Of a DNA stretch of 42,198 bases, positions 1 through 42,198 are shown one piece after another. How positions within the stretch are numbered: the first letter of the stretch is position 1; each line of letters begins with the position of its first letter. Source of the stretch: Candidatus Epulonipiscium sp. (GTDB lineage: Bacteria > Bacillota > Clostridia > Lachnospirales > Defluviitaleaceae); NCBI GenBank assembly GCA_012521395.1, contig JAAYML010000117.1, positions 1-42,198 on the forward strand, given 5' to 3'. The notes under the pieces were generated by a model. It made no database searches and was not told where the DNA came from. It worked only from the letters and a program-made list of their open reading frames with translations. The position numbers were made by a program, and so were the translations under genes.

Positions 1-125
1 CCATGGTTTTGTCTTGTTTTAACCTTAACTCGTTTCTTTAAAAAGTAAAATCATGTCTCTAAAGTGACATTTTCATAGAATAAAATTATACTTTTTTAGG
101 TGACATTTTCACTGACTATTGACAT
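1..125. mobile_element. possible terminal fragment of an IS21-like insertion sequence
   Basis: Read on the minus strand, this segment begins TGTCAATAGTCAG and carries the 12-base motif TGAAAATGTCAC twice, 36 bases apart. Short terminal TG..CA sequence with multiple internal copies of a transposase-binding repeat is the layout of IS21-family ends. No transposase gene is visible; the rest would lie to the left of the window. This is a pattern match only and could be coincidence in AT-rich DNA. Confidence 0.3.
64..111. repeat. 12-bp direct repeat, two copies
   Basis: GTGACATTTTCA occurs at 64-75 and again, identical, at 100-111. The spacing is 36 bp. The repeats lie in the possible insertion-sequence end and not next to a recognisable promoter. 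Confidence 0.75.
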
Positions 126-371
126 TACTTAATTTAATTATTTAAACTGTTAAAGATTGTATTTTATAAAGAAAAGCCATCATTACAAGGGAAACAGCAT
201 TAAAAAGATAAAAAAACTTGGTTATTATATTATATTAAAATGTTATTATAATTATTATTTGTTTTTTTAAAGCAGATTTAATGCAAGGACCAAAGATTAG
301 GAGAGTAAAAATAATTAATTGTTTTAAAATTAAATAAAAGTTTATTTAAAAAGCTGTTTGATATTGTATTT

Positions 372-401
372 TTGACACTTTATTGGTACAATTTCCATAT
401 T
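372..401 (+). promoter_or_regulatory. probable sigma-A promoter of the radical SAM gene cluster
   Basis: TTGACA at 372-377 is a perfect -35 box. CATATT at 396-401 is a four-of-six match to the -10 box with an 18-bp spacer. It lies about 80 bases before the first gene and is the best promoter-like sequence in the leader. The rest of positions 112-481 is AT-rich, and I see no gene or riboswitch there. Confidence 0.45.
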
Positions 402-481
402 AGGAACTTGTCTTTTTTGTCATTTATTGCGTTTAAGAGAAATATTTCAAAAAAGAATTAGTCTGTAGAGAGGATTGTAAA

Positions 482-1564
482 ATGAGAGTTATTGAAGTAA
501 AAAGTAAGAAAGGCCAGAAAAAGTTTTTAGATTTTAGAAAAAAGATATATCAGTCCAATCCGGTTTTTGTAGACAATCATATGTTTATGCTAAAAATGTT
601 GTTTGCCAATAAAACTTGTTTTTCTAATAATAAAAAAATATATGTTGTGAATGTAGAAGATGATGGGAAGGTATTATGTCAAGGTCTTATTATTCATGCG
701 CAGGAATTAGCTGAATATATTCAACTGTGTTTTTTTGAAAGCAAAGCCAATCAGGAAAAGGCAGTAGAACTTTTAGTGGATAAGGCTGTTGAAGTTGGTA
801 AAAGGTATCATTGCAAAAAGTTAGTTGTAGGCTTAAATGGTCATCTAAATTATGGTTTAGGTCTGTTAAATTCCCACTATGATGAAAAGAATTCTTTTTC
901 CGCCAGTGCGAATCCAAAGTATTATAACGACTACTTTAAAAAAATGAACTTTGAAGAAGTGCATTTAAAGACATATAAGATAGATCGTATTGATGACAGG
1001 TTAAAAGTCTATGAAGGGATTATAGACAGACTTAATAAAAAATACAGGTTTGAGTATTTTGATAAGAAGAATTTTGATTATTATTCAAAGATCTATACTG
1101 ACTTAAATAATCAATGTTTTATGAATCACAGGTATTATTATAAACGTGGTTATGAAGAAGATAAAGAAATGCTTAAAGAGTTATTCTTATTTATGAAAAA
1201 TGATTCCTTGATTTTTGTTTTTGATGGAAAAGAGCCTGTAGGATTCACTTTATGGTATCAGGATTACAACGAATTGGTAAAAAAAGGAGACGCTTTTGGT
1301 ACGAAGCATTACTTTAAAAATAAGTTATTTAATAAAAAAATAAAAAAAGCTAAAGTCATGGAAATTGCCCTATTAGAAGATTATAGAAAAATAGGCTTGC
1401 CCTTAGGTTTATTAAATCAAATCAAGTTATGCCTTGACAGATATAAAATTAAAAGTCTAGAAACTTCATGGGTTCTGGAAGAAAATTATGCTTCAAACAG
1501 TGTTTGTAAAGCCATCTGTGATGAAGAATATAAAAGGTATGTGGTTTATGAAAAAGCAATTTAA
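482..1564 (+). CDS. GNAT-fold N-acyltransferase-like protein (YghO-like architecture)
   Basis: This is a 360-residue soluble protein. The middle (about residues 119-165) has a glycine-rich stretch followed by NPKYYNDYF and a GF-like turn, recalling the 'NPPYY..E..GF' region of long YghO-like GNAT proteins. The C-terminal half (about 255-345) reads as a GNAT domain: VGFTLWY, an acyl-CoA loop region RKIGLPLGLL, and ETSWVLEENYASN. The canonical RxxGxG/A loop is not perfect. GAGAGGA precedes the ATG. Its end overlaps the next gene by 17 bases, so the two are probably co-translated. Acyl donor and acceptor are unknown. Its position at the head of a radical SAM operon suggests tailoring of a small molecule, lipid or peptide, which is inference. 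Confidence 0.6.
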   Translation: MRVIEVKSKKGQKKFLDFRKKIYQSNPVFVDNHMFMLKMLFANKTCFSNNKKIYVVNVEDDGKVLCQGLIIHAQELAEYIQLCFFESKANQEKAVELLVDKAVEVGKRYHCKKLVVGLNGHLNYGLGLLNSHYDEKNSFSASANPKYYNDYFKKMNFEEVHLKTYKIDRIDDRLKVYEGIIDRLNKKYRFEYFDKKNFDYYSKIYTDLNNQCFMNHRYYYKRGYEEDKEMLKELFLFMKNDSLIFVFDGKEPVGFTLWYQDYNELVKKGDAFGTKHYFKNKLFNKKIKKAKVMEIALLEDYRKIGLPLGLLNQIKLCLDRYKIKSLETSWVLEENYASNSVCKAICDEEYKRYVVYEKAI

Positions 1565-2528
1565 ACATTTAAAGATTTATCACAGCGATGATTTTAATAA
1601 AATTAAGTTAAATATAAAATTGCCGTATCCCTTTGAGAAAGACTTGCTCCGTTTATTAAAAAAAGAAAATAAATTTGAACAGGAATATTATTATCTTGAG
1701 CAGGGAAAAGATTATGCGTTTTTTGTATTATATAAGAATAAAATGAACATTTTTACCTTTGGAAAATTAAAGTTCAATATGAAACTTAAAGTAATTGGTT
1801 ACCCCTGTTCTTTGAGCAATGCAGGCTATGTGACTAATAATGAAAAAATGATGCTGGATTATATCAAAAGCCTTAAAGGAGCAAAGTTGGTTTTAAATGT
1901 TTCAAATCCCACAGGATCAGAGGGTATCACCGTAGGGCAAACCTTACCGACTTGTGTTTTTTATAATCGTTTTCATTCTGTGACAGAATACTTGACTGCA
2001 TTAAGAAGTTCTTACCGGAGAAGAATTAATAAAGCCATCAAAAACTGCGAAGATTTAGAAATAAAGATTAATGATGAAACGATTGACGTCTATGACTTAT
2101 ATTTAAACACCTACAACAAGTCGGATTATAAATTAGAAAAGTTAGAAAGTAATTTTTTTAAAGTTTTTGATGGTACCAAAATAGTCTTTTTAAAAGACAA
2201 AAAAGCGATTGGCTTTGTTCTTTTAAAAAAAGTAGAAGATAAATTAATCTTTATGTTTTGCGGTATGGATTATCGCTATAACACAGCAGATTTATATTAT
2301 TATATGCTCTATAAAATTATTGAGTATGCCATTGACAGGCAGTGCAAAATCATTGATTTTGGTCAGACCTCAGAAGAAACAAAGATGAAATTGGGGGCAT
2401 TATTAGAAAAAAGATATTTTTATGCCCATCATTCCAATCCCATCATTAATTTTTTAGTGAATATCGGAAAAGACTTCTTAGAATACAAATATGATTTTCC
2501 CCAATACCGGGTATTTAAGGAAGGATAA
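1548..2528 (+). CDS. FemAB/GNAT_6-like acyltransferase
   Basis: A protein of about 326 residues. LRSSYRRRINKAIKN in the middle is typical of FemAB-related and 'BioF2-like' double-GNAT proteins, which transfer acyl or aminoacyl groups. The C-terminal segment has IGFVLLKK, a long beta-strand pair and IIDFGQTSEETKMKLG, matching the end of that fold. I chose ATG 1548 because AAAGG lies 11 bases upstream; an ATG at 1539 and one at 1488 have poorer sites. It overlaps the preceding acyltransferase gene and ends three bases before the first radical SAM gene. No signal peptide or membrane helix is visible, so it should act in the cytosol. Substrate is unknown. Confidence 0.6.
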   Translation: MKKQFKHLKIYHSDDFNKIKLNIKLPYPFEKDLLRLLKKENKFEQEYYYLEQGKDYAFFVLYKNKMNIFTFGKLKFNMKLKVIGYPCSLSNAGYVTNNEKMMLDYIKSLKGAKLVLNVSNPTGSEGITVGQTLPTCVFYNRFHSVTEYLTALRSSYRRRINKAIKNCEDLEIKINDETIDVYDLYLNTYNKSDYKLEKLESNFFKVFDGTKIVFLKDKKAIGFVLLKKVEDKLIFMFCGMDYRYNTADLYYYMLYKIIEYAIDRQCKIIDFGQTSEETKMKLGALLEKRYFYAHHSNPIINFLVNIGKDFLEYKYDFPQYRVFKEG

Positions 2529-2531
2529 AAA

Positions 2532-3872
2532 ATGAGGGTATTATTAGTAAAACCAGAATTTAAAAACGTATTTACAAAATTATCATTAATTACGACAGAG
2601 CCTCTGGAGCTGGAATATATGGCTGCTATCTGTAAAAGAAATCATATAGATGCTCAAATCTGTGACTTGAGTATAAAAGATAAATCCTTAAAATATATGT
2701 TAAATCATTTTAAACCGGATATAGTAGCAATGACGGCCAGTTTTGTACATATCCATTCTATAAAAAAATATGTTGCATGTATTAAAAAATTTAATCCTTC
2801 CATTATGACCATGGTAGGTGGTCCTCATGCAGAAGTGATGCCAGAAGACTTTCAATTTGAGGGGATAGATATTATTTGCTATAGTGGCGGCTTTAAGCCT
2901 TTTGAAGAAATTATAAAAAGCAATAATAAGACAGATTTTAAAAAGATAAAAGGGATTTATTATTATAAGGATGGTGACTGGCATAAAAACGAGAAGGAAA
3001 TTTTTGATATTGAAAGCTTGCCTTTTCCGGACAGGAGTCATTTTTACAAAAATATAAAAAAATATAAATATGTGACCATGAAACCCTGTGCTATTGTAAA
3101 AGGTAGCTACAGTTGTCCTCATAAATGTAACTATTGTTTTTCTACCCTATTAAATGGCGGACGATATCTTTGCAGGGAACCTGAAAATCTGCTTGAAGAA
3201 ATAAAAAGTATTAACTGTGAAAATATTTGGATTGTAGATGACACTTTTTATGTAGACAAAGAAAAATTAGACCGTTTCATTGAACTGGCTAAAAAAGAAA
3301 AGCTCCAAAAAAAGTTTTCATTATATTACCGGGCGGATTTTATTGCCCAGAATCCGGAATACATGAAAAGACTTGCAGAAATTGGTGTAACCATGTGTGC
3401 AGTGGGTTTAGAAGTTATTGATGATGAAATTCTTAATAAATATAATAAAAAGACCAATGTCCATATCATACAGAGAGCCCTGGAGGTTTTAAAAGAAGCG
3501 AAGATCAGCTGTATTGCTTTACTGATGATAGATATTGATGCAGATAAAAGTTATTTTAAGAAGCTCTATAACTTTATCAGACAACATGAATTATATCTTG
3601 CTACCATTTCCGTGCTGACACCTATGCCGGGAACCCAGCAATTTGAAAAATATAAAGACAGAATTATAACCGATGACTATAGGAAATGGGACTTTATTCA
3701 TTTGATTATTGAGCCTGCAAAGATGAGTAAATTAACTTTTTACAAGGAATTTTATAAATTATATGTTAAGCTTGCTCTATTAATTTTGAGAAATAGAATT
3801 TTATCTTTTAAATATATTAAAGCAGCTATTGGGGCCTCTTTTAATTACTGGCTTGAGGTATTAAAAGGATAA
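2532..3872 (+). CDS. cobalamin-binding-domain radical SAM protein, paralogue 1
   Basis: A 446-residue COG1032-type enzyme. The N-terminal Rossmann-like domain (about 1-130) has VAMTASFVHI and VGGPHAEVMPEDF, the usual form of a B12-binding domain in this class. It lacks a DxHxxG motif, so any cobalamin would be bound without the lower histidine ligand. The radical SAM core follows with Cys195, Cys199 and Cys202 in CxxxCxxC, then a strand ending WIVDDTF and the LTPMPGT loop near residue 365. The C-terminal region (KWDFIHLIIEP, then a basic, aromatic helix) is shared with the next two paralogues. Such enzymes methylate unactivated carbons or form rings. Which reaction occurs here cannot be read from sequence. 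The start has a modest AAGGA-like site. Confidence 0.85.
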   Translation: MRVLLVKPEFKNVFTKLSLITTEPLELEYMAAICKRNHIDAQICDLSIKDKSLKYMLNHFKPDIVAMTASFVHIHSIKKYVACIKKFNPSIMTMVGGPHAEVMPEDFQFEGIDIICYSGGFKPFEEIIKSNNKTDFKKIKGIYYYKDGDWHKNEKEIFDIESLPFPDRSHFYKNIKKYKYVTMKPCAIVKGSYSCPHKCNYCFSTLLNGGRYLCREPENLLEEIKSINCENIWIVDDTFYVDKEKLDRFIELAKKEKLQKKFSLYYRADFIAQNPEYMKRLAEIGVTMCAVGLEVIDDEILNKYNKKTNVHIIQRALEVLKEAKISCIALLMIDIDADKSYFKKLYNFIRQHELYLATISVLTPMPGTQQFEKYKDRIITDDYRKWDFIHLIIEPAKMSKLTFYKEFYKLYVKLALLILRNRILSFKYIKAAIGASFNYWLEVLKG

Positions 3873-3882
3873 TGGGGGAAAA

Positions 3883-4512
3883 ATGATGCGATACGAGGTA
3901 TGGGAGAAATTAGCACATAAATATAACAGGCTTTGGGTTCAGAAGTATTCTTTAGGGCCAACCAGAAGGGAAATTTTAAAGATTGCCTTACCTATGCTAG
4001 AAGAAAACCCCAATCTTAAAATATTAGATATTGGTTGTGGGACAGGCCAGTTAATTGGTGAAATAAGCAGTCAATATAAAGAGCTTTATTATCTGGGAAT
4101 TGATGTGGCAAAAAATATGATAGAAATTGCAAAGTCAAATAACAAGGAAAAAAATATAGAATTCAGAGTTTGTCCTGTAGAAAATTTTACGTGTCAGGAA
4201 AAGTATGACCTGATTATTTGCAGCCATTCTTTTCCCTATTTCCCCAATAAAGAAGAAACTCTAAAGAAGATTGCTGCTTTATGCAATCCTCATGGGCAAG
4301 TGATTATTGTCAATTCTTCAACAAATAATCTGAAGGATTTGATTATTAATTTCTTTTTAAAAGCCACAACAAGTAAAGCAAGATACCTTTCCATAAAAGA
4401 AATGAAAAAACTATTTCAAGCAGCCCGGTTGAAAGTTAAGAAAATAAAGATTATAAGGGAAAGGTTTTATATGCCTACCATTGCCTTATTTCATTTAGAG
4501 GTGCAACTATGA
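3883..4512 (+). CDS. class I SAM-dependent methyltransferase
   Basis: A 209-residue protein with a clear motif I, LDIGCGTGQLIGE (about 49-61). An acidic strand end, GIDVAKNMIEIA, follows, then YDLIICSHSFPYFPN as motif IV and an HGQVIIVNSS strand. This is the Methyltransf_11/25 type that transfers a methyl group from SAM to a small molecule or protein. GGGGG precedes two adjacent ATG codons, 3883 and 3886; either could start it. Its stop overlaps the start of the second radical SAM paralogue as ATGA. Lying between two members of the radical SAM triad, it probably modifies the same product, perhaps on O or N where the radical enzymes act on carbon. That division of labour is inference. Confidence 0.85.
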   Translation: MMRYEVWEKLAHKYNRLWVQKYSLGPTRREILKIALPMLEENPNLKILDIGCGTGQLIGEISSQYKELYYLGIDVAKNMIEIAKSNNKEKNIEFRVCPVENFTCQEKYDLIICSHSFPYFPNKEETLKKIAALCNPHGQVIIVNSSTNNLKDLIINFFLKATTSKARYLSIKEMKKLFQAARLKVKKIKIIRERFYMPTIALFHLEVQL

Positions 4513-5873
4513 AAGTATTATTAATAAGACCTAAGCCCCATAAAGAAACGATTGGTCTTCAAAATGTGATGATTTGTGAGCCTTTAGAATTAGAGTATCT
4601 TTCATCAAATATTGAAGCCTTTGGTCATCAGGCAGTTATTGTAGATATGATTTTAGAAAAAAGGAAAGTCACTTACTTTATAAAAAAATACCAGCCGGTT
4701 CTGGTTGGGATGACAGGTTATAATACCCATATCAATGTTATTAAAACATATGCAAAGCAAATAAAAGCCTGTAATCCTGAAATCAAAATTGTCGTAGGCG
4801 GTGTTCATGCAGAAGTTAATCCGGAAGATTTCTTATCAGAGGATATTGATTATATTGTTCGGGCTAATGGTATAAGGACTTTTATTGAAATCTTAAACAA
4901 ATTAGAAAAAAATGAAGATGTTTCTGTAATTGAAGGTATATATCATCAAAAAAATGAAAAGGCAGAAAAAGAAAAGCAGTTTAATTATTTGTTTCCGGAC
5001 AGAGAAAAGGTTAAAAAATATAGGTCCAAGTATTATTATATGTTTCACAGAAATTGTAGTTTGATAAAAAGCTCTTTTGGCTGTCCCTATCAGTGTAAAT
5101 TTTGTTTTTGCAGAAAAGTTACAGATGGACATTACTTTACAAGGGACTTAGAAAATATCATAGAAGAATTAAAGTCCATTAAGGAAAAAGAAATCTATAT
5201 TGTGGATGATGATTTTTTAGTTGACAGGGAAAGAATCTTAAGATTTTGTGATTTGCTGGAAAAAAATAAAATTGAAAAAAGATATTTAATTTATGGCAGG
5301 GCAGATTTTGTTGCCAGTAATGAAGATGTCATAAAAAGATTTAAAGCCCTGGGTTTGCGGGCAGTCATTGTGGGCTTAGAATCCTGCCGTAGCAATGAAC
5401 TTTTAGACTATAATAAAAAAACCCAGGTAGAAACTAATGAAAGAGCCGTTAAAATCCTGCAAAAATATGATGTGGAATGCTATGGAACCCTGATTTTAGG
5501 CCTGGACTGGGAAAAAGAAGACTTTATGGCTCTGGCCAAATGGATTAAAAAATTAGGGTTGGTTTTTGTTAATCTTCAGCCTTTAACGCCCTTAAAGGGA
5601 ACGGAATTATATGAGCAGTATAAAGGGAATTTTATAATAAAAGAAGATGAATATGAAAAATGGGACCTGGCCCATTTAGTTGTAAAACCCAGTCATATAT
5701 CCATAAGGAAATATTATTATTATACCATCTTACTTTATTATAAAATTACCCTTAATCCTAAAAGTGTCTGGTATATGATAAGAAAATACGGTCTGCATGA
5801 TACCATAAAGTTAAGTATAGGCGCCTTTAAGATTAATCTGCAGTATTTTAAAAAATTAATTGGAGGCAAGTGA
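4509..5873 (+). CDS. cobalamin-binding-domain radical SAM protein, paralogue 2
   Basis: A 454-residue paralogue of the enzyme starting at 2532, sharing MKVLLIRPK, VGGVHAEVNPEDF, YIVDDDFLVDRERI and the C-terminal KWDLAHLVVKP block. The radical SAM cluster ligands are Cys192, Cys196 and Cys199, followed by a further cysteine (CKFCFC). The N-terminal cobalamin-type domain again lacks DxHxxG. It starts inside the stop of the methyltransferase gene, so translation is probably coupled. The cytosolic C-terminal tail (about 390-454) is rich in Tyr and Lys and predicted helical, and could bind substrate or membrane. Reaction and substrate are unknown; family knowledge allows methyl transfer to carbon or sulfur, ring contraction or rearrangement. 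Confidence 0.85.
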   Translation: MKVLLIRPKPHKETIGLQNVMICEPLELEYLSSNIEAFGHQAVIVDMILEKRKVTYFIKKYQPVLVGMTGYNTHINVIKTYAKQIKACNPEIKIVVGGVHAEVNPEDFLSEDIDYIVRANGIRTFIEILNKLEKNEDVSVIEGIYHQKNEKAEKEKQFNYLFPDREKVKKYRSKYYYMFHRNCSLIKSSFGCPYQCKFCFCRKVTDGHYFTRDLENIIEELKSIKEKEIYIVDDDFLVDRERILRFCDLLEKNKIEKRYLIYGRADFVASNEDVIKRFKALGLRAVIVGLESCRSNELLDYNKKTQVETNERAVKILQKYDVECYGTLILGLDWEKEDFMALAKWIKKLGLVFVNLQPLTPLKGTELYEQYKGNFIIKEDEYEKWDLAHLVVKPSHISIRKYYYYTILLYYKITLNPKSVWYMIRKYGLHDTIKLSIGAFKINLQYFKKLIGGK

Positions 5874-5880
5874 TGAGGCA

Positions 5881-7263
5881 GTGAAAGTATTATTAATAAG
5901 ACCACATCTTAATAAAACCGTAACCACTATAAAAAAGCTGATGTTTGGGGAACCCCTTGGACTGGAATGTGTTTCAGCTATATTAAAAGAGCAAGGGCAT
6001 GAAGTCCTTTTGGTTGATTTTTTAGCCGAATCCAAAAGAAATCTCAGAAAATACATAAAAAGCTTTAAGCCGGACGTTGTGGGCTTTACTTCTCAATGCA
6101 GTGACATTAGCAATGTGTTATATCTGGCTGAAAAAACGAAAAAAATTAACCATAAGATTACAGTCATTGTAGGCGGGATACAGGTCACCATTACCCCGGA
6201 AGCCTACTTTAGCCGGTATGTAGATTATGTTGTCAAAACAACGACCAGAGAAAATATGAAAGCTCTTATGGAACAAATCGAAAAGGATACGGATGAAGAA
6301 ATAATGGGTGTTTTCAGTAAGAAGCGCCAGTTCCAGTCAACTATTTCCTCTTGTGAAAATGAATATGTAAAGCCCGACAGGGATGCAGCAAAAAAATACA
6401 GGCACAAATACAAATATGCCGGATATCAGCCTTATGCGACCATTCAGACTTCTTATGGCTGCAGGAATCACTGCAGCTTTTGTATCAGAAGAAAGCTTGA
6501 AGGACCTGGTTTAAAGGAAAGACCTATTGAGGACGTTGTAGCAGAAATAGAAGAATTAAAAGAAGACTATGTGATGATATGTGACAGTGACTTTTTGATC
6601 AATGAAAAAAGACTCATCCGCTTTTTAGATTTACTTGAAGAAAGAAAAATTAAAAAGACTTATATTTGTTATGGCAGCGTTAACAGCATTTTAGAAAAAG
6701 AATATCTTTTTAAGCGCTTATCTGAAAATGGTGTAAAGGCAGTTATCGTTGGGCTTGAAAGCTTTACCGATGCCTTTTTAAAAGAATATAACAAGAGTGC
6801 AAACTTAGACGATAACTATAAAGCTGTTCGAATTTTAAAGAAAAACGGCATAGCCACCTGGGGAACCTTTATTTTGCATCCAGACTTTTCAAAAGAAGAC
6901 TTTAAAACTTTTAAGAAATACCTTAAATTTTTAAAACCTGAATTGATTTCTTTTACGCCCTTAGTTCCTCATTTTTTGACACCTCTTTATAAGCAATATA
7001 AAGACAGGCTTATTTATCCAAGAGATGATTATGAAAAATGGAGTTTTGGGGATGTGATTATTTATCCTTCTAAAATGTCACTCAGAAGATATTATTTTGA
7101 AGTCTTAAAACTTGGTATACCAGCTAACTTTAACTGGTGCACTATTAAATATTGTTTTACGACTTTCCCGGTTAAACGAAATATTGGTTTAATGTTTGGC
7201 TTTGACCAAATACTTAAAGTTTACATAAAGAATATCTTTAATCCTAAGAAGTTGCCGGAATAA
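5881..7263 (+). CDS. cobalamin-binding-domain radical SAM protein, paralogue 3
   Basis: A protein of about 460 residues, the third member of the triad. The CxxxCxxC ligands fall at about Cys194, Cys198 and Cys201, the same positions as in the other two. It shares EPLGLE, FTSQCSDIS, VGGIQVTITPE and a C-terminal KWSFGDVIIYP block. It is the most divergent: the usual VDDTF/VDDDF strand is CDSDF, and the VHAE motif is replaced by IQVT. I place the start at GTG 5881 because it aligns with the MKVLLIRP start of the paralogue before it. A TTG at 5860 lies in frame inside the previous gene, beside a GGAGG at 5862-5866. Divergence suggests a different substrate or step, not redundancy. Confidence 0.8.
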   Translation: MKVLLIRPHLNKTVTTIKKLMFGEPLGLECVSAILKEQGHEVLLVDFLAESKRNLRKYIKSFKPDVVGFTSQCSDISNVLYLAEKTKKINHKITVIVGGIQVTITPEAYFSRYVDYVVKTTTRENMKALMEQIEKDTDEEIMGVFSKKRQFQSTISSCENEYVKPDRDAAKKYRHKYKYAGYQPYATIQTSYGCRNHCSFCIRRKLEGPGLKERPIEDVVAEIEELKEDYVMICDSDFLINEKRLIRFLDLLEERKIKKTYICYGSVNSILEKEYLFKRLSENGVKAVIVGLESFTDAFLKEYNKSANLDDNYKAVRILKKNGIATWGTFILHPDFSKEDFKTFKKYLKFLKPELISFTPLVPHFLTPLYKQYKDRLIYPRDDYEKWSFGDVIIYPSKMSLRRYYFEVLKLGIPANFNWCTIKYCFTTFPVKRNIGLMFGFDQILKVYIKNIFNPKKLPE

Positions 7264-7304
7264 GGTTAAAGTAAAAGGATAATAGCTGTTTTAAGGAGAG
7301 CGAA

Positions 7305-8054
7305 ATGGAAAGAGAGATTAGTATTTACGCAGGATTTGATAAAAGCGGGAAAAAAGAACCCTATGATAAAATTACTTTTAAACTTGGAGAAGTCATTTCC
7401 ATTGTTGGCCATACAGGCAGCGGTAAAACTTTGCTAATTTCTGATATCGAACAATTGTCTCAAAGAGACAGTGCTTCCAAAAGAATGATAACCATTGATG
7501 ACAAGGTTCCGGGTTATGAAGAGCGTTTTAATCCTGAAAAGAAAAAGATAGCCATGATTACACAAAATACAAAATGTGTTTCTGACTTACTGGTATGGGA
7601 ATTCCTTAAGATTCATGCAGATTCAAGAAAGATAAAAAACAAAGACCTTATTGGTGAAGTCATTGATCTGGCGAATAAATTTACAGGAGAGTCCATTTCT
7701 GAAAAAGCTAAGGTAACGGAATTATCTGGAGGACAGACTAGAGCTTTATTGTTTGCTGATGCCATTTTAATTGGGGCTTCTCCAATTATTTTAGTAGATG
7801 AGATAGAAAATGCAGGCATCAACAAGACAGAAATCTTAAAACATGTTAAAAAAGAAAATAAACTTGTTATTTTTGCTACTCATGACCCAAGTATTGTCTT
7901 ACAAACCGAGAAAAGAATCCTAATGAAAAACGGCGCCATTGAAAAAATCACTGAGTATAGCAAAAAAGATAAAGAAGTTTTGGCTCTGGTTCTTAAGGCA
8001 GATAAAACCATAAAAGAAATTCAGGATAAACTGCGAAATGGTATAGATTTTTAA
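7305..8054 (+). CDS. soluble ABC-type ATPase
   Basis: A 249-residue single ABC cassette. Walker A is GHTGSGKT, the Q-loop sits at MITQNTK, the signature is ELSGGQTRALL, Walker B is IILVDEIENAG and the switch histidine is in FATHDPS. All catalytic elements are intact. No permease is encoded nearby, so it is unlikely to be an ordinary importer ATPase. Single soluble ABC proteins also drive metallocentre or Fe-S assembly (SufC-like) and enzyme reactivation. AAGGAG lies 8 bases before the ATG. It is followed after 20 bases by another P-loop protein and an Fe-S protein, which suggests an ATP-dependent maturation or reactivation unit attached to the radical SAM enzymes. Confidence 0.8.
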   Translation: MEREISIYAGFDKSGKKEPYDKITFKLGEVISIVGHTGSGKTLLISDIEQLSQRDSASKRMITIDDKVPGYEERFNPEKKKIAMITQNTKCVSDLLVWEFLKIHADSRKIKNKDLIGEVIDLANKFTGESISEKAKVTELSGGQTRALLFADAILIGASPIILVDEIENAGINKTEILKHVKKENKLVIFATHDPSIVLQTEKRILMKNGAIEKITEYSKKDKEVLALVLKADKTIKEIQDKLRNGIDF

Positions 8055-8074
8055 ATAATACAGGGGATGAGATT

Positions 8075-8785
8075 ATGAAATTGCTATTAGTCGGGGGACC
8101 ACCATCTACGGGAAAAACCACCGTCATCCAGAGAATTATTGAAAAAAGACAGGGAAAATATAAGATGGCCTATTTAAAAATGGATGTGGTCTATGCCCAT
8201 GAGGAAGAGCTGATTAAAGAAAAGTACAATATTCATGCAAGAACCGTCTATGCAGGAGATTTATGTCCGGACCATGCAGTAGTGATGATACTTACGGATG
8301 CCATTAGATGGGCTGAAGATTTAAAGGCAGACTTACTCATAATAGAAAGTGCAGGTTTATGTTTAAGATGTTCCCCTTATTTAAATCAGGGTTTAGGTTT
8401 AGTGGTTTTAAGCATGCTTTCAGGGATCCATTCTGTTGATAAAATGAAACAGCTTATTTGCTTTGCTGATGTTGCGGTTTTAACCATGAATGATTTGGTC
8501 TGTCAGGCAGAACGGGAAGTTTACATTAAGAAGTTAAAGAATTCCTTTAATGACTTAAAAGTAATAGAAACCAATGCCCTTCAGGGAATTGCCATAGAAT
8601 ATTTATGTAATTTAATTGATGAGTCTGAAGAGATTCATTTAGGCAACTTAGAGTTAAAGGGTAATCCACCTTTAGGGACTTGTACCATTTGTATAGGCAG
8701 CAAAAAAATTGGCTGGAAAAATCATTATGGCGTAGTAAGACAAATCGACAGCAATGCAGCGGATTACATGTATCGGGGGGATTAA
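8075..8785 (+). CDS. HypB/CobW/UreG-like P-loop NTPase with cysteine motifs
   Basis: A 236-residue protein starting with a P-loop, GGPPSTGKTTVI. A Walker B-like strand, DLLIIESAG, is immediately followed by LCLRCSPY, the place where HypB- and UreG-type metallochaperones have their switch region. A second pair, GTCTICIGSKKIGW (about residues 204-217), is CxxC. The cysteines could ligate a metal or an Fe-S cluster. The guanine-specific NKxD motif is not obvious; MNDLV or ETNAL are weak candidates. Family members insert nickel or cobalt or act as G-protein chaperones. A chaperone role for a corrinoid or metal enzyme fits the neighbours but is inference. The following gene starts 2 bases after the stop. 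Confidence 0.7.
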   Translation: MKLLLVGGPPSTGKTTVIQRIIEKRQGKYKMAYLKMDVVYAHEEELIKEKYNIHARTVYAGDLCPDHAVVMILTDAIRWAEDLKADLLIIESAGLCLRCSPYLNQGLGLVVLSMLSGIHSVDKMKQLICFADVAVLTMNDLVCQAEREVYIKKLKNSFNDLKVIETNALQGIAIEYLCNLIDESEEIHLGNLELKGNPPLGTCTICIGSKKIGWKNHYGVVRQIDSNAADYMYRGD

Positions 8786-8787
8786 AT

Positions 8788-9435
8788 TTGACCTGGGAAA
8801 AGGAAGATAGAAATTGCGGTTTATGCGGTGAGAGAACTTGTAAGGATTTCAGACTGAGCATAGAAAATGGAAAAAGGCGGTTAAACGACTGCCCCTTTTA
8901 TAATAACAATAATGTTTATAAGGAAACGATTGTGGAAGAAGATCATCTGGATATCCACAATAATGTTTATGATTTTGTCTTAAAAGCTATTGCTGATGAA
9001 CCTTCGGCAAGAAAAATTATACATCCCTTTCGTGTGGACTTAATCGAAAAATTAAATATTCAGGCTGGTGATATTGTAATTGCCAGACCTGTGGGAGCAG
9101 GCTGTCCGGTTACCCATGTCCTTAAAGTTTACGAAGTCGATGAACTGGCAGGACTTTTATATACCTGGGTGGTTGGACCAAAGTATTCAAGAGGGAAAGA
9201 AGTTAAAGACATTAAAGCCTATTCAATGGTGGGCTTTGAAGGAATAGCAGAGCAGATTATTTATCCTCCTGAAGTAGGCAGGACTTCTGCTTTTATGCCT
9301 GGCTTTTGTATGTTAAGGTTAACCCATTATGGCCTGGTTAATAAGGTTTATAATACAAAAGAAGGGCTTCTGGTAAGAATTGAAGACATTCATATTGCAC
9401 ATTATGAGCATATTCAAAGAAGGAGCCAGCAATGA
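8788..9435 (+). CDS. 4Fe-4S-domain protein of unknown function
   Basis: About 215 residues. The N-terminus has NCGLCGERTC followed 16 residues later by a fourth cysteine in DCPFY. This is the CxxCx4C...C pattern of the '4Fe-4S (PF04060-like)' domain found in RnfB and in corrinoid Fe-S proteins. The rest is a beta-rich domain with IARPVGAGCPVTHVL and YSRGKEVKDIKAYSMVGFEG, which I do not recognise as a characterised family. I chose TTG 8788 because GGGGGG lies 7 bases upstream and the preceding gene has just ended. The likely role is electron transfer or a cluster scaffold for the adjacent ATPases and radical SAM enzymes. It ends by overlapping the next start as ATGA. Confidence 0.65.
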   Translation: MTWEKEDRNCGLCGERTCKDFRLSIENGKRRLNDCPFYNNNNVYKETIVEEDHLDIHNNVYDFVLKAIADEPSARKIIHPFRVDLIEKLNIQAGDIVIARPVGAGCPVTHVLKVYEVDELAGLLYTWVVGPKYSRGKEVKDIKAYSMVGFEGIAEQIIYPPEVGRTSAFMPGFCMLRLTHYGLVNKVYNTKEGLLVRIEDIHIAHYEHIQRRSQQ

Positions 9436-10751
9436 AGAAGAAAATATTACTCATTCAGCCTACCCCTTACGATCAGAAGGGCAATCTTATTAAAAAAAGC
9501 AGGTTATATTTTGTAGGTTTAGCACTTCCCTTACTGGCGGCCCTGACACCCAAAGAGTATGAACTGGAACTTTGTTATGAAACTATAGAAGAGGTTCCTT
9601 TTGATACTGATGCCGATTTAATTGGCATAAGCAGTATGGGCCATGCCGTTATACGAAGCATTGATATTGCAAAAAAGTTTAAAGAACTGGGTAAAACTGT
9701 TGTTTTGGGCGGCTATATGGTCAGTTTAATGCCGGAGGAAGCGCAAAAGTACTGTGATGCCCTGGTTATCGGGGATGCAGAAGAAAGCTGGCCTGAACTA
9801 TTAAAGGACTATGAAGAAGGCAAGCTGAAGAAATTATATCAAAGAAAGCTTAAAGCATTAAAAACGCCTTTACCCAAATATGAGTTATTATTAAATAAAA
9901 AAATAGGAAACTTCCTGCCCGTCCAGGCGGGACGTGGCTGCCCGAAAGCCTGCAGCTTTTGTTCGGTTTACTGTTTATACCGCGGTCAATATTTAAAAAG
10001 AGAAATTCCTGAAGTTATAAGAGATATTAAAAGAGTCAAAGAGCTGGGTTTTAAACAGTTTTTATTATTAGATGACAATATTTTTTCAAACAGAGAATAT
10101 GCCCTGAATCTATGTGCGGAAATAAAAAAATTGAAAATGAAATGGATGACGCAGTGTTCTATTGATATTGCGTCGGATGAGGAACTCTTAAAAGCTATTG
10201 CTGAAAGCGGCTGTTATGTATTAAGTTTTGGTCTGGAAAGTATCAGCAAAGAAAGCCTGAGGAGTATGAATAAGGCCTGGGCAAAGCCTGAAAATTATGC
10301 CCGGCAGATAAAAATTATCCGTCAGCATGGCATTGATATTTCTACTGAAATGGTGGTGGGTGCTGATGGCGACACTTTAGAAAGCATAAAAAATACGGCT
10401 AAGTTTATTTCAGATAATCACATTGCTGTTCCGCGTTTTTATATCTTAACCCCCATTCCGGGGACTAAATATTTTGAAGAGATGCAAAAGGCAAAGCGAA
10501 TCTATAATACAGATATCTATTCTTATAATGGTTGTGAAGCCGTCCATATTCCAAAAAACATGACGCCGGAAGAACTTACAAAAGCCTACTGGGATTTGTA
10601 TAATGAAGTTTACAGTATAAAAAACATCGTAAAAAGGACCCTGCTGACGAAGACCTTCCTTTCACGGCCGGCAAATGCCCTCTTTTACTTTGGCGTCAAT
10701 CTTTATTACCGCAGTCAAATTAAGAATGGAATTGTTCCCAATATTATATAG
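9432..10751 (+). CDS. cobalamin-binding-domain radical SAM protein, fourth and divergent
   Basis: A 439-residue protein with an N-terminal cobalamin-type domain (SSMGHAVIRS, VVLGGYMVSLMPEEA) and radical SAM ligands Cys170, Cys174 and Cys177 in GRGCPKACSFCSVYC, an HpnP/HpnR- and BchE-like context. LLLDDNIF, SFGLESISKESL and LTPIPGT complete the TIM-barrel motifs. It belongs to the same superfamily as the three upstream proteins but is clearly a different subfamily and lacks their C-terminal KW-block. AAGGAGCC lies just upstream and the start overlaps the Fe-S protein stop. It may be the dedicated partner of the ATPase, NTPase and Fe-S trio. The last gene of the packed cluster, it is followed by a hairpin region. 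Confidence 0.85.
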   Translation: MKKKILLIQPTPYDQKGNLIKKSRLYFVGLALPLLAALTPKEYELELCYETIEEVPFDTDADLIGISSMGHAVIRSIDIAKKFKELGKTVVLGGYMVSLMPEEAQKYCDALVIGDAEESWPELLKDYEEGKLKKLYQRKLKALKTPLPKYELLLNKKIGNFLPVQAGRGCPKACSFCSVYCLYRGQYLKREIPEVIRDIKRVKELGFKQFLLLDDNIFSNREYALNLCAEIKKLKMKWMTQCSIDIASDEELLKAIAESGCYVLSFGLESISKESLRSMNKAWAKPENYARQIKIIRQHGIDISTEMVVGADGDTLESIKNTAKFISDNHIAVPRFYILTPIPGTKYFEEMQKAKRIYNTDIYSYNGCEAVHIPKNMTPEELTKAYWDLYNEVYSIKNIVKRTLLTKTFLSRPANALFYFGVNLYYRSQIKNGIVPNII

Positions 10752-10794
10752 AAAGGATAAAGCCAGCTTAGACATCAGATGTCCAGGTTTGAGA

Positions 10795-10838
10795 CCACTC
10801 CTGTTTTATACTTTAATCAAACGAAGTAAAAGGAGTGG
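10795..10838 (+). promoter_or_regulatory. hairpin enclosing the ribosome binding site of the next gene
   Basis: CCACTCCT at 10795-10802 is a perfect reverse complement of AGGAGTGG at 10831-10838, and TTT/AAA extends the stem past one bulged base. The right arm contains the AGGAG Shine-Dalgarno site of the gene at 10844. In RNA the stem would hide the site. It may be a translational control element or an incidental inverted repeat. Confidence 0.5.
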
Positions 10839-10843
10839 TTTTC

Positions 10844-11527
10844 ATGTATATTCATTTAAATGAAGTGCCCTGGAATGCATTTTTTATCATGGCAGAAGAA
10901 GAGTATGGCTTTAAAATACTAAATTCAGAAGAAATTGATTCCATGACCCAATATATCTATGTGAGGTATTACAGTGGAGTTGAAAAAGCTTATTGTCTCA
11001 GGTTTGAATATCAGGAAGACTGGGGACAGTGGCAATTGGCCTTGTATGCAGAAAATGCCATAAGATGTCTTTCAGCCCTTGATTTATACGCCATACAAGG
11101 TGTTATAGCCCCCCAGATCAGGGATTACAGGGCTTATTTAGGGATAAATCCTAATAAGTATATTCATTGGGATTTGATTATAGACAGACTTTTTTGTGGA
11201 CCGGTTTATGAAGTGTTAAAAGTAGATGATTTAACCAGATATGTTCGTTTAGAAAGTCAACAGGGCACAAAGGAGTATCTGGTGGGTTTTGTGATTATAC
11301 CGGAACTGGATTATCGCATGGAGGTTCAGGTTTATGATGCCCGGGACGGAGTTTACCTGACTTCTTTGGATTCTATCATAGTCGATACGAAAGTTTTTGT
11401 TGATTATCCCGTAGCAGAAGAATATTTAAATCCTACCAAGCAACCACCTGATTATGGGGTATTTATTAAAAGAGAACCTTATGGCAGAGGCCGAATCAAT
11501 AGAGGATTAAACAAGGAATATAGGTAA
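10844..11527 (+). CDS. hypothetical protein, unrecognised family
   Basis: About 227 residues, soluble, acidic and rich in Tyr, Asp and Glu, with no signal peptide, membrane helix or cysteine motif. The C-terminal 40 residues are basic and Gly/Pro-rich (KQPPDYGVFIKREPYGRGR), possibly a flexible nucleic-acid- or partner-binding tail. I do not recognise a family. ATG 10844 is preferred to GTG 10835 because AGGAG is 8 bases before the ATG but overlaps the GTG. The gene is 92 bases after the radical SAM cluster and 12 bases before a cyclotransferase-like gene, so it belongs with the latter as readily as with the former. Its Shine-Dalgarno site is within a hairpin. Confidence 0.6.
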   Translation: MYIHLNEVPWNAFFIMAEEEYGFKILNSEEIDSMTQYIYVRYYSGVEKAYCLRFEYQEDWGQWQLALYAENAIRCLSALDLYAIQGVIAPQIRDYRAYLGINPNKYIHWDLIIDRLFCGPVYEVLKVDDLTRYVRLESQQGTKEYLVGFVIIPELDYRMEVQVYDARDGVYLTSLDSIIVDTKVFVDYPVAEEYLNPTKQPPDYGVFIKREPYGRGRINRGLNKEYR

Positions 11528-11539
11528 GGAGGAATCGAA

Positions 11540-12376
11540 ATGGCAGTCGTCAATTATTTTGCTTATGGAAGTTGTATGAATGAAAAAGATTTCATAAGGG
11601 ACTTAAAAAAGGCACACTTAGAAAAATCTTATAAAATATTGGGTGTTGGTAAATTAGAAGGTTTCCGACTGGCTTTTACAAGATATGCTTTTACAAGAGG
11701 CGGGGGTGTACTGGATATGATTCCTTCTTTGGGGGATTATGTTTTAGGAGTGGTATACCAGGTTCCTGAAAAAGCATTAATAAAAGTCATTGACCGAAGA
11801 GAAGGGGTTTCAGGAGGGGCTTATTACAGAGATCTTATTGAAATTGAATTAAATGGTGAAAAAATTAAAGCATATACTTATTTTGTTAAGAATAAACTGG
11901 AGCATGAAATAGAGCCATCCGAATCCTATAAAGAGATTGTTTATGAAGCCATGAAAAACATGAACTTTCCTGAAGAATACATTAACAAGTACTTGCTGGA
12001 ACATATTGCTTCTTTAAAAAGAAATGATAATGATAAAGTATCTTATGAAGCAGAAGTATATGACAGTTCAAGCTATCTGGACAGTATGGGCACTTATGTT
12101 ATAGGCATGCCAAAAAGTTTAAGAAATTTATTATCTGTTGATATAGGAGATTGGATTTATGTTCGATATGAAGAAAAAGAACTGAAACTAAAAGTTTATA
12201 AAACTGATTCCAGGCTTTTAGGCAATGGGCAGGCGCCTGCAGATAATCTGCAGTTTCATGTATGTATTCCCAGGCAGGTTAGAGATGAACTTGGTTTGAA
12301 AGAACTGGATGCTTTTCATCGCAAAAATTATCCTGTTTTTAAAAAGAAATTTTCCTGCGTAACCATTTATAAATAA
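11540..12376 (+). CDS. gamma-glutamylcyclotransferase-fold protein with an extra C-terminal domain
   Basis: 278 residues. NYFAYGSCM at the start is the (Y)xYGS substrate loop of the GGCT family, and REG in VIDRREGVSG (about residues 92-101) supplies the expected catalytic glutamate. The fold normally ends near residue 150. Here about 100 further residues follow (YDSSSYLDSMGTYVIG to the end), a beta-rich unit with IPRQVRDELGL that I cannot assign. Family members release 5-oxoproline from gamma-glutamyl or gamma-glutamylamine compounds. The true substrate is unknown. TAAGGAGGA gives a strong start. It is 12 bases after the unknown gene and 18 before an HTH regulator, so probably one operon. Confidence 0.75.
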   Translation: MAVVNYFAYGSCMNEKDFIRDLKKAHLEKSYKILGVGKLEGFRLAFTRYAFTRGGGVLDMIPSLGDYVLGVVYQVPEKALIKVIDRREGVSGGAYYRDLIEIELNGEKIKAYTYFVKNKLEHEIEPSESYKEIVYEAMKNMNFPEEYINKYLLEHIASLKRNDNDKVSYEAEVYDSSSYLDSMGTYVIGMPKSLRNLLSVDIGDWIYVRYEEKELKLKVYKTDSRLLGNGQAPADNLQFHVCIPRQVRDELGLKELDAFHRKNYPVFKKKFSCVTIYK

Positions 12377-12394
12377 AAGTCAGGGGGGATTACG

Positions 12395-13453
12395 ATGACT
12401 TTTGAAGAAGCTGTAGAAAAATACCTGGCGACGCTTAAGAATGAAGAAGAAAAAGATAGCTGCCAGGCTTTTCTTATGGATTGTTATATGCCTATAGTAA
12501 AAAAGGAGGCAGAAAAGCATAAGCTTTGGCCTTTAGAATTAAAAAAAATCAGAGAAAACGAAACAGAATGGATCATTCTTGCTGACAGTATTGATACGGT
12601 TTTAGATGTTGACAGTGCGCAGTTAAATCAAAGCAAAAATGATATGGAAGAAAATGAATATACGAAAAGAAAAGCCTATCAATATATTAAAGCTTTTTAC
12701 AATTTCATTGAGAAAAAATGCAATTCCAGGTTGAAAATCCAGAACCTCTTTTATCAGGGCAGGATTTTAGAAAATAAAATAGAAAGACAGCTTGATATTA
12801 TAAAAAAACTTCAGGAAACTCCTATGACCAAAGACGAATTAGCCGATTATTATTGTGTGACCCGTAAAAGTATTGACCGGGATATTGATGAATTGCAGAT
12901 CGATGGTCTTCAGCTTCTTGGCCAAAAAGTTAAATTAAAAGTAGAATACAGGCTATCCCAAAAAGGAGGGGCAAATACCAGGAGTCAGGAACTATATTAT
13001 AGTTCTACGGCTCATCCAATCTTTTTACCTCTTAATATGACGCAGGTTTATGCCATGACTGCAGGTTTAAAAAAGCTTGCAAGAGGAAGCGAATATGAAA
13101 GTATTTTAAACCACATTGCAGATTGGGTATACAGTCAATTAACCGAATATGCAAAAGATATCATTCAAAACTCCATAGACAGACAGGGAGAAAGAATAAG
13201 TTTTAAAGAAGTAAAACCTGAATTTCGGGAAGAAAGAAAAATGTTCAGCAATAATATAAGAGAAGAATTGGTTTTTTTAGAAAAAAGCCAGAAGAAGGCC
13301 GTTATTCACTATAAAAACCCGGATACAGGCTTAAAGGAAGTCGCCATAGGTTATATGGAAATATTAGATCCCAATAAAATAGGAGTTTATCAAAACAATG
13401 AATATATATTGATTAAAATTGACTGGATTGAAAAATTAGATTATACCTATTAA
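12395..13453 (+). CDS. HTH and WYL-like transcriptional regulator
   Basis: 352 residues. Residues about 130-175 contain a helix-turn-helix of the DeoR/HTH_11 kind: MTKDELADYYCVTRKSIDRDIDEL, split here as TKDELADYYCVTR and KSIDRDIDEL. The C-terminal 70 residues (KKAVIHYKNPDTGLKEVAIGYMEI split as KKAVIHYKNP and EVAIGYMEIL) resemble a WYL-type ligand domain, although the WYL triplet itself is not present. The N-terminal 100 residues are helical and acidic with no known motif. It likely senses a small ligand or nucleic acid and controls nearby genes. GGGGGG precedes the ATG. A strong terminator follows immediately. Confidence 0.6.
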   Translation: MTFEEAVEKYLATLKNEEEKDSCQAFLMDCYMPIVKKEAEKHKLWPLELKKIRENETEWIILADSIDTVLDVDSAQLNQSKNDMEENEYTKRKAYQYIKAFYNFIEKKCNSRLKIQNLFYQGRILENKIERQLDIIKKLQETPMTKDELADYYCVTRKSIDRDIDELQIDGLQLLGQKVKLKVEYRLSQKGGANTRSQELYYSSTAHPIFLPLNMTQVYAMTAGLKKLARGSEYESILNHIADWVYSQLTEYAKDIIQNSIDRQGERISFKEVKPEFREERKMFSNNIREELVFLEKSQKKAVIHYKNPDTGLKEVAIGYMEILDPNKIGVYQNNEYILIKIDWIEKLDYTY

Positions 13454-13496
13454 AAAACTCCATGATCTGAAAGCTTTCAGGACATGGAGTTTTTTA
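13452..13496. terminator. bidirectional rho-independent terminator
   Basis: ACTCCATG and CATGGAGT pair perfectly, flanked by a run of six A on one side and T on the other, so it can act on both strands. It directly follows the stop of the HTH/WYL-like gene and closes the operon that begins near 10844. Confidence 0.85.
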
Positions 13497-13503
13497 AATT
13501 GTA

Positions 13504-13526
13504 CATTGGACATTTAATGTCCAATG
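13504..13526. promoter_or_regulatory. 23-bp perfect palindrome, possible operator
   Basis: Two 11-base arms, CATTGGACATT and AATGTCCAATG, are separated by a single T. The site is just downstream of a terminator and about 58 bases before the next gene's start. Size and symmetry suit a dimeric regulator; the HTH/WYL-like protein encoded just upstream is the obvious candidate. No T-run follows, so it is not a terminator. Confidence 0.55.
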
Positions 13527-13583
13527 CCGAAGTTCTTGAAGATTTAAAATAAAGTGAGAAAAAAGAATTAAGGAGGTATGAAA

Positions 13584-13961
13584 ATGCAAAAATACAATGT
13601 TTTTGTTTATGGTACTTTGATGAAAGGATTTAGCAATTACAAGCATTACTTAGAAGGCAGAAGTAATGTCAAATTTTTAGGGATGGCAAAAGTAGAAGGC
13701 TATAGCATGTATCATGTTTCTTACTTTCCAGGGATAGTTCCTGACAAGGGTGAAAGTATTCTTGGGGAAGTCTATCAAGTTGATGAAAAGCTGTTACGGC
13801 AGTTAGATATTCTGGAAGCTGAAGGTCATATGTACATAAGGCAAAAAGAGAGCGCTTATTTGGATACAGGAGAAAAAATCGATGTTTATCTTTACGTTTG
13901 GAATTTACCTGTAAAAGAAAATTGCAAAAAGGTAGAAATGATGCCATGGAGACCTTTGTAA
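13584..13961 (+). CDS. gamma-glutamylcyclotransferase (GGACT-like) family protein
   Basis: 125 residues, the normal length for a single-domain member. VFVYGTLMKGF is the substrate-binding loop, and the glutamate in DILEAEGHMYIR is at the catalytic position. AGGAGG is 7 bases before ATG 13584; the ATG at 13578 abuts the site and is unlikely. Enzymes of this type cyclise gamma-glutamyl amines or peptides to 5-oxoproline plus free amine. It is transcribed separately from the larger cyclotransferase-like gene, after a terminator and a palindrome. Two members of one family within 2.5 kb flank a regulator, which suggests a shared substrate. Confidence 0.8.
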   Translation: MQKYNVFVYGTLMKGFSNYKHYLEGRSNVKFLGMAKVEGYSMYHVSYFPGIVPDKGESILGEVYQVDEKLLRQLDILEAEGHMYIRQKESAYLDTGEKIDVYLYVWNLPVKENCKKVEMMPWRPL

Positions 13962-13984
13962 AGAATAGAAATTAAAATGAAATA

Positions 13985-14230
13985 GGTATTCCTCTGATTT
14001 ATCGGCTTGTTATGATTATTTTAGAGAAAATCTGAGAAATTATTGATACATTACCTTTTGGGTGTTTATTCCGATACAAGTGGCTTCTTTTATAACAGCT
14101 CTTGTCATTGCATGGAGTATAATTTTTTTTTGTTGGTACAACGTTAGGCATAGTTATTGCAGTTCCAGTGTTTATAAATCATTTGTTTCAATGGATTAAA
14201 GGCGTATGTGATGAATCAGGAACAGCTTGA
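13985..14230 (+). pseudogene. broken remnant of a membrane protein
   Basis: Hydrophobic peptides can be read across frames: IPLIYRLVMIILEKI, an in-frame TGA at 14033, EIIDTLPFG, a shift near 14060 to FIPIQVASFITALVIAW, then a shift back at the nine-T run 14123-14131 to VGTTLGIVIAVPVFI, ending in TGA at 14228. Both shifts lie at homopolymers (TTTTGGG and T9) and cancel each other. No 5' end or ribosome site is visible. It looks like the C-terminus of a decayed transporter; the family is not recognisable. Confidence 0.35.
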
Positions 14231-14691
14231 TATTTTGCACAATAATCAGGATATAAGAAGTTTTGTCGATTATTGTCTTTATATAAAATTTAGTGTAATA
14301 TATATATAATAAAAAATAACAATTTCTTAATCTTGGCTAGCGCATATAGAATTAATATTTTTTGATGAAATGATGTATGAGTTAAAAAAATATGGGCAAA
14401 GACTTGTCTTTGCCATCATTTATATTTAAAGTATAAAGTATGAGTTATAACTTATACATTATAATACTAGACATTTTTACAATACTATAAATATACTAAT
14501 TAGTCAATAGAGTTTTAATAAAAATTTAATTGAAAAAATTGAGAAAAATAAAATATAATTGAAGTACTAGTACATAATTATATAAATTAAATAATAATCA
14601 TTTTACATTACCTATATATACAAATATGTATTATTATGATATAATTATTTTTAAATAATTATTATTATTTATTACACAAAGGAGGATGGTA
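14231..14691. other. AT-rich intergenic leader without a gene
   Basis: This stretch has no coding signal. It contains GGCAAAGAC/GTCTTTGCC at 14395-14414 with a two-base loop, a hairpin whose minus-strand side is followed by seven T. It also has a TATAAT at 14640-14645 that could be the -10 of the small gene downstream, without a clear -35 box. Confidence 0.5.
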
Positions 14692-14874
14692 ATGATGGAT
14701 AATTATGAAGTTGTATTAGAATATTTCAGGAAAGCAGACAAACCTGTTAATGCAGGAACAGTTGCTCAGGAGACTGGTGTAGATAGAAAAGAAGTCGATA
14801 AGATTATGAAAAAACTTAAAGAAGAAGGTAAGATTGTTTCTCCTAAACGCTGCTACTGGGAAATTAATAAATAA
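14692..14874 (+). CDS. small winged-helix DNA-binding protein
   Basis: About 60 residues. YEVVLEYFRKADKPVNAGTV, VAQETGVDRKEVDKIMKKL and EEGKIVSPKRCYWEI read as helix, helix-turn-helix and a beta wing, i.e. nearly the whole of a minimal winged-helix domain. AAAGGAGG lies 6 bases before ATG 14692; the ATG at 14686 abuts it. Such stand-alone MarR/ArsR-like mini-proteins are common in Clostridia, and their targets are generally unknown. It is monocistronic, between an AT-rich leader and a terminator. A role controlling the ribosomal GTPase gene downstream is possible but unsupported. Confidence 0.75.
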   Translation: MMDNYEVVLEYFRKADKPVNAGTVAQETGVDRKEVDKIMKKLKEEGKIVSPKRCYWEINK

Positions 14875-14885
14875 GATATCGGATG

Positions 14886-14921
14886 AGCCGGCAAGGTTAG
14901 AAAATTGCCGGCTGATTTTTT
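14886..14921 (+). terminator. rho-independent terminator
   Basis: AGCCGGCAA and TTGCCGGCT form a perfect 9-bp stem with a 10-base loop, followed by GATTTTTTA. It sits 12 bases after the small winged-helix gene. The 200 bases after it, before the next gene, are AT-rich and show nothing clear. Confidence 0.9.
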
Positions 14922-15133
14922 ATTGAACAAGGATTAATAAAGAAACTTTAAGTTATAGAAAAACGAGCTTTAACATAAATTAAATCTTTAAATTTTAAGC
15001 TTTAGGGTTTGTATATTATTTTAAAATTGAAAAAAACTATCTTTATTGTTATCATACTATTGCAGGATATTAAGAATTGTAGCCATATTTGACAATTTAC
15101 AAATAAAATAGATTAATGAAGGATTTGGAACCT

Positions 15134-17791
15134 ATGGAAAGAAAATTAGTAATGGGTATCTTAGCCAATGTTGATGCTGGTAAAACCACCTTATCAGAAA
15201 GTATGCTCTATATAAGCGGAAAAATAGGGAAAATGGGAAGAGTCGATAAACAGGATACATATCTGGATACAGATGAAATTGAAAAAAGCAGGGGAATTAC
15301 TATTTTTTCAAAACAGGCTGTTTTTGAAATGGCTTCCACCCAGATTACTCTTTTGGATACTCCGGGACATGTGGATTTTTCAATGGAAATGGAGCGGACC
15401 CTACAGGTTTTAGATTATGCTATCTTGTTAATCAGTGGTCCGGAAGGGGTAAAAAGCCATACCCTAACCCTTTGGCGCCTTTTGAAAATTTATAATATCC
15501 CCATTTTTATTTTTGTGAACAAAATGGATCAGGAAGCAGCAGACAGAGAAGAATTAATAAAAGCTTTAAAAAGCCAGTTAAGTGACAGATGCATATCTTT
15601 TGAAAAAGACTATGGAGAGGGCTTTTTTGAGGAACTGGCTGTCTGCAGTGAGGAACTGTTAGAAGCTTATCTTAGTACAGGTCATATTGAAAAGGATTTG
15701 ATTAAGGAAAAAATAAAAGCCCGTAAAGTCTTTCCCTGTTTTTTTGGGTCTGCCCTGAGGTTAGAAGGTGTTGAATATTTTTTGGAGAAAATGATTGACT
15801 ATTCCCTTATACCTTTTTATCCGGAAGACTTTGCAGCTAAAGTATTTAAAATAAGCAGGGATGAACAAGGTAACCGTTTAACCCACATGAAAATTACAGG
15901 GGGCAGGTTAAAAGTCCGGGATTTAATTAAAGGCAGTGACTGGGAAGAAAAAATTACTCAAATCCGTATTTATTCCGGTAAGAATTACGAAGCTATAGGA
16001 GAAGTAGCTGCCGGGACAGTTTGTGCCGTAACTGGCCTGAGTAAAACGAGACCAGGTGAAGGTCTGGGTCTTGAAAAAGATTTCAGTAAAGCAGTCTTAG
16101 AACCTTTATTATCATACAGGATTAATTTGCCTCATGGCTACTCTCCCAGAGAAGTTCTGCCCAAACTAAGAGAAATAGAAGAAGAAAATCCTGAACTTCA
16201 TATTACCTGGGATGAGACTTTAGAGGAAATCCAGGCACAGGTCATGGGGGAAGTCCAGATTGAAGTTTTGCAAAGCATTATAAAGAAGCGTTTTAACCTT
16301 GATATTTCTTTTGATGACGGACAGATTGTTTATAAAGAAACGATTGCAAATACCGTTGAAGGGGTTGGGCATTTTGAGCCGCTTGGTCATTATGCAGAAG
16401 TGCATCTTTTACTTGAACCGGGAGAGCCGGGAAGCGGCTTGCAATTTGGCAGTAATTGTAGTGAAGATCTTCTTGCAAGGAATTGGCAGCGGCTGATTTT
16501 AACCCATTTGGAAGAAAAGGACCATAAAGGGGTACTGACAGGTTCTTCGATTACAGATATGAAAATTACTTTAGTGGCTGGTCGTGCCCATAATAAGCAT
16601 ACAGAGGGCGGGGACTTCAGACAGGCCACCTACCGTGCTGTGCGTCAGGGTTTAAAGGAAGCACAATCTATACTTCTTGAGCCTTACTATAGTTTTCAGA
16701 TAGAATTGCCTACCAATATGGTCGGACGGGCTATGACGGATATTGAAAAAATGCATGGGACTTGTGAGATATATAAAACGGGTGAGGAAATGACGATCTT
16801 AAAAGGAACTGCGCCCGTTGCTAACATGAGAAATTATCAAAAGGAACTGACTGCTTATACAAAAGGCTTTGGTAAATTATTCTGTACTTTTAAAGGTTAT
16901 GAGTCCTGTCATAATGCAGAAGAAGTTATTGAAAGAATTAATTACAATTCCGAAGCAGATCCGAAAAATCCCACAGGTTCTATCTTTTGTTCTCATGGGG
17001 CAGGTTTTTATGTTAGTTGGGATAAGGTTAAGGACTATATGCATGTGGAGAGCTATCTGAAAGCTAAAAAGGAAATTGAAGAAAAAATACCGGAAAATAA
17101 AATTCCATCTGCAACGGAAGTCATTAGTTTGGAAGAAATAGATGAAATCTTAGGAAAAACCGTATCCAATCAGGGAAAAGGGAACAAGTGGAAAAAGACA
17201 AAGTCCTCTGTAGAGCGCTATTATGAATCTTTAAGTTCTGGGAATAGACCAACAAAAAAAGAAAAAGCAAAGCCAACCTATTTGCTTGTGGATGGTTACA
17301 ATGTTATTCATACCTGGCCGGAGTTGAAAAAACTGGCGCAAGAGAATATGGACAGTGCCAGAATTAAGCTTTTAGATATCTTAAGTAATTATAAAGCCAT
17401 TAAAAAATATGAAATTATTGTTGTTTTTGATGCTTATAAAGTTAATGGTTACAGGGAAAAAATCATGGATTATCATAATATTCATGTTGTCTTTACAAAA
17501 GAAGCCCAGACGGCAGATGAATATATAGAAAAATTTTCTTATGAGCACAATAAGGATTACAATATTATTGTGGCGACATCGGACTATTTACAGCAGATTA
17601 TTGTAAGGGGCAGTGGAAGTACCCTGCTGTCTGCCAGAGAATTAAAAGAAGAAGTAACTAGTACCCGTAAGAGTCATATTGATAGATATATAGATTTACA
17701 AGACAGGCGGACTGCCTCCCTGGAAGAGTCTATATCAAAAGATACAAAATCCAAAATCAAAGCAATTAAAAAACCACTAAATAATCAATAA
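15134..17791 (+). CDS. Tet(M)/EF-G-like ribosomal GTPase fused to a YacP/Rae1-type NYN nuclease domain
   Basis: About 885 residues. The N-terminal part is a translational GTPase: P-loop NVDAGKTT, switch I RGITIFSK, DTPGHVDF with the catalytic histidine, NKMD and GSAL, followed by domains II to V in Tet(M) order. The domain IV tip (about 485-496) reads HNKHTEGGDF and not the SPVSTPADF of true Tet proteins. A charged linker (about 640-713) leads to YLLVDGYNVIHTWPEL, VVFDAYKVNGY, AQTADEYIEK and VATSDYLQQ (about 715-845). This matches YacP/Rae1, a PIN/NYN nuclease that cuts mRNA in the ribosomal A site, and all the acidic residues expected for metal binding are present. AAGGA precedes ATG 15134; ATG 15116 in frame lacks a site. 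Probable role: ribosome rescue or mRNA cleavage coupled to GTP hydrolysis. Confidence 0.85.
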   Translation: MERKLVMGILANVDAGKTTLSESMLYISGKIGKMGRVDKQDTYLDTDEIEKSRGITIFSKQAVFEMASTQITLLDTPGHVDFSMEMERTLQVLDYAILLISGPEGVKSHTLTLWRLLKIYNIPIFIFVNKMDQEAADREELIKALKSQLSDRCISFEKDYGEGFFEELAVCSEELLEAYLSTGHIEKDLIKEKIKARKVFPCFFGSALRLEGVEYFLEKMIDYSLIPFYPEDFAAKVFKISRDEQGNRLTHMKITGGRLKVRDLIKGSDWEEKITQIRIYSGKNYEAIGEVAAGTVCAVTGLSKTRPGEGLGLEKDFSKAVLEPLLSYRINLPHGYSPREVLPKLREIEEENPELHITWDETLEEIQAQVMGEVQIEVLQSIIKKRFNLDISFDDGQIVYKETIANTVEGVGHFEPLGHYAEVHLLLEPGEPGSGLQFGSNCSEDLLARNWQRLILTHLEEKDHKGVLTGSSITDMKITLVAGRAHNKHTEGGDFRQATYRAVRQGLKEAQSILLEPYYSFQIELPTNMVGRAMTDIEKMHGTCEIYKTGEEMTILKGTAPVANMRNYQKELTAYTKGFGKLFCTFKGYESCHNAEEVIERINYNSEADPKNPTGSIFCSHGAGFYVSWDKVKDYMHVESYLKAKKEIEEKIPENKIPSATEVISLEEIDEILGKTVSNQGKGNKWKKTKSSVERYYESLSSGNRPTKKEKAKPTYLLVDGYNVIHTWPELKKLAQENMDSARIKLLDILSNYKAIKKYEIIVVFDAYKVNGYREKIMDYHNIHVVFTKEAQTADEYIEKFSYEHNKDYNIIVATSDYLQQIIVRGSGSTLLSARELKEEVTSTRKSHIDRYIDLQDRRTASLEESISKDTKSKIKAIKKPLNNQ

Positions 17792-17821
17792 ATAAAGATT
17801 CATTTAAGAAATATTTATCAT

Positions 17822-17866
17822 AAAAACTGCTTTTAAGCTAATTAGCTAAAAAGCGGTTTTTATTTT
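17822..17866. terminator. rho-independent terminator
   Basis: AAAAACTGCTTTT and AAAAGCGGTTTTT pair with one T-G wobble, and the loop itself contains AGCTAATTAGCT, which is self-complementary. T-runs follow. It closes the GTPase-nuclease gene and separates it from the sugar locus. Confidence 0.8.
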
Positions 17867-18028
17867 TCTGTTCAATCGTCGATTTTACCTGGGAGAAAAT
17901 ATAATAAAAATAAATTATGTGAATTTATTACAATATAATCGTAATTTTACCATATTTTTTTTACAGATGAGATAATTTATTATATTGCTGAACAGCTAAA
18001 AATGCAGAATAGATAAAGGGGGATATTT

Positions 18029-19411
18029 ATGAAAAAAAGAGTAATATCTTTGCTTTTAGCTTGTTTGATGATTTTTGCTGTGGCAGGATGTTCAAAATCT
18101 CAATCAGGGAAGGATAATGATAGCACGCCAACTGTTTCAAAAGAGACGGAAGAAAAAGAAAGCAAAGAGCCAGTTACATTGAATGTTTGGATTATGCCCA
18201 ACAGTGGTGAACCTGAAAAGGATTTCATGGATGTTATTCAACCGTTTTTAGAAGAAAATCCAAATATTACTGTAGTACCTACAGTAATTGACTGGGGTTC
18301 TGCCTGGACAAAGGTTACGACTGCAGCGACAAGTGGAGAAGCTCCGGATGTTACTCAGTTGGGTACAACTTGGGTAGCGGCTGTGGCTTCTATGGATGCT
18401 TTGGCGGATTTAACGCCTTATTATGATGAGTTTGGCGGAGCAGAAGCTTTCTTACCAGCAACACTGCCAACCACAGTTATTGAAGGAAGCGATCAAAGGT
18501 TTGCAGTGCCATGGTTTGTTGATTCCAGAGCACTTTATTACAGGAAAGATGCTTGTGAAATAGCAGGGGTAAATCCTGAAACAGATTTTGCTACCTGGGA
18601 TAGTTTTAAGGAAGCACTGAAAAAATTAAACGGGGTAGAAGTAGACGGAAAGAAAATGGTAGCTTTAGGTATGCCTGGTAAGAACGACTGGAATGTAGTT
18701 CATAATTTTTCCTGGTGGATTTGGGGAGCAGGAGGAGATTTTGTAAGTGATGATTTAAAAACTTCCACGATTAATTCACCAGAAGCCTTTGAGGGTGTTA
18801 AATTCTATACAGAACTTGCTATTGAAGGTTTAATGTCTATGCCAAGCTTAGAAAAGAATTCAGCAGAGATAGAAGCTTTGTTCAATGCAGGAGAATTTGC
18901 AACGATTTTTTCTGGAGGTTATTTTGCAAAAACCATAAAAGATAATGCAGTAAAAGATCCGGAAAATTCCATCGTTGACAAAGTTGGTGTAGCAATGATT
19001 CCTGAAGGACCCAAAGGAAGACATGTCTTCTTTGGAGGAAGTACTCTGGCTGTTTATAAAACGACTAAACATATGGATGAAGCAGTAAAATTGATTCAGT
19101 TTTTAACTTCTAAAGAAGCACAAATTGAATATTCCAAGAGACATGGAAATCTTCCGGCAACAAAAGAAGCTTATGAAGATCCATATATTGATCAGGACCC
19201 AATGCTGTCCGTATTTAAGGAACAGGCGAAATATGGAAGAGCATATCCTTCTATTCCTGGATGGGCTCCATCCGAAAGCTTACTTCAAAAAGGTTTAAGT
19301 AATGTTTGGGATAATGTGATGGGAGTAAACGGACCTTATGATCCTGAAAGAACAAAGATAGAATTAGATGCAGCAGCGGCAGATGCTACTGCAGTATATC
19401 AAGCGAATTAA
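18029..19411 (+). CDS. ABC transporter sugar-binding lipoprotein
   Basis: 460 residues. A basic start, a hydrophobic helix and AVAGC with lipobox Cys21 mark an exported lipoprotein, followed by a Ser/Lys/Glu-rich linker. The mature part has the MalE/family-1 fold: LNVWIMPNSG, GEAPDVTQLGTTW, VPWFVDSRALYYRKD, FKEALKKL and the late AVKLIQFLTSKEAQ. It captures oligosaccharide outside the membrane and hands it to the two permeases downstream. GGGGGAT precedes the ATG. A hairpin after the gene may lower expression of the permeases relative to the binder. Locus context suggests beta-1,3-gluco-oligosaccharides as ligand, which is inference. Confidence 0.9.
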   Translation: MKKRVISLLLACLMIFAVAGCSKSQSGKDNDSTPTVSKETEEKESKEPVTLNVWIMPNSGEPEKDFMDVIQPFLEENPNITVVPTVIDWGSAWTKVTTAATSGEAPDVTQLGTTWVAAVASMDALADLTPYYDEFGGAEAFLPATLPTTVIEGSDQRFAVPWFVDSRALYYRKDACEIAGVNPETDFATWDSFKEALKKLNGVEVDGKKMVALGMPGKNDWNVVHNFSWWIWGAGGDFVSDDLKTSTINSPEAFEGVKFYTELAIEGLMSMPSLEKNSAEIEALFNAGEFATIFSGGYFAKTIKDNAVKDPENSIVDKVGVAMIPEGPKGRHVFFGGSTLAVYKTTKHMDEAVKLIQFLTSKEAQIEYSKRHGNLPATKEAYEDPYIDQDPMLSVFKEQAKYGRAYPSIPGWAPSESLLQKGLSNVWDNVMGVNGPYDPERTKIELDAAAADATAVYQAN

Positions 19412-19425
19412 ATAAAGTGAATAAT

Positions 19426-19456
19426 AGTGCAGAGAAGATTCTCTGCACTGATTTTT
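19426..19456 (+). terminator. attenuator-like hairpin between binding protein and permeases
   Basis: AGTGCAGAGAA and TTCTCTGCACT form an 11-bp perfect stem with GA between, followed by GATTTTTAA. It lies within the operon, so it is likely a partial terminator or an mRNA 3'-end stabiliser that lets the binding protein be made in excess. Confidence 0.75.
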
Positions 19457-19479
19457 AATAATCAAAGAGGGAGATATGT

Positions 19480-20466
19480 ATGAAGGTTGAGATATCCAGA
19501 GAGAAAGTGGTATCAAAAAAAAACAAGAAAACAAGCAGGTTAATATTTGAAATCAGAAAAAACAGATTTGCATACGCATTAGTTTTACCTGCATTTATTG
19601 CCATGTTAATTATTCATTTTATTCCTATGGTACAAGGTATCTATATGTCTTTTCTAAAATTAAATCAATTTACTTTGAATCAGTTTTTGAAAGCACCTTT
19701 TGTAGGATTGCAAAACTACTATACAGTATTATTTGATAAGTCCAGCACATTGCGGTCTGGTTTTATGGATGCATTAAGAAATACCATTATTTATGCCTTA
19801 TCAGTAAATATACTTGTATTAGTGATTGGTATGATATCGGCATTGCTGGTCAATAGAAAGTTTAAATTCAGAGGACTGGCCAGGACTTTATTATTAACGC
19901 CGTGGGTCGTACCATCTTATGTGGTAGGAATGTTATGGGGTTTTATGTGGCAGCAGGATACAGGGATCATCAATAGAATTTTAGTGGATTGGTTACATAT
20001 ATTGCCTGATAAACCTTTCTGGCTGAGTGGGCCGAATACTTTATGGGCAATTATCATTCCTACGGTCTGGAGGAGTACCCCTTTTATTATGATTATGCTA
20101 TTAGCAGGCCTTCAAAATATCCCGGAAGATTATTATGAAGCAGCAGAAATTGACGGTGCCTCATCTGTTCAAAAGTTCAGACATATCACATTACCTTTAC
20201 TCAGGCCAATTATTGCTGTTAATTTGCTTCACGGAATGATTACTCATATTTATTCTTTTAATATTGTTGCAATGATGTTTGGTCATGGTGCAGGATTTCC
20301 AGGTAAATGGGGTGATTTATTAATGACCAATATTAACCGTAATTCTTTTGGCATATGGCAAATGGGTACAGGTGCTGCTGCAACCATTGTAGTAATGATT
20401 ATTGTATTAAGTATTGTTGGAATTTGGTATAGAGTATTTAGAGAAGATTTGGTGGTGGAAGAATGA
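19480..20466 (+). CDS. ABC sugar transporter permease (MalF/UgpA type)
   Basis: 328 residues with about six membrane helices, starting YALVLPAFIAMLIIHFIP. The cytoplasmic EAA loop, YYEAAEIDGASSVQKFRHITLP (quoted as EAAEIDGA and FRHITLP), docks the ATPase. GAGGGAG lies 6 bases before the ATG. The last four bases overlap the start of the second permease as ATGA. No ATPase is encoded in this window, so a shared MsmK/UgpC-type ATPase elsewhere is expected to energise it. Confidence 0.92.
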   Translation: MKVEISREKVVSKKNKKTSRLIFEIRKNRFAYALVLPAFIAMLIIHFIPMVQGIYMSFLKLNQFTLNQFLKAPFVGLQNYYTVLFDKSSTLRSGFMDALRNTIIYALSVNILVLVIGMISALLVNRKFKFRGLARTLLLTPWVVPSYVVGMLWGFMWQQDTGIINRILVDWLHILPDKPFWLSGPNTLWAIIIPTVWRSTPFIMIMLLAGLQNIPEDYYEAAEIDGASSVQKFRHITLPLLRPIIAVNLLHGMITHIYSFNIVAMMFGHGAGFPGKWGDLLMTNINRNSFGIWQMGTGAAATIVVMIIVLSIVGIWYRVFREDLVVEE

Positions 20467-21329
20467 AGAATAATTACATGAAAAACTTGAAACGGAAGAA
20501 AAAAATTCAGCATATAGCTGCCAATATATTACTCTTTATAATTGTTATATTTACTATATTCCCAATTGTATGGATGTTTATTAGTTCTTTAATGACACAA
20601 AATAATCTTGCAGCGGGGAAAATTACAGACATAACGCACTGGGAGAATTATATTGAAATGTGGAATAATATTGATTTCTTTAAGTACTTCAAGAATAGTT
20701 TGATTGTGTGTAGTATAACAACGATTATTGCTCTTATCATAGCAACTTTTGCAGGCTATTCCATTGCAAGATTTAAGTTTCCGGGTTCAGGTTTATTTGG
20801 AACAGCAGTATTATCCACTCAAATGATTCCTGGAATTATGTTTTTGCTTCCTCTTTACATGATGTTCATAAAAATACAAAGAAGTCTGGGCATTAGTATT
20901 GTTAACACTTATCATGGAATAATTATTACCTATTCAGCTTTTTTTATTCCATTTAGTATTTGGATATTGAGAGGTTTTTTTGCAAGCATTCCAAAAGAAT
21001 TAGAAGAAGCTGCACAAATAGATGGCTGTAGTCCATTTGGAGCATTTATGAGGATAATATTACCTTTGTCCAGTACAGGAATTATTGCCACAGGGATATA
21101 TATTTTCTTAATGGCCTGGGATGAGCTTTTATTTGCCTGGGTTTTAGCAACAACGCCTGATGTTGCAACAATACCGGTTGGGATTCGATTATATGTTGGA
21201 AATTATCAAAACAGATATGATCTGTTGATGGCTGCCGGAGTTGTATCTACGATACCAATACTAATCATATTCTTTACTTTACAAAAGAAATTTATAAGTG
21301 GAATAACAGCTGGAGCGGTAAAAGGCTAG
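20463..21329 (+). CDS. ABC sugar transporter permease (MalG/UgpE type)
   Basis: 288 residues with about six membrane helices, beginning ILLFIIVIFTIFPIVWMF. The EAA loop ELEEAAQIDGCSPFGAF carries the usual glycine, and MAWDELLFAW is the typical late helix of the carbohydrate CUT1 MalG type. It is translationally coupled to the preceding permease by a 4-base overlap. The pair forms the membrane channel for the binding lipoprotein encoded at 18029. Ligand specificity cannot be read from the permeases. Confidence 0.92.
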   Translation: MKNNYMKNLKRKKKIQHIAANILLFIIVIFTIFPIVWMFISSLMTQNNLAAGKITDITHWENYIEMWNNIDFFKYFKNSLIVCSITTIIALIIATFAGYSIARFKFPGSGLFGTAVLSTQMIPGIMFLLPLYMMFIKIQRSLGISIVNTYHGIIITYSAFFIPFSIWILRGFFASIPKELEEAAQIDGCSPFGAFMRIILPLSSTGIIATGIYIFLMAWDELLFAWVLATTPDVATIPVGIRLYVGNYQNRYDLLMAAGVVSTIPILIIFFTLQKKFISGITAGAVKG

Positions 21330-21404
21330 GTTTTTTACTATTTAAGCAGCAGGCATCTTAGCAGGATAGCTATCCGATTTATATTGAAAAGGGTGATTTG
21401 GCAG

Positions 21405-23441
21405 ATGTTCTATAAGAATTTAAAAATTGGAACAAAACTTAATCTGTCCTTTGCCATTTTAATTATAGTTCCTTTGTCTATAATAGGAATTTTATCTTAT
21501 AGTAAAATGTCTTCTTCTTTAATTGAACAAAACAGGAATAATTTGATAGAACTTATGAAACAAACAAGCAAAAGTATTGATATTGCTTTTATGGAAATTG
21601 ACAGGAATATGACTGCTTTATCAAGAAATGAACAAATAGGGAGCTTAGTAGAAAATTATAGTAAATTAGATGATAATCAAAAGATAAGGACTAAAAATCA
21701 AATTCAGCATTTAATGAACGATGCTATTAATGCAAGGGTTGAGATTGCAGACATTTATATTATTACAAAGAATAATGATATTTTTTCTTCCGGAGTAAGA
21801 GTAATGGATCCAAAGTATGATTTGATTTCTTCGTATGCAGTTACAAGGTTTAAAGAGAGTGAAAGAAATTCATTATGGATTGATACATACGAAACTGATA
21901 ATGATGCTACAGGTGGAATTTCTAAGCGGATATTGACGGTATTTAAAAATATGTATGTTAGTACATCACTTAAAAGTGTGGGGACTTTAATGGCAAACGT
22001 AAAAGAACAATATTTATACGATTTGGTTAAAGATATTAAAATGGATTATGACGGATATTTCTTTGTTATAGGTCAGGATAAAAATATAGTGATGGATCCT
22101 AAAAATTTAAACAATAATGGAATGATTTTAAAAGACAGATACCTGGATAAAGTTTTTCAGGAAGATACTTCCTGGTTTATTGAAGAAATTGACGGAGAAG
22201 AAATGTTGGTTACTTTTAGTAAGTGCAAAAATTTAGATTGGGTTGTTGTTGGTTTAACACCTGTAAAAAATATAACAGCTCCAGTAACTTCTATGGGATT
22301 TGAACTGCTTTTAATCGGCATTTTTTGTTTAATTATATCTTTTTTTGCTGCAGTGTTAATTACAAGAGATATTACGAAACCAATGGGGCTTCTTATTAAA
22401 CAAATTGAAAAGGTAAAAGAAGGTCAATTAAACATAAAGTATAAAGTAGGCAGAAATGACGAAATAGGGATTTTAGCACGATGTTTCAGGGATATGGCAG
22501 AAAGACTGAAATATTTAATATTAGAAATTAAAAAAATGTCAGGGGAAACTTATAAATTATCTCAGGAATTATCAGCAACAAGTGAAGAAAATTATGCTAC
22601 AATTGAAGAATTTTCGCAGACGATTAATGATATTCAGGAAGAAATACATTCACAGGTAAAAGGAATAGAAACATGTAGTCATGTGGCATTTAGCTTATCT
22701 GATGAGATAGAAGATATCATTGAAAGTTTCAATCATATGAATCAAAAAATATATGAAGTAAAAGTTTCCAGTGAACAGGGTAAAGAATCTGTTGGAACTT
22801 TGAAGGATAAGGCAGAAAATTTGAAAGAGATGATTGAAAATGTTTCGGCGGTAGTAGAGGGTTTAATCAATGAGTCAAAAGAAATATCGGTGATTACAAC
22901 AACAATAAAATATATAGCAGAACAAATTGACCTGCTGGCACTTAATGCAGCAGTAGAAGCAGCGCGTGCAGGTTTATACGGAAAAGGATTTAGTGTTGTA
23001 GCGGAGGAAGTAAAAAAATTAGCAGAACAGACAAGTTCATCGGTTCAGTATATTGATGAAAAACTAAATCATATGAGTATGAGTATTGAAAATGTAAGAA
23101 AGGTAGTTATCAGTACTGAAAAATTCACACAAGAGCATAATATAGCTGTTAAAGATACATCAGAAAAATTTGAGTTAATTGACCATTCGATGGACTATGT
23201 TGTAGAGGAAATTGATGGCGTAAAAGATTTAATATCCAATATTGAAAAGTCCAGAAAAGAGATTGTTGTTTTAATGGAAAGATTAAATAACAGTTCCAGA
23301 GAACATTTTGCAAGTACGCAAAATTTAGCAGCAGCATCCAGTGAGGAAGTAGAGCTTAATAAGCATCTGGTTGAGATGGCTGAAGAATTAAGAGCTTTAT
23401 CAGCAATAGTAGAAGAAAAAATATCTGTTTTCAGTTTATAA
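21405..23441 (+). CDS. methyl-accepting chemotaxis protein with an extracellular Cache-like domain
   Basis: About 678 residues. TM1 lies at about 11-32 and TM2 at about 290-320 ([20 protein letters not shown]). Between them is an extracytoplasmic domain of about 260 residues of dCache type ([37 protein letters not shown]). HAMP follows (about 322-375), then the signalling coiled coil with the conserved tip [16 protein letters not shown]. It controls CheA and thus motility. I prefer ATG 21405, with AAAAGGG upstream, to TTG 21384. It lies between the transporter genes and a second binding protein, so it may direct swimming towards the same glucan fragments. No CheR-tethering pentapeptide is seen at the C-terminus. 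Confidence 0.88.
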
Positions 23442-23638
23442 ATGGACTAGATGGACAACTTATGGTTTTGGTAAAACAAAAGCTGATTTTAATGGGGAGG
23501 GGGATTCTCCGTTATATTGAAAAACGCAATTAAGTCAACTAAAATAGTATTGAACAAAAGTTTCGTTAAACGTTATTATAAATATTTTATCAGAGGGGGA
23601 TAAAAATCTGTACTCAAAGTCAAAAAACTTTAAGGATA

Positions 23639-24919
23639 ATGGTTAATATCATTTTGTTCATTTGTGTTTTAATGACATCTTGCAATACAAATAGAAAAAA
23701 AGATGAGATGCTAATATCGGAAACTGACGAAAACCCCATACATTTAGAAATATGGACGATATGGGGCAATAATGACATTCTCGCCGGAAAGGCTTTGCAA
23801 AATCTGGTAGATGATTATATGAAGCGTCATCCTGAAGTCCAGATTACCATAACAACAACTACAACTGAAACTTATAAATCTAAATTACCTTCGGCATTAG
23901 CTGTTAATGAAGGTCCTGATATATTTTTTGTTTGGGGATATGGATTTGCTGAACCAATAGTTAAGTCAGGAAAAGCGGTTGATTTAACACCTTATGTACA
24001 AGAAATGAAAGAAAATGCCCTAAGTAACACTTTTGATGCCTTAACTTATGAAGATAAAATTTATGGATTGCCGTTATTTGGCTGGATAATGGGGCTATAT
24101 TGTAACACAGAAATGTTTGACAGATATAATATCAAAATTCCAGAAACTTATTCTGAATTAACTGAAGCAGTAAAAGAATTCAGAAAGCATTGTTTAACAC
24201 CCATGGCATTACCTGGGAGAGAACCCTGGGCAATTTCATTTTACTATATGGCTTTAGCAGAAAGGGAAGCTGGCCTGGAAAAAATTCAAAAAATAGCAGC
24301 AGGACAAGAAGCTTTTGATGATCCTTCTATGATCAGTGCAGCGTATAAATTAAAAGAATTAAAAGATTTAGGAGCTTTTTCTGAGGATTATTATCGTTTA
24401 TTAAGTTATGAAGCAGATTCACTTTTTTTGGAAGGATTTGTTCCAATGCATTTAAATGGTAGTTGGCTGTCAAGTACTTTAGACGATGAGGAATATTCCA
24501 AATTAAAAGGTAAAGTGAAGATCATTCCTTTTCCAGTTATCACAGAAGAAAATGGAACAGACGAAGGAATAGGGGGATATGTTGACTCCTTCATGATAAA
24601 TGCTGAAAGTGAAAATAAAGAAGAGGCAATAAAATTATATCTGGATATTATGCCCAAGTTAAGCAGAGAATTAACTCAAATAGGTATGGGGCTGCCAGTC
24701 TGGAAGGATGTAAGAATTGATAAAGAAAAGACAATTTATCAATTTTTAGAAATATATCCTGAGGCGGGATATCATGCTGCATATGATCAAATTTTGCCTC
24801 AAAAAGTCAGAGAAGTACACCTGGCTTATTTGCAAGATTTATTGGAAGGAAGAATTACACCAGAAGAATTTGTTAGTATTCAGGCAGAAGAAATGAAACA
24901 ATATCAAAATACGGATTAA
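23639..24919 (+). CDS. second extracellular sugar-binding lipoprotein, N-terminus uncertain
   Basis: 426 residues from this ATG. LEIWTIWGN, DEGPDIFF-like NEGPDIFFVWGYG, YGLPLFGWIMGLYCNTEMF and GSWLSSTL match family-1 solute-binding proteins, and LMTSC is a lipobox. The start is problematic: only a weak AAGGAT abuts this ATG and the signal peptide would lack a basic start. A strong GAGGGGGA lies at 23593-23600, 7 bases before CTG 23608, in another frame. Removing one A from the six-A run 23622-23627 would join that start to this frame and give a normal basic signal peptide. No permeases follow, so it may feed the upstream permeases, the chemoreceptor or the sensor kinase. Confidence 0.8.
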   Translation: MVNIILFICVLMTSCNTNRKKDEMLISETDENPIHLEIWTIWGNNDILAGKALQNLVDDYMKRHPEVQITITTTTTETYKSKLPSALAVNEGPDIFFVWGYGFAEPIVKSGKAVDLTPYVQEMKENALSNTFDALTYEDKIYGLPLFGWIMGLYCNTEMFDRYNIKIPETYSELTEAVKEFRKHCLTPMALPGREPWAISFYYMALAEREAGLEKIQKIAAGQEAFDDPSMISAAYKLKELKDLGAFSEDYYRLLSYEADSLFLEGFVPMHLNGSWLSSTLDDEEYSKLKGKVKIIPFPVITEENGTDEGIGGYVDSFMINAESENKEEAIKLYLDIMPKLSRELTQIGMGLPVWKDVRIDKEKTIYQFLEIYPEAGYHAAYDQILPQKVREVHLAYLQDLLEGRITPEEFVSIQAEEMKQYQNTD

Positions 24920-25064
24920 GGATAAAGCCATCCAGTAATGGGATGACTTATTATTATAATTTTATACTAAAAAATCATAATTATATGGTCTATGGACAGA
25001 GTAAAAAATGTTTTAAAATAATAGTAAGAAATAATACTAAATATTTTTAGAAGGAGTGGATGAT

Positions 25065-28046
25065 ATGTTAGAACTAAGGGCAAGAGATGTCATACTCAAT
25101 GCAGAAGCCCTCCTTAAACGAGAATTTGGAGATATTTTACAAGATGATTATATAACAGATGCCCTTTTTATGGATAGCAGTTATAAAAAGGCAATAGGAA
25201 TAACAAATCTGCCAGTTAAAATGCCAATCATGACAGAAATTTACACAATTAAAGAAATAACGAATTATATAGAACAATTAGAAAAACTGGAAGGCTCCGT
25301 TCTTTTTTTGCTGGATGCCTATCAGAAGGATTTAATATTATTTGTTAAAACAAAGGAAAAGATTACGGAGATTTATATCCCGCAAAATATCAAGTCAAAA
25401 ATATTAGAACTTATTTCTAGTATTAAAGATGGTGTTGGCATTATTAATGAGATGGGAGAGCATGTTTTTGATTTAAAAGCACCTTCACCGGGACCACATT
25501 TTTATGTGAATTTATTGCTGGGAAACAGAATGGGCTATAATCATCCGCTTCAAACCACTCCTAAAAGTGTAGTAGATGGTTTAGGCAGGGGAAGTTTCAG
25601 GGCACATTCTGCTACACAAGTTTTAGCAACCCGATGGGACATGCTTCAGGAAGAAAACGGATTTCCTGCTAACAGACAATTTTATATTGTTGAAGATGGA
25701 CAGCAGATTTTTTATTCAGCAAATCCAAGCGATAAAAACATTTTATCTGCAAAATGTACGCATTCTCAAAATCATACAAAAATATGTTATACGACCTGCT
25801 GTGGTCTAAAGATTGAAAGGCTGATTTTTATACTTCCTCAAGAAGATAAGATACCTATGGCAGTGGAAGTCCAACAGATAAAAATCGAAAACTTAACACA
25901 AAAACCCAGAAATTTAAAAATTATTTATACAGGAATGTTTGGCTCAGCTGTTCCGCACGCATTGATGGAAGATGTTCTTTATAGCAATATCATTATGCAG
26001 TTTAAAACCGTCATGAATGAGGAAGGTAAACTACTTGCAATTGCACCGGATTATTACCCGGAATATACAAAAGAAGATTATCGTTTTCATTGCACCATCA
26101 TTCATCATAAGGGAAAGATTGAATATCCAGCTGAATTTTGCACAAGTTACAAGGAGTTTGTAGGCAATGGTTCTTTAGAAAAGCCCCAGGGTGTGATTAA
26201 GTTAACGAATAAACTGAGCAGGAAAGGACCAGGTTTTTTTGCTGTAGGGGCTAAGCTTAACCTGGATAAAGAAGAGGTTTGTGTACTGGATAATTTTACT
26301 GGGTTAGTATCAAGAAAGCTTAATCCTGCTTTTGGTGACAGTATTTTCAAGGAAGAAATAAAAAATTTATTGGATAAATACAGTCAGGAAGGCAAAGTTT
26401 TAGAAGCATTAAATAAGCAAAAAGCGTTTTATGATTCTTATAAACGTTATTTTCAAGTAGATACAGAAGATAAAAATTTTAATATTTATGTAAACAATAA
26501 TTTACCTTTTCAGGTTTTATATCAGACTTTTGTATCCCGTTCTTTTGGACAAACACAAAAAGGTTACAGGGAAATTGGTTTTCGAGAAATCCAGGACATT
26601 TTCACTTCTATGCATTACTTTATCAGCATGGGTGCAAAAGATTTTGTTAAAGCTTTAATTAAGGAATGGTGCAATAAAGTTTTTGAATTTGGCTATACTT
26701 ATCACAATTTCTTTTGGGTTGGGAAAGAAGCAGGCAAGTGGTCTGATGATGGATTGTGGCTAATACAAGCAGTATATCGCTATATTAATTTGACAGCAGA
26801 TATTAATTTATTAGAAGAAGAATGTGAGATAGCTGGCACAGACCCTGTTAAAAAGAGAACAATTTACGATACAATAAAAGCCATTTTAAAATACTCTGCT
26901 GAAATTTCAGTGGGTAAACATAAAATACCTTTATTGGATTTTGCAGATTGGAATGATTGTTTAAAACTAGATCCTGATTACATGGACGGAATTACAAAAG
27001 AAAAAATTTATAAAGAAAAACTGGTTAAGGATGGAGATACAAACATCGCTTTTGATAATAAGTATTCTGAAAGTGTAATGAATGGTTTTCTATTAAAAAC
27101 GGCACTTGATCAAATGATTGATTTAACAAGGGAAAAAGGAGATAAAGCGTATACAGACAAATTAATTGCCTTGTCCAATCAATTATATGATAATTTACAG
27201 AAATATGCATGGAGAGAAAATTTCTTTGCCAGGGTATTGTTTAACCGATTTACAAATGGTGAGTTTTCATATTTGGGGGCAAAAGGAGATGGTTTATCAG
27301 CAGATCCCAATATTGATGGAAGTTATTTTTTAAATTCATTTAGCTGGTCTATATTAAGTAATACGGCAACGGAAGAACAAATAGCAACGATGTTAGAAAT
27401 TGTTGAATCAGTACTTAAAACGCCTCATGGATTAAGATTAATGAGTCCGACTGATTTAGGAAAGGTGGCTAAGGGTACAGCTACAGGGGAGTATTTCCCG
27501 GGAGACAGAGAAAATGGAGGTGTATTTAAACATGCCTGTATGATGGCAACTGCTGCAATGTTTAAAGCTGCGAAAGAAGTTAGTGATCCTGTGCTTGCAG
27601 AAAAACTGAGTTGTCTGGCATACTGGACTGTCGATTTAGTTTTACCTTATAAAACCATGGAGCATCCTTTTGAAACTTGCGGTAATCCAAGATTTTGCAC
27701 GCAGTATAACAATAGTGAAACAGGTGAAAATATAGGACCAATTCTTAGTGGTACATCTACCTGGCTAACTCTGACCCTTATGTCTGCATTGGGAATAGAG
27801 CAAAAAGTGAATGGAATAGAGCTTAATCCCATACTAAAAAACAAGCAGGAGAAAGTAAGCTTTACTTTAAATACAGGTAAGGCAATATATAGGTTTAAGA
27901 TTTCTAAACCTCAAGGCTTCTTCAGATTAAAGGAGGGTCATTATAAAATATTATTGGATTCTAAAGAAATAGGGGGGAATATAGTTCCGGATTTAAATGA
28001 CGGGAAAGAACATCTTGTTGAACTATTATTTTATGCGAATAAATGA
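25065..28046 (+). CDS. clan GH-Q glycoside phosphorylase, probably beta-1,3-oligoglucan type
   Basis: About 993 residues, cytosolic. Motifs of the GH94/GH149/GH161 phosphorylases are seen: QTQKGYREIGFREIQD, WSDDGLWLIQAVYRY, FADWNDCLKLD with the general-acid Asp near 628, RENGGVFKHACMM, and LSGTSTWLTLT, which corresponds to the phosphate-binding GTA/SW loop. The protein is longer than the second phosphorylase downstream and has about 130 extra N-terminal residues. It should split a beta-linked oligosaccharide with phosphate, giving alpha-glucose-1-phosphate. The GH16 neighbour favours beta-1,3-oligoglucans (GH149 or GH161). Exact family assignment needs a profile search. ATG 25065 is chosen because AAGGAG lies 8 bases upstream; GTG 25056 overlaps it. 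Confidence 0.8.
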   Translation: MLELRARDVILNAEALLKREFGDILQDDYITDALFMDSSYKKAIGITNLPVKMPIMTEIYTIKEITNYIEQLEKLEGSVLFLLDAYQKDLILFVKTKEKITEIYIPQNIKSKILELISSIKDGVGIINEMGEHVFDLKAPSPGPHFYVNLLLGNRMGYNHPLQTTPKSVVDGLGRGSFRAHSATQVLATRWDMLQEENGFPANRQFYIVEDGQQIFYSANPSDKNILSAKCTHSQNHTKICYTTCCGLKIERLIFILPQEDKIPMAVEVQQIKIENLTQKPRNLKIIYTGMFGSAVPHALMEDVLYSNIIMQFKTVMNEEGKLLAIAPDYYPEYTKEDYRFHCTIIHHKGKIEYPAEFCTSYKEFVGNGSLEKPQGVIKLTNKLSRKGPGFFAVGAKLNLDKEEVCVLDNFTGLVSRKLNPAFGDSIFKEEIKNLLDKYSQEGKVLEALNKQKAFYDSYKRYFQVDTEDKNFNIYVNNNLPFQVLYQTFVSRSFGQTQKGYREIGFREIQDIFTSMHYFISMGAKDFVKALIKEWCNKVFEFGYTYHNFFWVGKEAGKWSDDGLWLIQAVYRYINLTADINLLEEECEIAGTDPVKKRTIYDTIKAILKYSAEISVGKHKIPLLDFADWNDCLKLDPDYMDGITKEKIYKEKLVKDGDTNIAFDNKYSESVMNGFLLKTALDQMIDLTREKGDKAYTDKLIALSNQLYDNLQKYAWRENFFARVLFNRFTNGEFSYLGAKGDGLSADPNIDGSYFLNSFSWSILSNTATEEQIATMLEIVESVLKTPHGLRLMSPTDLGKVAKGTATGEYFPGDRENGGVFKHACMMATAAMFKAAKEVSDPVLAEKLSCLAYWTVDLVLPYKTMEHPFETCGNPRFCTQYNNSETGENIGPILSGTSTWLTLTLMSALGIEQKVNGIELNPILKNKQEKVSFTLNTGKAIYRFKISKPQGFFRLKEGHYKILLDSKEIGGNIVPDLNDGKEHLVELLFYANK

Positions 28047-28217
28047 TAATATTTTACCATAAAAGATAATTTTGTCATATTTATTCTTTTTGAATTTTTA
28101 TATAACATGAGAGTGGGTTGTTGATATTTGGGCTATGATAAATAAAGAATCAGGCTGATGGGGATTTAAATTGTTTTTTAGATAAGAACAATTAAACAAT
28201 TAACCGGAGGTTAAAAA

Positions 28218-29054
28218 ATGAGTTTTAAAGAAATTAAAAATCAAGCGAATATTAATGGTTGTGAAACAGCCAGAGTAAAAGAAGAAGAGTGGAAACTGGT
28301 TTGGAGCGATGAATTTGAAGGTTTGGAAATCAATATGAGCAATTGGAGTTTTGATCGTCCGGATAATGGCCGATATAATGGTGAAATACAATCCTATACA
28401 AATAAAAATGCATATATAAAAGACGGAAAACTTATTATTGAGGCAAGAAAAGAAGATTTTACCGAACCGGATGGAAAAACCTATCATTACACTTCATCCA
28501 AATTAATAACTCAAGGAAAGAAAAAATGGACTTATGGGAAATTTGAAATCAGAGCAAAAATGCCTGAAGGAAAAGGCATATGGCCGGCGATTTGGATGAT
28601 GCCTGAGGATGAGTTTTATTATGGAAGATGGCCAGTATGTGGCGAAATAGACATAATGGAATTACTAGGGGATACGCCTAACAAGGTCTATGGAACAATG
28701 CATTTTGGCTTGCCACATAAACAATCACAGGGAATTTATACCTTGCCAGAAGGAGAAAGTTTTGCAGAAGATTTCCACGTTTATAGTATAGAATGGGAGC
28801 CCGGTGAAATCCGATGGTATATTGATGGCAATTTATATCACAAAGAAAGTGAATGGTATTCTAAAGCGGCAGATAAAACAAATGCTTATCATTACCCTGC
28901 TCCTTTTAACCAGGATTTCTTTTTGATTTTAAATATATCTGTCGGAGGCGGATGGCCTGGTAATCCGGATGAAACGACAGTTTTTCCACAACAAATGGTC
29001 GTAGATTATGTAAGGGTATATCAAAAGGAGAAATATGCAACCAAAAAAGAATAA
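28218..29054 (+). CDS. GH16 endo-beta-1,3(4)-glucanase without signal peptide
   Basis: 278 residues. WKLVWSDEFEG opens the GH16 domain. GEIDIMELLG carries the ExDxxE catalytic motif with Glu143, Asp145 and Glu148, and IWPAIWMMPE and HVYSIEWEPGEIRWYIDG are typical of laminarinases (GH16_3-like). It ends FPQQMVVDYVRVYQ, the normal C-terminal strand. There is no signal peptide, lipobox or binding module, although the family is generally secreted. GGAGG lies 7 bases before the ATG. It would hydrolyse beta-1,3-glucan oligosaccharides inside the cell, shortening them for the two phosphorylases. A strong terminator follows. Confidence 0.88.
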   Translation: MSFKEIKNQANINGCETARVKEEEWKLVWSDEFEGLEINMSNWSFDRPDNGRYNGEIQSYTNKNAYIKDGKLIIEARKEDFTEPDGKTYHYTSSKLITQGKKKWTYGKFEIRAKMPEGKGIWPAIWMMPEDEFYYGRWPVCGEIDIMELLGDTPNKVYGTMHFGLPHKQSQGIYTLPEGESFAEDFHVYSIEWEPGEIRWYIDGNLYHKESEWYSKAADKTNAYHYPAPFNQDFFLILNISVGGGWPGNPDETTVFPQQMVVDYVRVYQKEKYATKKE

Positions 29055-29134
29055 AAGACTTAGATGAAATAAATTCTTTTGTATTATAAAAATTAAAGCA
29101 AATATTTTAATTGATATACAAATAACAGTATAAT

Positions 29135-29185
29135 AAAGAGGGATACTTAATTTTGTATAAGGGTACAAAATTAAGACCCTCTTTT
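29135..29185. terminator. strong rho-independent terminator
   Basis: A two-part stem, AAAGAGGG with CCCTCTTT and an inner TTAATTTTGTA with TACAAAATTAA, is followed by T residues. It ends the phosphorylase-GH16 unit. The following 150 bases are an untranslated leader for the response regulator, with no clear promoter boxes. Confidence 0.9.
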
Positions 29186-29341
29186 AAATATATATACAAA
29201 ATTTTTAACTTTAAACTTTTATTCTATTTATTTAAACAATTTATGATTAAGTACAATGAAGTTATAAGTAATCAATTTCTTTTATTCATACTGATTTATA
29301 TGAATAATCATTATTATTTCTTATATTTTGGGAGGATATAT

Positions 29342-30964
29342 ATGTTTAAGGTTATGGTCATTGACGACGAGCCAATTATAAGAACAGGATTAAGACATGT
29401 CGTTGATTGGGAAAGCTTAGGCTTTCAAATTGTTGCAGAAGCAAAAAATGGAATAGAAGCCTTAAACAAACTTGAAAATGAAGCAATCGATTTGATCATT
29501 ACAGATATTAAAATGCCCCAAATGGATGGCATTGAGCTGTTAAAAGCCTTAAGAGAAAAAGATAATCCTGTGAAAGTTATCTTGTTGAGTGGTTATGCTG
29601 AATTTGCCTATGCACAAAAAGGCTTATCCCTTGGTGCAATGGACTATCTTTTAAAACCTATGGATCCAGTCAATATTGAGGAAGTATTAAAAAAAGTACA
29701 TAAAAGGTTAACCGATGAAAAAAAGAAAGAAGAGCATACACAATATCTAAACGAAAAATTAGAATTGACCAGGTCATTTTTAAGAGAAAAGGTGATTAGT
29801 GATATTATACACGGAAAAAATCTGGATAAGCTTTATACATTAATAGAGGAATATGATATTCCATTAACCAATCATTTTGTACAGGTGGCAATCATAGAAC
29901 TTGATGATTTTGAGGAGCAGGGAGAAGATTGGCTTTTAAATGGGATGTATGAAGAAATTGCTGATAAGGTTCAAACCATTATAAAGCAAGAATTGGAAAA
30001 GGAAAATCATATAACCAGTATTATTAGTATGGGTGGATTAGGAAGTATTAATATAATCATTCAGGCAAAAGACATTTCGGATAAAGAACAGCTAGATGCA
30101 ATCATATCCAAAGTTTTGGATAAAGTTTTACATAAAATCAATAATGACTTGAGCCTTAGAATTACAATAGGAATAGGTAAAGTATATGAAAAAGTCGAAT
30201 TAACTTACTTAAGTTATTTTAATGCGAAAGAAAGTCTTAAACATAAGTATGTTTTAGGTGGAAATAAAATTATTCATATATTGCAGTTAGATTCCCATGA
30301 ACAAAACAAATTTATTTATCCTTTAGAAGAGGAAAAGATTCTTATCTCTTATATTCTTTTTGGAGACAGTAAATCTGCTAAATTTTTAGAAGAACTGTTA
30401 GATCAGATAATAAAAAATAATAATTATGATTTATATAAAATTAGTCTTTGTTTTACTCAATTGGCAACCAATATTTATCAGGCTGTTCAGGATAAATATC
30501 GTTATATTAAAGAGATTTATAATTTAACGGAAGTAAAAGATTTAGGCTTTTTAAAATATAAGGATATTGAAGAAATAAAAGTACATTTTATTAATAATGT
30601 GACAGAGTTAATCCATGTTATACAAAAATATGGATTAAACAGTAATAGTACGATAGTCAATATGGCTTGTGAATATGTTTTGGAACACATTGATGAAAAA
30701 ATTACTTTAGCTTCAATTTCTGAATATCTTCATATAAGTAAAAATTATTTTTGCTCATTATTTAAGCAAGAAACAGGAGAAAACTTTTTAGATTATCTTA
30801 CTAAGGCAAAAATGGACAGGGCAAAAGTATTATTAAAAGAAGACAACTATAAGATATATGAAATAAGTGATTTATTAGGTTATAAGGAAAAGGGTTACTT
30901 CAGTAAATTATTTAAAAAGTATACAGGCTTCACCCCGGCAGAATATAAAAAGAACTGTAGATAA
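29342..30964 (+). CDS. YesN-type response regulator with AraC-family DNA-binding domain
   Basis: About 540 residues. The receiver domain (1-120) has DDEP, Asp55 in LIITDIKMP as phosphoacceptor, and LKPMDP with the conserved lysine. A middle region of about 300 residues is poorly conserved. The C-terminal 100 residues contain two helix-turn-helices of the AraC type (SISEYLHISKNYFCSLFKQ, YKEKGYFSKLFKKYTGFTPAEY, partially quoted). GGGAGG lies 8 bases before ATG 29342; the open frame upstream runs through a terminator and is not coding. It pairs with the kinase 19 bases downstream. Regulators of this group activate sugar-uptake and glycosidase genes, here most likely the surrounding glucan genes. 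Confidence 0.9.
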   Translation: MFKVMVIDDEPIIRTGLRHVVDWESLGFQIVAEAKNGIEALNKLENEAIDLIITDIKMPQMDGIELLKALREKDNPVKVILLSGYAEFAYAQKGLSLGAMDYLLKPMDPVNIEEVLKKVHKRLTDEKKKEEHTQYLNEKLELTRSFLREKVISDIIHGKNLDKLYTLIEEYDIPLTNHFVQVAIIELDDFEEQGEDWLLNGMYEEIADKVQTIIKQELEKENHITSIISMGGLGSINIIIQAKDISDKEQLDAIISKVLDKVLHKINNDLSLRITIGIGKVYEKVELTYLSYFNAKESLKHKYVLGGNKIIHILQLDSHEQNKFIYPLEEEKILISYILFGDSKSAKFLEELLDQIIKNNNYDLYKISLCFTQLATNIYQAVQDKYRYIKEIYNLTEVKDLGFLKYKDIEEIKVHFINNVTELIHVIQKYGLNSNSTIVNMACEYVLEHIDEKITLASISEYLHISKNYFCSLFKQETGENFLDYLTKAKMDRAKVLLKEDNYKIYEISDLLGYKEKGYFSKLFKKYTGFTPAEYKKNCR

Positions 30965-30983
30965 AAAAGATAAGAGGGGGAGT

Positions 30984-32744
30984 ATGTTGAAATATAATTT
31001 TTTTCATAAAATGGGAATCCGGTCAAAATTAAATATTGGGTACATGACAATGATGCTTGTATTGGTGTCTGTAAGTTTTGTTATGTATATTAGAATAAAT
31101 GCAAGGCAAGTAGAAAGAAAAATGTTTAAAACCGACCAGCAGCAGGTGTTTTTAATAAAAACAACCATTGAAAGTGTCATTTACAGAGTAGATATGATAT
31201 CCGCAGATATTGCACTTAATCCCAGTGTTCAAAAAGCTTTAAAAGAAGGAAGAAAAGAGTACTACTATATTTCAGAACGAGAAATCAATGAATACTTAAA
31301 TAATACTATTAATAGAGATGTTGATATTGCTTCAATTTATATTATTGATAAAAATAATTATATATATTATGTAGACCGGGATCAAAAAGAAGCTCGTTTC
31401 CCCGATGATTTTTTAGCTTCTCTTGATACTGAAGAATTGGTATCCCTGAAAGGAAGATCTAAGTGGAATATCCAAAAAAATATGTTTATTCAAGACGATA
31501 ATAATTATATGACAGTATCCAGGGCCATTAATAGCATTGAGGACTATCAGACGATTGGATATGTTGTTATAACGGTTAGAAATAATGTTCTGGAAGATAT
31601 ATATAAGAAATTTTCCAGTAATGATATGTATTCGTATATGATAGAAGATAATAAAAAGCAGTCTATTATATTTCCTTATGATGGCAGAGCAGAAGAAGTG
31701 AAAAAAACTTTGTCGCTTATTCCTTATACAGTGGATGAATATTATAAAAAACAAATTGAAAAGCAAACACATTATTTCATCAAAGTTCCTTTAGAATCTA
31801 TTGACTGGGATTTATCCTGTGCATTTGTATATGATAATAATTTTCAATCTATAGAATTAATTTTTATATTTTTAATTTTACTTTATGCTATTCTATCCAT
31901 TATAGGAAGCAGGATCATTAATTCAGTTATTTTAAAACCGTTAGAATCCATATCAAGTTCTATCAATAAGATTAGAGACGGTGATTTAACAACACGATTT
32001 AAAATAACTAATAGTAATGATGAGATTAATCAACTCAGCGCAGCCTTAAATATGATGATGGATCAGATTAATTTACTTTTAGAAAAATTAAATAAAGAGC
32101 ATGAAATACAAAGGAAACTGGAATTTGATTTATTGGTAAGCCAAATCAAACCTCATTTTCTATATAATACCCTTAATGCAGTCAGTGCCTATATAAGTAT
32201 TGGGAAAAAAGAAGAAGCATTTTATATTTTACGGACCTTGGCGGCATATTATAGACTTTGTTTAAGTAGTGGTAAAGATATAATTACTATTAGGGATGAA
32301 TTGGAATTACTAAAAAATTATGTGGATATTATGAATATCCGGATGAACAAATTATTTGAAGTTAGTTATGAAATTGATGATGCTGTGTTAGATTGTACAA
32401 TTCCTAAATTAACTCTTCAGCCTTTGGTAGAAAACTCTATTAATCATGGTATCAGGGATTTTGAAAAGGCTTTAAATATTAAATGTATCATTAAAAAAAT
32501 AGAAGATAAAAACTTAATCTTTATTGCGGTAGAAGATGATGGAGTGGGAATACCAGAAAAAATAATTATTAAAATACTAGGTGCGGAGGAAGTGAATAAA
32601 ACATCTGGATTTGGATTAAGAAGTATTATTCAAAGACTAAGTATTTATTATAAAGTAGAAGATATAAACGAGATAATTAAAATTGAAAGCATAGAAGGTA
32701 AATATACAAAAGTGTATTTATATATCCCGATAAAAAATAGTTAG
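30984..32744 (+). CDS. YesM-type sensor histidine kinase
   Basis: 586 residues. TM1 lies at about 17-37, an extracellular Cache-like sensor at about 38-285, and TM2 at about 290-312 (LIFIFLILLYAILSIIG). HAMP follows, then the phosphoacceptor His391 in KPHFLYNTLNAV, the N-box VENSINHG with Asn484, the G-box DDGVGIP and GFGLRSI. All catalytic elements are intact. It is the membrane partner of the response regulator just upstream. GAGGGGGAG gives a strong start. An extracellular sugar or a sugar-loaded binding protein is the probable signal. Confidence 0.92.
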   Translation: MLKYNFFHKMGIRSKLNIGYMTMMLVLVSVSFVMYIRINARQVERKMFKTDQQQVFLIKTTIESVIYRVDMISADIALNPSVQKALKEGRKEYYYISEREINEYLNNTINRDVDIASIYIIDKNNYIYYVDRDQKEARFPDDFLASLDTEELVSLKGRSKWNIQKNMFIQDDNNYMTVSRAINSIEDYQTIGYVVITVRNNVLEDIYKKFSSNDMYSYMIEDNKKQSIIFPYDGRAEEVKKTLSLIPYTVDEYYKKQIEKQTHYFIKVPLESIDWDLSCAFVYDNNFQSIELIFIFLILLYAILSIIGSRIINSVILKPLESISSSINKIRDGDLTTRFKITNSNDEINQLSAALNMMMDQINLLLEKLNKEHEIQRKLEFDLLVSQIKPHFLYNTLNAVSAYISIGKKEEAFYILRTLAAYYRLCLSSGKDIITIRDELELLKNYVDIMNIRMNKLFEVSYEIDDAVLDCTIPKLTLQPLVENSINHGIRDFEKALNIKCIIKKIEDKNLIFIAVEDDGVGIPEKIIIKILGAEEVNKTSGFGLRSIIQRLSIYYKVEDINEIIKIESIEGKYTKVYLYIPIKNS

Positions 32745-32838
32745 AATTCTATATTTTTTTATAATCAGACACCTTATGCGAAAAGCATTAAATTTATATC
32801 AATTCAACAAAAATATTATAAATGACAGGATAGGTTAA

Positions 32839-33459
32839 ATGGGAAAAAAGAATATGAATCAAATCAAAAAAACAGACTTTTATTTTGATGATAAAATAAT
32901 GGACTATCATTTTTTGTTTAACTCTCTTGAAACAATAAACTGTTTAGCATTATCCATTGGTGCAAGTGAAATATGTAAAGTAACGCTTGCTTTAGCAAAC
33001 ATGTTCCGCTTTGTGATCAATGATAATCAAGCAACGGTTCTGCTTAAAGACGAGATAGATTTTACAAATGAGTATTTAACAATTCAGGCAGTCCGTTATA
33101 ATGAAAACTTAACTTTTGAAATTGATAGCAGCCATATTATGTTAACAGTAATGTGTCCCAGGTTTTTAATTCAATCAATAGTTAATAGGATGATTCACTA
33201 TTATATTGAAAAAAAAGATTTAGTCAGCCATATAAAAATAGCAATAGAACCGAAAAGTAATTCCGTTGTTGTAACAATTAGAAATAACCTAAAAGATTTA
33301 CAAAGAAATTTGCTTGGTAAGAAAGAAGAAGAATTACTAAAAGAAGAAATATTAGATATTGGAAAATCAAGTCAAGCGGATAAAAACTATGACATCAAAA
33401 TCATAAACTGCGATAAAACAGGAATTACAGTTAAACTTGAATTATATAGTATTTTTTAG
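32839..33459 (+). CDS. soluble degenerate histidine-kinase-like protein
   Basis: 206 residues with no membrane helix or sensor domain. DYHFLFNSLETINCL aligns with the KPHFLYNTLNAV block of YesM kinases and keeps the histidine (His24). LLKDEIDFTNEYLTIQAVRY matches the LRDELELLKNYVDIMNIRM region. The ATP-binding part is broken: the N-box VENSINHG is replaced by VNRMIHYY, without the Mg-ligating Asn, and no DxGxG or GFGL box remains. It cannot bind ATP in the usual way. It may be phosphorylated or may dimerise with the true kinase and act as an adaptor or antagonist. It lies between the two-component pair and the second phosphorylase and ends about 13 bases before the latter. Confidence 0.7.
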   Translation: MGKKNMNQIKKTDFYFDDKIMDYHFLFNSLETINCLALSIGASEICKVTLALANMFRFVINDNQATVLLKDEIDFTNEYLTIQAVRYNENLTFEIDSSHIMLTVMCPRFLIQSIVNRMIHYYIEKKDLVSHIKIAIEPKSNSVVVTIRNNLKDLQRNLLGKKEEELLKEEILDIGKSSQADKNYDIKIINCDKTGITVKLELYSIF

Positions 33460-33472
33460 GAGGAAGATAGGG

Positions 33473-36208
33473 ATGGATACAAGCAAAAAAACGGCGTGGC
33501 ACTTTATAGATGATAACGGCAGCTTTTCTTTATTAGCCCCTCATAAAAACAGTTATTTGTATTTTCCATTGGTTAATGATGCAGGTATGATGTCTTCGAT
33601 TACTCCCTTATTAAATGGAGATATTAAAGCAGGACAAAATGAATTTTTCATGCTTCCGGTTTCTTCAGAGGATTTGCATAACAGCAGGTCAGGGAGAAAT
33701 TTTTGGCTTTATATCGAAGGGGTAGGACCCTGGTCGGCAGCAGGGCATTCTCCTGGTCAAATCATGGATACTTTTGATGAAGAAGCAGAAGAAGTTAAAT
33801 TAGAGGCGGGTTTTTTGTGGCATAAAGTCATCCGCGAAAATAAAAAAATCGGGATTCAGTCTGAAATTATAAACTTTGTGCCTGCAACAAATGATAAAGT
33901 TGAACTAATGGCAGTAACCATTAAGAATACTGGAAAGGGTAAAATGCTCATTACGCCTACCAGTTCAATCCCTGTTTTTGGCAGATCGGCAGATAATTTA
34001 AGAGACCATCGTCATGTGACTTCATTGCTTCACAGGATATATACCATAGAAAGTGGCATAGAAGTGCAGCCTGCTTTGTCCTTTGATGAAAGAGGGCATA
34101 AAGAAAATAAAGTGACTTATGGGGTGGTTGCACGGGATGAAGAAGGGAATAAGCCTTTGGGCAGTTTTCCTTTAGTAGAGGATTTTATTGGTGAAGGGGG
34201 TTCTTTAGAGTGGCCTGAGGTTATTGTAAAGAACAAGGACTCTTTTGTTTATCAAGGCAATATCATAGAAGGTTATGAAGCCATTGGAGCCCTTCGTTTT
34301 AAAGAGGAAATCCTTGAACCAGGGGAGGAAAAAAGCTATATCCTTGCTCTTTATATTGAGGAAGACAGAGGCAGGGGAGAAGAGATAGTCCGTAAATACT
34401 GCAGTAAAGAAAACTTTTATTATTATTTAAATCAAAATATGGATTATTGGAAGCAGAAACTTGACGTGTTGCAGTTTTATTCTGCTGACAGGGAATTTGA
34501 TTTGTGGCTAAGATGGGTGACCTTGCAACCCATTTTACGAAGAATATATGGCTGTTCTTTTTTACCCCACCATGATTATGGAAGAGGGGGAAGGGGCTGG
34601 AGAGACCTTTGGCAGGATTGCCTGGCACTTTTAATGATGGAACCTGAAGAAGTCCGTCATTTGTTAATCAATAACTATGGAGGAGTCCGTATCGATGGCA
34701 GCAATGCTACCATTATTGGAACAAAGCCCGGAGAATTCATTGCTGACAGAAACAACATCTGCAGAATATGGATGGATCATGGTGCCTGGCCCTGGATTAC
34801 AACAAAGCTTTATATCGATTACAGCGGGGACTTGGATTTTTTATTAGAAGAACAAACTTATTTTAAAGATTCCCAGGCGGCAAGATCTACGGAAATCGAT
34901 GAATTATGGGACAAGTCCCAGGGCAACCTTTTAAAAACGCATAAAGGAGAAATATATAAAGGAACGATTTTAGAACATATTATGCTCCAACATTTAACAC
35001 CTTTTTATAATGTGGGGGAACACAATAATATCCGTTTAGAGGGAGCCGACTGGAATGATGCCTTTGACATGGCAGCCCAAAATGGTGAAAGCGTTGCCTT
35101 TACTGCCTTATATGGAAACAATCTGGCTGAAATCAGTGACATGATTTTAATACTAAAGGAAAAGAAAAAAATTAATACAATAGAACTGGCTCAGGAAATG
35201 CTTGTCTTACTGGATACGATGATAAAGCCTGTAAATTATGATTCTGTTGAAGAAAAGAAGGAACTGTTAAAAAGGTATTTTGATGCTTGTAAGCATACGA
35301 TTTCCGGAGAAAAAGTAAAAGTGGATTTGACAGCTTTGGCGAGGGATTTGAAAGAAAAAGCCAATTGGATCAAAGAGCATATCAGAAATAAAGAATTTAT
35401 AACAAATGAAGAAGGTTATCAGTGGTTTAATGGTTATTACGATAACCACGGAAGAAGGGTTGAAGGAGATTTTCCTGAAGGAGTGAGGATGACTTTAACA
35501 GGACAGGTTTTTACCCTTATGGGAGATATCGCAACCGGGGAACAGGTCAAAGAAGTTGTTAAAGCTTGTGACAGGTACCTGAAGAATCCTAAGATTGGTG
35601 GCTACAGATTAAATACAAACTTTAAAGAACTCAAAAAAGATTTAGGAAGAGCTTTTGGCTTTGCTTTCGGACATAAAGAAAACGGAGCGATGTTTAGCCA
35701 TATGGCAGTGATGTATTCTAATGCTTTGTACAAAAGAGGCTTTTCCAAAGAAGCTTATGAAGTCATTCAACTTATCTATAATCAGTGCAAAAACTTTGAA
35801 GAAAGCAGGATTTATCCTGGTATTCCTGAATATATCAATGAAAAGGGCCGGGGTATGTATCATTATCTTACAGGTTCTGCAAGCTGGTTATTGCTGACGG
35901 TCTTAACACAAATTTATGGTGTAACAGGAGATTTGGGCAATTTAAGACTTAAGCCACAACTAAGAAGGGAGCAATTTAATCATTTAAACGAAGCAGCAGT
36001 TGTGACAAAATTTGCAGATAGAATTTTAAAAATTACATATGTCAATACAAATGGATTAGAAGCTGGTAAATATCAAATTAAAAGAGTATGGATTAATCAG
36101 GGTGAACAAAAGCTGATCAAGCCAAAATCAGACTATTTAATCAAAAGAGAAGTTATTGAGGCTTTGGATAAGGATAAGATCCATGAAATAAGGGTTGAAC
36201 TGGCTTAA
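33473..36208 (+). CDS. GH94 phosphorylase, probably laminaribiose phosphorylase
   Basis: 911 residues, cytosolic. The N-terminal beta-sandwich (about 1-300) is followed by an alpha/alpha barrel with RGWRDLWQDCLALL, RLEGADWNDAFDM (general-acid Asp near 526) and LTGSASWLLLTVL at the phosphate site. The opening, WHFIDDNGSFSLLAPHKNSY, is like Paenibacillus/Acholeplasma laminaribiose phosphorylases as I remember them. It would convert a beta-linked disaccharide plus phosphate to alpha-glucose-1-phosphate and glucose, saving one ATP. AGGAGGA lies 8 bases before ATG 33473; the frame upstream of it overlaps the previous gene and is not coding. It ends at a terminator. Cellobiose as substrate is not excluded. 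Confidence 0.85.
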   Translation: MDTSKKTAWHFIDDNGSFSLLAPHKNSYLYFPLVNDAGMMSSITPLLNGDIKAGQNEFFMLPVSSEDLHNSRSGRNFWLYIEGVGPWSAAGHSPGQIMDTFDEEAEEVKLEAGFLWHKVIRENKKIGIQSEIINFVPATNDKVELMAVTIKNTGKGKMLITPTSSIPVFGRSADNLRDHRHVTSLLHRIYTIESGIEVQPALSFDERGHKENKVTYGVVARDEEGNKPLGSFPLVEDFIGEGGSLEWPEVIVKNKDSFVYQGNIIEGYEAIGALRFKEEILEPGEEKSYILALYIEEDRGRGEEIVRKYCSKENFYYYLNQNMDYWKQKLDVLQFYSADREFDLWLRWVTLQPILRRIYGCSFLPHHDYGRGGRGWRDLWQDCLALLMMEPEEVRHLLINNYGGVRIDGSNATIIGTKPGEFIADRNNICRIWMDHGAWPWITTKLYIDYSGDLDFLLEEQTYFKDSQAARSTEIDELWDKSQGNLLKTHKGEIYKGTILEHIMLQHLTPFYNVGEHNNIRLEGADWNDAFDMAAQNGESVAFTALYGNNLAEISDMILILKEKKKINTIELAQEMLVLLDTMIKPVNYDSVEEKKELLKRYFDACKHTISGEKVKVDLTALARDLKEKANWIKEHIRNKEFITNEEGYQWFNGYYDNHGRRVEGDFPEGVRMTLTGQVFTLMGDIATGEQVKEVVKACDRYLKNPKIGGYRLNTNFKELKKDLGRAFGFAFGHKENGAMFSHMAVMYSNALYKRGFSKEAYEVIQLIYNQCKNFEESRIYPGIPEYINEKGRGMYHYLTGSASWLLLTVLTQIYGVTGDLGNLRLKPQLRREQFNHLNEAAVVTKFADRILKITYVNTNGLEAGKYQIKRVWINQGEQKLIKPKSDYLIKREVIEALDKDKIHEIRVELA

Positions 36209-36227
36209 AGATGTCTAATGGAAAAGC

Positions 36228-36282
36228 AAAGGGCTGTGTACTAATGGTTAAATAACCGTTAGCCGACAGTCCTTTAATTTTT
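36228..36282 (+). terminator. rho-independent terminator closing the glucan locus
   Basis: AAAGGGCTGT pairs with ACAGTCCTTT (one G-T pair) as an outer stem. Inside it CTAATGGTT pairs with AACCGTTAG across one wobble. AATTTTTC follows. It lies 20 bases after the GH94 phosphorylase gene. Confidence 0.85.
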
Positions 36283-36382
36283 CTTATAAAAAGGGATCAG
36301 GGACTTTTTATTAGTTCCAGAGGTTCATAATGAATTATTCAATTATTAATTGTTAAAAAATCTTGAATAAAATCATTATAGA

Positions 36383-36411
36383 TTGACATTTGCTGGATAA
36401 AAGTTTATACT
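36383..36411 (+). promoter_or_regulatory. sigma-A promoter of the TetR operon
   Basis: TTGACA at 36383-36388, a 17-bp spacer, and TATACT at 36406-36411. These are near-consensus boxes at ideal spacing, about 110 bases before the TetR gene. Confidence 0.85.
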
Positions 36412-36445
36412 AAACTATAAGTATAAATAATATACTCTTAGTTTA
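36411..36445. promoter_or_regulatory. 35-bp inverted repeat, probable TetR operator
   Basis: Arms TAAACTATAAGTATA (36411-36425) and TATACTCTTAGTTTA (36431-36445) are complementary at 13 of 15 positions with a 5-base centre. It begins at the last base of the -10 box and covers the transcription start, so a bound repressor would block initiation. The adjacent TetR-type gene is the natural candidate. Confidence 0.75.
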
Positions 36446-36519
36446 ATTTTTGAAAATTAAGAAACAAGAGAATAAAAAGATAAGATGACAGAAAAAACAT
36501 GAAAAGAAGAAGGAGAATT

Positions 36520-37155
36520 ATGAAAGAAAGTAAAAAAGAAGTCCTGGCAAAGTTTCACAGGGACAATATCATACGGGCATCGGAAAAGTTATTTTTGAAA
36601 AATGGGATAGAGAATACTTCAATGGACGATATTGCCAGAGAAGCAGGATATAGTAAGGCAACTCTATATGTTTACTTTAAAAATAAAGATGAAATCATTG
36701 GCGCAATCACCTTATTGGGAATGAAAGCCTTTCTTGATTATGTAAGGAACTGCCTTATGGAACATAAGGATTTTAAATCCCAGTATTTTGCCTTATGTTA
36801 TGCTTTAGTAGACTTTCAAAAGGAGCATCCTTTTTATTTTGAATGTGTTTTTTCAGAAATCAATGTAGATTTAGAATTAGAAGAAACACCAAAGGTTTAT
36901 TATGAAATATATGAGGTTGGAGAAGAAATCAATCAGGAAATATTAAAAATTTTCCAGGAGGGCGTCAAAGAAGATTTGCTTAGAAGAGATATCCAATTGC
37001 CACTGGCTTCTTTTATCTTTTGGGCAAGTATTTATGGCATTATCCGGATGTCAAAAGAAAAGAATAAATATCTTCAAAAAGGCATGGGGGTTTCCTCAGA
37101 GGACTTCTTACAATACAGTTTTGAATTGCTTTATCATTCAATAAAAAAAGAATAA
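36520..37155 (+). CDS. TetR-family transcriptional regulator
   Basis: About 211 residues. The N-terminal HTH reads NIIRASEKLFLKNGIENTSM then DDIAREAGYSKATLYVYF (about 17-53), the hallmark of TetR. The remaining helices form the ligand and dimer domain, and residues are only loosely conserved there. AAGGAG just precedes ATG 36520; an ATG at 36499 lacks a site. It probably represses its own promoter through the 35-bp palindrome upstream, together with the FMN-binding and nitroreductase genes downstream. Its inducer is unknown; toxic small molecules or redox compounds are typical. Confidence 0.92.
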   Translation: MKESKKEVLAKFHRDNIIRASEKLFLKNGIENTSMDDIAREAGYSKATLYVYFKNKDEIIGAITLLGMKAFLDYVRNCLMEHKDFKSQYFALCYALVDFQKEHPFYFECVFSEINVDLELEETPKVYYEIYEVGEEINQEILKIFQEGVKEDLLRRDIQLPLASFIFWASIYGIIRMSKEKNKYLQKGMGVSSEDFLQYSFELLYHSIKKE

Positions 37156-37182
37156 ATTATTTTGTTTAGAAAGGAGTTAGGC

Positions 37183-37614
37183 ATGTATTTGCAGCAAATA
37201 CGTTGCCAGGATCTTATGAAGAAAAAGAAAATAATACTATTAATTGTTGTTGTGATATTTGTGGGCTTTCTTATTTTATTAAATTATTTAAATGATCTTA
37301 ATAACTACAAAGAAAAAATAGCCAGTACCAGGATCAGCCCTCTTGATTTCAGGGAAATTCCTGATGGGGTTTATGTAGGGGATTATGATGTTGACTTTAT
37401 ATATGCAAAAGTTGAAGTCACCGTAAAAAATGGTCAGGTTACCGACATTAAATTGCTGGAACATAAAAATGGAAGAGGGCAAAAAGCAGAAAAAATTGTT
37501 GAAGATATTAAAGCAGCTCAAAGCTTAGAGGTAGATACAGTATCTGGTGCAACAAATTCATCCGTTGTCATTAAAAAAGCCATAGAAAACGCACTTATCA
37601 ATGCAGTCCATTAG
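37183..37614 (+). CDS. membrane-anchored FMN-binding domain protein
   Basis: About 143 residues. One N-terminal membrane helix, KKIILLIVVVIFVGFLILLN, is followed by an FMN-binding domain of RnfG/NqrC type. DTVSGATNSSVVIKKAIENAL contains the SGATxSS motif, quoted in part, whose threonine takes covalently bound FMN in Rnf/Nqr. AAGGAG lies 6 bases before ATG 37183. The domain would face outside. It overlaps or nearly abuts the nitroreductase-like gene. It likely passes electrons between membrane carriers and an extracytoplasmic acceptor. A flavin transferase (ApbE) would be needed and is not in the window. Confidence 0.85.
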   Translation: MYLQQIRCQDLMKKKKIILLIVVVIFVGFLILLNYLNDLNNYKEKIASTRISPLDFREIPDGVYVGDYDVDFIYAKVEVTVKNGQVTDIKLLEHKNGRGQKAEKIVEDIKAAQSLEVDTVSGATNSSVVIKKAIENALINAVH

Positions 37615-37645
37615 TATAGAAAAAATTACGGAAAGGGCAGATAGA

Positions 37646-38407
37646 ATGGATTTATTATATGATAAAGGGAATCGGATAAACTATCTTAAAGCCATTGAAA
37701 AAAGGGTTTCCAGAAGGGCCTATCTGAATCAGAAAATTGAAGCGGACAAATTAGAAAGAATCCGGGAGGCAATCAGGCATTATAATAAGCTTTCAGGACT
37801 TTCTATCCAATTGATTGAAGATGGCAGCCAGGCTTTTAATGGCCTGAGGAAAAGCTACGGGATGTTTTATGGTGTAAGAACTTTAATTGCTCTGGTGGGA
37901 AAAACAGCAGATCCGCATATAAAAGAAAAGGCTGGGTATTTTGGGGAGTTACTTATCCTGGAAGCAACAGCTTTGGGACTGGGAACTTGTTTTGTAGGAG
38001 CCAGTTATGACAAAAAGAACTGCCCTTGTCAAATTGGAGCAGATGAATCCCTTATTTGTGTTATTACAATGGGTCCTGTCAATGAAAAGCCTGGTCTAAG
38101 GGAAAAAGCCATATATCACATGACTCATCGGAAAAGTATCAAATTAGAAGAACTTTATGAGGCAGATATGGAAGTTCCGTCTTGGTTTATGAAAGGCGTA
38201 AAAGCAGCTCAGCTAGCTCCATCTGCCATAAACCGTCATCCTGTAAGATTTGTTTATAAAAAAGGAGAAGTATATGCTTATGTTAAGGATACATCAGATT
38301 TTAATCTGGTTGATTTAGGGATAGCAAAGGCCAATTTTGAAATAGGGGCAGAAGGGAAATTTGAATATGGTAATTATGGTAGATTTGTTAAAACAATAAA
38401 AAATTAA
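37646..38407 (+). CDS. nitroreductase-family flavoprotein (TM1586-like)
   Basis: About 253 residues. It starts near AIEKRVSRRAYLNQKI, the nitroreductase opening with an Arg-rich FMN phosphate site. FGELLILEATALGLGTCFVG and AAQLAPSAINRHPVRF are the two central helices of the 'putative TM nitroreductase' group, in which two half-domains are fused. Such proteins bind FMN and reduce nitro compounds, quinones or flavins with NAD(P)H. GAAAGGG precedes ATG 37646; an earlier in-frame ATG at 37601 overlaps the FMN-binding gene but lacks a site. With that gene and the TetR regulator it forms a redox or detoxification operon. Confidence 0.85.
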   Translation: MDLLYDKGNRINYLKAIEKRVSRRAYLNQKIEADKLERIREAIRHYNKLSGLSIQLIEDGSQAFNGLRKSYGMFYGVRTLIALVGKTADPHIKEKAGYFGELLILEATALGLGTCFVGASYDKKNCPCQIGADESLICVITMGPVNEKPGLREKAIYHMTHRKSIKLEELYEADMEVPSWFMKGVKAAQLAPSAINRHPVRFVYKKGEVYAYVKDTSDFNLVDLGIAKANFEIGAEGKFEYGNYGRFVKTIKN

Positions 38408-38622
38408 AACGAGTTTGAAGAGTGTTTCTTGTTAGACTGAGTTTAGACATTTAAAGAAAATTATTAGAATAAATATTTAGAATATAGTCTCCTAATGGAA
38501 TTGGAGAAACAGTTCAAATTTAATAAAACGGATATAGGAATGTCAAAAATCAAGCTTTCTATTACCTTGACTTGAATTTTCTAATAAGCTAGATTAGTTC
38601 AGAAAATTCATTATAAATTAGT

Positions 38623-38649
38623 TTGATAAAGCGTTTATACAACTATAAA
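38623..38649 (+). promoter_or_regulatory. possible promoter
   Basis: TTGATA and TATAAA are separated by 15 bp, shorter than ideal. GAATTTTCT and AGAAAATTC at 38574-38609 form an inverted repeat just upstream, which could be an operator. The rest of 38408-38681 shows no coding signal. Confidence 0.3.
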
Positions 38650-38681
38650 ATTAATCTTCATGCTGATGGTGGCTGATTTCA

Positions 38682-39212
38682 ATGGATTATAAATTGGTAT
38701 ATGAAGTGACACAGGACATTGATTTCGCCTGGTTTTTTCCTTTTATAATGTTTATATTTCTTCTTTTCTTTCCTAAGATTTATGTATATTGCAATATAAT
38801 AAATAATAAAGAACAATATAATACAGAATTTAGTATTCGTATCATTAAAATATTTTCCAGGATCTGTGCAGTTTTTGTTTTCATGTTTTGTTTATTGTAT
38901 GTGAATAATTTTATTCAGGAATATAAGACCATTGTTATTCCTTATAAGGAAGGCAATTATAAAATAGTTGAAGGCTACGTCGAAAATTATGTACCAATGC
39001 CTTATGAAGGCCGGGGTCATCACGAAAGTTTTGAAATCAATCATGTTAAATTTGATTATGAGTATTATAGTGTAGGTTTAGGATATCATCGTGCAGGAAG
39101 TCATGGGGGTATCATTAACCGAAATGGACAAAAATTAAAGATAGGCTATATCACTTGTGGCAATGAGAATATTATTGTAAGAATAGAAGTGCCAGCTAAT
39201 GAGGAAAATTAA
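38682..39212 (+). CDS. hypothetical membrane protein with two helices
   Basis: 176 residues. Two hydrophobic segments (about 17-36, FFPFIMFIFLLFFPKIYVY; and about 58-80, ICAVFVFMFCLLYVNNF) are followed by an outside-facing domain of about 95 residues with HHESFEINHVKFDYEYY and GYHRAGSHGG, rich in His, Gly and Tyr and probably beta. The histidines could bind metal but no known motif is present. The ribosome site is weak. It is monocistronic and ends inside a bidirectional terminator. I do not recognise the family. Confidence 0.65.
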   Translation: MDYKLVYEVTQDIDFAWFFPFIMFIFLLFFPKIYVYCNIINNKEQYNTEFSIRIIKIFSRICAVFVFMFCLLYVNNFIQEYKTIVIPYKEGNYKIVEGYVENYVPMPYEGRGHHESFEINHVKFDYEYYSVGLGYHRAGSHGGIINRNGQKLKIGYITCGNENIIVRIEVPANEEN

Positions 39213-39243
39213 AAAGGACCTGCAATAATTGCAAGGTCCTTTT
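39212..39243. terminator. bidirectional rho-independent terminator
   Basis: AAAAGGACCT and AGGTCCTTTT form a 10-bp stem, with GCAAT/ATTGC inside. A and T runs on both sides let it serve both the membrane protein gene and the convergent ahpF gene. Confidence 0.9.
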
Positions 39244-39248
39244 GATAT

Positions 39249-40778
39249 TTAATTTCTGATTAGGTAGTCGAAGGCACTCAATGCAGCAGTAGCTCCTGAA
39301 CCCATAGAAATCACAATTTGCTTATAAGGACTGTCGGTACAATCTCCTGCGGCAAATACGCCGGGGATATTGGTAGCGCCGTATTTATCAACTACAATTT
39401 CTTTTAAATGATTGAGAGTCAGTGTTCCTTCCAGCCAGTCTGTATTGGGGATAAGACCAATCTGGACAAAGACGCCATCGAGGGGTATATGTTTAACGGC
39501 ACCAGTATCTTTTTCCAAATAAGTGATACCATTGACTTTTTCAGTGCCAGTGATTTCTTGTGTCTGAACATTTTTAAGCACAGTTACATTAGGGAGTTTG
39601 TAAAGATGTTCCTGCAAAACGGCATCAGCTTTAAGTTCCGGTAAAAATTCGAGCAGGGTAACATGATTGACAATACCAGCAAGATCTATGGCTGCTTCAA
39701 CACCAGCGTTACCGCCGCCAATAACAGCAACATTTTTTCCTTCAAACAAAGGGCCATCGCAGTGGGGGCAATAAGCGACCCCTTTGTTTCTAAATTCTGC
39801 TTCTCCGGGAACACCAAGGGTTCTTGGACGGGCTCCCGTTGCAATAATAACGGTTTTACTTTTTAAAAGGGCACCATTTTCTAATTCTATTTCAACAAAT
39901 TTATTCTTTCGAAGGGATTTTACCTGATAAGGCTTCATGATATCAATATCATAATTTTTCACATGTTCTTCAAGGTCTGCAGCCAGTTTTGGACCTTCTG
40001 TATATTTTACACTGATAAAGTTTTCAATGGCCATGGTATCCAGGACCTGGCCGCCGAAACGTTTTGCAACAATACCAGTGCGGAGGCCTTTACGGGCGGA
40101 ATAGATGGCTGCACTGGCACCAGCCGGACCGCCTCCGACAACAAGTACATCGAAGACTTCTTTATTCTTTAATTCAGAAGCATCAGGACTTGTTCCGATT
40201 TTAGCGAGAATCTCTTCAAGGGTCATACGTCCACTGCTAAAAAATTCGCCATTCAGAAAAACTGCAGGAACGGCCATAATATCTTTACTTTCGGCTTCTT
40301 CCTTAAAAATAGATCCATCTATCATTGTATGGGTGATATTTGGGTTTAATAAACTCATTAAGTTAAGGGCCTGTACAACCTCAGGACAATTATGACAGCT
40401 TAGACTGACATAGCTTTCAAAATGGTATTCCCCTTTTAAATTTTTAATACTGTCAATGACTTTTGCTTCAATTTTTGGTGGTCTTCCGCTTACTTGCAAA
40501 AGTGCAAGGACCAAAGAAGAAAATTCGTGTCCTAAAGGAATACCGGCAAATATAATGCCGGTATCCTCATTCATTCTATTAATACTAAAACTCGGGGTTT
40601 TGGGCAGGACAGCTTTTTCAACTTTTATTTTAGGGGATAAGGAAGCTATTTCATTGATTAAAGAAAGCATGTCTTGAGAGTTTGTATCAGAGCCAGCACT
40701 AACTTTAATGACAATGTCATTTTCCATCAGTTGAAGATATTGATCAAGTTGATTTCTTATATCTGGCTCCAGAATCAT
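39249..40778 (-). CDS. ahpF: alkyl hydroperoxide reductase flavoprotein subunit
   Basis: About 509 residues. The N-terminal double thioredoxin-like region (about 1-195) has CHNC, the redox centre that passes electrons to AhpC. FAD binding follows at VVGGGPAGASAAIYSARKG, the catalytic disulfide is CPHCDGP, and the pyridine-nucleotide motif is VIGGGNAGVEAA, with FAAGDCTD at the end. It reduces AhpC with NAD(P)H. I chose ATG 40778 because GAGG lies 8 bases before it; an in-frame GTG at 40787 overlaps that site. It is 20 bases after ahpC and transcribed with it. Confidence 0.95.
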   Translation of the reverse strand: MILEPDIRNQLDQYLQLMENDIVIKVSAGSDTNSQDMLSLINEIASLSPKIKVEKAVLPKTPSFSINRMNEDTGIIFAGIPLGHEFSSLVLALLQVSGRPPKIEAKVIDSIKNLKGEYHFESYVSLSCHNCPEVVQALNLMSLLNPNITHTMIDGSIFKEEAESKDIMAVPAVFLNGEFFSSGRMTLEEILAKIGTSPDASELKNKEVFDVLVVGGGPAGASAAIYSARKGLRTGIVAKRFGGQVLDTMAIENFISVKYTEGPKLAADLEEHVKNYDIDIMKPYQVKSLRKNKFVEIELENGALLKSKTVIIATGARPRTLGVPGEAEFRNKGVAYCPHCDGPLFEGKNVAVIGGGNAGVEAAIDLAGIVNHVTLLEFLPELKADAVLQEHLYKLPNVTVLKNVQTQEITGTEKVNGITYLEKDTGAVKHIPLDGVFVQIGLIPNTDWLEGTLTLNHLKEIVVDKYGATNIPGVFAAGDCTDSPYKQIVISMGSGATAALSAFDYLIRN

Positions 40779-40798
40779 AACTTTCACCTCGGTATGTC

Positions 40799-41362
40799 TT
40801 AAATTTTTCCTACAAGGTCAAGGCTTGGTTTAAGGGTTTTTGCCCCTTCTTCCCATTTAGCCGGACAAACTTCTCCTGGGTTATTTCTTACATATTGCGC
40901 TGCCTTAATCTTTCTGATTAAAGTTTTTGCATCACGACCGATGCCGCCGGCATTGATTTCAATAGCCTGAATTACGCCATCCGGGTCGATGATAAAGGTA
41001 CCGCGGTCTGCAATACCTTCTTCTTCAATTAATACATCAAAGTTTCTTGCAAGGATGTGAGAGGGGTCTCCAATCATTGGGAAAGTAATTTTTTTGATGG
41101 TTTCTGAGCTGTCATGCCATGCTTTGTGAGTATAATGGGTATCGGTTGAAACAGAATATACTTCAACACCTAAGGATTTAAAAGTTTCATAGTTATCTTG
41201 TAAATCTTCCAGTTCTGTTGGACAAACAAAGGTGAAGTCTGCCGGATAGAAGCACACTACACTCCATTTTCCTTTAAAATCCTGTTCGGTAACTTCTATA
41301 AATTCTCCATTGTGAAAAGCTTGAGCTTTAAAAGGTTTTACTTCTTTTCCTATTAATGACAT
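40799..41362 (-). CDS. ahpC: peroxiredoxin AhpC
   Basis: 187 residues, the standard length of a typical 2-Cys peroxiredoxin. [17 protein letters not shown] holds the peroxidatic cysteine (Cys47), and [10 protein letters not shown] near residue 166 the resolving cysteine. It reduces hydrogen peroxide, organic peroxides and peroxynitrite and is recycled by AhpF. AGGAGG lies 9 bases before the ATG. It is the first gene of the ahpCF operon, driven by a near-consensus promoter overlapped by PerR-like boxes. Confidence 0.97.
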
Positions 41363-41383
41363 AATACATACCTCCTATATATT

Positions 41384-41398
41384 TTATAATTATTATTA
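41384..41398. promoter_or_regulatory. PerR-like box, promoter-distal copy
   Basis: TTATAATTATTATTA matches the 7-1-7 PerR consensus TTATAATTATTATAA at 14 of 15 positions. It lies in the 5' untranslated region of ahpC, between the promoter and the start codon. Confidence 0.65.
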
Positions 41399-41423
41399 AC
41401 TTGTAATAAAAAGTATATGTAAT

Positions 41424-41438
41424 TGATAATTATTATTA
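41424..41438. promoter_or_regulatory. PerR-like box at the ahpC transcription start
   Basis: TGATAATTATTATTA matches the PerR consensus at 13 of 15. It starts about 10 bases downstream of the -10 box, where a bound repressor would block ahpC transcription until peroxide oxidises PerR. Confidence 0.65.
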
Positions 41439-41448
41439 CTTAATACTA

Positions 41449-41476
41449 ATTATACATTTAAAAAAAGATTTGTCAA
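41449..41476 (-). promoter_or_regulatory. sigma-A promoter of ahpCF
   Basis: On the minus strand TTGACA (41476-41471), a 16-bp spacer and TATAAT (41454-41449) are perfect boxes at nearly ideal spacing. The untranslated leader to ahpC is about 85 bases and contains both PerR-like boxes. Confidence 0.88.
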
Positions 41477-41644
41477 CTGCTTTATGAAAAATTATCTATA
41501 TATTTTTTTGTAGAAATATAAGATATTAACAGACATATAATAAGAATACTTTTATTTTTATAAAGCTATACGGAATAAAAAGAATTTGATATACTATGGA
41601 TAGGAGTAAAAAATAAGAAAGATTATTACAAGGGAGGAAATCAG

Positions 41645-42198
41645 ATGATACCAACACCACATATTGAAGCAAAAGACAAAAATGAAATTGCAAAAACTGT
41701 ATTAATGCCGGGAGATCCTCTTCGTGCCAGATTTATTGCAGAGAATTTTTTAACGGATGTAAAACAATTTAATAATGTAAGAAATGTTTTAGGCTTTACA
41801 GGAAATTATAAAGGAAGAAAAATCTCTGTTATGGCGAGTGGTATGGGTATGCCCAGTATGGGGATTTATTCTTATGAGCTTTTTAAATTTTATGATGTCG
41901 AAAATATCATCAGGATTGGTTCCTGTGGAGCCTATACAGCAGATCTAAAATTATATGATGTTATTCTGGTCAAAGATGCCTGGACAGAGTCAACTTATGC
42001 CAGAGTACAGGGAGGTTATGAAAAAGATATTATTGAAGGAAGTGCAGAGTTAAATGAAAGGCTTAAAAAATATGCTGAGGAATTAAATATTCCAATCCGC
42101 GAAGTAAGAATTCATTCTTCGGATGTTTTCTACAGGGAAAATCCTGAAGCATATAAAGAAATTAATAAAAAATACGGCTGTGAGGCCGTTGAAATGGA
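41645..42198 (+). CDS. deoD: purine-nucleoside phosphorylase DeoD, 5' part (runs off the window)
   Basis: 184 codons are visible before the window ends. TPHIEAK, LMPGDPLRARFIAENF, NVLGFTGNYKG, ASGMGMPSMGIYSYEL and RIGSCGAY are the conserved motifs of the hexameric bacterial enzyme, about 235 residues in full. It splits purine (deoxy)nucleosides with phosphate into base and (deoxy)ribose-1-phosphate in the cytosol. GGGAGG lies 7 bases before the ATG. It is transcribed divergently from ahpCF; a TATACT at 41590 is a possible -10 box with no clear -35. Confidence 0.95.
   Translation, partial: MIPTPHIEAKDKNEIAKTVLMPGDPLRARFIAENFLTDVKQFNNVRNVLGFTGNYKGRKISVMASGMGMPSMGIYSYELFKFYDVENIIRIGSCGAYTADLKLYDVILVKDAWTESTYARVQGGYEKDIIEGSAELNERLKKYAEELNIPIREVRIHSSDVFYRENPEAYKEINKKYGCEAVEM

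Follow-up and report, generated by a model that had tools for sequence, protein, structure and literature searches.

The gene of interest lies in a 42,198-nucleotide stretch of DNA from Candidatus Epulonipiscium sp. (contig JAAYML010000117.1; hereafter, the window). A preliminary description, made from the sequence alone, reported one reading frame in which a Tet(M)/EF-G-like translational GTPase continues into a nuclease domain of the Rae1/YacP type. This raises three questions: (i) is the fusion genuine, (ii) is its product a tetracycline-resistance protein with an added RNase, or the organism's own Rae1, and (iii) what might a GTPase contribute to an mRNA nuclease?

The frame (15116..17791, + strand, as are all features given below; 891 codons, or 885 from Met7) is single and uninterrupted, and profile scans for EF-G/TetM and NYN domains located both within it. 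Five EF-G-type Pfam domains are present: (i) the GTPase (G) domain, at residues about 11–229 (15152..15802; GTP_EFTU, PF00009, E 2.6e-48), (ii, iii) EF-G-like domains II and III, at residues 239–399 (15830..16312; EF-G_D2, PF22042, residues 239–312, and EFG_III, PF14492, residues 329–399, the latter scoring slightly under its cut-off), (iv) domain IV, at residues 402–517 (16319..16666; EFG_IV, PF03764), and (v) domain V, at residues 520–600 (16673..16915; EFG_C, PF00679). Together with the full set of G motifs—NVDAGKTT (18–25), RGIT (59–62), DTPGH (81–85) and NKMD (135–138)—these domains bear out the reported EF-G-like GTPase with intact GTP-binding motifs. Alignment places a C-terminal extension next, at residues 601–648 (16916..17059), carrying the motif NPTGSIFCSHGAGFYVSWD. 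The charged linker that follows, recognised from its composition and length, occupies residues 649–721 (about 73 residues; 17060..17278) and leads, as had been described, into a complete NYN_YacP/Rae1-type nuclease domain at residues about 722–885 (17279..17770). The match to PF05991 (E 5.6e-52; 176.5 bits against a gathering score of 24.6) covers positions 1–165 of 166, and every motif quoted earlier is present: DGYN (726–729), VFDA (770–773), TADE (799–802) and ATSD (820–823).

Position 15134 (Met7), where the preliminary description begins the gene, is probably a better start than 15116, because a Shine-Dalgarno-like AAGGA precedes this ATG (15119..15136 for the two together) within AAGGATTTG, a block that is invariant among the aligned upstream regions of relatives, and because the relatives' homology to the protein begins only at about residue 8–10. 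A consensus scan predicts a promoter-like sequence, TTGAAA-17-TATCAT with an extended TG (15027..15055), 80–110 bases upstream of the start; in the upstream alignment, this block can be recognised in front of the fusion gene in several of the family's genomes. A search of the short leader for a tet(M)-type attenuator found no terminator and no significant fold, and an Rfam scan of the window gave no match. The downstream neighbours encode sugar transport and chemotaxis proteins, and since the flanking genes vary from relative to relative, the fusion gene appears to stand alone. Elsewhere in the window, two gamma-glutamyl cyclotransferase (AIG2-like) genes lie near each other (11540–12376 and 13578–13961); a relative of the second adjoins the fusion in genome G001 (52% identity).

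Is the fusion genuine? An assembly or sequencing artefact joining two genes, a concern raised with the preliminary description, is excluded by full-length, single-frame orthologues in six further genomes of its family (71–80% identity) and by third-position GC that crosses the junction without a step (0.34 / 0.30 / 0.31). The fusion is far from absent in relatives: full-length fused orthologues also occur in distant families, in dozens of genomes outside its own family. Identical architecture is found on megabase-scale contigs of independent genomes (G003, G029, G360) and in an annotated RefSeq replicon as WP_320690501.1 of Monoglobus pectinilyticus (862 aa, 53% identity over 95% of the query), which carries, as a name only, the NCBI label 'translation factor GTPase family protein'. 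The probability of an artefact is thus negligible.

A taxonomic survey, in which fused and free forms were told apart by open-frame length, points to a wide distribution. NYN_YacP occurs in 349 of the 392 genomes of the order sample, and the best 150 places listed comprise 65 fused and 85 free copies; across the phylum sample, the fusion was counted in 11 of 149 genomes. A single-protein scan of genome contigs added a relative in a Lachnospiraceae MAG. No viral relative was found when IMG/VR was scanned with the fusion, and the defence-system models gave no match. Near-full-length matches (50–51% identity) do occur in two faecal contigs filed as 'Bacteriophage sp.' (MT835514.1, 15279–17798; MT835563.1, 5397–7958); the one of the two that was examined is an unverified, unannotated record, and both are probably bacterial DNA filed as phage. 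Genome G361 seems to hold two fused copies (G361:C56 and G361:C10; L179 and L187), with open frames of 1006 and 930 aa.

The architecture has been noticed before. Atkinson 2015 (PMC4342817), in the portion of the paper available, reported a YacP-like NYN RNase domain on 'Tet' proteins of ten Clostridiales, classed these proteins as Tet and proposed a role in resistance, with the RNase acting on rRNA or tRNA. The window's protein shares both the domain combination and the broad taxonomic group, and almost certainly belongs to this set. The statement that no characterised fusion was known therefore stands for function, but not for architecture. Rae1 was first described in 2017 (cited in PMC6613710), and so the 2015 study could not draw the link to it; nor does its available portion mention that free Rae1 is replaced, that the fusion arose once or that the domain IV tip differs.

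The published proposal supplies the main alternative: that the fusion confers antibiotic resistance, acting as a ribosomal protection protein of the Tet type to which an RNase directed at rRNA or tRNA has been added. In its favour, the closest PDB sequence matches of the GTPase part are TetO and TetM (30–31% identity), and TetM, TetO and Tet36, which have the same five EF-G-like domains, are the nearest solved structures. Three sequence features set the protein apart from them. Firstly, identity to the three is only 28–31%, and the NCBIfam Tet model NF012153 gives 413.7 bits against a cut-off of 775; four related proteins, fused or standalone, score 408–439, and the TetM control 875.4. The EF-G model, TIGR00484, likewise falls short (292 bits against a cut-off of 659.4), and the window's genome carries a separate EF-G of its own. 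In the GTPase tree, the family lies apart from TetM, TetO and Tet36 with high support, in an analysis that includes three Tet classes only and carries a long-branch warning. Secondly, the domain IV tip is different: GRAHNKHTEGGDFR (residues 489–502; 16580–16621) replaces Tet loop III, with GRAHNKHTEGGDF standing in place of YYSPVSTPADF at equal length. An alignment of 51 fused and 16 standalone members with TetM, TetO, Tet36 and EF-G rows shows that H-x-K-H-T-x-G-G-D-F-R is conserved in fused and standalone members alike; the full fused tip, G-R-A-H-x-K-H-T-E-G-G-D-F-R, is strongly conserved, and that of the standalone members nearly identical. TetM Pro509, which touches C1054 (PMC8161019), aligns to a conserved lysine, Lys494 of the fusion protein. 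In TetM, domain IV loop III displaces tetracycline; Tet(M) nonetheless tolerates S508A/P509A/V510A (PMC4750697), and thus the loop sequence alone does not exclude Tet activity. Thirdly, the extension at residues 601–648 is common to fused and standalone members and absent in TetM, TetO, Tet36 and EF-G; the nuclease domain is a further difference from the Tet proteins.

By sequence, then, the GTPase is not a tetracycline-resistance protein: the 'Tet(M)-like' label holds for the fold, but not for the sequence, which fails the Tet cut-off and is without Tet loop III. The low Tet score, the different conserved tip and the extension argue for a distinct task at the decoding centre rather than tetracycline release. 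Against resistance there is also the apparent replacement of a housekeeping nuclease by the fusion (below), and the finding that just 2 of 1270 matched plasmid records cover 80% of the query, one of them a 518-kb Monoglobus replicon. We consider the resistance explanation very unlikely.

The nuclease half points to Rae1. Its nearest solved structures are those of B. subtilis YacP/Rae1 (5MQ8/5MQ9, E 2e-26), and its acids D726, D772, E796, D801, E805 and D823 match Rae1 D7, D53, E76, D81, E85 and D104 (5MQ9). In an alignment of 53 fused and 54 free rows, all six are kept in >95% of the fused rows. The link to Rae1 drawn in the preliminary description is therefore strengthened, both by the retention of every Rae1-conserved acid and by the displacement of free Rae1 from genomes. 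The two forms share the complete PF05991 domain and, judged by replacement, the same genome-level role. They differ in setting: free Rae1 is a protein of about 170 aa encoded in an rlmB-sigH operon, while the fused form makes up the C-terminal end of an 891-aa GTPase encoded elsewhere, at an unrelated locus. The position between rlmB and sigH is typical of free rae1 (yacP), lies outside the definition of the PF05991 protein family, and is not shared by the fusion gene.

Could the nuclease instead act on rRNA or tRNA, in maturation or quality control, with the GTPase helping to assemble or recycle ribosomes? The original proposal for NYN domains was a role in maturing rRNA or tRNA (cited in the available portion of PMC4342817), free rae1 adjoins the rRNA methylase gene rlmB, and the two genes belong to one genetic pathway in B. 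subtilis (PMC6613710). However, B. subtilis Rae1 is an A-site mRNA endonuclease (PMC6613710, PMC12320835) whose residues are retained in the fused domain, and we regard a stable-RNA substrate as highly improbable.

The usual locus of the free gene records its fate. In G005, of the window's own family, the order is cysS-mrnC-(membrane protein)-rlmB-yacP-sigH (neighbour names assigned by reading translations). The window's genome (L202) keeps cysS, mrnC, rlmB and sigH in this order, but the last two are separated by about 200 bases that hold no yacP, and so the missing gene is not an assembly gap; the fused copy is the only NYN_YacP in this genome. The same rlmB-sigH adjacency without yacP is seen in other fused genomes. 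Among the best 150 places listed for the order sample, an intact free copy accompanies the fusion in 2 of 65 fused genomes (G152 and G176, each with yacP between rlmB and sigH). In two others, the free gene is decayed: G051, of the same genus as G152 and G176, has a yacP that is interrupted by stop codons and lacks an internal segment, and G026 retains stubs of 32 N-terminal and 16 C-terminal residues between rlmB and sigH. These are fossils of the replacement. The decayed sequences lie at G026:C11, ~1198.3 kb (L193 / L203), and G051:C6, ~18.3 kb (L192 / L204).

The phylum sample gives a similar picture. A free copy is present in 0 of 11 fused genomes versus 74 of 138 non-fused genomes (one of the 74 scoring under the family cut-off; Fisher p 0.0007, uncorrected for relatedness). 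On an EF-G tree of 30 genomes picked for having at least one form, a choice that favours opposition, random pairing almost always left all seven independent pairs on supported branches opposed, with free Rae1 absent where the fusion is present (sign test, median p 0.016); the informative part of this test is the fused rows without the free gene. The link is not absolute, since G152 and G176 keep both forms and free Rae1 also occurs away from rlmB (f5 g68, G320). Taken together, these comparisons show that the fusion replaces free Rae1. Replacement shows that the nuclease function is retained, not that the GTPase serves the nuclease. The architecture is real, widespread and already reported; what is new is a fairly strong case for regarding the protein as the organism's own Rae1 rather than as a resistance factor.

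Both halves of the fusion also exist separately. A tree of 107 nuclease domains unites all 53 fused rows in a single clade (SH-aLRT 93), which sits inside the free Rae1 sequences of the same order. The tree built from the GTPase halves agrees: all 51 fused rows group together (support 100), and their successive nearest outgroups are standalone GTPases. The latter have open frames of 641–687 aa and 41–49% identity to residues ~10–647 (one at 38%), and were found in 18 genomes, all 18 of which have free Rae1. The trees indicate a single fusion event between a free Rae1 and a standalone GTPase, both of which occur side by side in relatives. This 'Rosetta stone' pattern suggests, without proving, a functional link between GTPase and Rae1; taken alone it carries little weight, given how common free Rae1 is where the fusion is absent. 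The fusion is patchily distributed over the 30-genome EF-G tree, requiring at least 10 changes; together with a single origin, this implies horizontal spread between Clostridia and relatives, the fusion moving between classes as a unit. As far as the available literature shows, three points are new: the single origin of the fusion, the replacement of free Rae1, and a GTPase that by sequence is not Tet.

Two further observations concern unfused copies. Besides free Rae1 in the rlmB operon, G005 has a broken standalone GTPase (L074, G005:C12:261745-263711; 46–49% identity) with a frame change and a stop. Solo free Rae1 copies away from rlmB (L078 in G320, L079 in G178) are sister to the fused clade in the tree, and so represent either relatives that have moved or what is left of an early split.

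What, then, might the GTPase do? EF-G and Tet proteins place domain IV in the ribosomal A site. A Tet-like domain IV would compete with Rae1 for the decoding-centre A site; the two are therefore unlikely to occupy it at once, and one would have to hand it over to the other. We think it rather probable that the fusion is the organism's Rae1 mounted on a ribosome-binding GTPase, cutting in the A site after recruitment by such a hand-over. The GTPase part would act as a dedicated EF-G/Tet-type factor, with a decoding-centre tip peculiar to it; it would find or clear a ribosome with a vacant A site, binding in the A-site region while neither tRNA nor factor is engaged. GTP hydrolysis would then release the GTPase from the A site, while the flexible linker (about 75–100 residues) keeps the nuclease near; the tethered nuclease would enter the vacated site and cut the mRNA, clearing the paused message for decay and tmRNA-type rescue. 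Ribosome binding, GTP use and A-site cleavage are here presumed from knowledge of the two families. GTPase-driven delivery of the nuclease to stalled ribosomes, as proposed in the preliminary description, is a plausible hypothesis, and so is a GTPase that chooses the ribosome or sets the moment of cleavage through sequential hand-over rather than by binding together with the nuclease.

The linker bears on this proposal, and on a competing one in which the GTPase is a convenient tether: it would have its own job, EF-G-like or antibiotic-protecting, and merely keep the nuclease near ribosomes, with GTP hydrolysis exerting no control over cleavage. By simple arithmetic, the 73-residue linker has a contour length of ~250 angstroms, an ample reach. 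Among 28 members measured, the spacing from GAGF to DGYN is 88–154 residues (median 100), in linkers rich in K, E and S; such length and variability would suit a tether, as would the occurrence of the GTPase without a fused nuclease and of free Rae1 without the GTPase. However, many families have retained this one fused architecture, which has moved between classes as a unit, and the linkers hold more in common than expected of an inert tether: the class E-E-[ILV]-[DE]-x-I-[LIF]-x-x-T recurs in 39 of 51, where shuffled linkers would give 0.06, the pattern having been derived from the same linkers in which it was counted and shared ancestry adding to the count. The motif (EEIDEILGKT, residues 673–682, 17132–17161, in the window's protein) mostly lies 46–69 residues before DGYN; speculatively, it may be a docking helix. 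We judge the tether explanation unlikely, and continue to favour recruitment by sequential hand-over.

A bolder version, which we advance tentatively as a possibility short of an expectation, is that the standalone and fused GTPases constitute an undescribed subfamily of translational factors that direct Rae1 to particular ribosomes, the fusion being one GTPase-timed, ribosome-dependent mRNA nuclease that has repeatedly displaced free Rae1 after horizontal transfer. If this is true, the fusion would have made a one-protein pathway out of a two-protein pathway in many Clostridia. Its repeated takeover from free Rae1 suggests that a specific GTPase is the natural partner of Rae1, and recruitment, GTP use and cleavage would be separable by point mutation in a single protein. 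It also argues that many bacterial proteins resembling tetracycline-resistance factors may be better viewed as ribosome quality-control factors, a view that bears on the annotation of resistance genes.
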